This document shows positions 1-64,000 of a stretch of 64,000 nucleotides of DNA, piece after piece. Position 1 is the stretch's first letter. Each line of letters starts with the position of its first letter. The DNA is from Mesostigma viride (taxonomy: Eukaryota; Streptophyta; Mesostigmatophyceae; Mesostigmatales; Mesostigmataceae). The stretch covers positions 1 to 64,000 of the forward strand of contig RPFO01000864.1 in assembly GCA_009746045.1 (NCBI GenBank), in the 5' to 3' direction. A program made the position numbers and the translations under genes. Under the pieces are notes generated by a model. It did not search any database, was not told the DNA's origin, and worked only from the letters and a program-made list of their open reading frames with translations.

Positions 1-3000
1 CTCTATTGGGGGGGGGTAGCAAGGGGAGACCTGCGAAAGTCTCTATTGGGGGGGTAGCAAGGGGGAGACCTGGCGAAAGTCTCTATTGGGGGGGGGTAGC
101 AAGGGGGAGACCTGGCGAAAGTCTCTATTGGGGGGGGTAGCAAGGGGGGAGACCTGGCGAAAGTCTCTATTGGGGGGGTAGCAAGGGGGAGACCTGGCGA
201 AAGTCTCTATTGGGGGGGGTAGCAAGGGGGGAGACCTGGCGAAAGTCTCTATTGGGGGGGGGTAGCAAGGGAGACCTGGCGAAAGTCTCTATTGGGGGGG
301 GGGTAGCAAGGGGGAGACCTGGCGAAAGTCTCTATTGGGGGGGGGTAGCAAGGGGGAGACCTGGCGAAAGTCTCTATTGGGGGGGGGTAGCAAGGGGGAG
401 ACCTGGCGAAAGTCTCTATTGGGGGGGTAGCAAGGGGGAGACCTGGCGAAAGTCTCTATTGGGGGGGGGGTAGCAAGGGGGGAGACCTGGCGAAAGTCTC
501 TATTGGGGGGGTAGCAAGGGGGAGACCTGGCGAAAGTCTCTATTGGGGGGGGTAGCAAGGGGGAGACCTGGCGAAAGTCTCTATTGGGGGGGGGTAGCAA
601 GGGGGGAGACCTGGCGAAAGTCTCTATTGGGGGGGGTAGCAAGGGGGAGACCTGGCGAAAGTCTCTATTGGGGGGGGTAGCAAGGGGGAGACCTGGCGAA
701 AGTCTCTATTGGGGGGGGTAGCAAGGGGGGAGACCTGGCGAAAGTCTCTATTGGGGGGGGTAGCAAGGGGGGAGACCTGGCGAAAGTCTCTATTGGGGGG
801 GGGTAGCAAGGGGGAGACCTGGCGAAAGTCTCTATTGGGGGGGGTAGCAAGGGGGGAGACCTGGCGAAAGTCTCTATTGGGGGGGTAGCAAGGGGGGAGA
901 CCTGGCGAAAGTCTCTATTGGGGGGGGGTAGCAAGGGGGAGACCTGGCGAAAGTCTCTATTGGGGGGGGGTAGCAAGGGGGAGAGACCTGGCGAAAGTCT
1001 CTATTGGGGGGGTAGCAAGGGGGAGACCTGGCGAAAGTCTCTATTGGGGGGGGGTAGCAAGGGGGAGACCTGGCGAAAGTCTCTATTGGGGGGGGGTAGC
1101 AAGGGGGAGACCTGGCGAAAGTCTCTATTGGGGGGGGTAGCAAGGGGGGAGACCTGGCGAAAGTCTCTATTGGGGGGGGGTAGCAAGGGGGAGACCTGGC
1201 GAAAGTCTCTATTGGGGGGGGTAGCAAGGGGGAGACCTGGCGAAAGTCTCTATTGGGGGGGTAGCAAGGGGGGAGACCTGGCGAAAGTCTCTATTGGGGG
1301 GGTAGCAAGGGGGAGACCTGGCGAAAGTCTCTATTGGGGGGGGGTAGCAAGGGGGAGACCTGGCGAAAGTCTCTATTGGGGGGGGTAGCAAGGGGGAGAC
1401 CTGGCGAAAGTCTCTATTGGGGGGGGTAGCAAGGGGGAGACCTGGCGAAAGTCTCTATTGGGGGGGTAGCAAGGGGGAGACCTGGCGAAAGTCTCTATTG
1501 GGGGGGGGTAGCAAGGGGGGAGACCTGGCGAAAGTCTCTATTGGGGGGGGTAGCAAGGGGGAGACCTGGCGAAAGTCTCTATTGGGGGGGGTAGCAAGGG
1601 GGGAGACCTGGCGAAAGTCTCTATTGGGGGGGGTAGCAAGGGGGAGACCTGGCGAAAGTCTCTATTGGGGGGGGTAGCAAGGGGGAGACCTGGCGAAAGT
1701 CTCTATTGGGGGGGGTAGCAAGGGGGGAGACCTGGCGAAAGTCTCTATTGGGGGGGGGTAGCAAGGGGGAGACCTGGCGAAAGTCTCTATTGGGGGGGGT
1801 AGCAAGGGGGAGACCTGGCGAAAGTCTCTATTGGGGGGGGTAGCAAGGGGGAGACCTGGCGAAAGTCTCTATTGGGGGGGTAGCAAGGGGGAGACCTGGC
1901 GAAAGTCTCTATTGGGGGGGGGTAGCAAGGGGGAGACCTGGCGAAAGTCTCTATTGGGGGGGTAGCAAGGGGAGAGCTGGCGAAAGTCTCTATTGGGGGG
2001 GGTAGCAAGGTGGGAGACCTGGCGAAAGTCTCTATTGGGGGGTAGCAAGGGGGAGACCTGGCGAAAGTCTCTATTGGGGGGGTAGCAAGGGGGAGACCTG
2101 GCGAAAGTCTCTATTGGGGGGGTAGCAAGGTGGGAGACCTGGCGAAAGTCTCTATTGGGGGGGGTAGCAAGGGGGAGACCTGGCGAAAGTCTCTATTGGG
2201 GGGGGGTAGCAAGGTGGGAGACCTGGCGAAAGTCTCTATTGGGGGGGTAGCAAGGGGGAGACCTGGCGAAAGTCTCTATTGGGGGGGGTAGCAAGGTGGG
2301 AGACCTGGCGAAAGTCTCTATTGGGGGGGGGTAGCAAGGGGGGAGACCTGGCGAAAGTCTCTATTGGGGGGGGTAGCAAGGGGGAGACCTGGCGAAAGTC
2401 TCTATTGGGGGGGGGGTAGCAAGGGGGGAGACCTGGCGAAAGTCTCTATTGGGGGGTAGCAAGGGGGGAGACCTGGCGAAAGTCTCTCTATTGGGGGGGG
2501 TAGCAAGGGGGAGACCTGGCGAAAGTCTCTATTGGGGGGGGTAGCAAGGGGGAGACCTGGCGAAAGTCTCTATTGGGGGGGGTAGCAAGGGGGAGACCTG
2601 GCGAAAGTCTCTATTGGGGGGGGTAGCAAGGGGGGAGACCTGGCGAAAGTCTCTATTGGGGGGGGGGTAGCAAGGGGGGAGACCTGGCGAAAGTCTCTAT
2701 TGGGGGGGGTAGCAAGGGGGGAGACCTGGCGAAAGTCTCTATTGGGGGGGGTAGCAAGGGGGAGACCTGGCGAAAGTCTCTATTGGGGGGGGTAGCAAGG
2801 GGGAGACCTGGCGAAAGTCTCTATTGGGGGGGGTAGCAAGGGGGAGACCTGGCGAAAGTCTCTATTGGGGGGGGTAGCAAGGGGGAGACCTGGCGAAAGT
2901 CTCTATTGGGGGGGGTAGCAAGGGGGAGACCTGGCGAAAGTCTCTATTGGGGGGGGTAGCAAGGGGGGAGACCTGGCGAAAGTCTCTATTGGGGGGGGTA

Positions 3001-6000
3001 GCAAGGGGGGAGACCTGGCGAAAGTCTCTATTGGGGGGGGTAGCAAGGGGGAGACCTGGCGAAAGTCTCTATTGGGGGGGGGTAGCAAGGGGGGAGACCT
3101 GGCGAAAGTCTCTATTGGGGGGGGTAGCAAGGGGGGAGACCTGGCGAAAGTCTCTATTGGGGGGGGTAGCAAGGGGGAGACCTGGCGAAAGTCTCTATTG
3201 GGGGGGGTAGCAAGGGGGAGACCTGGCGAAAGTCTCTATTGGGGGGGGTAGCAAGGGGGAGACCTGGCGAAAGTCTCTATTGGGGGGGGTAGCAAGGGGG
3301 AGACCTGGCGAAAGTCTCTATTGGGGGGGGTAGCAAGGGGGAGACCTGGCGAAAGTCTCTATTGGGGGGGGGTAGCAAGGGGGAGACCTGGCGAAAGTCT
3401 CTATTGGGGGGGGTAGCAAGGGGGAGACCTGGCGAAAGTCTCTATTGGGGGGGGTAGCAAGGGGGGAGACCTGGCGAAAGTCTCTATTGGGGGGGGTAGC
3501 AAGGGGGAGACCTGGCGAAAGTCTCTCTATTGGGGGGGGTAGCAAGGGGGAGACCTGGCGAAAGTCTCTATTGGGGGGGTAGCAAGGGGGAGACCTGGCG
3601 AAAGTCTCTATTGGGGGGGGTAGCAAGGGGGGAGACCTGGCGAAAGTCTCTATTGGGGGGGTAGCAAGGGGGAGACCTGGCGAAAGTCTCTATTGGGGGG
3701 GTAGCAAGGGGGGAGACCTGGCGAAAGTCTCTATTGGGGGGGGTAGCAAGGGGGAGACCTGGCGAAAGTCTCTATTGGGGGGGGGTAGCAAGGGGGAGAC
3801 CTGGCGAAAGTCTCTATTGGGGGGGTAGCAAGGGGGAGACCTGGCGAAAGTCTCTATTGGGGGGGGTAGCAAGGGGGAGACCTGGCGAAAGTCTCTATTG
3901 GGGGGGGTAGCAAGGGGGAGACCTGGCGAAAGTCTCTATTGGGGGGGGGTAGCAAGGGGGAGACCTGGCGAAAGTCTCTATTGGGGGGGGGTAGCAAGGG
4001 GGAGACCTGGCGAAAGTCTCTATTGGGGGGGGTAGCAAGGGGGAGACCTGGCGAAAGTCTCTATTGGGGGGGGTAGCAAGGGGGAGACCTGGCGAAAGTC
4101 TCTATTGGGGGGGGGTAGCAAGGGGGGAGACCTGGCGAAAGTCTCTATTGGGGGGGGTAGCAAGGGGGAGACCTGGCGAAAGTCTCTATTGGGGGGGGGT
4201 AGCAAGGGGGAGACCTGGCGAAAGTCTCTATTGGGGGGGGTAGCAAGGGGGAGACCTGGCGAAAGTCTCTATTGGGGGGGGGTAGCAAGGGGGGAGACCT
4301 GGCGAAAGTCTCTATTGGGGGGGGGTAGCAAGGGGGAGACCTGGCGAAAGTCTCTATTGGGGGGGGTAGCAAGGGGGAGACCTGGCGAAAGTCTCTATTG
4401 GGGGGGGGTAGCAAGGGGGAGACCTGGCGAAAGTCTCTATTGGGGGGGGTAGCAAGGGGGAGACCTGGCGAAAGTCTCTATTGGGGGGGGTAGCAAGGGG
4501 GAGACCTGGCGAAAGTCTCTATTGGGGGGGGTAGCAAGGGGGAGACCTGGCGAAAGTCTCTATTGGGGGGGGGGTAGCAAGGGGGAGACCTGGCGAAAGT
4601 CTCTATTGGGGGGGGGTAGCAAGGGGGGAGACCTGGCGAAAGTCTCTATTGGGGGGGGTAGCAAGGGGGAGACCTGGCGAAAGTCTCTATTGGGGGGGGG
4701 TAGCAAGGGGGGAGACCTGGCGAAAGTCTCTATTGGGGGGGGTAGCAAGGGGGGAGACCTGGCGAAAGTCTCTATTGGGGGGGGTAGCAAGGGGGAGACC
4801 TGGCGAAAGTCTCTATTGGGGGGGGTAGCAAGGGGGAGACCTGGCGAAAGTCTCTATTGGGGGGGGGTAGCAAGGGGGGAGACCTGGCGAAAGTCTCTAT
4901 TGGGGGGGGGTAGCAAGGGGGAGACCTGGCGAAAGTCTCTATTGGGGGGGGTAGCAAGGGGGAGACCTGGCGAAAGTCTCTATTGGGGGGGGTAGCAAGG
5001 GGGAGACCTGGCGAAAGTCTCTATTGGGGGGGGGTAGCAAGGGGGGAGACCTGGCGAAAGTCTCTATTGGGGGGGGTAGCAAGGGGGGAGACCTGGCGAA
5101 AGTCTCTATTGGGGGGGGGTAGCAAGGGGGGAGACCTGGCGAAAGTCTCTATTGGGGGGGGTAGCAAGGGGGAGACCTGGCGAAAGTCTCTATTGGGGGG
5201 GGGTAGCAAGGGGGAGACCTGGCGAAAGTCTCTATTGGGGGGGGTAGCAAGGGGGAGACCTGGCGAAAGTCTCTATTGGGGGGGGTAGCAAGGGGGAGAC
5301 CTGGCGAAAGTCTCTCTATTGGGGGGGGTAGCAAGGGGGAGACCTGGCGAAAGTCTCTATTGGGGGGGGTAGCAAGGGGGGAGACCTGGCGAAAGTCTCT
5401 CTATTGGGGGGGGGTAGCAAGGGGGGAGACCTGGCGAAAGTCTCTATTGGGGGGGGTAGCAAGGGGGAGACCTGGCGAAAGTCTCTATTGGGGGGGGTAG
5501 CAAGGGGGGAGACCTGGCGAAAGTCTCTATTGGGGGGGGGTAGCAAGGGGGAGACCTGGCGAAAGTCTCTATTGGGGGGGGTAGCAAGGGGGAGACCTGG
5601 CGAAAGTCTCTCTATTGGGGGGGGTAGCAAGGGGGGAGACCTGGCGAAAGTCTCTATTGGGGGGGGTAGCAAGGGGGAGACCTGGCGAAAGTCTCTATTG
5701 GGGGGGGTAGCAAGGGGGGAGACCTGGCGAAAGTCTCTATTGGGGGGGGTAGCAAGGGGGGAGACCTGGCGAAAGTCTCTATTGGGGGGGGGTAGCAAGG
5801 GGGAGACCTGGCGAAAGTCTCTATTGGGGGGGGTAGCAAGGGGGAGACCTGGCGAAAGTCTCTATTGGGGGGGGTAGCAAGGGGGGAGACCTGGCGAAAG
5901 TCTCTATTGGGGGGGGTAGCAAGGGGGGAGACCTGGCGAAAGTCTCTATTGGGGGGGGGTAGCAAGGGGGAGACCTGGCGAAAGTCTCTATTGGGGGGGG

Positions 6001-9000
6001 GTAGCAAGGGGGGAGACCTGGCGAAAGTCTCTATTGGGGGGGGGTAGCAAGGGGGGAGACCTGGCGAAAGTCTCTATTGGGGGGGGGTAGCAAGGGGGAG
6101 ACCTGGCGAAAGTCTCTATTGGGGGGGGGTAGCAAGGGGGGAGACCTGGCGAAAGTCTCTATTGGGGGGGGTAGCAAGGGGGGAGACCTGGCGAAAGTCT
6201 CTATTGGGGGGGGTAGCAAGGGGGGAGACCTGGCGAAAGTCTCTATTGGGGGGGGTAGCAAGGGGGGAGACCTGGCGAAAGTCTCTATTGGGGGGGTAGC
6301 AAGGGGGGAGACCTGGCGAAAGTCTCTATTGGGGGGGGGGTAGCAAGGGGGAGACCTGGCGAAAGTCTCTCTATTGGGGGGGGTAGCAAGGGGGGAGACC
6401 TGGCGAAAGTCTCTATTGGGGGGGGTAGCAAGGGGGAGACCTGGCGAAAGTCTCTATTGGGGGGGGTAGCAAGGGGGGAGACCTGGCGAAAGTCTCTATT
6501 GGGGGGGGGTAGCAAGGGGGGAGACCTGGCGAAAGTCTCTATTGGGGGGGGGTAGCAAGGGGGAGACCTGGCGAAAGTCTCTATTGGGGGGGGTAGCAAG
6601 GGGGGAGACCTGGCGAAAGTCTCTATTGGGGGGGGGTAGCAAGGGGGGAGACCTGGCGAAAGTCTCTATTGGGGGGGGTAGCAAGGGGGAGACCTGGCGA
6701 AAGTCTCTATTGGGGGGGGTAGCAAGGGGGGAGACCTGGCGAAAGTCTCTATTGGGGGGGGTAGCAAGGGGGAGACCTGGCGAAAGTCTCTCTATTGGGG
6801 GGGGTAGCAAGGGGGAGACCTGGCGAAAGTCTCTATTGGGGGGGTAGCAAGGGGGAGACCTGGCGAAAGTCTCTCTATTGGGGGGGGTAGCAAGGGGGAG
6901 ACCTGGCGAAAGTCTCTATTGGGGGGGGTAGCAAGGGGGAGACCTGGCGAAAGTCTCTATTGGGGGGGGGGTAGCAAGGGGGGAGACCTGGCGAAAGTCT
7001 CTATTGGGGGGGTAGCAAGGGGGAGACCTGGCGAAAGTCTCTATTGGGGGGGGTAGCAAGGGGGAGACCTGGCGAAAGTCTCTATTGGGGGGGGTAGCAA
7101 GGGGGAGACCTGGCGAAAGTCTCTATTGGGGGGGGTAGCAAGGGGGAGACCTGGCGAAAGTCTCTATTGGGGGGGGTAGCAAGGGGGAGACCTGGCGAAA
7201 GTCTCTATTGGGGGGGGTAGCAAGGGGGAGACCTGGCGAAAGTCTCTATTGGGGGGGGTAGCAGGGGGGAGACCTGGCGAAAGTCTCTATTGGGGGGGTA
7301 GCAAGGGGGGAGACCTGGCGAAAGTCTCTCTATTGGGGGGGGTAGCAAGGGGGAGACCTGGCGAAAGTCTCTATTGGGGGGGGTAGCAAGGGGGAGACCT
7401 GGCGAAAGTCTCTCTATTGGGGGGGGTAGCAAGGGGGGAGACCTGGCGAAAGTCTCTATTGGGGGGGGGTAGCAAGGGGGAGACCTGGCGAAAGTCTCTC
7501 TATTGGGGGGGGTAGCATGGGGGGAGACCTGGCGAAAGTCTCTCTATTGGGGGGGGTAGCAAGGGGGAGACCTGGCGAAAGTCTCTATTGGGGGGGGGTA
7601 GCAAGGGGGAGACCTGGCGAAAGTCTCTATTGGGGGGGGGTAGCAAGGGGGGAGACCTGGCGAAAGTCTCTATTGGGGGGGTAGCAAGGGGGAGACCTGG
7701 CGAAAGTCTCTCTATTGGGGGGGGGTAGCAAGGGGGAGACCTGGCGAAAGTCTCTCTATTGGGGGGGGTAGCAAGGGGGGAGACCTGGCGAAAGTCTCTA
7801 TTGGGGGGGGTAGCAAGGGGGAGACCTGGCGAAAGTCTCTCTATTGGGGGGGGGTAGCAAGGGGGAGACCTGGCGAAAGTCTCTATTGGGGGGGGTAGCA
7901 AGGGGGGAGACCTGGCGAAAGTCTCTATTGGGGGGGGGTAGCAAGGGGGGAGACCTGGCGAAAGTCTCTCTATTGGGGGGGGTAGCAAGGGGGGAGACCT
8001 GGCGAAAGTCTCTCTATTGGGGGGGGGTAGCAGGGGGAGACCTGGCGAAAGTCTCTATTGGGGGGGGGTAGCAAGGGGGAGACCTGGCGAAAGTCTCTAT
8101 TGGGGGGGGTAGCATGGGGGAGACCTGGCGAAAGTCTCTATTGGGGGGGGGTAGCAAGGGGGGAGACCTGGCGAAAGTCTCTATTGGGGGGGGGTAGCAA
8201 GGGGGAGACCTGGCGAAAGTCTCTATTGGGGGGGGGTAGCAGGGGGAGACCTGGCGAAAGTCTCTATTGGGGGGGGTAGCAAGGGGGGAGACCTGGCGAA
8301 AGTCTCTATTGGGGGGGGTAGCAAGGGGGAGACCTGGCGAAAGTCTCTATTGGGGGGGGGTAGCAAGGGGGGAGACCTGGCGAAAGTCTCTATTGGGGGG
8401 GGGTAGCATGGGGGAGACCTGGCGAAAGTCTCTATTGGGGGGGGGTAGCAAGGGGGAGACCTGGCGAAAGTCTCTATTGGGGGGGGGTAGCAAGGGGGGA
8501 GACCTGGCGAAAGTCTCTATTGTGGGGGGGGTAGCAAGGGGGGAGACCTGGCGAAAGTCTTTATTGGGGGGGGTAGCAAGGGGGAGACCTGGCGAAAGTC
8601 TCTATTGGGGGGGGGTAGCAAGGGGGGAGACCTGGCGAAAGTCTCTCTATTGGGGGGGGTAGCAAGGGGGAGACCTGCCGAAAGTCTCTATTGGGGGGGG
8701 GTAGCAAGGGGGGAGACCTGGCGAAAGTCTCTCTATTGGGGGGGGTAGCAAGGGGGAGACCTGGCGAAAGTCTCTATTGGGGGGGGTAGCAAGGGGGGAG
8801 ACCTGGCGAAAGTCTCTATTGGGGGGGGTAGCAAGGGGGGAGACCTGGCGAAAGTCTCTATTGGGGGGGGTAGCAAGGGGGGAGACCTGGCGAAAGTCTC
8901 TCTATTGGGGGGGGGTAGCAAGGGGGAGACCTGGCGAAAGTCTCTATTGGGGGGGGGTAGCAAGGGGGAGACCTGGCGAAAGTCTCTATTGGGGGGGTAG

Positions 9001-10596
9001 CAAGGGGGAGACCTGGCGAAAGTCTCTATTGGGGGGGGGTAGCAAGGGGGAGACCTGGCGAAAGTCTCTATTGGGGGGGGTAGCAAGGGGGAGACCTGGC
9101 GAAAGTCTCTATTGGGGGGGGTAGCAAGGGGGAGACCTGGCGAAAGTCTCTATTGGGGGGGGGTAGCAAGGGGGAGACCTGGCGAAAGTCTCTATTGGGG
9201 GGGGTAGCAAGGGGGAGACCTGGCGAAAGTCTCTATTGGGGGGGGTAGCAAGGGGGAGACCTGGCGAAAGTCTCTATTGGGGGGGGTAGCAAGGGGGGAG
9301 ACCTGGCGAAAGTCTCTATTGGGGGGGGTAGCAAGGGGGGAGACCTGGCGAAAGTCTCTCTATTGGGGGGGGTAGCAAGGGGGAGACCTGGCGAAAGTCT
9401 CTCTATTGGGGGGGGTAGCAAGGGGGAGACCTGGCGAAAGTCTCTCTATTTGGGGGGGTAGCAAGGGGGGAGACCTGGCGAAAGTCTCTCTATTGGGGGG
9501 GGTAGCAAGGGGGGAGACCTGGCGAAAGTCTCTATTGGGGGGGGTAGCAAGGGGGGAGACCTGGCGAAAGTCTCTATTGGGGGGGTAGCAAGGGGGGAGA
9601 CCTGGCGAAAGTCTCTCTATTGGGGGGGGTTGCAAGGGGGGAGACCTGGCGAAAGTCTCTCTATTTGGGGGGGTAGCAAGGGGGGAGACCTGGCGAAAGT
9701 CTCTCTATTGGGGGGGGGTAGCAAGGGGGGAGACCTGGCGAAAGTCTCTCTATTGGGGGGGGGTAGCAAGGGGGAGACCTGGCGAAAGTCTCTATTGGGG
9801 GGGGGTAGCAAGGGGGGAGACCTGGCGAAAGTCTCTATTGGGGGGGGTAGCAAGGGGGGAGACCTGGCGAAAGTCTCTATTGGGGGGGGTAGCAAGGGGG
9901 AGACCTGGCGAAAGTCTCTATTGGGGGGGGTAGCAAGGGGGAGACCTGGCGAAAGTCTCTCTATTGGGGGGGGTAGCAAGGGGGAGACCTGGCGAAAGTC
10001 TCTCTATTGGGGGGGGTAGCAAGGGGGGAGACCTGGCGAAAGTCTCTATTGGGGGGGGGTAGCAAGGGGGAGACCTGGCGAAAGTCTCTATTGGGGGGGG
10101 GTAGCAAGGGGGAGACCTGGCGAAAGTCTCTATTGGGGGGGGTAGCAAGGGGGAGACCTGGCGAAAGTCTCTATTGGGGGGGGGTAGCAAGGGGGGAGAC
10201 CTGGCGAAAGTCTCTATTGGGGGGGGGTAGCAAGGGGGAGACCTGGCAAAAGTCTCTATTGGGGGGGGTAGCAAGGGGGGAGACCTGGCGAAAGTCTCTA
10301 TTGGGGGGGGTAGCAAGGGGGGAGACCTGGCGAAAGTCTCTATTGGGGGGGGTAGCAAGGGGGGAGACCTGGCGAAAGTCTCTATTTGGGGGGGTAGCAA
10401 GGGGGAGACCTGGCGAAAGTCTCTATTGGGGGGGGGTAGCAAGGGGGAGACCTGGCGAAAGTCTCTATTGGGGGGGGTAGCAAGGGGGAGACCTGGCGAA
10501 AGTCTCTATTGGGGGGGGTAGCAAGGGGGGAGACCTGGCGAAAGTCTCTATTGGGGGGGGGTAAGCAAGGGGGGAGACCTGGCGAAAGTCTCTATT
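1..10596. repeat. G-rich ~41-bp minisatellite array (about 260 copies)
   Basis: The whole stretch is one tandem array. The unit reads roughly TCTCTATT, a run of 6-10 G, TAGCAA, a run of 4-6 G, then AGACCTGGCGAAAG. Unit length varies from about 39 to 43 bp, mostly because the two G-runs change length. Variant units cluster: an AAGGTGGGAG variant near 2009-2300, AGCATGG near 7517, 8113 and 8407, and an extra CT (TCTCTCTATT) mainly beyond 5.3 kb. The last unit carries GGTAAGCAAGG at about 10560. Open frames through it (Pro-rich on one strand, Gly-rich on the other) shift with unit length and are not coding. The G-runs could form quadruplexes (inference). Confidence 0.97.
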
Positions 10597-10898
10597 GCTA
10601 TTACAACATATTAGTACAACATATTAGTCATACAATATTGCTGCTTACGCAGAAGGGTCTTTTTGCAACAACATGCTTTGGGCACAAGCTTCTGGCCTAC
10701 TGCCTGCATGGCATGCAGCACATGGACGGTTGGGCATCATGCGTGTTTGTTGACCATCGCATCATCTACGTATGTTGATCAGCGAACACAGGGGTTGTGG
10801 GCATGCGGGCGTTCCATGCCATCCCGCTAATCCTCTGCACGTCCCTGCATCCCTGCGTCCCCGCGTCCCCGCATCCCTGTGCCCCCGCGTCCTCCCAG
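10597..10898 (+). other. Unique segment between the minisatellite and the first DnaJ-X exon
   Basis: This 300-bp stretch follows the array and ends in a pyrimidine-rich tract built from CATCCCTG/CGTCCCCG repeats, leading to the acceptor CCTCCCAG at 10891-10898. It reads as the 3' end of an intron. I see no exon in it. Confidence 0.5.
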
Positions 10899-13851
10899 GA
10901 AGGCATTCCAGAGCACTGCCAAGGCGGAGCTGGATCAGCTCTCCTCCCTGCCCTTCGGCAAGGAGATGTGCCGCCTCATCGGCAGTATCTACGAGCACGC
11001 CGTCAATGAGCTGTGGGGGGGGCAGGTGCCCGTGCTGGGGGTGCACCCGCGGGGCCCGCTGCGCCTGGCAGGGTCCCTACTGGGCTTTTCCCACCTGGAA
11101 GAGGGCGAGCGGCTGTCGGCGAACAAACAGCTGATGGGGGCGGAGTCCCTCAAGTACGTGCGGTCGCGCAATTTATTGCCAGATGACGTCTCTAGTGTGA
11201 AGTGGTGTACCACTGCCCTGTTGCGGTCCATGTGTGTTGCCGTCCCTGTGTGTCTCCGGCCCTGTGTGTTGCCGTCCCTGTGTTTTGCCATCCCTGTGTG
11301 TTTCCGACCCTGTGTTTTGCCGTCCATTGGTGTTGCGGTCCATTGGTGTTGCCGTCCCTGTGTGTTGGCGTCCCTATGTGTTGCCGTCCCTGTGTTTATT
11401 ACGTGCCGCTCTGGCATATCGCCGTGGCCGTGTCTCTCAACAGCGTGCCTGGCTCTGCGGGCTGGCACGGACCGCTTGCCTGCGTGGCGGCTGCTCGTAG
11501 CCAACATCACCTGCCTGTCCTCACCACACGCGCGCTGCCCACCCATCCATAGCCCGTTGCCTCGTGGTCGGCCGGCCTCGTGGCCTCTCCTTGCCGACCT
11601 GGCGCATGCCCCTGCACCCCCACTCCTTTCACTCAGACTGCACTGATCACCCCTCGACCCCCAGTAGTCACTCTTCGACTCTTACCAGTCACCGACAGGT
11701 GCAAGCCCGACTCTGACCAGTCGTTGAGTGGCTAGTGTTCCATACTAGCTGTGATGGAGCCATGGATCACCCTCCCAGTGTGTGCATGCCATCCTATATG
11801 TGCGATGATGCCAGCCAAGCGTTGCAGTAGCCACTCCGCCACTTTCCTGTGCGCCCTCACTCGCGGTGGGGCTTGTAGGCGCCGTGAAAGCACAGCAAGT
11901 ACAGTCATTCACGCCTTAAGTTGGGTTGGCTTAAGTTGGGTTCACGCCTTAAGTTGGGTCGAATTGAATTCCGGCGTTCTGAGTTCAAAGTAGTTCAGAA
12001 TACTATGTTTTAGTATCTTTAGTTCAAATTAGTAGAATTTAGTAGAGTCATTCACGCCTTAAGTTGGGTTCACGCCTTAAGTTGGGCTGACCCCTCAAAA
12101 ACCACGAACCCAACTTAAGGCGTGAATGACTGTACGCGGAGCCTTGGGCGGCACTTGAATGCCTGCGACAGATGGCGGTACATCGCATGATGCCTACTTG
12201 CCCACCAGCGCGGCATCCAGTGGCTGTCCCACCCACATCCCCGCATCCCCTGGTGGGCCCCCATCTCACGGCTTCCACCCATTACCATCATATTCTCCCT
12301 GCTTCGACCACGGCCGAGGAATGAGTAACCCCCGCCAATCCTTGCGCGCCACGTGTCGCGTGCGTCTGCCCTGCACTCAGGATGGGCCGCGTGTGGGAGG
12401 GCTCCATGCGTGCCGGCCGAGCGAAGAAAGTCGACCCACGCGTGGCGGAGATGACCCACGAGATGCTCGCGCGCCTGTGGGAGGTAGGCGCGGTGGTTGC
12501 ACGCGATGAGGGCTGCAGGCATGGGTTGGGTGGACGCGCCCAAACCCATGCACCGACCCTTGTGTCATCCCTGCCCCCCTGGCCCTGTTGCCCTCTCGTA
12601 CCCGCCCACCCATGTGCTCCCCATCACCCATCCATCCCTGTGTCGTCTACCGTCTGCGTGCTCTCATCGCTGGTTGTGATGGTGAAACCGAGCTCATTGG
12701 GGACACGGTGTTGCGGTGGGCATCGGGCATGTGCAGCGCGATGCACCCACTGCGTGCTGAGATCGCTAGGGGTCAGGCAGACACGCTCCCGTAACTTGGA
12801 TCATTTGTTTCCATCCAGCCAATGGTAGCTTTGTGGGGCCCGGGTGTAGCTGCGCGGTGTGGTGGTCTGTACCCATCTGTGGCTGGGTACGTTTGTGCGC
12901 CTCCCGTGCTGAGTGTCTAATGCCTCAGCTGGGGGGCACTACAACAAGATTCCAGCCGTGGTCAACCTGCCTACTTCGGCGATACTAGAATATCGCGTAC
13001 GTCCGTGCGTAGTACTCCTGCGCACATAGGTCTGGTGGTGAGTCATCTTCTATAGGTTCAGCAATATCGGACATATTGGCACCCCTCTCCGGTAAAGAGG
13101 TTTTTCGCAGTTGGGCTGTTTCGAAACGTTAAGTGAGATGCCTTCGCATCAGGAGACTCACACAGCCGCGAAATCATGCCAAAGGTCCTATGTTCGATTC
13201 CTTGCTGGTAGCTTCTAGGCTTTCTTACTCTCTGTGTTCCGCGGAATCTCAGATTTGGGCAGCTAGCGTTTTCACGTTTGTTGCTTTCTGACGACAATGC
13301 CTCAGCTGGGGCCCACCCTGGTTTTCAGCAGAATCTGTATGGCAGCGATGACCCACTACAGTTGCTCTGTGTCCCGCAACCCGTGCCCAACCTCTTTGCT
13401 GCGCCCTGTTTGCTTTGCGGGACTTCCACATGGGTGTGCGTCCTCAGCAGTGCACGACAACAAATACACGTGTGATAGGCAAATGCACACCAGGCGCAAG
13501 GCGTGTGAAGCGAGACAAGCAATATTTTAGCAAAGAGACATTGTCTGCAAATGCATGCCTGGCCATGCACCAAGGAAGGGTAAATGCACATGACGTTCAG
13601 CCAGGACCCGTGGTTGGGACCCTTCAGCTTTCTTGTGGCTGAGCGATGCTTCCTCGTTGTGGGTTGCTTCCATGTTGACTGTGACGCCATTTGCCACGGG
13701 GTGCCTGTGCCAGATCTCGTTTGCAGACTACGTGAGCACGCTGCGCGAGGTGTGCATGCGCGTGCTCCTGGACAAGAGGAAGACCAAGGGGGAGCTCGAC
13801 ACCCTGGCGGCAGGCCTTCACAAGCTGGGACAAATATTCAAGGCAGCATGA
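10899..13851 (+). CDS. DnaJ-X domain protein, 3' exons (5' part outside window)
   Basis: Three exons join in phase: 10899-11153, 12381-12483 and 13714-13851 (stop TGA 13849-13851), giving 164 residues. Splice sites are CCCAG/G, CAA/GTACGT, CTCAG/G, GAG/GTAGGC and CCAG/A. The product matches the C-terminal X domain of plant and fungal DnaJ proteins. The first exon has the PFGKEMCRLIGSIYEHAV block (usual form: phenylalanine-glycine, then IGxxY). The last two exons join into LARLWE-ISFADYVSTLREVC, which aligns with the family's LWxLNxxDIExTLxxVC helix, followed by GLHKLGQIF. These are HSP40-type co-chaperones of Hsp70. The J domain must lie upstream, beyond the minisatellite, because the first visible exon begins with the last base of a split codon. 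Intron 1 (11154-12380) contains a MITE. The X-domain call is firm; the full gene structure is inferred. Confidence 0.8.
11226..11400. repeat. Short tandem repeat in DnaJ-X intron 1
   Basis: Degenerate repeats of about 18 bp built on GTTGCCGTCCCTGTGT, with GTTTTGCC and GTTTCCGACC variants. They lie just after the first visible exon and are intronic by the splice model. Confidence 0.7.
11902..12132. mobile_element. Mariner-type MITE (231 bp) in DnaJ-X intron 1
   Basis: The segment starts CAGTCATTCACGCCTTAAG and ends with its reverse complement. It is flanked by TA at 11900-11901 and 12133-12134, the expected Tc1/mariner target duplication. Extra copies of CACGCCTTAAGTTGGG lie inside both ends. 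No coding capacity. The superfamily call rests only on the TA duplication and the CAGT start. Confidence 0.7.
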
Positions 13852-14247
13852 GCTTGATCTATTAAGTGAGACAAATATTCCTGGACGCATGGCGATCCAA
13901 CGCCGTGGATTGTTAAGTGACCCCAGTCAGCTCTGTGGGGCCGCCTCGCCGGGCGGTGTACGGCACACGGACTTCGTGTATGGGTCACTTGGTGGTCACT
14001 GGACCTGTGGCATGCGGCACACCTGCAGCACGGGGTTTGTGATGTTGCATGCGATCTGTGGGCCAACCGCGGCGCCCGGATATCGAGTGAGACAGCTCAA
14101 TGCATCCCATGGCTGGCAAACATCTAGCTGTGACTACTGTAAATTGTAAAAACCCGGTATGGTACCAAACTATCTCTCTGTAAAAACGATGAGGGGTATC
14201 AGGCGCGCCGTGACCATGAGAGTGCAGCATCTCCCACTGTGTAATAA
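13852..14247 (+). other. 3' flank of the DnaJ-X gene
   Basis: There is no gene here. TGTAA motifs at 14138-14142 and 14145-14149, about 290 bp after the stop, are candidate poly(A) signals of the chlorophyte type. Confidence 0.35.
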
Positions 14248-14335
14248 TGTATAAATTAATTAAGAACATAGCTCCGTGGGGGAGCCTATGTACCACATAT
14301 CCTTGAGAAGGGGCTTATGGGTTTTGACCTCCAGA
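14248..14335 (-). mobile_element. LINE/SINE 3' end fragment with terminal hairpin
   Basis: Read on the minus strand, the segment contains a pseudo-palindrome GCTCC..CCAC..GGAGC, then CTATGTTC and a TTAATTAATTT tail. This matches the 3' ends of the non-LTR elements at 33.6, 37.4, 39.3 and 60.9 kb. It is a 5'-truncated copy. Confidence 0.5.
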
Positions 14336-14570
14336 TGGGCACGAGACTTTAGACCCTGTTGGATATAGGAGACCCCGGCCGGGTACCATGGGAGCTCAAA
14401 CATCGAACTCCTGACCCAAACTCCAACATCGCCTGTGCCTCACCATATTCCAGCAATGACCTCTTTTAAATTCCATTTTCTTTGTTATTATCAAGGAGAC
14501 AACCAGCACAGGCATGATTATTATTATTACTCTTTACTTTTTCTTTACTTATTATTGTTATTATTTACAT

Positions 14571-15252
<682 letters not shown>

Positions 15253-15306
15253 ACCGCGTTAAGTTGCGACGCCAAGTTTTAGGCGGCGATCGCAACTTAA
15301 CGCGGT
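15253..15306. repeat. 17-bp perfect inverted repeat (MITE-like end)
   Basis: ACCGCGTTAAGTTGCGA at 15253-15269 is followed by its exact reverse complement at 15290-15306, then GGTTATGACTGTAA. The outer part resembles the terminal repeat of the 11902-12132 MITE (CAGTCAT..CGC.TTAAGTTG). A related end, GGTTAACGCGGTAATGATTG, occurs near 40552. Confidence 0.65.
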
Positions 15307-15542
15307 TATGACTGTAACTCCACTCCACTCAACTCAGGGAGGCTGTCGCCTCGCGCGCAACATCTCATCAAATTGCAAATGCGAGCTGCTGTCGAGTCGC
15401 TCGCCTAGCCTTAAACCGGTGAGCCTGTCGGGATTCGTGATTTTCCTTGTAGTACCACGGCATGTCTCCAATACTGGCCTGGTTGTGGAAGCCGTGATCA
15501 ATCTATTGAATCTCCGCAGGATTTTTATTGTTTGAAGTACTC

Positions 15543-16502
15543 ATGGAGCATTACACGGACCCTATCGCAGCCAGGCGACCAAAACGGAACTTGGCCAGCC
15601 CAAACAAGCCGGCACCGTCTGGGAGCCGGCAGCCGGAACCGGATGCGGTCGATCCACGAGGTCAGGAATTTAGCGCGGCTATTACCAGCGAACCACGGCC
15701 TGCTCTGAAGACAACCAAAAGCCGGGCGGCAGCGGATTCAGGGCGTACGGGTGCCGCGGTTCCCTCGGAAAACAAACCCCCAAAGGGCGGTTCTAAGAGC
15801 GCGGCAAAGGCCGAAAAACCCGAACGGAAAAAAGGCGAGACGAGTGGAAAGTCTGCTGGAAATGAAAGAGGCGCTGCTAACAAGGAACCTGCTCACGGGG
15901 GCAGCAAGTCTGCTAACGAAGCCGGCGGTAAAAGCCCGCCCGCGTCAGGTACGAAACGCAAGGGAAGCCAACCTGACGAATCAAAACCTAGTCCTAGCAA
16001 GAAATTGAAGCAGATATCCAACAGCGCGAGCAGCCCAGTGAAGGCAGGAAACGAATTGCCAAGCAACGGGCTTGAAGAAGCTGGCAATGCCAAGCCTGCC
16101 GCGGGCGATGCGCCCACGAAACGGAAGGCAAAGCCGACCGCGAACGGCGCCGCTGCCGCTGGTTCGCAACAAACAGGGCTCCAACCTGGGCCCGGTGCAG
16201 GCCCATCCGCCAACAATTCAGGGGCGACGGTTGCAAATGCCGTCATCCCCGACCTCGCCGCGCGTGCCAGCACATGGGCGGACACTGGGGCGTCCTCGGC
16301 GGGCTTCAATGTACCGCTGGGCTTCCTGGACACCATCTTTGAGCAGGAGCTGAAGCAGCAGCGTGACGAGACGCAGCTTAAGGCGGAGCTGGTGGCTACC
16401 AAGCTGCGCGTGGCGTCGGACGTTGACCGCATCGAGAAGGTGCTGTGGGGATTACTGGCCGATCTGCGCAACATTAAGAGCATTTGTGGGATACGCACCT
16501 GA
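15543..16502 (+). CDS. Hypothetical basic low-complexity protein with C-terminal coiled coil (319 aa)
   Basis: An ATG at 15543 opens a 319-residue frame ending TGA at 16500-16502. I do not recognise a family. Residues 1-235 are rich in Lys, Ala, Gly, Pro, Ser and Asn, with clusters such as RRPKRN, KRKGS and SKKLKQ that look like nuclear localisation signals. Residues from about 260 (LGFLDTIFEQELKQQRDE) to 310 form a charged heptad-like helix, probably a coiled coil. An acceptor-like CTCCGCAG lies 27 bp before the ATG, so a 5'-UTR intron is possible. Most of the frame is GC-rich and uninterrupted, which argues for a real gene. It sits between transposon debris on both sides and could belong to a mobile element (as an ORF1-like protein), but nothing in the sequence proves it. 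Confidence 0.5.
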   Translation: MEHYTDPIAARRPKRNLASPNKPAPSGSRQPEPDAVDPRGQEFSAAITSEPRPALKTTKSRAAADSGRTGAAVPSENKPPKGGSKSAAKAEKPERKKGETSGKSAGNERGAANKEPAHGGSKSANEAGGKSPPASGTKRKGSQPDESKPSPSKKLKQISNSASSPVKAGNELPSNGLEEAGNAKPAAGDAPTKRKAKPTANGAAAAGSQQTGLQPGPGAGPSANNSGATVANAVIPDLAARASTWADTGASSAGFNVPLGFLDTIFEQELKQQRDETQLKAELVATKLRVASDVDRIEKVLWGLLADLRNIKSICGIRT

Positions 16503-17396
16503 GGGGGCAAGAAAAGGGAGAAGGGGGTAAACGGGGTGGTGGTGTGGTGGGGAGAGGGGGCCAGGAATACGGCGTGAGGGGGTAACTTGAAATACCCGCA
16601 ACAACCTGCACAGCCGGCATCGAGGGGGACAGCACCTGCAGTGGCCATGATACAAGGCGGCAGCCTCAGGTCCAAAGCCAGGCGTGGTTGCCATGCCTCC
16701 CGGCCATTGCGTGGTGCCAGGTGTCATGTGCCCTGGGTCGAGGCATTGCGTAGCGCCTTGGCCTGCCTGCCAGTTTTGCCGCAGATTTTGGCTTGCCAAA
16801 GGAAGACCGGTGTTGCGCCCTTTCGCGGTGGGGCACAGGCCTACCTGCTCCGCATGTGCATGCCTGTGCTGCTTACCCTGCGTGGATGCAGGGCCAACAT
16901 GGTTTGGTACACACCTGTTTTTAGGATAAAGGAATGGGTGTTTTCCGAGCATGAAATTATGGTGTAGATTTGATGGCTGACCCCCCATACATTTGTTGAC
17001 ATCGTCACACGCAGGTGATGCCTTTGTATAATGCAGTTTCCACGGTAGGCTTTGGTTGTTTCACCTGCATCCGACCATTTTGGATGTTGGAGTTGGAGTG
17101 ACGGGAGGTAGACAGAGGATGCGTGGAGTGGAGAGGAAGCCCTGTAGGGGAACACTGTACATAGTCTTTGTTTTAGTTGTCTCACTTCATAGTATTTGTT
17201 AACATTTTTGCTTTCTGTGCCTACTTGGTGGCAAGTCCACTGGATAGTTGTACTTGGCCCGACTCGTAAGTAAGTAATAATAAGTAAGTACTTGCGTGTC
17301 ATGCGCATGGGCATGCCACGTAGCAATATGCTGATCTCGTTAGAAAAATAATTACACGAAAGTTACAAATATCGTCCAGATCACGCCCCAACCGTA
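16503..17396. other. Gene-free stretch
   Basis: Unique sequence with no convincing exon, repeat or RNA gene. Confidence 0.4.
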
Positions 17397-17576
17397 TATC
17401 AAGGAGACAACCAGCGTGCAGGCCAGAAATCGGGAGAATCCGGACCATGGTAGCTCGAGCCTGCCGTCATCTTGTCCGCGTTTTCAAGTCGTTTGAACAG
17501 GATGATGAATTCTATGAATGGAGATGGAAATGTGTAGCCTTGTGCATTGAAATTATGGCTGGCTTACGTGTAGAGA
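17397..17576 (+). repeat. Dispersed repeat R (TATCAAGGAGACAACCAGC family)
   Basis: About 170 bp beginning TATCAAGGAGACAACCAGC and including GGTAGCTCGAGCCTGCCGT and GAAATTATGGCTGGCTTA. Other copies are at 39912-40040 and 46408-46570, with a short trace at 14490. Here it directly precedes the ORF1-element 5' monomers. Confidence 0.75.
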
Positions 17577-17890
17577 ACGAGCCACGAGCCACGAGGTAGC
17601 CATGGCTGACGTACAGTGGAGCTCATAACTTTCACATTTGGGCCCCAAATTCGGCCGTGAATATCACTATCGCTTCGTCTTTCTAAGACGCACTCGCTGA
17701 TATACTTTCCCATGATGGCTAGGCATGCAATGGCTAGGGTTCACCTCCAGAGCGACGAGCCACGAGGTAGCCATGGCTGACGGCGGCCGAGCTCATAACT
17801 TTCACGTTTGAGCACCGAATTCGGCTGTGAATATCACTATCGCTTCGTCTTTCTAAGACGCACATGCTGATATAATTTTCCGAAGCTATT
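17577..17890 (+). repeat. Two 171-bp tandem monomers in the 5' UTR of the ORF1 retroelement
   Basis: GAGCCACGAGGTAGCCATGG..TCTTTCTAAGACGCAC occurs twice, with CATGGCTGAC at 17601 and 17772 (171-bp period). The second copy leads straight into the ORF1 start. The complete element at 57255 carries one copy in the same position, so this is its 5' UTR, duplicated. Tandem 5'-UTR monomers are known in rodent L1 elements; a promoter role here is inference. Confidence 0.7.
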
Positions 17891-18060
17891 ACGCAATATA
17901 TGACGAGCAAACGCTCCTCGACGCAACGCAGCCTGGCGGCTGCGCTCGGCCATGAAAATACGTCTGCAGCTCCGGCTGCAGCTTCGCCCTCAGGTCCGAC
18001 AGGCAGCGGTGACACTAGTCCACACTGCATGGTGGTCGCCCCGAACCCTCCCGGGCTTAA

Positions 18061-19790
18061 CCCGTGTTTTTTTACAACGCGATACATCGCGTTGTAGGGT
18101 TAGAACGCGATGTATCGCGTTGTAATCTGACACGTGGCAAACCTATTAAACATGCGATTTTTGGTCTGAAACTTTCAAGATAGGTCAGAAACATCTCATA
18201 GAATTCAAGAAAAAATCCTGGTATTTTTGGTATTTTTTTTGTGACAGCTGCAAACAAATATGTACCACTGAAATCAGGCATTTTCGCGGGACGAAGGTGA
18301 AGACGACGGCGATGGCGGCAGGTAGATCTCGCCAGTTTTCGCGCGAATTTCAGTGGCTGTTGGGTGGCACGACCATGATGATGCGTTCAAAGGTTGATAA
18401 TTAGGTTTCTACGAGTTTGTTGAGGTACTGGGGCCGCAAAGGAAACGTAGTTTTTTCCAGTTTCTCACCCAACTTTCATGCGGAAACCCTGGAAACCGGC
18501 ATACATATTATTATGTCAAGACTCGGGTCTGCTGCGGCACCATGCTTGGTATTTCCATGGTGTTTCGACATGTTTATTCATTCCGAACGTCCGGACTCTC
18601 GGCTAAACCGAGAATTGTGCAGACTTTTATTGGGTAGCGCCGGGCATGATGGTGCCTGCAAATAGCGTAAGGCGTGACCGTGGCTATTGCTACGGGATTC
18701 TGTATTTTCCTGGAAATGGCCTCTGCCACCGGCTCAATAGTGCTTGCAGGCGTAAGTATATCGTGTTTCTACCTAGTTTCTGCCAGTTTTCCACTTATTT
18801 CTACCGACCTCTGCCCAGCCTCTCTAAGACCGCCATCCTACTCGACGTTGCTTGCATGTCAGCCATAGCAGGTTGCAGTTGTGCAGTATTTAGGTGCTGT
18901 ATACGTCGTCAAGCCGCGCATATATCGTGAGGATTGGATGTTGATGGTTTATACTGCGTTGATTGTGCAAGAAGACCAGCTAGGTGCCCATAATCATGGT
19001 GTATAATCATGTGTTGTTAGCATCTTGCCACCATTTGCTAGCATGCATTCCAGCGTCATCTTTGCCTGCATGTAAGCTCATGGATCACTCAACCTATCCA
19101 AGCCTTGCATTACACGTGCCTCTTTCTTTCAGTATTGCACGCGTTATGGAATGAAAACCCAGCACCTCCGTTCCCACGAGGCATGTGCTCAACACGTTGT
19201 GAGAGTGGATGATGCTTTGGCTATGGCTGCCTGATTCAGTCATATTAGGTCATCCAGTCATGATGTTTGATGCATGTTTGATGCTGTATAACTTATACAA
19301 CACCTATTTTCAACGTTTTGACCCTCCAAGCTCACTATGGCCCCGTTTATGGGGCTCATGTCGTTGCGTCATGTTGTGAAGGGCTCTCATTTTTCCCACT
19401 GCGTTGTACTGCGTTGTAATTGTGATGCTAATGAAAAATAGCTCCAGTGGCCCAATGGGCCTGAGTTTTGTTTCACAGAGCCTGCATATGTTGCCCATAG
19501 CTCGTGCAAGAAGCCAGATTTTTTTCATGAACCATTTGTGAATAAGCACATGACTTGTGACCTAGGGTCAAGAAATCGCGGTCATGGTAAGACCCCCCTG
19601 TATTCAAACCAGTGTATCTCTCTAATGAATTAGCATTTTGTAGGTCTGAGTAGCTCAAAAAATCCTTTGATTTATGGGCTTTCAGGAAAGTATATACATG
19701 ACCATGAAAAAAAATTTTCCTTAGGTGCTATACGCGTTCTAAAAAAAGCTTACAACGCGATATATCGCGTTCTAATTAAAAAAACACGGG
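18061..19790. mobile_element. TTAA-flanked non-autonomous element 1 (1730 bp)
   Basis: It begins CCCGTGTTTTTTTACAACGC and ends with AAAAAAACACGGG, flanked by TTAA at 18057-18060 and 19791-19794. Palindromes built on ACAACGCGATACATCGCGTTGT sit just inside both ends. The TTAA duplication and the CCC start fit the piggyBac superfamily. The interior has no transposase and no long open frame, so it must move in trans. It interrupts ORF1 after the codons for PPGL. Confidence 0.8.
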
Positions 19791-19922
19791 TTAATGCCTC
19801 GCCATTGGCATCGCCTGACCCTAAACGCAGCCGCCCAGCCGACAAAACAGGAGGGTTTTCACGCCCCACAGAACCGCGCTTTCGGCCCCAAGAGTGGTTG
19901 CGCTGGATTAGGACAAATTGCG

Positions 19923-21388
19923 GAAGGCATCAGAAGTGTCCTAAATGAAAAGTTGGCAAACATGGTTTTTTTATGCCAGGAGCATTTCAGAATATGTTTT
20001 AACAAGTTTTGTCAAGAAATTTTAATCAGCGCTTGTGTTTCAAGGAAAGTATTCCATGCTGTAATGCATATTTGCTATACACACTGTCTCCGACATGGCA
20101 TCATGATTGAAGATGCTGAGATCCTATGATTATAATACATATAATGCATTCATAATTCATTGTCTGGCTGAAATAAACATCTTTCATGCATGTATCAATA
20201 TCAATTCAGTGGAGAGACCATGCTGAGTCCGGCAAAGTTTGCACGCGGGATTATGCCATGTATTAGGATCACAGGTGCCGCCAGGTCTGCTAGCTAACGC
20301 ACAGGGTCGCGGCTTCGCGGCTTTGCGGAGTATGTTATATACCAACAATGCATGTGTTGGATCAAGCTCCCATGCGTCTCGACTGATCACAACAAACTGA
20401 ACCAAAGATGGATGCTACTTGGGAGCAACCGCAGTGGGCACCAATTGAATCAAGGAGCGGCAACGAGCATCATCGCCCCGCCTAATGGCGACGGCAGCAG
20501 CTAGCTAGCTACGCGGTTTATAAAAACGCAATAGTGCCAGAAGCAAACAACGGTTCAGTGCATGAATCACGAGTGTGTCCGCAATAGCACCGGTAGCAAG
20601 GATGATGTAAGACCGTGGCACTCGGGCAGTTACGGCACGCGGCAAGAGCAAATTGGCGCATAGTGGTTTAACGCATGTTCAATGGCCATTGCAAGTGCGC
20701 GAGGGTTGCAGCAACTATAGCACATTGCTTGCAGTGATGACAACGAGTCATAACATCATTGGTGACCCAGCCATTATAACTTCATTGTAGTTGTCAAAGC
20801 ATCAAATCAGTTGACTGATCAAATTTGGGAGATCCAAGTGCTAGCCATGCAGGGGAGCCAGCCATACAGGCCTGGAAATGCAACCCTGGCCCGGGCATCT
20901 GATCTAACCCAGTGGCTTCGAAGAGACATTGCCACTCCCTGTGGAATACTACGTCCCGACACCGCTTCAGTCACGCATGTCAGTAAAACCGGTTCGTCCC
21001 CTGCCTGGCACACAAGGCCGAGGCAGGTGGGAGGGAAGTAACGGTGAAACATAATAATGGTTTGGCATATATGCCACAAAATATGTCGGAGCCCAGCCCC
21101 CCGCAGGCCCCACCAGCCATGATGTGCAAGAATAAAAAACAGCGACACGTGAAGATGCAGCTAATAATGCTTGCAGCACCAGAGACGTATTCCACGTGCA
21201 ACCCCCCTCCTCAGCACTGGCCCCATCCATGATCCCTGGAATCGCAATGGGCAACCACGGAGCATAAGTGGCAGTAGCAAACACGGTAGCGTGAATGGCA
21301 CGAAGGGAATGAGTTCAGGACAGTGGTACAACCGCAACAGCATATAACAGCCGCAACAGCAGGATAAAGACAAGAACAACACCCATTG
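19923..21388. other. Left non-coding arm of the 11.84-kb element
   Basis: About 1.4 kb with no supported gene between the left terminal repeat and the 3' end of the DUF7869-like gene. Confidence 0.4.
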
Positions 21389-21563
21389 TCAATTGTATAT
21401 GGTAATATACAAGATATGTTGCCAGTGAATCCAATACGTGTCAGATCTATGCAGAAAGCCAGCCGGAGAAATGTCCATGGCACACATCACATATGAAGAA
21501 AGCAAAATTGCACGGCGACAAAAAAAAAAACTACTACCACGTGCTGATTGAAGACCAAGACGA

Positions 21564-25786
<4,223 letters not shown>

Positions 25787-25843
25787 TGTGCCTACTCCGT
25801 CAGCATTCTCCCTATCTGTAAACGCAACAACCTGGATTCCCAA

Positions 25844-26982
25844 CAGACTGCGATACTAGAAACTTCAAACCAAGGTACCTGGACGCAGCTACCCTACCAT
25901 TACTACCTAGCCACAACTGGTTATGTCACGTAGATTGGCCACCTCTAGTCTAGGTCCTGTCTGCTTCTGTCACCATTTAATAGCATCCGCATTTCATACC
26001 AATGATTCGTCCCCTGCAAAATTAATTCGCACAACAAACGCTACAGCAGATTATTAGCAGCCGGTTGTCTCACCTGCAGCACCTCTTTAAGACATTGTAA
26101 TAGCACTGATGACAGCGTGGCGTTGCTTGACAGACAATCATCATGCCTTCGGCGTACCTCTCACGCACATCAGGTTACAGTGTACAGTTTAGGTCGAGCT
26201 ACTGTATCGATGCCTGGCCTCCGCTGGGGAAGCCTTGTCCGCGGAGATACGATGCCTGGCCTCGGCTGGGGAATATTGTATACGTTGCCTGCCTCGGCTA
26301 CGGAAACCTTGTCCGCGGAGATACGATGCCTGGCCTCCGCTGGGGAAACCTTGTCCGCGGAGATACGATGCCTGGCCTCGGCTGGGGAATATTTTATAAG
26401 ATTCCTACCTCGGCTACGGAAACCTTGTCCGCGGAGATACGATGCCTGGCCTCCGCTGGGGAAAACCTTGTCCGCGGAGATACGATGCCTGGCCTCGGCA
26501 GGCTCGGCTGGGGAATATTTTATAAGATTCCTGTGTCGGCTACGGAAACTTTGTCCGCGGAGATACGATGCCTGGCCTCCGCTGGGGAAAACCTTGTCCG
26601 CGGAGATACGATGCCTGGCCTCGGCAGGCTCGGCTGGGGAATAATTTATACGTTGCCTGCCTCGGCTATGGAAAAACCTGTCCGCGGCGATACGATGCCT
26701 GGCCTCCGCTGGGGAAAACCTTGTCTGCGATACTTGTCTGAGATACGATGCCTTGTACTAGGAAACGGACACGAAGCCTGGCTTCGGAGATACTATAATG
26801 CCTGGGATCCGCAACTGTCACCTCATTCAAACGCCGGATCTCCCGCCTGAGCCGGGGCTCCAGCCAGTGCCTCCGTCTTGGAATGAATTTAACGCCGGAA
26901 ACGATGGTATTCGGTGCGGCTAAACGATTGTTGGCGATAATGCCGGAAGCAATGAGTAGTGCTGCGGAAAAGTGAGTAATAA
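25844..26982. promoter_or_regulatory. Divergent intergenic region of the 11.84-kb element
   Basis: It separates the two divergent genes and should hold both promoters (inference from layout). I cannot point to a core promoter motif. Half of it is the minisatellite listed separately. Confidence 0.35.
26207..26745. repeat. Compound minisatellite between the two divergent genes
   Basis: GATACGATGCCTGGCCTC followed by CGCTGGGGAA and CTTGTCCGCGGA is repeated as a ~55-60-bp module. Pairs of modules plus an AATATTTTATAAGATTCCT spacer form a ~120-bp higher-order unit seen at least three times. Confidence 0.9.
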
Positions 26983-29900
26983 ATGTCAGAGAGCAACGGT
27001 GATGCCTGCTTTGCAGGCGAAAAGTGTAGTGTCCATGTTCCCAAGAAAAGTCCTTATTTTAGGACCAGTTTGAATTAAAAAATATATGTGCAAACATCAA
27101 ATTTTGACCCTGGCATTTTTACCACTGACAGATAACACACTTTTTGAATTTTGGACAAAAACCTGGGTTCAAATAATTACATTTAGTGCCTGAATGGACC
27201 CTGGCCCATGGCAGGCCTCAAACCGCGAATTTGGTCAAAATGAGAATTTAGGACCAATAGGACCAATTAGTGTCAACGCATGACCATGCTATCCACACGG
27301 TCCCTTGAGCATCTTACAAGCGCTAGGGGACCCTACGAGGCCTTGGGATGGCGGGGCAGCGTATAACAAGGCCATACCCTGCTGTGGCTGCCTCTATATA
27401 TACGCGTGCTTCACGGTGTCACAGATGGTGCAGGTAATGCAATATACGGTTGCATGGTTGCTGAGGTTGCCCGGCTTGAACATGGCCCACCCCTTGCGGT
27501 AAACTTTCTCTAAGCATATGCCAAGCCTTCTTTGACATCACGGACATGCTGGCCACCACCCAGCGATGAAAAAACATTGCATTTGCATTGCAACTAACAC
27601 ATGAATGCAGCCAAATCAAGTTACAGAACAACGTTGTGCTAACATGCAACGCTTTGTGAGCGAATTCAGGGTGCATGTAACACCTAAACCATATTGTATA
27701 TACTGTCTGAGAACACCCTGAACAACTGCAGGCCATAGGACCATGGTTTATAACTAACACATGAGTAAAACTGCTCTTACGCATGTGTGTTTTAGCTGCA
27801 GCGGACGACGAAGATAGAGACGTAAAAAATTGTATGACGTAAACCAACTATGTGTGACAGTTATGTGCACAGAGAGCGTCCCCTCTTTTTAGGCATAGCT
27901 TACTGACTCAAAACACCACGACAGCGTTGCCAGTTACACTCATGATCTAGGGCACCCCGGCACGTACCTGCTACTTACGTCGCCTCATTCCAGATGGTTG
28001 CAAAAAAGTCGCTGAAATCCGCAGCGAGGTCAGCTTTCCGAGAGCTGAGCGCACCAAAGCTGGCCAACCGGTTCGAAAATGATATAAACCACGCTTGTGC
28101 TGCGTTCTAGGTCCAAGAAATACCGAAAGTGAAGACCTATAAGGTGCGCTCGCTGCCCAGCCTGAACGTCCCTAAAACATGGTCGACAATGGAAATCGGG
28201 CAAGAATATCACGGCCCAGGCGCTCCCATGTCAAATACTCCGTTTATAAACTCCAGACTATAATCAAAATCGTCCACAAAAATTTCCTGGCTTGATTCGC
28301 ACCACCATTGCTAATACACTAACATGTTTGTGCCAAAATCGACCCTCCGCGAGCAGGCGATCTGCGACCCATTTGTGTTGTGCCGCTGTGCTACAGCGCT
28401 ACACATAAAAACTTGCGCAGAAAATTTCACAGCCTTTAAGCATAACTAACGACCTTTCGTTTTTGCTACTGGGCGCCCGAAATGATAAACGCACGTGAAA
28501 ACGCCGGCCACGATTGTCAGGTCGCCATATCCACCTCAGATCATTCCCGCACCCACTTTTTCGCTCCAAAATCGGTTATATTTTTGGTCGAGGTACCTAC
28601 TTTCCCGCCATTATACCCGGTACCCGGGTACGGAATCCGGGTACCATGTGCCGGTACCACGGGTCGGGTACATCATGCCGGGTACGGTCCACATGGGGTA
28701 CGGTCCATATAGTGACCCCCCCCCCCGGTACCTCGGTTATAGTAAATTGGTCCTTAATTTAGGACAAAGTCCTAAATTAAGGACCGTGGGAGGCTTAACA
28801 GTAGGAAATTGGGAGGCGGAGCATCCGAGGATGGCGTTTCTAAGGAGGAGCTCTTGAGTGGCGCCAATCACCCATGCAGTGGGTCGTGTGGAAAGCACGT
28901 CCATGGGATATGCACGGGGCTATTCAAGGACCCAAGTGCTGAAGAAGGGGCAGAATGGATGTGCCCCGAATGTTTTGCTGGGTCGTCCAAGCAAGCCGAC
29001 CAGGAAGCGACTCATCATGTCGGCAACAACCCACGTCCCCCCCTCCCGGCCGGCATCAACTTTAATGCTCCAGTTTCCGAGGATGACCTGGCGGGGATGG
29101 TAGATCTTCATAGTAATTTGGGCGGGAAGGGCAAGGTTGCCGGGGATAAAAAGGACCGTGACGACAAGAATGACAGTGACGACAAGATGGTCGACAGTGG
29201 CGATGACGATCCGGCCAGCCGTGGTGCACACCTGGGTTCCTCCGACCTGACGGGGGACTATTCCATTGACAACGTGATGGAAAGTACCCCGGCCAACGAG
29301 CGTGGCAAAGGGTTCAGTCGCTCCGAGCTGGAGGATGCCAAGATGACATTGAAATTTCCTTCACCTGATCCACCCGGGTGCTCAAGACAATGCCGGTCCA
29401 AGGTCGAAATGAGAGCACCATATCTGTGGGGGGCGGGGTTCCTGGTTTTAGGGCCGAATGCGGGATCATGGCTCGGGCCGTCGTGAACCTTCACCCATGG
29501 AGGCAAAATGTCGGCATCATCTTGGGCGGCTGGAAAAACAAGACCATGAGCGCTCTGTTAGCCCGCGAAACGAAGAATTCGAGCTACAAGTCGTTGCTAT
29601 GTTCGTTTACTCCTTCCATGACCAGGCCCGCACCCACCGGCATCCACTTCCACAACCAAGTGGCACTCATCGTGGCCAACAACCCTCCCAAGTGGTGCGA
29701 TGTCCCTGGTGTAACGTTTCCGGGTAAATCCATCCCTGCAAACGCATGGAATGATGAAATGCAGGAGTGTTTGACGTGGGCCCAGGAGAACGAGCCCAAT
29801 TTAGTTGCCCTGATGGGCAATGCGCCCGTCCCAAGCATCCTGCTCAGTAACGCATTCCCGCAGCGGGCCACGATGGATCTGTGTGGTTCTCCTGATACGC

Positions 29901-31006
29901 CATCCCGAGAACGGCGGACACAAGACACCACCATGACCGATGCGGCACCGGCACCGCTCACGGATATCACCAACGCCGGGCTAGGGCGAGCGAAGCGAAT
30001 CACCGCCAAGCAGGCCTTCCAGCCCCCCCCCCAGATGCCAAGAAGCGCCAGCCGGAGAAACGGCGCCCGGGGCCGCAGCCGTTGCAGGAGGCCCTGCCCG
30101 GCACAACGCGAGTACCAACAGAAGTGCAGGCACAACTGGAGGGTATGAAACAGCAGCAGGCCCAGCTTCTGCAAGAGGTCCAGCAGCAGCACCGACAACT
30201 CCACTCAGCAGTTGCAGCAGCAACAACAACAGCAGCAACAACAGCAGCGGCTGCTGCTGCAGCAAATGCAGCAAATACAGCAACAGCAACAGCAGCCGCC
30301 GCCGCAGCAGCAACGACAGGGGAGGCGGCAGCAGCAGGCACCGGCAGCCGAGGCCCCGCCGCCAGAAGCCCTGCCACCACCAGCACCGGCGACAGCACCG
30401 CCTTGCCTGCCACCACCAGCAGCCGTGCCGGCACCGCCTTATTACCCGCCACCACCGGCATCCACGGCGGCACCGCCTTATTACCCGCCGCCACCGGCAC
30501 CCGCGGCGGCATCGCCTTATTACCAGCCGCCACCGGCACCCGCGGCGGCACCGCCTTATTACCAGCCGCCACCGGCACCCGCGGCGGCACCGCCTTATTA
30601 CCCGCCGCCACCGGCACCCGCGGCGGCACCGCTTTACCAGCCGCCACCGGCACCCGCGGCGGCACCGCCTTATTACCCGCCGCCACCGGCACCCGCGGCG
30701 GCACCGCTTTACCCGCCACCAACGGCAGCCGCCCAGGCACCGTATGCGCAGCCACCGGCACAAGCACTAGGATGGTACCAGCAGGTCCTGGCACCGGCAA
30801 CCGCGCCGGCACCGTTGACGCAGCCACAGTATGCGCCGGCACCATACACGCCGGCACCATACGCGCAGCCACCAGCAACTGCAGCCGCGGGATGGTACCA
30901 ACAGCCACCGGCACCGGCGACATCAGCGGCTGCCGCTTGGCAGCAGCCTCCCTCGATGACATTGGCATGGCAGCCGGCACCATTGCCGCAACCTCGTTAC
31001 TACTGA
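26983..31006 (+). CDS. PHD-finger / Gln-Pro-Tyr-rich protein of the 11.84-kb element (interrupted)
   Basis: ATG at 26983 opens MSESNGDACFAGEKC, which is cut at 27029 by element A and resumes at 28805. With one GTAG copy kept, the frame continues as RKLGGGASEDG. Only the joined form gives a full PHD-like set: C-x5-C, then CSGSC, C-x4-H-x2-C (GKHVHGIC) and WMCPEC. Next comes an acidic linker (about 29110-29340). The frame then changes near 29380-29450 into a segment with GIILGGWKNK and WCDVPGVTFPGK. It changes again at a C10 run (30012) into a basic/Gln-rich part, and near 30200 into poly-Gln and APPYYPPPPAPA repeats ending with TACTGA at 31004. PHD fingers bind histone tails, so a chromatin-targeting role is possible (inference). 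The frame changes may be short introns, mutations or sequencing indels. Confidence 0.6.
27030..28800. mobile_element. Element A: transposase-less relative of the piggyBac-like element B (1771 bp)
   Basis: It starts TGTCCATGTTCCCAAG and ends GGAGGCTTAACA. GTAG lies at 27026-27029 and 28801-28804 as a 4-bp target duplication. Its first ~260 bp and last ~300 bp are near-identical to the ends of element B (34810-37394), including the GGTACC-rich right arm and the TCCTTAATTTAGGAC palindrome. The interior differs and has no transposase. It splits the PHD-finger exon. Confidence 0.85.
30420..30725 (+). repeat. Coding tandem repeat APPYYPPPPAPAA
   Basis: Units of about 48 and 60 bp built on GGCACCGCCTTATTACCCGC and CCGCCACCGGCACCCGC, seven or so copies, encoding APPYYxPPPAPAA. 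Confidence 0.9.
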
Positions 31007-31700
31007 CCGTTTTCATGTGAAGCAACCGTTTCTTGATATGGCATTCCATTGACACTATATCTAGGCTATGTGTTGCACGGATGCAACATGCTATTAATTA
31101 TCTGGGCGTCCCGGTCATGGTAGGCTAGAGTATAATTTGTTCAAGAGGAACTCGGCGCAAAAGCCGCGGAGCTGTCTAGTCCAGGATATTGGACTGATTG
31201 ATAATAAGGGCGTTATTAGCCATGCACGCCCAACAATGTCTCTTTGGACATTTTAAAATATTATACATGCACCTTGGCCATTATAATTGGCGGCATGTGT
31301 TAGCACCAATAGCTCTGACAGTACACCCAAGTGCATGCATGCTACATCACTACCTCAAAATTCATTGTTGGTATTGAAATGTTTCCATGCCCGGGGAGGA
31401 CTTCATGCATTATGTGAGAAGATTGTATGAAATTACTGCATGGTACACTTCCCTGGCAAATACAATCACGTTCCGCGCATTAAAGTCATCGTGTCCACGC
31501 TCATGCATTATATGGAAGTAAGCATGACATCATGAAGGGCACCGTCACGAGCATCACCCGGTAAATGTCCTGCAGGGTGGTACCAAATAGGTTGAAAACA
31601 GTTGAATACGTAGGGAATCAATGTCAGCCACATATTGGCCCGTAAAAGGGACCCAAATCAACTTATTATCTTGAGTCGGCATCAAAAGTGTCCTAAATTT
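31007..31700. other. Right non-coding arm of the 11.84-kb element
   Basis: A/T-richer DNA without a supported gene. It ends with GGCATCAAAAGTGTCC and the right TIR. Confidence 0.4.
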
Positions 31701-32021
31701 CGCAATTTGTCCTAATCCAGCGCAACAACTCCAACCTTTCAAGGTCGACGATCACGACTGGACCAACATGTCCCCGGCAACTGCCCTGCATTGCCTCTTC
31801 TACGGGGACTACGCCTCGCTTTACGACCTGTGCCTCCATCTCTACGACATCAATCGCCTCCTCTGGTGGTATAACACCGATGTTCTGCTCGGGTGCACCC
31901 GCCCCCAACTCCAGCACACCATCCTCAACTCCCTTCTCATGCGCTCTGATGGCGAGATCCGGGCTCCATCCATCTCCGCCCCCACACTCCGTTCCATCCT
32001 TACCGAAGCCTTTCAGCAGCA

Positions 32022-32241
32022 GCGTGCCCGTGGGAGGCACGCCAGACAGCTCCCCTAGGGCAGCGTGCGGCTGTCTAGATAGATGTTGTAGTTAGAATGC
32101 TGTTAGATAGATGTAGTATGTAGCCGATGTAGATAGATTAGACCGGTAGGACTGTTTGCACCCATCCATCCATCCATCCATCGGGGTTAATGCTCCGTGA
32201 CTCCCCAACGGGAGCACGAGTCTAATTAATTAATTAATTAA
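32022..32241 (+). mobile_element. SINE-like retro-insert (220 bp) with 11-bp target duplication
   Basis: TTTCAGCAGCA occurs at 32011-32021 and 32242-32252, bracketing 220 bp that end in the hairpin CTCCC-CAAC-GGGAG (32201-32214) and a TAATTAATTAA tail. The target duplication, short length and simple tail mark a retrotransposed SINE or 5'-truncated LINE. A reverse copy of its 3' end is at 39342-39395. Confidence 0.8.
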
Positions 32242-32551
32242 TTTCAGCAGCACGTGACCCCCCTTGCCGCCGATGTGGCAGCAATGGGCGGCACGCTGGC
32301 TACTGAGCTTCCTCACCTTTCCACCACCGTCACCTCCACCTCCACTGCCATTTCCGCCTCCACTGCCGACATCAAGGCCCAGCTCCTCTCGAGACCTCGA
32401 CCGGCCAGCGCCTCCAAGCCACCGCCACCGCCCTTGAGTGCTTGCATGACACCGCCGGCCTCACCGCCCAGGCGGTGAAGGACATCGCAGCCCTGCCGGC
32501 ATCTGCTGGCCCGGCCCGCGATGCTCCCTCCACCTGGCCGGGCGGACCTGC

Positions 32552-32565
32552 TTAACAGGGGTTAA
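32552..32565 (+). other. TTAACAGGGGTTAA scar in the ORF1 copy
   Basis: The intact ORF1 has a single TTAA here, and the 57-kb copy has the 1705-bp element 2 at exactly this TTAA. This copy has two TTAAs around CAGGGG. The AGGGG matches the last bases of element 2, so this looks like an imprecise excision scar. It introduces an in-frame TAA. Confidence 0.6.
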
Positions 32566-32612
32566 GCACCACACCACCTCCACCACCTCCACCATCGCGG
32601 CACAGCTCAATT

Positions 32613-33210
32613 GACATCGTGTTCCCACAAGGGCACAACATGCGCCCTGTCATGCAGGGCTCCCTAGACGCCCTGAGAGGGTTCTGGAAGGAGGTAGCCA
32701 GGCCATTTGAGGATGATGGGGTAGAGGGCAGCCCAGTCAGGCAGGGTGTGGCAGACAGGGTCAAGGCAGCTGCCATCAAGGCGTCAGATGCCCTAGTCAA
32801 TTGCAAAGCCACGGCAGCTGAGAACCTCGCCCTCTACTACCACATGATTGCGGTATGACCACCTGCCAACTGCCATCCTCAAGTGGGGTAACCTACAATT
32901 CTTCTCTGGCCAGGCATTAGAGCACACGCATGCACTGAAGAAGGGGGTGATGAGATCAACCGGCCAGACCAACCGTCGCACCCACCCCTCCACCCGGCCT
33001 GCCCCAAGGGTGAGGCCAAGAAGCGTGCCATGATGGGGGTCATAGGCGGGGGTGCTGCAGCACGTCACCGGCCAACGTCAGGGTGCTCCACAAGCTGGTG
33101 GATGAGAGCCTTGGGGGCAGGCCAGGGCTTGTCACAGGCAGAGAAGAATAAAAGGAAAAGGATGCAGCAGGGCCGTGAGAATGTGCCTCCGGGTGTGGCA
33201 TTGGCCATTT
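32613..33210 (+). pseudogene. Fragment of an unidentified repeat protein ([16 protein letters not shown] family)
   Basis: Frames such as QGSLDALRGFWKEVARPF and [18 protein letters not shown] are broken by stops and shifts. A reverse-strand relative is at 51985-52250, with the same [18 protein letters not shown] ending and the same downstream sequence, so this is the 3' end of a dispersed element. I do not recognise the family. Confidence 0.5.
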
Positions 33211-33628
33211 AGATTTTGATAGCTAGCTGGCTAGGTGTTTTATTCATGCACAATCAGTTGTATTATGGGCGTGTGCCCCCAAATATGCATTCCTGCATTG
33301 TAAATGATGATGCATAATGTAATGATGTGTTGTTTTGGAACCTTATATACACCAAAGTGGATGATTGCCATGGACATGTGTGACGAAACCCGGCTTGGAA
33401 AAGGTTCCATGAAAAACTGCATTTTGGGGTATTTATGCTAGCATTTGTCACCATTGATCTGTCATCCAACCAGCGCCTGAAACTTTGTGGGCATGCTGCA
33501 TGGGATGTGTTTAGAACATGTGCAAAGTTCCAGCTCCAGATGAGTTCATTTGGTGTCATTATGTATGCATGTGTGATAAAACCATGATGAAAAATGACTG
33601 CATTTTGGGGGTATTTGTGCTAGCATTA
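33211..33628 (+). repeat. 3' region with one ~184-bp repeat unit
   Basis: CACCATTGATCTGTCATCC..GAAACTTTGTGGGCATGCTGC..GTGTGATAAAACC matches the 184-bp tandem unit at 51040-51800 in the reverse orientation. It follows the KRMQQ fragment here, as it does there. Confidence 0.75.
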
Positions 33629-33900
33629 AAAATTAAATTAAATTAAATTATAACATGCCTCCGTGGGGAGATCATGTAGCACATATTCCATGATGGATGG
33701 GGTGGAGGGAGCCGCGTGAACGAACTATCCTAACTCTAAGCTATCTAGAAAATCCTAACTACACTACTCATCAAAACGCCTCCTCCGCTTGGGGGGAGGG
33801 GGCTTGCTCACAGGGTCGGGCATGTGCGCCTTGACAATCTTCGATCTTCCACCGCGTCTTGTCCTGCATGGCAGTCCAAAGACGGGAGAGAGAGTGGATT
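33629..33900 (-). mobile_element. APE-LINE, 5'-truncated copy (3' 270 bp)
   Basis: On the minus strand it ends with the hairpin CCTCC-CCAC-GGAGG and a TTTAATTTAATTT tail. It duplicates the 3' end of the adjacent copy (33901 onward), as expected for a truncated insertion into that copy's tail. Confidence 0.75.
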
Positions 33901-34809
33901 AAAAAATTAAATTAAATTATAACATGCCTCCGTGGGGAGGTCATGTAGCACATATTTCATGATGGATGGGAAGCCGCGTGATCGAACGATCCTAACTCTA
34001 TCTAGAAAAATCCTAACTGCACTACTCATCAAAACGCCTCCTCCGCTTGGGGGGAGGTGGCTTGCCCACAGGGTCGGGCGTGTGCGCCTTGACAATCTTC
34101 TTCCACCGCGTCTTGTCCTGCATGGCAGTCCAAAGACGGGAGAGAGAGTGGATGCGGTGCTCAAACTGGGCTGGGACCACTAGGTCAGCCATCAACATCT
34201 GGATGTAGTTCGTGACAGGTTTCCCTACCCTCTTGGAATGCCCTCGGGGCCATGCAGGCCAGGTCAGAATGTGTTGCCCTGGCTGGCCAAGCCGCTGGGG
34301 GCCGGCCAGGCCAAGGGCGGTGTCGACCTGCATGGCTGGTGCGAGCAAGGTGTCCTACAAATGCTATCCTACGTTGCCGAATCTCGTCCGAAATACGAGG
34401 CATGCCATGATACAAAGATTCTGATGATGGAAACTCGGAAAACCCTGCGTGAAGGACCTGTCGGAGCATCCTGTAAACCGTGCCGTCTAGCCTAGCTGCC
34501 AGTTTGGGTGGGATGCATGGTCCACGCCTCGGCGCCATACGTGAGCACCGTGAGGACGAGGACCTTGATGAAGAGCATGCGCTTGCGGTGCTCGCCCAGG
34601 CCCTTCGAGCGCCAGTAGGTTTTGATCGAGCGAACGGAGCTTGGCCCAGGCCAGGCCGATGCGGGTGTCCACATCGTCGGCAGTGTCAGGAAGCCAGCTC
34701 CCCAACAGCTTGAAGCGGTCGCGGAACGGGACCTCCGTCCCGTCGAGCAGGCGCGGCAGCGGTGGTGTACTGGAGGCCCCAATCACCATCGCCTCAGTTT
34801 TGACACTAA

Positions 34810-37394
34810 TGTCCATGTTACCAAGAAAAGTCCTTATTTTAGGACCAGTTTGAATTAAAAAATATATGTGCAAACATAAAATTTTGACCCTGGCATTTTT
34901 ACCACTGAAAGATAACACACTTTTTGAATTTTGGACAAAAACCTGGGTTCAAATAATTACATTTAGTGCCTCAATGGACCCTGGCCCATGGCAGGCCTTA
35001 AACCGCAAATTTGGCCAAAATGAGAATTTAGGACCAATAGGACCAATTTCTATTTCGAGGTATAAAACACTAAGAACGCGACCGTTTGCGTGGCCTGCCA
35101 GCCCTGGACACCACAGGAGCCTCCCCCCCATGATGGCGGTTCCAGCAGTCCCGGTCCACGGCGAAGCTGCACACATTAATACGATGGCCGCCAGGGGGGC
35201 TGCAGGTGGCACAATAGTAGCCACACTTCTTCTTGCAGTAGGAGCACTTCTTCTGCTTCTCGTGCTGCCGCATGTCGTGCGCAAGGCCTGGCAGCGGGGG
35301 GAGGAAGGATCCCAGCGCCCTCTCACTTGCCACCAGCGGGGATGACAGAATTTCCACCGCCAGCGCCTCGAGGAACGTGTCCTGGCTGTCCTTGTCGTCA
35401 GCGAAGAACACCTTGGCCAGGTGCGCGTTGGTAAGGCAGATGCTCATGCACTCACTGCTCTCCCGCACCGCGGCATCCTTGGTGACCCACGCATCACTCA
35501 GGGCAATCTTGGCCCCCTGCCGCTTGTGGTTGTGGCAGTCGATGACACCGCTTTCCTTGCGGTAGATGGCCGTGACCTCGGGCTGTGTGGTCACCTTGCG
35601 GTGCTCCTCCTCCACACCTTGGGCATTGGTGGACAGCCACGTCTTGACCTGGTCTGGGCCAGCCAAGGTGGTGGAGCACGTTGAAACCAGCAGCATGGGC
35701 TGCTTGGACTGGTGCGCGACCGCGAACAGATTGCACGTGCCCACCGACGTGCGCGCCTCGCCTGCAAACGCCACGTGGCTGCCGCGCGGGCCCAGCGCAG
35801 CGAACAGCGCCTTCTTGGGGAAGTTGGAGTGGCCAGTCTTGACGTTGAGGATGGCGTACAGCCCGCGCTTCCACAGCTGCACCGCGGCCTTGCTGGAGCC
35901 GAACCACGAGTCGCCGAGGACGATCGATACGCCCCGAGCCCTTCCATGCCTCGGTCATGCGCATGGTGTTAGCGCAGGCGGGGCCGTACTCCCGGGCAAA
36001 GGGCTTCAGGGCCATGGCCGCAGCACCCTCCTGCACCTCCATGTGCAGCATGATCTTGGACTGCCCATCCGCCACCGTCTTCATCTCCCGGCCCAGCGGC
36101 TTTGGCTTCCTGCCCACCTTCATGAAGCCGGGCATGGCCCGGCCAGTCCAGGTGATCATGCTCTCGTCGCAGACGATGGTGTGGCCAGGCTGCAGCCCGC
36201 TCTTCCAGCACTCATTGATGGAGTCAATCCAGCGACGGCACTTCCAGAACGGGTCGGTTGCCTGGGTTCCTGGGTAGAAGGGCACAGCCCAGACAGCAGT
36301 CAGCTGTTGAAAAAGAGTGCGTGGCATATATCGCCCGAAATTGTAGATGACGACGCCGTCCTTCCGCCAGTAAGCGCTGACCCCGCCGGCCGCATGGTAG
36401 ACCATCATCAGGCAGCGCATTGCGATGTACGCCCACAGCAGGCCCACCGTGACCTTCCAGTCCTTGTAGCCGCGTGCCAGACCCCTCTCGGTCATCAGGT
36501 CCGCCATCTCCGGCAGCAGGTCGGTGGGAAAAAAGTGCTTGAACCAGTCCCAGTTGCTCGCGTCGGCGGGATCTGGACAGCAAAAACCCACCAATCTCGG
36601 CGGGTAGGTCGCGATGTGGCCAGCCATCAGGCGCCGGTCCTCGCGAATTGTGGTTTGCTGGACCCCCCAGGCTGGTAGGTCCATGGGCGCCGGCTCCTGG
36701 CCATCGCCCAGCTTGTACAGCCGCGCCCATAGCTCCTCGTCTGGGTCGATCACATTTTCATCCGGAAATTCATCATCGTCAGGTTCCGAGTCCTCCCCGG
36801 CAGCAGCGACCGCGCCCTGGTCTGGCTCTTCGGGATCAGACTCGGGATGGTTAGACTCATCGTCCGAATCATTTTCAGGCCCAGCCTCCACCCGCAAATC
36901 CTTTTTTTTTATTGCTTCAGTGCTGCCATCGATGTCCCAAGTGCAGGTAACATCCGACCGATCCACACTAACCACCACTCCCGAAATCCTAAACGTGCGC
37001 CAATTGACGCCAGCCTCAACAGCACGCTGGTAGGACCACCTATCTTCCCTTTTCTGGCCTGGCTCGTCAAAAAGATACGCTAACGCGCTTACACGAGCTC
37101 CGACCGTGAGGCCGCCATTACCGCGAGGCATCGTTCCCGCATCCACTTTTTCGCTCCAAAATCGCTCATATTTTTAGTCGAGGTACCTACTTTCCCGCCC
37201 AAATACCCGGTACCCGGGTACGGAATCCGGGTACCATGTGCCGGTACCACGGATCGGGTACATCATGCCGGGTACGGTTGACATGGGGTACGGTCCATAT
37301 AGTGACCCCCCCCCCCCGGTACCTCAGTTATAGTAAATTGGTCCTTAATTTAGGACTTTGTCCTAAATTAATAAGGACCGTGGTATGGCTAACA
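34810..37394. mobile_element. Element B: piggyBac-like transposon (2585 bp) with a transposase gene
   Basis: It starts TGTCCATGTTACCAAG and ends TGGCTAACA. CTAA occurs at 34806-34809 and 37395-37398. The target duplication reads up to 7 bp (ACACTAA) but is consistent with the 4 bp seen for element A. It contains the frameshifted transposase gene on the minus strand. The right end carries GGTACC-rich sequence and a TCCTTAATTTAGGAC/GTCCTAAATTAA palindrome. Confidence 0.85.
35070..37131 (-). pseudogene. piggyBac-like transposase (DDE_Tnp_1_7), one frameshift
   Basis: ATG at 37131 (MPRGNGG) to TAG at 35070-35072 gives about 686 residues if one base is removed near 35938. Residues 1-80 form a small beta-rich N-terminal part; 85-130 are acidic. 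The core follows from FKHFFPTDLLPEM: VCDESMITWTGRAMPGF (about 320, first catalytic Asp) and, in the shifted frame, VLGDSWFGSSKAAV (second Asp). VIDCHNHKRQG then precedes the C-terminal cysteine cluster CSYCKKKCGYYCATC..CSF..DCWNRHH, as in piggyBac transposases. The shift after WKGSG separates the two catalytic Asp residues, so as written the enzyme is broken. A one-base assembly error would explain it equally well. It would mobilise elements A and B (inference). Confidence 0.8.
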
Positions 37395-37432
37395 CTAACT
37401 CTTAATCTCCAACCCCACCGCCCGTGTGCTAG

Positions 37433-38700
37433 CATTAAAAAATTAAAATTAAATTATAACATGCCTCCGTGGGGAGGTCATGTAGCACATATTTCATGAT
37501 GGATGGGTGGTGTGGAGGAAGCCGCGTGATCGAACTATCCTAACTCTATCTAGAAAATCCTAACTACACTACTCATCAAAGCGCCTCCTCCGCTTGGGGG
37601 GAGGTGGCTTGCCCACAGGGTCGGGCGTGTGCGCCTCAAGTGACAATCTTCTTCCACCGCGTCTTGTCCTGCATGGCAGTCCAAAGACGGGAGAGAGAGT
37701 GGATGCGGTGCTCAAACTGGGCTGGGACCACTAGGTCGTCCAGCAACATCTGAACGTAGTTGGTGACAGGTTTCCCTACCCTTTTGGGAATGTCCTTGGG
37801 GCCAGGCCAGGTCAGAATGTGCCGCCCTGGCTGTCCAAGCCGCTGGGGGCCGGCCAGACCAAGGGTGGTGTCGACCTGGCTGGTGCGGGCAAGGTGTCCT
37901 ACGAATGCTATCCTACGCTGCCTAATCTCGTCCGAAACACGAACCAAAAAGTGGCGGGCCGGAGCCCCCTCTAGGTCATGCAAAGATTCGAAGAACTCCT
38001 CACGGGCCGACTCAGGTAGACCACTGTGGGGTGCGTAGCCCACCCCCACCGTGAGGTGGTGTTTAGACCGCCCCTCGACAGAGGTGAAATGTGCTACCAT
38101 AAGGCGTGGGGTTAGAAACTTAAGCGTGCTGAGGCTAGCAACTGCCAGCGGCGAACACAAAAGACCAACACCACCTTGGCCAGACGTACCGCTGCCAGCG
38201 AAGTAAAACCGCCAGCCACCCGCCAAGCGATCAGTGCTCACCATGCCAAGTGGCACCGTGCGGCGGTGTTCCTGGACGCCTAATATAGATACACGATGCT
38301 CAATGCAGAATGCGACTAGCTCCTCTATCCGGCAGCTATGGTCGTCATCTAGCAATGTGCGGGTGTTAAAAGTGGCAAGGGCCAAGGATGCCTGCTGGCC
38401 CACCAGGGGAGGACGACGATGGATGATGGGGGTGGATGCGGCGGGGGGTGGAGGTGGGGATGGAACGGAGGGGGGAAGGGAAGCGGTAGAAATAGTGCTT
38501 TTCATCGCATTTATTTTGTCCTGCAAGCGTAGGATGCGAGCCTGCCGCTTGCTCGGGGTATTCGGGGTTGGGGCTGATTGCACAACGCCGAGGCGTAGGT
38601 AATCTAGCAAACGTTGGGTTTTACGAATCTGACATTTGACAGATGAGGTTGTGGCCCGAAATACCACCATGGCTTTCACCCGACGGTTAGGTCGAGGCAT
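37433..38700 (-). pseudogene. APE-LINE ORF2 with internal deletion
   Basis: ATG at 38700 (MPRPNRRVKAM) opens a 354-residue frame ending at 37636. Residues 60-115 are Pro-rich. An exonuclease-endonuclease-phosphatase (APE) domain starts at ATFNTRTLL (about 118; Asn) and includes ILGVQEHRR (Glu). It breaks off after EFFESLHDLEGAP and jumps to VSDEIRQRRIAFVGHLAR, the extreme C-terminus seen at 34.3 kb. The second half of the endonuclease and the whole reverse transcriptase are missing. The minus-strand 3' UTR ends with the CCTCC-CCAC-GGAGG hairpin and an A/T tail near 37433-37465. It cannot be autonomous. Confidence 0.8.
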
Positions 38701-38702
38701 CA

Positions 38703-38935
38703 GTGTGCTAGCATGTGTCACCAATTTGTCATCCAACAACAAGCCTGAAACTTTGCGGGCATGCTGCATGGGATATGTGTAGAACATGTGCAAAGTTCCA
38801 GCTCGGCCAGCTGATCAAGTTCATTTGGTGTCATTATGTATGCATATGTGTGATAATAAAACCCTTCAAAAAACATGAAAAACTGCATTTTTGGGGTATT
38901 TATGCTAGCATTTGTCACCATGGATGATGCCTTCA
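38703..38935 (+). repeat. Single 184-bp-family repeat unit
   Basis: GTGCTAGCATGTGTCACC..GCATGCTGCATGGGATATG..TTGGGGTATTTATGCTAGCAT matches the tandem units at 51040-51800 (reverse orientation). Confidence 0.8.
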
Positions 38936-38989
38936 ACATTTAGCCACGCTATATCTATAATGGGACCCCCATGGATGTTGCATTAAGAA

Positions 38990-39295
38990 TTTAGCCATGC
39001 GGCCGGCTATGCCATGCAGAGAGATGCTCTCTGTCGAGAAGCCATGCCCTAGCCCTTGTATAGCCATGATGATTTTCCTCCCCCGTGCCAGGATCCCCCC
39101 CTTAGGCGGGTTGAACCTGAGACAGCACTGATGGTGGTGCCGGTGCCCTGGTGCACCTAGAGCAAGGGTAGCTTACATTCCCACCCTTGCATGAAGTAGC
39201 CTAGGATGTATTAAAAGCCATATGCCCCTTCTCAGGGATATGTGCTACATTGACTCCCAACGGAGTAATGTTCCTAATTAATTAATTAATTAATT
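38990..39295 (+). mobile_element. 3' end of an ORF1-only element (5'-truncated copy)
   Basis: CATGCAGAGAGATGCTCTCTG..TATAGCCATGATGAT..GTGCACCTAGAGCAAG..ATGTGCTACATTGACTCCCAACGGAGTAATG parallels 60690-60950 of the complete element at 57255. The tail is TTAATTAATTAATTAATT. Confidence 0.8.
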
Positions 39296-39341
39296 TGTCA
39301 CCAATTTGTCATCCAACCAGCCTGAAACTTTGTAGGCATGC

Positions 39342-39395
39342 TGCATTAATTAATTAATTAGACTCGTGCTCCCGCTGGGCCGGGCCGGGAGTCAC
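39342..39395 (-). mobile_element. SINE 3' end, reverse orientation
   Basis: On the minus strand it ends CGTGACTCCC..GGGAGCACGAGTC followed by a TAATTAATTAATTAA tail, matching the insert at 32022-32241. Confidence 0.65.
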
Positions 39396-39504
39396 GTGCA
39401 CGGATGTCATCCTATATATTAATTTAGCAATTGGGGGTCATCCCGCACTATCCAGGGCATCGCAACTTCCCCGCCAATCCAAAACAACCGGAATCACTAA
39501 CCAC

Positions 39505-39842
39505 CAATCCCAGCGAGCGAGCGAAGCGAGCGAGCGGCCGCTGAAAGCGGCCTGCGTGCAGCGCACGGCGAGCGCAGCGAGCTGTGCGCTGCGCGCGGCG
39601 AGCTCGAGCGAAGCGAGCGAGCACCCTACCGCGAGCGAGCGAAGCGAGCGAGCACCGTACGGCGAGCGAGCGAAGCGAGAAGCGTACGGCCAGCGGGCAG
39701 CGGGCAGCGGGCAGCGGGCAGCGGGCAGCGGGCAGCGGGGATGAGCGGGCAGCGGGCAGCGGGCAGCGGGCAGCGGGCAGCGGGCAGCGGGCAGCGGGCA
39801 GCGGGCAGCGGGCAGCGGGCAGCGGGCAGCGGGCAGCGGGGC
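39505..39842. repeat. GCGAGCGAGCGAA-rich block and (GGGCAGC)n heptamer array
   Basis: 39513-39688 is built of GCGAGCGAAGCGAGCGAGC pieces. 39690-39842 is about 20 copies of GGGCAGC, with one GGGGATGAGC interruption. Confidence 0.95.
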
Positions 39843-39911
39843 GAAGTACTGCCAAAAAAAGGGACCCTGTTTTGGGCTGGGCGAAGCCAGCGGGTGCCAC
39901 TAGTTATAATT

Positions 39912-40040
39912 ATATATCAAGGAGACAACCAGCGCAGGCCAGAAATCGGGAGAATCCGGACTATGGTAGCTCGAGCCTTCCGTTATCTTCAGTGTCCGCG
40001 TGTCATTCGAGTCGTTCAGGATGATGATTAAGATGAATGG
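39912..40040 (+). repeat. Dispersed repeat R, copy
   Basis: Begins TATCAAGGAGACAACCAGCG and continues through GGTAGCTCGAGCCTTCCGT, as at 17397 and 46408. Confidence 0.8.
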
Positions 40041-40189
40041 TGCCGGATCGATATGCCTACATGGCAGAAAGTGTCGATTACGCGGCTTCCTCCACTCCAC
40101 CCATCCAACCTGGAATAGGTGCCACATGATCATCTCCCAACCGCGGAGGCATGTCATATAATTTAATTTAATATTTTTTAATGGCAGAA

Positions 40190-40450
40190 AGTGCTGAAAA
40201 TAGGGCCGGTATTTTTTGCTCGCAAATGTCACCATGTTACCATGCTGCCGACTCCCCAATTTTTTTTTGAACACATGGCATCATAAGATATCTGATAAGG
40301 AACCTTGGTGCCAAATTTGAGGTCAAACTGACCATTATTCCATCTCCAAATTTCCAGGGGAAGAAAATGGGTTTTCGGATTGATTTGCCCCCCAAACCTA
40401 CGCATCACCTTCGTTCCGAAGTGTTCCCAGACCCACGGGACATCTGACAT
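40190..40450. repeat. Dispersed repeat related to the 50930-51060 segment
   Basis: GCTCGCAAATGTCACCATG, CATGGCATCATAAGATATCTG and AACCTTGGTGCCAAATTTGAG occur in reverse complement at 50950-51055, next to the 184-bp array. Confidence 0.7.
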
Positions 40451-40978
40451 CCTTCAAAAGTGGCGCGGCGCTCGCGCAATATTTTGCCACGTGGCGGGGG
40501 GTGCAAGTGTATCCATGATCCATTCGGATACACTTCCCGGGGTATATATGGGTTAACGCGGTAATGATTGTCCTGCCTTACGGGGTACTGTACAAGTGGC
40601 GTCTCTGCTGCCCTTGGGCGGCGTGGGACACAACAACAACAACAACGGGGTACAAGTGGCGGGCGACTGTGGCATGGCTCCCGGCAGCCCGGCACGTGCT
40701 GTCTGCTCCACTGAACTGAATACAGTGAGTACAGGTGAGTACTAATCACGGTGGTCAGTGTCTCAGTGAGCTACACACTGCGCAGTCTGCGCTACCATAC
40801 ACATTGGGTAGCTGGTCGCTACGTGGTACCCCTTTACCTAACGATATTCCCATTGGTTAATATTAAATACCCATTTACCCGGAAGTTACACACTGCGCTG
40901 GTGAGCAACCTTTGCAGAGAAGGCTGCCGGCCATCTTTGTGGGATTTTCTGCTGTTTTACTGGATTACAGAAGCGGAA

Positions 40979-42381
40979 ATGGAGAAACAACAAAAGCTGC
41001 AAGAGACTTTTGAGGCTGTTGCAGAAAAATTGGACAAGCAGCTGACAAGACCAATCCAGGTAACGTCGACATGCGAGGAATGTTGAGCGGTTTTGAAGAG
41101 GGAATTAAGGGCAAGATTCTGCAGACGGTTGAAATATTTGAATGCCGCGAACATCTAGCCTTATATCTCTTTGCGGCACAAATACGTGCCCTGACCTCTT
41201 CGCTACCATGTAATTTCCCATGTGTTTCAGAAAACTGCGTACTTATGTGCCGCCGAGTGCTGCGACAAAGTGAAAGACAGCAAGAGTTTACCTGCCTGCT
41301 TCGAGCGTTGCAACCTCCCTTTGGAAAGAGCTCAAAGCATAATTAACCGGGAGTTCAACATGGTGCAGGTACGTTTTCGGGCTTCGTTACTTTGTTTTCT
41401 AAATGGACCGTGCCTTGGGCGTGGTAAGCTCGGTGTTAGCTTATGACAACTGAGGACTTTGCTGGAGAACAATACGAAGATACATGGCTCACGCTGTTCA
41501 CTCCATCCTTGCCCCTCTTTTTCATGATCTCAAACTGCGACTGGGCGCCTGTTGGATACCTCTTCTTACTTTTGTCCTCTGGCAGCCGCTCCTCAACCTC
41601 CTTTTCCCTGGCGCTTGTGGTGCACCCTGGACATTTATGCATGCGGCTTTCGTCGCTTCGCCTACCCATCCGACGTGCCTAACTGGTCCACCTTGGCGGT
41701 TGCACATTGTCCACTGTTACACCCATTCCATGGCACACATAGCTTGCATGTACAGTGCCCGCATTGGTCGTTCTAGTAGGGGGCTAAGTCTGGCCAGAAA
41801 AGTAAAAACAGTTGCCTCGATTGGTTTAGTAAGCCAACCAGTAACCCAGGGTTCGCGTTATTTAATTTTGTTTGGTTTGCTTGTGTGCTTGAAGTACAGC
41901 CGTTGAAGGCAGTTTGTTTTTTTCTTCGTTTTCATCTTTGTAAGTTGGATCGGGTTATTTCGACCTTTGGGTGACAGACCTTACACTTGATTAGTTATTG
42001 TTTCATTGTTTGTTAGTTAAACAAGCAGCCAGTCCGGACTACCCGGGAATATATATTCAATCTTTCTTTGTTTGTCTTAGCATACCTAGATGCAAAACCC
42101 TCGGAAGAAACATATTTGTTAAAACTCCCAATGTGAGCACTGTAACCTGTGCACACAACGCCCGCACCCACTTCTGGCAGGCTCGTTTGCAGCGCTGCGC
42201 GGAGACGTGCCGAGAGAGAGCACAAGACACGCTGCCGGTGGGGAAGGACCCGACGCCTGCGCAGGTGGCGGATGCGCAACGGCTAATGGAGGCGTGCGCG
42301 GGCTCGTGTGCGGACGAGGCCATTCAGCTGGTGGCCAAGATGGAAGAGAAGATACGACACGCGGTGGCACGCCCTAGCTGA
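40979..42381 (+). CDS. FAM136A: FAM136A-like protein (DUF842), three exons, complete
   Basis: Exons 40979-41059, 41231-41368 and 42181-42381 join in phase 0 at each junction (CAG/GTAACG..TTTCAG/A and CAG/GTACGT..GGCAG/G). They give 139 residues; the human protein has 138. The sequence aligns from end to end with FAM136A. Four Cx3C motifs are present: CAAEC, CFERC, CAETC and CAGSC, the spaced pairs that define the DUF842 family. Twin Cx3C proteins of this kind fold in the mitochondrial intermembrane space through disulfides. FAM136A has been placed in mitochondria in animals, but its exact role is unclear. No signal peptide is evident. The start (MEKQQKLQETF) matches the family's N-terminal helix. 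A TGTAA at 42770-42774 is a candidate poly(A) signal. This is the one clearly intact host gene in the window. Confidence 0.93.
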
Positions 42382-43370
42382 GGAGGAGGTTTGCTTTGCA
42401 GTGGCAAGAACATGCTGGGCGCACACGCACTCTCCCGCTTGAGCTGATACGGTTTCGCGATGCCATACGCGCGCGGTGATGTAGTTCGTGGTCTCCTGCG
42501 CCTGAGGTGAGAGCCGGGCCGACATGCCGCACGGCTGTATGCATGCTGCTCGGTGCGCGGCCCACTGCGTGCAAAAGACCCACCTCGTGTGCACTTCCCG
42601 TTGCATGACAAGTGACAAGTGACAGCCATCCAATGGCCTCCCCCCTGGCGTTGGGATGCTCTGGGCCCTCCATCGACTCGGCCGTGCCACCGCAGCCTTG
42701 GTGAATGTCTACAAGAAGAGAGGCGTGTGAGTGTCCCAGGAGACCGCCACGCAGAAGAGAGGCAGCCAATGTAAATGGAGGGATGTCTGGTGGAAGCAAG
42801 CAAGCCTCAACCGTGCCAAGATCCGTCATCCAGGGTACCATTGACCGGTCCGGGCACTGCATGCTGGGTCATCGGCACCCCACCTGTGGATCGTGATGGC
42901 CGCGTCCCATGCATACTGCGTGAGGCCGTGCCTGGCGGACCGCCACCGGTAGCCCACAGTTTAGAGGCAACTGATCTTGCAGGTTAGAAAGCAATGTCTG
43001 TTGTCTGTGCGTTTCTGAAAACGCCATGTCCACATGGGTATTCAATCATCAAAGTCGTGTCCACATGGCTGCACACTCATATGATATCAACACTCATGGT
43101 ATAGGAAGCCATGTGGGCACGGCCATTAGCACGGCACCGGCCCACAACCGCCTGTTGGTTCTAGCAAACACACTGGCAAAGAATCAGACTTGCTCGCAAC
43201 CGTGCAGGGCCCCTGCCAATGAATGGGTAGTCCCTGGTAGGTGGCACGCATCACGATCACCGCCTTTTGCAAGGGTGGGTAGCTACGATCGATGGCCGGT
43301 GTGTCCACATGGCACGGCAGTGCTGTGAATGAAGGTTTGAGGAGATATGGTTGATTGGTGAGAGCGTTGG
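42382..43370. other. 3' flank of FAM136A and gene-free stretch
   Basis: No supported gene. It contains the TGTAA at 42770-42774; the rest is unique sequence. Confidence 0.4.
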
Positions 43371-43374
43371 CTAC

Positions 43375-43485
43375 ATATATATTCTTCAAGATTCTTTTCC
43401 GGGTTTTCCTTATGTTGCATGCCCATCTCACCTCCGTAATCTATCATTCTCAATGAATATATATATACACAGATCAGAATATACA
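43375..43485 (+). mobile_element. LINE 3' UTR fragment
   Basis: TTTCCTTATGTTGCATGCC..TCTCAC..CGTAA..TATCATTCTCAAT..ATATATA is shared with 56400-56490, which follows the diverged reverse-transcriptase remnant at 55731. It is therefore the 3' end of that LINE family. Confidence 0.6.
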
Positions 43486-43805
43486 CAGAGTTGCCGGCTC
43501 CGGGAGGACCGGCTGGACCTGGAGGGCCAGCCCCATGGTCGGCGCGGACCTGGACGTCATATTGGCGTCAGCGCTTAATTGTCGGTGGCGCTGACTCGGG
43601 CCACGGCTGACATCATGCTCCGCCGTACGCGGGCTGATTAAATTGCGGTGCAGCAGGGCTATTAGGTTCCTCCCGTTAGGAGTTTCCATCGGTCTTATCG
43701 TCGGTAGTATAGAGCTTTGACATGGCTCTGTATATAGGTTTAAAGCTGGGCGTTTGCTTTGGTTTGAGTGATTTCACTCTGCTGTAAGTAATTATATTTT
43801 AAATA
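43486..43805 (+). mobile_element. PD-(D/E)XK-type LINE, 5'-truncated 3' end
   Basis: It encodes RLREDRLDLEGQ, matching the end of the reverse-transcriptase gene at 47727-50503. A 3' UTR follows, with GGCTCTGTATATAGGTTTA, GGGCGTTTGCTTTGGTTTG and CTGCTGTAAGTAATTATAT. Confidence 0.85.
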
Positions 43806-43904
43806 TATATACATTTAAAGATTTATCTAGTACCAAATCCGAAAGGCTTGCATCACTCCCCGGACAGGAGAACTTTTGCGGATGACTGTAGGTGTAAGTT
43901 GGCG

Positions 43905-44060
43905 ATGCCATGGTAACCGGAGACGTCCGTCCTATAGTCAGCAAAATTGGTGCGAGAGGTCCCCAGTTCGATTCCGGTCGGATTCATTTGCAGATCGCGT
44001 TTTCCGCGTTTTCCGCGGCCCGGCACTGAACGCAAAGGTTTTCACCTTTGCGGAGTGTCT
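43905..44060 (+). mobile_element. Possible tRNA-derived SINE
   Basis: GTTCGATTCC at 43966-43975 is a near-perfect RNA polymerase III B box, preceded by GGTCCCCA and, further upstream, an A-box-like TATAGTCAGCAAAATTGG. I could not fold a full tRNA. The downstream end (TTTCACCTTTGCGGAGTGT) recurs near 46374. The class is a guess from the B box. Confidence 0.3.
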
Positions 44061-44517
44061 GATCAGAATATATACACAGCGAGGAGGGAGGGCGCCCTAG
44101 CTTCTCTCACTGCTGTAAGTGGGCAGGCTCGACAGAGCGCTCTCTCCACAGCACTGATGGTGCTGGGGCGCCCCACTGTGGGTGCAATACAACCATGCAG
44201 TGCAATACCATATGTAGACCTGTAGGCTGCATGCCGCATAGCTTACGCTACAAAGGTGATCGAGGTGGGCTTTAAGACGTCGGCTAAGGCGCAAGCTGAT
44301 GGCCACAAGGTGCCAGAGCTGATTGAAGGTACTATATAAGGCTGGGCCCTACGTATCATTTCAAGTGCTGTAATGCCTAAGCCGGCTACCCCATAATTAT
44401 CGATTGCCCCCATCTAGACAACTAGCTTGAGTGCTCTAGATCCCGGGGGAGCCCGGGGGGGCTTCCACAGTTTCTTGTTGACATAAAGGTCCCCGCCCCG
44501 CCAGTACTGTCAGTTGG

Positions 44518-44960
44518 GGCTTAGAACTCGGGCTTGGTCTTGTGGCGGATGTAGTCGGGCCCAGTGCTGATCGCGGCGTTGCTGCTGCTGGGCTGGCATC
44601 AGGTCGTCGTCAAGCGACCAGGAGGTGTTCACCAGCTTCGTGCGGCGAGAGACGAACCGAACTCGGGCTGTGATGTCGCTGAAGGTGATGACCACTGGAG
44701 GGGGCCCAGCCTTGTCCCGTGGATATGGGGCAGGCGGTAGGCGCCCTGCAGTTTTGCACCTGGCAGCTCCATGCACGCCAAGAGTTGTTTCTTCAGCTCG
44801 TCGAGAAGATCTCGAGTCTGGGGTCTCCTCTGGCTGCATGTCGACGCGCCTGATCGGGATGACCCAGCAGCAGCGACGGTACGTCGCGGTCAGCGGCCTC
44901 GCGGCGCGTGCATTTCCAGCTCCTGGAGCTTGGTGGTGATGGTGGTGGTGATAGAGGTAC
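44518..44960 (-). pseudogene. L1-ORF1-like fragment (C-terminal part)
   Basis: A minus-strand frame with KAGPPPVVITFSD, RVRFVSRRTKL and SLDDDLMPAQQQQRRDQHW parallels KAGPPPLLLTFKTPAD..FLRRRKRLEKTLFTLDDDLTLAQQQRRREL in the complete ORF1. The remainder is diverged. It is a remnant of a related element. Confidence 0.65.
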
Positions 44961-45056
44961 ATATCAAGGAGTGGTGATAGAGGTACATATATATATTATC
45001 GTAATTATATTTTTAATATATATATTATCGTTGTTAGGAGTTTCCATTGGTCTTAA

Positions 45057-46215
45057 AACTAAATTAAATTAAATTATAACATGACTCCGTTGGGAGATCA
45101 TGTAGCACATATTGCCGTGGATGGATGGAGGGGCCGGGGGGGGCAAAGCCGCGAAACCGAACTAACTGATCTAACTCTAAGCTAATCTAATCTAGAAAAC
45201 CCTACTTATTCTACTCAGCAAAGCGCCCCTTCCGCTTGGGGGGAGGGGGCTTGCCCACAGGGGCGGGCGTATGAGCCTGGACAATGGTTTTCCACCTCCT
45301 CTTGTCCTGCATAGCAGTCCAAGCAAGAGAGAGGGAGTGAATGCGATTTTCAATTAAACTGCGCTGGGACCACTAGGTCAGCCATCAACTGCTGTGGGTA
45401 GGTCATGACATGTTTGCCTACCTTCTTAGGAATGTCCTTAGGGCCAGGCCAGGTCAGAATATGCCGTCCTGGCTGGCCAAGCCGCTGTGGGCCGGCCAGA
45501 CCGAGGGCGGTGTCTACCTGGCTGGTGCGAGCAAATGTCCTACGAATGCTATCCTACGCTGCATGTCTAATCTCGTCCGAAATGCGAGGCATGCCCTGGT
45601 ACAAAGATTCTAGATGCCTATGCGTGTCAAACCCTACATTCGAAGGGCCTGACGGAGCATCCTGGTTACCGTGCCGTTTAGCTTGGCCGCCAGCGTGTCC
45701 GTGAGCGTCCATGCCTCGGCGCCATACGTGAGCACCGTGAGGACCCGGGACCTTGAGGAGCATGCGCTTGCGGTGCTCGCCGAGGACCTTCGAGTGCCAG
45801 TAGGTTTTCAGCGAACGATGCCGAGCCCAGGCCAGGCCGATGCGGGGGTCCACATGGGCGGCGGTGTCAGGAAGCATGCTTCCCAGCAGTTTAAAGCGAT
45901 CACGAAACGGGACCTCCGTCCCGTCTAGCAGCCGTGGTAGCGGCGGGCGACTGGAAGCCCACATCACCATAGCCTCAGTTTTGACACTATAATCTCCAAC
46001 CCCACCGCCCGCGCCTCCATGGAGACTTCCTCTCTTCTCTCAAGAATTCCTTGCAAGCCCAGACAGTCCATGCAGCCAGGTCTGAATGTGCTCGGGGCGC
46101 GCGATGACGGGTGGTGTCATCCGCATATAAATCAAGTCGGCCAGGCGGTAACCAGGTTTAACCCCGCCGTGCGCGCTGTCGTTAAGGATGTCCGAGCCAG
46201 GCTCGAACCCCTTAA
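45057..46215 (-). pseudogene. APE-LINE copy, 5'-truncated within the reverse transcriptase
   Basis: From the minus-strand 5' side: DLYADDTTRHRAP (the YADD box, near 46125, in a shifted frame), SKTEAMVMWASS, LLDGTEVPFRDRFKLLGSML, then ESLYQGMPRISDEIR. Several frameshifts. The 3' UTR ends near 45060 with the CTCC..GGAG hairpin and TTTAATTTAATTTAG. The undisturbed text near 45978-46012 shows what the 34.8-kb copy looked like before element B inserted. Confidence 0.8.
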
Positions 46216-46365
46216 GAGCAGTAACCATTGGTCTTATCGTAGTATAGTAGAGCTTTGACATGGCTCTGTATCATATACTACTAGGTTTATAGCTGGGCGT
46301 TTGCTTTGGTTTGAGTGATTTCACTCCAGATGCTGTAAGTAATTATATTTTTAATATATATTATA
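46215..46365 (+). mobile_element. PD-(D/E)XK-type LINE 3' UTR fragment
   Basis: CATTGGTCTTATCG, AGCTTTGACATGGCTCTGTA and GGGCGTTTGCTTTGG..CTGTAAGTAATTATAT match the 3' UTR of the 47.6-kb element, on the plus strand. Confidence 0.85.
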
Positions 46366-46407
46366 TTCACATTTCACCTTTGCGGCGTGCCAAATCAGAA
46401 TTCATTA

Positions 46408-46570
46408 TCAAGGAGACAACCAGCGCAGGCCAGAAATCGGGAGAATCCGGACCATGGTAGCTCGAGCCTGCCGTTATCTTGTCCGCGTGTTCGAGTCGTT
46501 CAGGATGATGAATATGAATGGTGATGGAAATGTGTATCCGTGTGCATTGAAATTATGGCTGGCTTATACG
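46408..46570 (+). repeat. Dispersed repeat R, copy
   Basis: TATCAAGGAGACAACCAGCG to GAAATTATGGCTGGCTTA, close to the 17397 copy. Confidence 0.85.
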
Positions 46571-46740
46571 TGTAGAGCGACTAGATGACCTAGACGGTGG
46601 GGCCGGAAACAGCATGCTTGATCAGGGCGTGTGTTTCGAGCCTAGCTGGCCGGGAGTGTCTAGCGGGTGAGCACCATTGCTGCGATCGCTCTCCCACCAT
46701 TTACGAGGAAATACCCGCAAATGAAAAACTACAGAATGCA

Positions 46741-46848
46741 TTATATTGACATGGCTCTGTATATAGGTTTATAGCTGCATGGGCGTTTGCTTTGGTTTGA
46801 GTGATTTCACTCTGCTGTAAGTAATTATATTTTTATAATATATATATT
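46741..46848 (+). mobile_element. PD-(D/E)XK-type LINE 3' UTR, inverted against the next copy
   Basis: GACATGGCTCTGTATATAGG..GTAAGTAATTATATTTTTATAATAT runs into its own reverse complement at 46850, so two 3' ends meet tail to tail and form a long palindrome. Confidence 0.85.
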
Positions 46849-47574
46849 AAAAATATAATTACTTACAGCAGAGTGAAATCACTCAAACCAAAGCAAACGC
46901 CCAGCTATAAACCTATATACAGAGCCATGTCAAAGCTCTATACTACGATAAGACCAATGGAAACGCCTAACGGGAGGAACCTAATAGCCCTGCTGCACCG
47001 CAAAATCAGCCCGCGTACGGCGGAGCATGATGTCCGCCATGGCCCGAGTCAGCGCCACCGACAAGCGCTGACGCCAATATGACGTCCAGGTCCGCGCCGA
47101 CCATGGGGCCCGCTGGCCCTCCAGGTCCAGCCGGTCCTCCCGGAGCCGGCAACACTCCTTGAAGAAGGCGGAGGTCAGGGGCCCCATGGCCCCAAACTCC
47201 TCCAGGACAAAGGGCACCACACGATGGTGCCCGACGTCGCCGTAGGCCAGGAGCTTGGCCCGCTCCGCCCGGTCCGCCGTGTAACCTGCCGTGAGGGAGG
47301 CCCCAGCCACGTGGCTAAGAGCCAAGGGCCGCGCCACCGAAACGTCAATAAGCAGATGCCGGCCACCCCCCTCAAAGTCCAGCACCACGATGTCAGGCCG
47401 GTGGTTGGGGGAATAGAAGGCAGCGCCATCCGCATCCTCGGACCGGATGTTCGCGTGGGGGAAAACCGACCGAATCATGGCGAGCACCACCGTCAGGAGG
47501 ACAGTGTGCAAATACAAATACCAATTCTGATTCTGTTGGCCCCCCATGCAGGCAAGGTAGTGAGTCCCCGTGGG
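46829..47574 (-). mobile_element. PD-(D/E)XK-type LINE, truncated copy identical to the neighbouring full copy
   Basis: It carries the last 188 codons (MGGQQNQNWYLYLH to DFAVQQGY) and the 3' UTR. By eye it matches 47575-48320 base for base at an offset of 746. Either a recent tandem duplication or truncated insertion, or an assembly duplication. Confidence 0.85.
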
Positions 47575-47726
47575 GATTTTATAATATATATATTAAAAAT
47601 ATAATTACTTACAGCAGAGTGAAATCACTCAAACCAAAGCAAACGCCCAGCTATAAACCTATATACAGAGCCATGTCAAAGCTCTATACTACGATAAGAC
47701 CAATGGAAACGCCTAACGGGAGGAAC

Positions 47727-50503
47727 CTAATAGCCCTGCTGCACCGCAAAATCAGCCCGCGTACGGCGGAGCATGATGTCCGCCATGGCCCGAGTCAGCG
47801 CCACCGACAAGCGCTGACGCCAATATGACGTCCAGGTCCGCGCCGACCATGGGGCCCGCTGGCCCTCCAGGTCCAGCCGGTCCTCCCGGAGCCGGCAACA
47901 CTCCTTGAAGAAGGCGGAGGTCAGGGGCCCCATGGCCCCAAACTCCTCCAGGACAAAGGGCACCACACGATGGTGCCCGACGTCGCCGTAGGCCAGGAGC
48001 TTGGCCCGCTCCGCCCGGTCCGCCGTGTAACCTGCCGTGAGGGAGGCCCCAGCCACGTGGCTAAGAGCCAAGGGCCGCGCCACCGAAACGTCAATAAGCA
48101 GATGCCGGCCACCCCCCTCAAAGTCCAGCACCACGATGTCAGGCCGGTGGTTGGGGGAATAGAAGGCAGCGCCATCCGCATCCTCGGACCGGATGTTCGC
48201 GTGGGGGAAAACCGACCGAATCATGGCGAGCACCACCGTCAGGAGGACAGTGTGCAAATACAAATACCAATTCTGATTCTGTTGGCCCCCCATGCAGGCA
48301 AGGTAGTGAGTCCCCGTGGGATCCAGCGGCTGCCCACAGCTACCACAAGGCCGCCCGGCCGGAACAAGAGGCTGCGGGGCAAATAGCTGGTGCCGGAGCG
48401 CCACCGAGTAGTGGCTGGGAGCCAAGGCGAATGGGGGGGCCATGGGAAGAGCACGAAGGTACGCCGAGCCCACACTCCGCAAGGAAAGCGAGAACAGCCA
48501 CGCACGTCCCTGGGCGTTGAGGTCCGCGAAAAGAGCAATCCAATCAGCCGTGTGCAGAATACCCGCGTAGGTTTTCTGGTGTTTATCGATGACGCGAGCA
48601 GGGAATGCGGCGGGAGATTGAACGGAGGCGACCGAGGGAGTGCCGCGAGGGAGGTGGCGCTGTACCGCCTGAGCGGCACGGACGGGAGAACAGGCCTGCT
48701 GGATCTCAGCATAGGCCTCCTGGATGGCGGTGACGAAGGGCAAAGGGCTGCTGGGGTCCAGGAGGTCAGGCGCTGCCGTTGCCAAAAGGGGCAGGAGCCG
48801 GCAGCTTTCCGCCCACGACTGAGCGACGGAGCCCAAAAAGGCTGCTGGGGCCAGCCGGGCGGCACGAGTCAGACCGCAGCCACCCATCCGTGCAGGCAGG
48901 GAGGCAATGCGAATAGCATGTGGCGGGAGGTCGGGGCCCGGGACCAGCTGCGCCAAGGCCGACTGGATGCGTTCGTCGTGGCCCTCGGCGGCCAGCCGGA
49001 CCTGAGACGGAAGAGCGCCCCGGAGCCAGTGAACGACGCGAGGGTGAGCGCAAAACCACAGAAGCAGACCCTTGGTCTGCGAATCATGAAGGCGCGCAAT
49101 CAAGGGCAGTACCTCAGTGCGTGCCTCGAGGGCGGCCCGCAGAGCATCGATGACAAACGCGGGGTCGCCAACCGGAACGCCGAGGACATCCAACCCATGG
49201 AGGCGCTCGTCCCGGCCCAAGAGCTGGGGCGGAAAGCCGGAGCAATCACCTTGGGGCGAGTACACCGCGCACTTGGCAAGGGTCAACTGGAGGTTGATGT
49301 CGGCCACCGCGGTCTGCAGTGCCAGCAGAGCCGCGGTGGTGTCCGGCACAGGGCCCAGCAGGTAGATATCATCCAAGTAGGCCTGAATAGCGACCGCCGG
49401 GTGGGCAGCATGGACCGCTTGGAGGCAACCCTGGAGGGGGGCGGCAAAGTACAGGGGTCCCAGGGGGTCCCCTTGCTGGGTGCCCGACCGCGACAGCAGG
49501 CCGCCGCGAGTGCCGTCCTCCATGATGTGAACCAGTTGGCCGGGCTGGCCGTAGCACACGGCTGTCCAAGCGTACAAGTCCTCGAAGGACTCCATGACGG
49601 CCGCAAACATGCTGGCGCGGGACAGACTGTTGAACGCGTTGTGGCAGTCGACCTTGACGACAGCGTGGGTGGGGTGGGCCTCGAGGTAGGCCTGCACCGA
49701 ATGGATGAGGATATCCGCCCCGCCTGGAGTCGTCACCCCCAGCTGGGCCGCCACCGAGGTCTCACCCGCTGCGAGGGGCGGGCAGAAAAAGGCACGGAGC
49801 TCGGGCGCCTTTTGGCGGCAGATCACTTTGCCCACGAGCTTGCGGAGCACCTCACCGCAGGCGATCGGGCGCACCTTGCCCTCGGGGGGGGCAAGACACC
49901 CTTGAGCAGAGCGAGGAGGCGAGCGCCCGCTAACCACTCGCGCGCAGCGGGAGGAACGCGACCAGCCGCCAGGTCAATGAGGGTGTCAAAGAGAATGTCC
50001 TCGCCCCCATGCCCCACCAGGACCTCCAAGTGCTCGTAGCGCCAGCCCGACGGCCCGGTAGAGGAAGCCCGCGGGACCTCACGCATCACCTCCAGGAAGC
50101 AGTCGCGGTCCAGCCGGAGGGGGGCCGGCAGGGGGTCCGGCACGGGCAGCTGGAATCCGGGCTCCGCAGGGTGAAGAGCCTCCAAGGCCGCCAGGGTAGC
50201 CGCATTGGCGGGGGCGAGCTTGGCCATTTCCAAGCGGGTCATGGCCCGGCTGAGCTGCCCCTCGCGGACGAGGCGGATGACGTCGGCGGCCACCCGCTCG
50301 AAGTTGACCTCCCCCGACAGCCGGGCCGTGCGCGGGGGCGGCACGCCAAACAGCCCCTCCCAGTCCCCCTGCAGAAAGCGTCGGCAACGGGCAATAACCG
50401 CACCCTGGAGGCCGCGCACACCACGCCCGAGAGGGGTGAGGAGCAGGCGGGGGGTCACCATGTGCAGTTTAAAGCCCAGCGGGTCGTCCGGAGCGGCGTG
50501 CAT
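47727..50503 (-). pseudogene. LINE reverse transcriptase with C-terminal PD-(D/E)XK-like domain, one frameshift
   Basis: ATG at 50503 (MHAAPDDPLGF) to the stop at 47727 gives about 925 residues if one C is added to the C8 run at 49884-49891. The shift falls between LLALLKG and EGKVRPIACGEVLRKLVGK (conserved RT block). Downstream are KVDCHNAFNSL, GTQQGDPLGPLYFA and AYLDDIYLLG, the catalytic YxDD. After a thumb-like region comes CGSCGQPLDPTGTHYLAC, a zinc-knuckle-like motif, then RPDIVVLDF and HLLIDVSVARPL, which fit a restriction-like PD-(D/E)XK nuclease. This layout occurs in LINE families common in green algae. The 5' end is probably truncated. The UTR ends in TA-rich sequence near 47590. 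Confidence 0.85.
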
Positions 50504-50533
50504 GCGCCGGAGAGAAACGATATATATAATACA

Positions 50534-50890
50534 GGCCGTCCACCGTTGCCTGCCCCGGGGCACGCCCGCGGCGTGTCCACTGTCGTCAGTCCTAGTGTCA
50601 GTCCTAATGTTCAACAAAAGACATACGCGGGTATACTATACACTGTGCCGACTGGATGGGTCTGCATGCGAGCTTGAACAATCAGGGGAAGGCTTGGCTT
50701 CACTCCGTTTCCCTTGAGGGGAGCGTGGGGGCCGCATTCCTGCGCGCCCTCCCCATCATTGAGCCCATTTTCACGCCAGTGCCAGCCCTTTACGTACGCC
50801 CTCGCTCTCCGCCACCAGATGTTTGCCCCGCAACCTCTCATCACGGCGGGTGCGTCCTGCGGCAGCTGCGGGCTTGCTCTCGATATCACA
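50534..50890 (+). pseudogene. Reverse-transcriptase fragment, opposite strand
   Basis: Frames give HRCLPRGTPAACPL, GSVGAAFLRALPII and RHQMFAPQPL..CGSCGLALD, parallel to RHLPRGTPSVASV, RSVGSAYLRALPMA and CGSCGQPLD of the neighbouring minus-strand element. Several frameshifts. It lies head to head with that element. Confidence 0.8.
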
Positions 50891-50929
50891 TCAATCCAAA
50901 AACGCGTTTTGGTTCCCTGGTAATTATTT

Positions 50930-51060
50930 CAAGATAGGCTAATAGTCAGTTTGGCCTCAACTTTGGCACCAAGGTACCTAATCAGATATCTTATGATGCC
51001 ATGTGGTCAAAAAATTTTTTGGGAGTCGGCACCATGGTAACATGGTGACATTTGCTAGCA
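50930..51060. repeat. Dispersed repeat shared with 40190-40450
   Basis: ACCAAGGTACCTAATCAGATA and GATATCTTATGATGCCATG are reverse complements of the 40-kb copy. It leads into the 184-bp array. Confidence 0.65.
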
Positions 51061-51800
51061 TAAAATACCGCACTTTTAGCACTTTCTGGCATGCATGCCT
51101 ATATGAATGACACTAAATGAACTCAGTTGGGGCTATAACTTTGCACATGTTATAAACACATCCCATGCAGCATGCCCACAAAGTTTCAGGCTGGTTGGAT
51201 CACAAAATGGTGACAGATGCTAGCATAAATACCCCAAAATGCAGTTTTTCAGGGTTTTCCAAGGGTTTCATCACACATATGCATATATAATGACACCAAA
51301 TGAACTCAGTTGGGCGTGGAACTTTGCATATGTTCTAAACACATCCCATGCAGCATGCCCACAAAGTTTCAGGCTGGTTGCATGACAAAATGGTGACAGC
51401 TGCTAGCATAAACACCACAAAAATGCAGTTTTTCATGGTTTTCCAAGGGTTTCATCACACATTTGCATATATAATGACATCAAATGAACTCAGTTGGACC
51501 TGGGACTTGGCACATGTTCGAAACACATCCCATGCAGCCTGCCCGCAAAGCTTCAGGCTGGTTGGATGACAAACTGGTGACAAATGCTAGCATAAATACC
51601 ACAAAAATGCAGTTTTTCATGGTTTTCCAAGGGTTTCATCACACATGTGCATATATAATGACATCAAATGAACTCAGTTGGACCTGGAACTTGGCACATG
51701 TTCGAAACACATCCCATGCAGCCTGCCCACAAAGCTTCAGGCTGGTTGGATGACAAATTGGTGACAGATGCTAGCATAAATACCACAGAAAAAGCAGCTT
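51040..51800 (-). repeat. 184-bp tandem repeat array (about four units)
   Basis: AACTCAGTTGG recurs at 51120, 51303, 51487 and 51671 (183-184-bp spacing). Each unit includes CACATCCCATGCAGC, TTTCAGGCTGGTTG or CTTCAGGCTGGTTG, and GCTAGCATAAATACC. Single units are found at 33390-33628 and 38703-38935. Confidence 0.95.
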
Positions 51801-52250
51801 TCTATTGTTCTTACAAGGGTTTCATGGCAATCATTCCACCTTGGTGTACAGAAGGTTCCAAACAACACATCATTACATTATGCATCATATTTACAATGCA
51901 GGAAGGCATACTTGGGGGCACATGCCTATAGTACAATGCATTAATAACACAGCTCTAGCCAGCTAGCTAGCTATATAGTGGCTAATGCCACACCCGGGGG
52001 CACGTTCTCACGGCCCTGCTGCATCCTTTTCCTTTTCTTCTTCTCTGCATCTGACAGGGGCCTGCCCCCATCTTCTCATCCACCAGCCTGGTGAGCACCC
52101 TGACGTTGGTGACTTGCGTCCGCTACCCTACCCCCATGGCACGCTTGGCCTTACGCTTGGTGAAGGTGGAGGGGTGGGCGCGACAGTTGGTCTGGGTTTT
52201 CATCACCCCCTTCCTCCAGTGCATGCGTGTGCTCCAACGCCTAAGCAGAG
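51801..52250 (-). pseudogene. Reverse copy of the KRMQQ-family element end
   Basis: The reverse complement parallels 33211-33400 and then 32950-33210, including the [18 protein letters not shown] coding end. It is a broken copy of the same dispersed element, with the 184-bp repeats on its 3' side. Confidence 0.6.
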
Positions 52251-52254
52251 AAGC

Positions 52255-52325
52255 ACACACACACACACATACACACACACACACACGTCGATCCCTTACC
52301 CACACACACACACACACACATACAC
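52255..52325. repeat. (CA)n microsatellite
   Basis: CACACACA with a short GTCGATCCCTTACC interruption. Confidence 0.9.
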
Positions 52326-52355
52326 ATGTATCCACCCACCCATGCATACACGTAG

Positions 52356-52714
<359 letters not shown>

Positions 52715-52721
52715 TCATACA

Positions 52722-54716
52722 TACCCTCCCTCCCTCCCTCCCTCCCTCCCTCCCTCCCTCCCTCCCTCTCCCTCCCTCCCTCCCTCCCTCCCTCCTCCTC
52801 CCTCCCTCCTCCCTCCCTCCCTCCTCCCTCCTCCCTCCTCCCTCCCTCCTCCCTCCCTCCCTCCCTCCTCCCTCCCTCCCTCCCTCCCTCCCTCCCTCCC
52901 TCCCTCCCTCCCTCCCTCCCTCCCTCCCTCCCTCCCTCCCTCCCTCCCTCCCTCCCTCCTCCCTCCCTCCCTCCTCCCTCCCTCCCTCCCTCCTCCCTCC
53001 CTCCCTCCCTCCCTCCCTCCCTCCCTCCCTCCCTCCCTCCCTCCCTCCTCCCTCCCTCCCTCCCTCCCTCCCTCCCTCCCTCCCTCCCTCCTCTCCCTCC
53101 CTCCCTCCCTCCTCCCTCCTCCCTCCCTCCCTCCCTCCCTCCCTCCCTCCCTCCTCCCTCCCTCCCTCCCTCCCTCCCTCCCTCCCTCCCTCCCTCCTCC
53201 CTCCCTCCCTCCCTCCCTCCCTCCCTCCCTCCTCCTCCCTCCCTCCCTCCCTCCTCCCTCCCTCCCTCCCTCCTCCCTCCCTCCTCCCTCCCTCCCTCCC
53301 TCCCTCCCTCCCTCCCTCCCTCCCTCCCTCCCTCCTCCTCCCTCCCTCCCTCCCTCCCTCCTCCTCCCTCCCTCCCTCCCTCCCTCCCTCCCTCCCTCCC
53401 TCCCTCCCTCCTCCCTCCCTCCCTCCCTCCTCCCTCCCTCCCTCCCTCCTCCCTCCCTCCCTCCTCCCTCCCTCCTCCTCCCTCCCTCCCTCCTCCCTCC
53501 CTCCCTCCCTCCCTCCCTCCCTCCCTCCCTCCCTCCTCCCTCCCTCCCTCCCTCCCTCCCTCCCTCCCTCCCTCCCTCCTCCCTCCCTCCCTCCCTCCCT
53601 CCTCCTCCCTCCCTCCCTCCCTCCCTCCCTCCTCCCTCCCTCCCTCCTCCCTCCTCCCTCCCTCCCTCCCTCCCTCCTCCCTCCCTCCCTCCCTCCCTCC
53701 CTCCTCCCTCCCTCCTCCCTCCCTCCCTCCCTCCCTCCTCCCTCCCTCCCTCCTCCCTCCCTCCCTCCCTCCTCCCTCCCTCCCTCCCTCCCTCCCTCCC
53801 TCCCTCCCTCCCTCCCTCCCTCCTCCCTCCCTCCCTCCCTCCCTCCCTCCCTCCCTCCCTCCTCCCTCCCTCCCTCCTCCCTCCCTCCCTCCTCCTCCCT
53901 CCCTCCCTCCCTCCCTCCCTCCCTCCCTCCCTCCCTCCCTCCTCCTCCTCCCTCCTCCCTCCCTCCTCCCTCCTCCCTCCCTCCCTCCCTCCCTCCCTCC
54001 CTCCCTCCTCCCTCCCTCCCTCCCTCCCTCCCTCCCTCCCTCCCTCCCTCCCTCCTCCCTCCCTCCCTCCCTCCTCCCTCCTCCCTCCCTCCCTCCCTCC
54101 CTCCCTCCCTCCCTCCCTCCCTCCCTCCCTCCCTCCCTCCCTCCCTCCCTCCTCCTCCTCCCTCCCTCCCTCCTCCCTCCCTCCCTCCCTCTCCCTCCCT
54201 CCCTCCCTCCTCCCTCCCTCCTCCCTCCCTCCCTCCCTCCCTCCCTCCTCCCTCCCTCCCTCCCTCCCTCCCTCCCTCCTCCTCCCTCCCTCCCTCCCTC
54301 CCTCCCTCCCTCCTCCTCCCTCCCTCCCTCCCTCCCTCCCTCCCCCCTCCCTCCCTCCCTCCCTCCTCCCTCCCTCCCTCCCTCCCTCCCTCCCTCCCTC
54401 CCTCCCTCCCTCCCTCCCTCCCTCCCTCCCTCCCTCCCTCCCTCCCTCCTCCTCTCCCTCCCTCCCTCCCTCCTCCCTCCCTCCCTCCTCCTCCCTCCCT
54501 CCCTCCCTCCCTCCCTCCCCTCCCTCCTCCCTCCCTCCCTCCCTCCCTCCTCCCTCCCTCCCTCCTCCCTCCTCCCTCCTCCCTCCCTCCTCCTCCCTCC
54601 CTCCTCCCTCCTCCCTCCCTCCCTCCCTCCCTCCCCTCCCTCCCTCCCTCCCTCCCTCCCTCCCTCCCTCCCACCCCTCCCTCCTCCCTCCCTCCCTCCC
54701 TCCCTCCCCCCCTCCC
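52722..54716. repeat. (CCCT/CCT)n pyrimidine array, 2 kb
   Basis: A mixture of CCCT and CCT units, entirely C and T on the plus strand and entirely A and G on the minus. All long open frames here are products of the repeat. Polypurine-polypyrimidine mirror tracts of this length can form triplex DNA (inference). Confidence 0.97.
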
Positions 54717-55730
54717 TCATTCATACACCCGTTCATTCATGCATGCAGCCGCTCATCATTAACACGCCTCCGTTGGGAAACTCACGGGGTATGAACTATG
54801 AAACGGGCGGTAAGAAAGGAAGAAGGAGCCGCCTCCCCAACATGCCGCCCGGCAAAGGCAGCGATGGGCCGTCCAGGAGGGAAACACTGCGCTTTGCCTT
54901 GTACGCCGGGGTGCGCAGGCGACGTGCGGGCACTGTCGCGTGTAAATTTGCCTGCCCGCCCCAGTCCTTCTCGGGACGCCTCCCCAGAGCATGCCGTCAT
55001 GGTAAGAGCTCTTTTCGCCCGTCGCCGGAAGCTTAAACCACAAGAATACGCCGGTTAATGACCAGAAAATGGGGGGTTGTCGACGTTATAAACCAGTAGC
55101 TGTGGTTTTTCCCGCACCCCGAGCACACTCCGGACGGGGCCAGCAAGCCCCGCCCGCAGGATAAACACCGGGCGATGTTGCTGCGCCCAAGCGAAGTCAT
55201 ATAGCTGCAAGAAAAGACGTAAAAGCGATTAAAAGAACGACATGCAGTGTTGCCCCTGTCAGCGCTTCTATAATTCTCACTTTTTCGCGGAAGGGGCGTA
55301 AAAATCGGAAACGCAAAATTAAGGGAAATCCTACGCTGGGTTTCTTTGAAATGATGTAAGGAACTGGTAGAACGTGTTCGCTTCCACCGTCAAGTAGTTT
55401 GGGCAACGAGACCTTACCTTAAAGATGCACGGGGCTGGTCGGACGGCGAGCAAAAACTGCGCCAACTGCGTGCTTGTCCTCGTTCACACCCAATACAGCA
55501 GCGTTTCGCGAGTTTTTTTGTGAATATTATTTTTCCCTATGACAATGCCGTTCGAACAAGCGAAATCCGGTACACAATGGCTTCGTATTCCGTGAGCAAT
55601 AAATTTTCAGCTACCATAGCCGTGCACACCGAATTTCAGTCAACATTGCACGCGCGCACCGAATTTCGTCAACTTTCGCGCGGGAATTACCGGGGAACCT
55701 ACCGGCGCTGCGCCGGATTGATGTGATTGT
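54717..55730. other. Gene-free stretch with a LINE-type 3' end trace
   Basis: TTAACACGCCTCCGTTGGGA at 54758-54777 is the reverse complement of the CCCAACGGAG..TGTTAA ending seen in the non-LTR elements. Nothing else is recognisable. Confidence 0.4.
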
Positions 55731-56260
55731 ATGCCATCATTGCCATGGTTCGGTCGGTCTTTCCCCACTCCACCATCACGTGCGAGGACGCGCGGATGGG
55801 GCCGCCCTCTACTCACCAACCACCGCCATGACATTACCGTGCTTGACTTATACGACGGGCAGGGTTGCCACCTGCTCATCGATGTCTCCGTGGCTCGGCC
55901 GCTCTCCGGTCGCCACATCGATCCTCCGGGCGGCTGTGGATGCCGGCACTGCTGCCGCTGTGACTGAGCGCGACAAGTTTGCCTCCTACGGTGCAATGTG
56001 GGGTCCCACCGGGTCATCCCCTTGGTCCTTGAGGAGTTCGGGGCCATGGGCCCCACTCAACAGACAGCGGAGTTTTTCCACTCGTGAGCGCTGCCAGCGC
56101 CGTAAAGACCGCCTTAGCCTCGAGGGCACGTCAGACCGCCCCGCGGTCTGCCCGCATGCACGTGGTCCGCGTATTGGCGGCAGCGCCTGTCACTCGCCCT
56201 CCCTCGCACCGTGACTGATGTGTTAAATTCTGCCGCATCCGGGCCGACTTAATTTGTCGC
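55731..56260 (+). pseudogene. Diverged PD-(D/E)XK-domain remnant of a LINE reverse transcriptase
   Basis: HDITVLDLYDGQGCHLLIDVSVARPL parallels the same block of the 47.7-kb element in one frame. GRADGAALYSP and ERDKFASYG appear in another, followed by traces of EEFGAMGP and RKDRLSLEG. It is frameshifted throughout. Its 3' UTR (56400-56490) recurs at 43375. Confidence 0.8.
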
Positions 56261-57240
56261 GACCCATGTGGTCTAGATCCCTCCCAGGCCTGAATGGTGG
56301 GCCGGCAGCGATGTTGCTGCGTGTCGTAGTTTTGTGATGTAGTTAGTTGTACCTTGTGCAGGTGGCGTGATCCTTGGATGTCCGTGTCAGATTGCTATTA
56401 TTTCTTCAGGGTTCTTCTTTTCGGGTTTTTCCTTATGTTGCATGCCAATCTCACCTTCGTAACTTATCATTCTCAATTAATATATACATCACGATCTCGT
56501 TGATAGGATTGACAGTGTTTTGATCCGTTTAAGGAATGTTGTTTGCATTGTGGACCAGAAACGGCCAGACTCGGGAGTGTTCAGTCCCGGGAAAGGACCG
56601 GTGCGTCGTTGGCCAGCGTGGCCATGCCACATGTGGTAGCTGGGACAGCGCAGAGTCACGCAGTTGATACATGCATGCATATCGATTATGACGTATACAG
56701 TAAACACTGTTGCGCCACAGTGGCGTCATGCAGTTGGTCTGTTGTGACTTTCGATGGGTCTCAAGGTTAGTTACTCTTAAAATTGCGGCTGCACAACTCG
56801 GCATTCATTGTGACTTGTCAAATGTTATGGAATGAATTGTTTGAACGTATTGCTTTCATAACAAAGCATCAAATGTTGCAATCTTTATCATCGGCTGGCT
56901 GCGCTGCTTGTCATGAAGGTGGTGGTGCCGTCAAGGACCACACCTCTCATTTTCGTGAACCTTTTATTCAGTGGATCACACACATGTGCTCTATTGCTGC
57001 TGTGGATATGTCTTCCAAGTGATACCCTAGGAAATAATGGCACGCAAAAGCGACACTGGCTCACGAGCCTTCTCTTTGTGTATAGGTCCTCTCACTCTGT
57101 ATTGGCACCCACGTGATACGCAGTCACGTGCTTATAAAATTAGTTGATTAATGAATTGCTGCTTTATTGATTAGCAGTACTCCAGCATGCAGGGCATATG
57201 CCTTGATCACGCGCACTAGCTGACCAGGTAGCTGACCGAC
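56261..57240. other. LINE 3' UTR and gene-free stretch
   Basis: 56400-56490 is the 3' end shared with 43375-43485. No gene is seen from 56500 to 57240. Confidence 0.4.
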
Positions 57241-57435
57241 ATGTGTCTAGCTAGATAGACGTCATCCATAATAAGCACGAGCCACGAGCCACGAGCCACG
57301 AGGTAGCCATGGCTGACGGCGGCGCTCATAACTTTCACGTTTGAGCACCGAATTTAGTCGTGAATATCACAATCGCTTCGTCTTTCTAAGACGCACATGC
57401 TGATATAATTTTCCGACGCTATTACGCAATATACG

Positions 57436-60400
57436 ATGAGCAAACGCCCATCGACGCAACGCAGCCTGACGGCTGCGCTCGGCAATGAAAATACGTCTGC
57501 AGCTCCGGCTGCAGCTTCGCCATCAGGGCCGGAAGGCAGTGGTGACACTAGTCGCGCACTGGTGGCCGCCCAGAACCCTCCCGGGCTTCCTGCCTCGCCA
57601 TCGGCCTCGCCAGACCCTAAACGAAGCCGCTCATCCTTTCCACGCGAACCGCGTTTCAAGTATCACTCCTTCCATGCCGACGATCACGACTGGTTCAACA
57701 ACATTTCTCCGGTCGCTGCTATGAAATGCATTTTCTTCGGGGACTACGCCTCGCTTCTTGAGCTGTGCATCTACTTTCACAGCATCCGTCGCCTACTGGA
57801 ATTTGACGGCCGTAATTTTACACAGAGCCGCGAACTGCTGCTGACGGGCTTGTACCCCCGGCCCGAGCTTCAGCACATGATTCTTTGTTCCCTGCTGACG
57901 AAGTCTGACGGCGAGATCTTGGCCCCCACCATCTCCGCAGCCACATACCGCTCCATCCTCACGGAAGCCTTTCAGCAGCACGTGACCCCCCTTGCCGCAG
58001 ATGTGGCGGCAATGGGCGGCACGCTGGCTACTGAGCTCCCTCACATTTCCACCACCGTCACCTCCACCTCCACCCTCCTCACCTCCACCTCCACTGCCAC
58101 CTCCACCTCCACCGCCGACATCAAAGCCCAGCTCCTCGACATCGACCAGCGTCTTAAGAACAATGCCATCGCTATCGAGGTCCTGCAGAACACCGCAGGC
58201 CTCACCGCCCAGGCAGTGAAGGACATTGCCGCCAAGCCAGCCCCGGCTGGCCTGACCGGCGATGCTCCTCCCATCACCACCTGGGCGGACATGCTTAACC
58301 CCTCATTGGTCTTGCAGCCGATTTTCCGCCAAAAATCGACTTGCAGCCGATGCATCGGCTGCTCCGCGGGGGACCAAATTGCGCGAAAACTATTGAGAAT
58401 TAGGAAACGTTTAGCTGAGAAGATCGAAAGTTTATAATTTTCCTCACAGCATGGTACTAGGGTTCGCATACTTCTGACAAAGTTATAGAGGTGTTCTGGC
58501 CGGTCAAAGTACAAGGGGTCAGGGTACTTTTTCACGTAAAACGTGCATTCCGGAAAACGACGACCTGGCCATGGCGGCTTGCGCCCACGCATGGAATTTA
58601 CGTTTGCGTTCGAATTTTCTGGCCAAACTTAGGAAATTGATTTTATACGTCCTAAAGATCACACAGGCCAATTTTTGGTTCGCGGGAATGCCATTTGATA
58701 GGTGTCGGCAGCGTTCTTGCTGGAAAAAACTGCGATCAGGCCGGACGATAGAAACGTTGACAGCAATACCTTTACGGCGTATTTTAAAGGATATATTGGT
58801 TTCTTTGTAGTTATTATGATACATATTAGTCGTAAACGTGCAAGGGTGGCAAGAAATCGCCGAATCTAGCGACCATGCTGCACAACTTTGGTGTGCCGAA
58901 ATGCGCCATTTTGCGGCCACCGCCTGGGCCAAGGTAACGCCATCCATGCCTGGTAAAGCTTCAGCATCGTTTTCCTATCGATGTTTGACGTTTATATATA
59001 CGTTCTAGCTTGTGTAGCACATTCTTTTTGCATTATTCATGCTCTTTCTTGACCCTGGCCTGGCCCCTTTCTAAAACACCCTTCTTAGATGCTTCCCTCA
59101 GTCAGTTGACCTGCCACAGTGTGATGGTGATAAGTTTTAGATGCTGTATGGGTTTGAATACCTCCATATATGTTTGTTATACATTTCCCATACACATATT
59201 GCATGATTGTGAGGCAGTTGGCTGGTCTCTGTGGCATCATCAAGCACGTAACTGGTGAGTAAAAGCTTCCCATTGACAGCATGTGCCACCAGGTGTGCTG
59301 GCCATCACCTGGCAAGCTATAGCAGCTTAGGCCTAGTTTATCCTTGCTAGGGCAGGCTGAAATAGGCTCAACGTCACTAGTTTGTTGGTGGCTGCCTCCT
59401 ATAATGTATGCCTTGCGTAGGGTATCCGTACCACGTTACCTACGTGCATGGACAAGGTGGCACCTGCACATAGGTGCCATGTAAGGGCAGTGTGATGATG
59501 CAGTTATGTTTCCCCATCATTGTGGAAGGGAAATGTATTGTATGGCATGGTTGGGGGCCATATTAGTAGGTATTAGTAGTAGGTAGTATGCCCACCCCTA
59601 CCCCCTTGGTTGCTTTTTACCAACGGTACCCCTATGGGCTGTACTGGGTGTAACTGCTGGTATACCCACCCAAATGATGACCCCAATGGCTCAAACTGTT
59701 CAGCAACTAATTGTTTATCATCCCTGAAGTGGTAGGTGCCTAGTAGGTCTAATAACATAATTCAAAATGCACATTCTACCAAAAATGAAAACGCGCGTCT
59801 CGACCCCCCTAACTTTGGCGGTAGTTTTCTATGGCCTACCCTGCAGATATGTTAGGTTGTGATAGCTCACCCCGAAGGGCAACTCATGGACATGCTTGAC
59901 CCCCAAGGACAGCCCTTGGATGTTGGTAGGTTGGCTGTGGGGTGGTTTGCAAATTTAGCATTTTGCAGCCGATTTTTCGGCTTTAAATGGGACCAATGAG
60001 GGGTTAAGCAACACACCACCTCCACCACCTCCGCTGTCGCAGCCCAGCTTCAACGGCAGACGCTTGACCTCCGCGAGGAGGCCGAGCTCGCCAAGCGCAG
60101 CCTCAACGTCATTGTCAAGAATCTCAAGATGGAGGAAGGTGAGAATTCCGAGAAGCTTGCGCGTGCTTTTGAGAGAGAAATCCTTGATCGCATGGGCTTT
60201 ACTGGTGAGATCGAGCTGGCCGCCCACCGCCTTCCCCGCGCGCGGGGTAAGGCAGGGCCGCCCCCGCTCCTTCTCACCTTTAAGACCCCGGCGGACAAGA
60301 TTTCTTTTCTCCGACGCCGCAAGCGGCTCGAGAAGACTCTCTTCACCCTTGACGACGACTTGACCCTGGCGCAGCAACAACGGCGACGGGAGCTATGGCC

Positions 60401-60530
60401 GACCTACCTCCAGCTCCGGCAGACCAAGGCGGGGCAGCCGGTGTACTGGAAGGGGGCGGCCATCTACGTCGGCCACAAGCCCTGGCAGGCGACCCCCGCG
60501 GCCCCAGCGACTCCAGACGCCCCAGTTTAG
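57436..60530 (+). CDS. L1-ORF1p-like protein, interrupted by a TTAA element (461 aa when joined)
   Basis: ATG at 57436 (MSKRPSTQRSL). Segments 57436-58298 and 60008-60530 join in frame across one TTAA (CTT AAG), giving 461 residues with stop TAG at 60528-60530. Residues 1-70 are disordered. Residues 75-185 form a conserved block (HDWFNNIS, YRSILTEAFQQH). Residues 190-290 are Ser/Thr-rich, with heptad-like spacing toward the end. From about 320 (LNVIVKNLK) through GFTGEIELAAHRLPRARGK and LLLTFKTPADKISFLRRRK to PTYLQLRQTK..YWKGAAIYVG the pattern follows the RRM and C-terminal domain of L1 ORF1p (Transposase_22), with ELAAHRLPR in place of IERAHRxxx. Such proteins bind RNA and chaperone nucleic acids during target-primed reverse transcription. 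Related pieces: 17900-32612 and 44518-44960. Confidence 0.8.
58299..60003. mobile_element. TTAA-flanked non-autonomous element 2 (1705 bp)
   Basis: It begins CCCCTCATTGGTC and ends with the reverse complement GACCAATGAGGGG, flanked by TTAA at 58295-58298 and 60004-60007. GCAGCCGATTTTTCGGC-like palindromes lie inside both ends. No transposase is seen. The target duplication fits piggyBac-type elements, but the TIR differs from elements 1, A and B. Confidence 0.85.
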
Positions 60531-60979
60531 GGGAATACAGCAGTAGTGTAGAATAGATAGACCGTGGCCATGTACATGTACGCCTCCTAGAGGCCCTATC
60601 CCAGCTAAGCCACGCGCTTTATTTAATCATGTACATGTGTGCCTATGATGAGCCACACTCCAGATGATGCCTAGCTTTATTTAGTTATGCTATGCCATGC
60701 AGAGAGATGCTCTCTGTAGAGAAGCTATGTCCTAGCTCTTGTATAGCCATGATGATCTTCCCCACCTATGACAGGCTCCCCTTCGCTGGGTGTTGCCTGA
60801 AACTCTGGGTGGTGCAGGTGCCCTAGTGCACCTAGAGCAAGTGTTGTTTACATTCCCACCCTTGCAGGAAGTAGCTTAGAATGTATGATAGGCCATATGC
60901 CCCTTCTCTGGGCTATGTGCTACATATACTCCCAACGGAGTTATGTTACAATTCAATTCAATTCAATGTGTCTAGCTAG

Positions 60980-62400
60980 GCCATAGTGCAGGGCTGCGGC
61001 CTGCCCAACCTGGCTGGCACCTTACATGGGGAGGCCCGCGCCAGCGCCAGCCACACACATAACTCGTGAGCAAGTAGACACAGGTACATGCATGGGAGAT
61101 GTAGGCATGTTTGCTTGGAGGAAGATGCATGACAATGAGCTGGTTTAGAAACATTGTAGATGTTAACGAGGCGCCCCCCCAGTGCCCGAAGGCATGCATC
61201 CATGGCTGTGACCGGGCCACTGAGGGCCCTCCCCCCTAGTGCTGAGTAGATGAACAATCTAATGAATCATCTAAGTTCTAGTATATGAATCATCTAATAA
61301 TTGGATAATTATATACTACCGCCGGTAGATCAGTAGTAGACCGGTAGATTAGCAAGCCGCCTACACCACCATCATAAGAGATCATGCTCCGCGGCTCCCC
61401 AACAGGACTGCGAGACTAAGTGATTACAAACACACAATGCTTGGCGTGTTGCAGCCTGTCGGCCTGAGTGATGGCCTTGGCTGGGTGGCACACGCACATG
61501 GGGTGCCGTAATCACATGGGGCCGGTGCCGTACATTAGGTGCCATTGGCGCAATCCTCCTCCAGTGTTCGCAGCACGTCCTGCGTGATATCAGCCACGGT
61601 GAGCCATAAAGCATGCAAGCAAGCATGCAGGAAGAGAACCACCCGTTACTGGGTCAAACAGGAACACACTGTACTACCGTGTGTTGTGAATCCCTTTGGG
61701 GGAACCACGAATGGGGAAGCGAGAGGAAGACAAGAGGTGCCTGGGCCATGATGATGACATATCCAGCCACATTAACACAGGCGATTCCCATACGAGCAGT
61801 GGAAGTGCAGTACCCCGCAGGAAATGAAGTGGAAGGAATGCTGGCAGGGCATGGGAGTCACACAACTGCTGGGCAGAGGCGGGGAGCAGGCAGCAGGCAG
61901 CAGCAGTAGCAATATAAAACCAGCAAGAGGGTCGAGCGACGGCGGAATATCAACCCCGCAAACGGAGGCACCCGGCACACCTGAATGTGCATATTGACCA
62001 ACGGGGAATGACACTAGAACTTGGAAAATGCTTGTCAGAAGATTTGCCACCATCCAAAAAAGGAGCTGTCCAGGACCTCTGCATATCGTAACCATTCCGC
62101 AGCGCTTGCCGGTGCCCAGGGATCCAGCTGCCACACATGCCATGACCAGGGGCCAACACGACATCCCATCTATCCATGCAACAGGTACAAACAAGGGGGG
62201 GGGGGCAATAATATAGCTCCAGAGGTATGCAAGGAAGTGGACATGCGCGAGTCATCGGGCCAGGGACAAGGAGACCACTAGAGTGCCACCCAGAACCCTG
62301 TGGTCTTCTGTAGGTCATGATAACGCTTTCGTGGACCATGTAGAAACCAGCAACAACAACATGTGGCACCAGATTAGCGCGTGCTTGGAACCCGACACAC
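60980..62400. other. Gene-free stretch
   Basis: No supported gene or RNA. ATCATGCTCCGCGGCTCCCC at 61381-61400 resembles the 3' end of the SINE, without a clear tail. TTGGATAATTATATACTACC near 61302 is A/T-rich. Confidence 0.4.
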
Positions 62401-62407
62401 TCGTCCA

Positions 62408-63110
62408 GGCCCATCCATGCCCGCCCATGCCCGCCCATGCCTGCCCATGCCCCCCCTTGCCCGCCCATGCCCGCCCATGCCCGCCCACGCCCCCCTACGC
62501 CCCCCCACGCCCCCTCACGCCCCCCCACGCCCCCCCACCCCCGCCCACGCCCGCCCATGCCCGCCCCTGCCCGCCCCTGCCCGCCCCTGCCCGCCCATGC
62601 CCGCCCATGCCCGCCCATGCCCGCCCATGCCTGCCCATGCCCGCCCATGCCCGCCCATGCCCGCCCATGCCCGCCCATGCCCCCCCATGCCCGCCCATGC
62701 CCGCCCATGCCCGCCCATGCCTGCCCATGCCCGCCCATGCCCGCCCATGCCCTCCCATGCCCGCCCATGCCCGCCCATGCCCGCCCATGCCCGCCCATGC
62801 CCGCCCATGCCCGCCCATGCCCGCCCATGCCCGCCCATGCTCGCCCATGCCCCCCATGCCCCCCATGCCCCCCATGCCCCCCATGCCCCCCATGCCCACC
62901 CATGCCCCCCATGCCCCCCATGCCCACCCATGCCCACCCATGCCCACCCATGCCCCCCCATGCCCTCCCATGCCCACCCATGCCCACCCATGCCCACCCA
63001 TGCCCACCCATGCCCACCCATGCCCACCCACGCCCACCCACGCCCACCCACGCCCACCCACGCCCACCCCATGCCCACCCATGCCCGCCCACGCCCACCC
63101 ATGCCCGCCC
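62408..63110. repeat. (CCCGCCCATG)n 10-bp minisatellite, about 70 units
   Basis: Decamers CCCGCCCATG with CCCACCCATG, CCCCCCATG, CCCACCCACG and CCTGCCCATG variants, in blocks: CCCG units on the left, 9-bp CCCCCCATG near 62850-62920, CCCA units on the right. The frames over it (GMGGHGRAWA on the minus strand) are repeat translations. Confidence 0.97.
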
Positions 63111-63201
63111 GCGAGATTCTATCGAGGTTTTGTGAGAGCCCACTATTGTCACAGCTATCCGTGCTGCCACCCGCTACTAGCCCATCGAAGCAGGTACCCA
63201 C

Positions 63202-63450
63202 GTCGGAGATGTTGAAGCCAATCAGCCGGCTGCCGTCCGCCACCTGCACCTCCACCGCGCGCAGGCCTTGCTTGGTCACCACCTTCTGCAACGTGCGCCA
63301 CACGAGCAGCACCGCCCCAGACAGCAGCTTGATCGTGTTGCAGCGCATGCCGAACTCACAGTCCCTGCCCGCCTTGCGGTCTTTGCACTGGGGGCCGTGC
63401 ATGCACTGTTTTGCACTCAGTTTGTAATGCAGGTCCCACAGAGGCTGCAC
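63202..63450 (-). CDS. Strawberry-notch (SBNO) helicase, near-C-terminal exon
   Basis: On the minus strand an acceptor CGTCGTCGCAG opens the exon at 63450 (VQPLWDLHYKL). It runs through CMHGPQCKDRKAGRDCEFGMRC, LLSGAVLLVWRTLQKVV and VEVQVADGSRLIGFNIS to a possible donor GAC/GTGGGTACC at 63202. This matches the C-terminal end of SBNO proteins: WEExY..C.H....C..G.RC, LxGSVLxVW and GQRxVGLxIP. SBNO proteins are nuclear SF2-like helicases and chromatin regulators. Upstream exons lie beyond 64000 or in diverged sequence. If the donor is not used, the frame stays open through the minisatellite to a stop at 62515, adding a ~200-residue Gly/Trp-rich tail. The family call is solid; both exon ends are inferred. 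Confidence 0.75.
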
Positions 63451-64000
63451 CTGCGACGACGAGGCAACATGTGTCAGCACAAGTAAGCACATGTCAGCAC
63501 AAGTCAGCACATTTCGGTGCCCGTCAGCACAAGTGCTGCAAGTTGATGTCCTGACTTGTGCGTGGAGATGGCAGGCGCGTCCGCACAGAAGCAACCGGCT
63601 CAAACCCTGGCATCCCTTCGGGGCCTTTTCTGGAACCTGCGTGCAACACGGGAAAGCCAAGGCCTGCGCTCCACCACCGCCCATCGGCATGTGATGCCGT
63701 TCCCACATTCTGTTGGTGATCCAATGGCCACCACAAGGATGACCCATGGTCTGGCGGCCATATCCCCTAAGCATTTGTTTACGCCTGAATAGAACAGATC
63801 TAGGCAGATTCTGTGATGCATCCCTGGTTCTTCTCCGATCATCAAAGGAAGTTTATCCATAAAGGGGTTTCTCTTCATCCCCTCTGCAGGTCGGCCCAGC
63901 CCACCCCACTTGTGTGCACGCATACAGCTTTCAGGTTGCGGACATTCTTCTCTTCTTTTTCTGCTGCGCAGGCAGGGTCATGCTCTGGGGATGTGGCGAG
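63451..64000 (-). other. Probable SBNO intron and possible further exon
   Basis: GTCAGCACAAGT repeats at 63472-63530 look intronic. A minus-strand frame at 63780-63886 (NPFMDKLPLMIGEEPG..CLDLFYSGVNKCLGD), after an acceptor GACCTGCAG, vaguely recalls the FLNRLLGL..LF..F..TL block of SBNO. The distance to the next exon is too short for the ~200 residues normally in between. Confidence 0.3.

Follow-up and report, generated by a model that had tools for sequence, protein, structure and literature searches.

A TIR DNA transposon of Mesostigma viride with a candidate DUF7869 transposase and a divergent PHD-like gene

The RAG1-like/RAG2-like transposons (TransibSU/TransibVDJ), among which ProtoRAG belongs, carry two head-to-head proteins, one with a PHD finger, and the target duplication of Transib is 5 bp long. 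At the RAG1-like/RAG2-like locus of one sea urchin, which measures ~10 kb, the head-to-head genes are described with a 4493-bp spacer (PMC4411706). Giant elements with a very long transposase are described for KDZ (Kyakuja-Dileera-Zisupton; PMC12477816), and their target duplications are given as 7–8 bp (PMC12730594). A PHD finger and a minisatellite are reported from one element in the Mutator-like Rehavkus, with 9-bp duplications and one ORF (PMC6446971), while duplications of 3 bp are listed for Zator and of 3–4 bp for AcademX (PMC10045372). Here, we compare with these systems an element from the streptophyte Mesostigma viride (contig RPFO01000864.1).

Within the window (the whole 64,000-nucleotide stretch that was analyzed), sequence inspection delimits a TIR-bounded transposon at positions 19892–31731, with GAG...CTC termini and CAA on either side. 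The left 31-bp terminal inverted repeat, GAGTGGTTGCGCTGGATTAGGACAAATTGCG (19892–19922, plus strand), differs by one mismatch from the right one, GAGTTGTTGCGCTGGATTAGGACAAATTGCG, which is read inward from 31731 to 31701 (31701–31731, minus strand). The two copies of the CAA target duplication stand at 19889–19891, as placed by the empty-site matches, and at 31732–31734. Hence, the ~31-bp inverted repeats with one mismatch and the flanking CAA of the preliminary description are both borne out. With up to three mismatches allowed, a 25-bp core of the repeat has two sites in the window, both of them the element ends, with none expected. Further inward lies a 21-bp box, GGCATCAGAAGTGTCCTAAAT at the left end (19926–19946) and GGCATCAAAAGTGTCCTAAAT at the right end (31678–31698), in identical (plus) orientation at both; it is recognizable in all 22 copies compared at their ends and altered in some of them.

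When the flanks are joined through a single CAA, the sequence ...PRFRPQPFKVDDHDW... is restored; a paralogue, located at 57592–57978, reads PRFKYHSFHADDHDW, with 55% identity to the joined flanks in a 136-column alignment. With a 197-base query made from the joined flanks, all 40 genomic places scored, out of 1848 candidates, match across the junction at 93–98%, in agreement with the earlier claim that excision restores the frame of a retroelement. Ends, duplication and empty sites confirm that the window element is a genuine TIR DNA transposon (class II), and it apparently was active recently.

The element had been described as 11.84 kb long. However, this length includes a nested non-autonomous element of 1,771 bp with a 4-bp GTAG duplication (27030–28800), which lies outside the transposon proper, interrupts the PHD-like gene and is missing from all seven other copies aligned to the window copy. 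Thus, the transposon unit is ~10.1 kb (10.0–10.2 kb), with the 1.77-kb element nested in it. The two genes are separated by an intergenic region (25787–26982), in which the minisatellite noted before, with a unit of ~126 bp, is present at 26203–26729 and occurs in other long copies also. The PHD-like gene (26983–31006, plus strand) has a 735-aa open frame in copy C1956, and in the window it is broken by the nested insertion and then by a frame change relative to C1956. Both genes of the proposed DUF7869-like/PHD-finger pair are present and divergent, but the match to the PHD finger (PF00628) is weak, at 18.4 bits (range 15.6–18.5 bits) against a Pfam cut-off of 24. The order of cysteines and histidines is C4HC3-like by eye, with CX5C as the first pair. 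Besides the weak PHD match, Pfam gave a low-score LMBR1 match and no Myb/SANT or Kelch match for this protein.

The second gene (21389–25786, minus strand, ATG at 25786) encodes the candidate transposase, which matches Pfam DUF7869 (PF25273) at 53.1 bits, above the cut-off of 26. Its C-terminus is coded by repeats of 117/210-bp units with TCC and TCA runs (21682–22408). The window frame diverges from the other copies within the acidic repeat, and the C-terminus common to those copies (...APAEALEA) sits in a window open frame at 21564–22259. Both genes of the window copy are damaged.

Candidate catalytic residues of DUF7869 are D399/D402, D494 and H529/H531/D533/D535 (ORF numbering from 25855). 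The motifs DKxDxxK, QxDGGSENRN and GHTHxDxDQKFG are invariant among the window protein and four pieces from the host genome, which are 47–63% identical to the window protein and two of which are near-identical to each other. A distant protein (P0003, 25% identity) keeps DxxD, QxDGGSENxN and GHTHxDxD. In the relative L073, GHSHDDDD stands at the position of the third motif, and the middle one, which falls between two open frames, is not seen. The retention of D...D...HTHxDxD between families and in a distantly related protein suggests that DUF7869 is a candidate DDD/E-type transposase. Between families, dN is 0.29–0.66 and dS is at least 1.5 or saturated; the near-identical pieces L069 and L072 differ by five non-synonymous and one synonymous changes, with no signal of constraint at such depth. 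No known DDE profile in Pfam matched the window proteins at E up to 1. Structure predictions of DUF7869 were poor (pLDDT 39.6 and 50.0), and a fold search of these models gave no meaningful match.

In the host assembly (440 Mb), 36 left and 37 right ends were matched, and the TIR pattern with up to three mismatches gave 73 matches versus two for a reversed control. Twenty-eight copies, including the window copy, are paired by such ends, and identical 3-bp flanks were found in 25/28 (20/22 in a first set and 5/5 in a second). The denominator is 28 rather than 27 because C113, which the script left unpaired and whose flanks were judged unequal by eye, is counted as a failure; for 25/27 at a chance of 1/64, P is ~2e-43. 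The duplication count omits orphan or unpaired ends (e.g., C1802, C1635, C782, C1468, C1, C1912, C80, C2202, C667, C1702, and C1801, with more in C2156, C2, and C113). The copy ends compared read GAG...CTC, apart from a single left end with GAC, and eight long copies are 99.7–99.95% identical. Of the 13 complete copies with a GAGTGG left end, all 13 matched the PHD protein, 12 matched DUF7869 and 11 show the 3-bp duplication. A second subfamily, whose ends are ~90% identical, comprises 14 complete copies, all with the 3-bp duplication; eight of them were searched by tblastn, with a PHD match in 8/8 and a DUF7869 match in 0/8. Thus, the proposed linkage of ends, 3-bp duplication and gene pair holds for most GAGTGG copies, but the eight second-subfamily copies searched depart from it in DUF7869. 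Copies C1921 and C1835 have the same TIRs and a long open PHD gene, with DUF7869 absent.

The window element is not alone in carrying this gene pair. A PHD-like match lies within 20 kb of 89 of the 150 scored DUF7869 loci, where ~1.9 would be expected under random placement, although these 89 are not independent cases because they are copies of fewer families. The nearest PHD match is head-to-head with DUF7869 in all 89, at a median distance between match starts of 3.5 kb (90% within 3.7 kb, maximum 18.5 kb). Linked loci recur in several DUF7869 score groups, namely 62.5 (51 loci), 57.2 (11, the family of the window element), 63.5 (10), 56.7 (7), and 63.4 (5), plus five single ones. At least three pairs are more than 11 kb apart, and the 18.5-kb pair (C1579:9487694), whose partner is from a PHD-only family, may be incidental. 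Conversely, 61/150 scored DUF7869 loci are without a scored PHD match and 43/138 scored PHD matches without a scored DUF7869 locus inside 20 kb. These counts cover the scored rows, that is 150 of 275 DUF7869 and 138 of 386 PHD candidates. The data on TIRs and duplications come from the family of the window element with its second subfamily, and the other DUF7869 families are known by gene matches.

The element shares with the RAG1-like/RAG2-like transposons the head-to-head arrangement of two proteins, one of them PHD-like, but it has 3-bp duplications, GAG ends and a partner without a Kelch match, and a sequence link was not found. No RAG1 or Transib match was obtained in Pfam or among PDB chain sequences, and the C(2)C...H(3-4)H motif was not seen in the window protein; the resemblance is one of layout only. 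A very long candidate transposase and giant size recall KDZ, from which the 3-bp duplications differ, and the KDZ transposase profile in Pfam gave no match at E up to 1. The contig of the DUF7869 relative L073 carries a near-cutoff match to Peptidase_C48, a partner in KDZ elements. Rehavkus is similar in joining a PHD finger and a minisatellite, whereas its duplications of ~9 bp and single ORF contrast with the 3 bp and two genes found here, and no Mutator profile matched in Pfam. Zator and AcademX are alike in duplication length, and no related Pfam profile matched the proteins of the element.

We favor, at a probability of roughly 0.7, a lineage of TIR DNA transposons that is defined by a DUF7869 transposase and has a divergent PHD-like partner in many families. 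DUF7869 would bind the TIR and the inner box, and an active site of the D-D-D type would serve it to excise the element and to insert it into target DNA at a stagger of 3 bp. Its PHD-like partner might have an accessory role, reading histone tails so as to regulate or place insertions, and copies without DUF7869 would be mobilized in trans. Alternatively, DUF7869 might be cargo or accessory, with the ends moved by the PHD protein or by an unlinked transposase. This is how one could read the second subfamily, which makes up 14/27 script-paired copies and in tblastn shows PHD without DUF7869 in the eight tested, as well as the 43 PHD matches that stand apart from DUF7869. However, DUF7869 is the long protein and its invariant acidic residues are enzyme-like, DUF7869 groups in which no PHD match was scored are likewise multi-copy, and the relatives without DUF7869 resemble trans-mobilized derivatives, so that we regard a cargo role as unlikely.

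The DUF7869 reading also has to be weighed against two known superfamilies with 3-bp duplications. An outlying EnSpm/CMCT (CACTA-like) element with a merely diverged transposase would account for the duplication, which falls within the 2–5 bp of this group, and for the great length and the accessory gene, and algae are reported to harbor giant EnSpm elements that carry accessory genes (PMC12477816). EnSpm/CMCT termini are given as 5'-CA...TG-3' in most cases, and C(2)C and H(3-4)H as common between the second D and the last E (PMC12730594). The window ends are instead GAG...CTC, no CxxC occurs in the 300 residues past D494 (taken as the second D), the sole HPYKH lies far downstream at 682, and no EnSpm profile matched in Pfam; we therefore consider this origin very unlikely. 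Less probable still is a relative of PIF/Harbinger (PHIS), with which the element has two ORFs and 3-bp duplications in common. TWA-type targets and a Myb/SANT second ORF are described as PHIS features (PMC4482050), but the 25 duplications comprise 20 distinct triplets and obey no TWA, TNA, ANT or CWG rule, the partner is weakly PHD rather than Myb/SANT, and no Harbinger profile matched in Pfam. Hence, of the preliminary view that the element is unassignable and either a new superfamily or an outlying EnSpm/Harbinger-like one, the first part stands, in that no EnSpm or Harbinger profile or hallmark assigns it, while a new superfamily is unproven.

The window element may be part of an undescribed DNA-transposon lineage, since dozens of other sites in the genome carry its gene pair. 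It is somewhat doubtful that this lineage already has a catalogue entry, in Repbase for instance, under a label that exists or is unfamiliar, and hence is not new. The DUF7869 label is recent and older records would not carry it. On the other hand, DUF7869 is not named in the literature searched, and no title among the literature matches listed names such a PHD/transposase element. A broader reading, which we put at slightly below even odds, is that DUF7869 marks a so far undescribed superfamily of DDD-type DNA transposons in eukaryotes, and that its members here often have a head-to-head pair of transposase and PHD reader. This pair would have been reached independently of RAG1-like/RAG2-like, implying that the coupling of a transposase to a chromatin reader recurs.

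Should DUF7869 prove to be a transposase, a function would be assigned to a domain that now has none, and eukaryotic predicted genes with DUF7869 could be reinterpreted as mobile or domesticated. Its recurrent head-to-head arrangement with a PHD-like gene would then offer a non-RAG system for studying how a transposase is guided or held back by a chromatin reader, and one that is testable now because near-identical copies and precise empty sites are at hand.

The transposon at 19892-31731 is bounded by terminal inverted repeats (TIRs) of 31 bp with one mismatch, as the preliminary description had read them, and within the window this sequence occurs only at those two ends. CAA flanks the element on the left and on the right. 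Joining the flanks with a single CAA opens the reading frame again, similar to a paralogue at 57592-57978, and the joined-flank query spans the junction in all 40 scored genomic places (of 1848 candidates) with 93-98% identity. Because the joined flanks restore the frame and match empty places, the insertion was precise and generated a 3-bp duplication, which upholds the earlier claim of a CAA duplication and of a frame restored on removal. The target is itself a highly repeated sequence containing a DDHDW motif (19634-19891, 31735-32058, and 57592-57978; 1848 candidate places for a 197-base query, 40 of them scored).

Termini, stagger and past movement are established on sequence grounds, and further copies occur in the 440-Mb genome (2243 contigs). 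That genome contains 36 matches to the left 101 bases and 37 to the right 100, and a TIR pattern search returned 73 matches vs. two with a reversed control. Pairing of ends yielded 28 copies including that of the window, and identical 3-bp flanks, the duplication expected of other copies, were seen in 25 of them (20/22 and 5/5 by script, plus C113, which the script left unpaired and which fails by eye); C1690b and C1502 also lack matching flanks. The duplicated triplets follow no strict sequence rule and show a mild A/T bias (65%). Two end variants can be distinguished, namely GAGTGG/GAGTTG (13 complete copies, duplications in 11) and mostly GAGGTG (duplications in all 14 script-paired copies). 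Just internal to the TIR lies a 21-bp box, GGCATCARAAGTGTCCTAAAT, altered in some of the 22 copies compared. Its orientation is identical at the left and right ends (19926-19946 and 31678-31698 in the window), and therefore the two ends are not equivalent. Eight copies, including that of the window, are 99.7-99.95% identical over aligned bases.

The unit described earlier as an 11.84-kb transposon is thus real, but its length includes a nested element of 1,771 bp (27030-28800) with a 4-bp GTAG duplication: seven near-full copies measure 9.9-10.2 kb and all lack 27026-28800. The nested element sits in codon 16 of the window PHD gene, which has a further downstream frame change relative to C1956, a copy with a PHD frame of 735 aa. 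The window DUF7869 frame diverges from other copies within an acidic repeat; longer frames of 1446-1469 aa, alike at the end, are found in copies C2074, C1668, and C887. The nested element is a non-autonomous derivative of an element at 34810-37394, to which its first 239 bp are 97% and its last 261 bp 92% identical; the element at 34810-37394 encodes a DDE_Tnp_1_7 (piggyBac-like) ORF. Both have TGT...ACA ends and 4-bp duplications, GTAG and (by eye) CTAA; piggyBac duplications are likewise 4 bp, but TTAA. Elsewhere in the window, a 748-aa ORF at 47727-49973 (minus strand) contains a reverse transcriptase domain (42.7 bits).

Shorter relatives share the same ends. C1921 and C1835 (4.1-4.2 kb) each retain an open PHD frame (689 and 717 aa, respectively), and six copies of ~2.56 kb are 98.7-99.6% identical among themselves; in the two tested, C1881 and C2111, the PHD match is reduced to 34 residues. 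DUF7869 was not found by tblastn in any of these four copies, and the ~2.56-kb copies look non-autonomous.

The gene pair extends well beyond this family. The DUF7869 profile (PF25273) has at least 150 genomic matches (275 candidates, 150 scored), every scored one above the curated cut-off; by their scores and frame lengths they divide into several groups of multiple copies, and 14 control genomes contained none. For the N-terminal 280 residues of the PHD-like protein, at least 138 matches with 30-100% identity were obtained (386 candidates, 138 scored). A scored PHD match lies within 20 kb of 89/150 scored DUF7869 loci, vs. ~1.9 expected under random placement, and the nearest one is head-to-head in all 89, at a median distance between match starts of 3.5 kb (3.7 kb or less in 90%). 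Since many linked loci are copies of the same families, score groups serve as the independent units: 51 linked loci fall at 62.5 bits, 11 at 57.2 (the window family), 10 at 63.5, seven at 56.7, and five at 63.4, and five further groups have one each. This genomic evidence demonstrates the linkage of the two genes. At least three pairs are more than 11 kb apart (C1690:686583, C1857:1437538, and C1579:9487694), of which the last (18.5 kb), involving a member of a PHD-only family, may be incidental. Two multi-copy DUF7869 groups largely stand alone: no scored PHD match lies near 16/17 loci of the 57.1-bit group, most of which have 753-aa frames, or near 13/13 of the 51-bit group (585-aa frames). 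Conversely, 43/138 scored PHD matches are more than 20 kb away from any scored DUF7869 locus. A family of 154-aa frames (22 places, e.g., C347:237520, C1579:5422137, and C2000:878223) is 48-49% identical to the PHD-like protein, and 20/22 are without a scored DUF7869 locus within 20 kb; these may be PHD-only mobile units or domesticated copies.

DKxDxxK, QxDGGSENRN, and GHTHxDxDQKFG are common to the window protein and four DUF7869 pieces from the genome, of which two are near-identical. In a more remote protein, P0003 (1162 aa, 25% identical), the corresponding stretches read DGMDQ, QVDGGSENAN, and GHTHEDIDGVFG. Two eukaryote-like contigs encode more relatives, one with DGMDQ and GHSHDDDD and a Peptidase_C48 match slightly under the cut-off (L073, JABEUL010000099.1); it and the other (L074, CANJPX010000132.1) are filed as bacterial MAGs, and their DUF7869 relatives are split. 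The acidic residues of the window protein are D399/D402, D494, and D533/D535 (spacing 94 and 38-40). Purifying selection on the domain follows from dN of 0.29-0.66 between families at dS of 1.5 or more, or saturated; the two near-identical pieces differ by five non-synonymous and one synonymous change, with no constraint at that depth. Taken together, the observations on DUF7869 suggest, but do not prove, a DDD-type transposase. Profile searches matched no DDE profile to the element's proteins, and structure models (pLDDT 39.6 and 50.0) gave no usable match in fold searches. The PHD-like protein scores under the Pfam cut-off; by eye, its Cys/His order is C-X5-C, C-X3-C, H-X2-C, C-X2-C, with a tryptophan preceding the last Cys pair, and it presumably reads histones.

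An outlying EnSpm- or Harbinger-like element had been considered possible. The element shows neither the CA...TG termini and the C(2)C plus H(3-4)H arrangement given for EnSpm/CMCT in the excerpted text of PMC12730594 nor the TWA target and Myb/SANT given for Harbinger in that of PMC4482050, which argues against both. KDZ and Rehavkus, as excerpted, differ from its 3 bp in duplication length. Zator and AcademX are described as sharing 3-bp duplications (excerpts of PMC10045372), but no profile match supported a relation to the element. The nearest layout in kind is the RAG1-like/RAG2-like transposon, which in excerpts of PMC4411706 likewise has head-to-head genes and a PHD finger; sequence kinship with the element was not found. 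The literature searched, to which Repbase and Dfam do not belong, makes no mention of DUF7869, and among the titles listed on PHD/TIR transposons, new superfamilies, and algae, none names such an element. Hence, there is a serious chance that the element represents a new superfamily. Most likely, DUF7869 would bind the TIR and inner box and act as the catalyst, excising the element by cut-and-paste chemistry and inserting it with a stagger of 3 bp. Its PHD-like partner would probably assist or place the element, and copies without DUF7869 would most likely be mobilised in trans.
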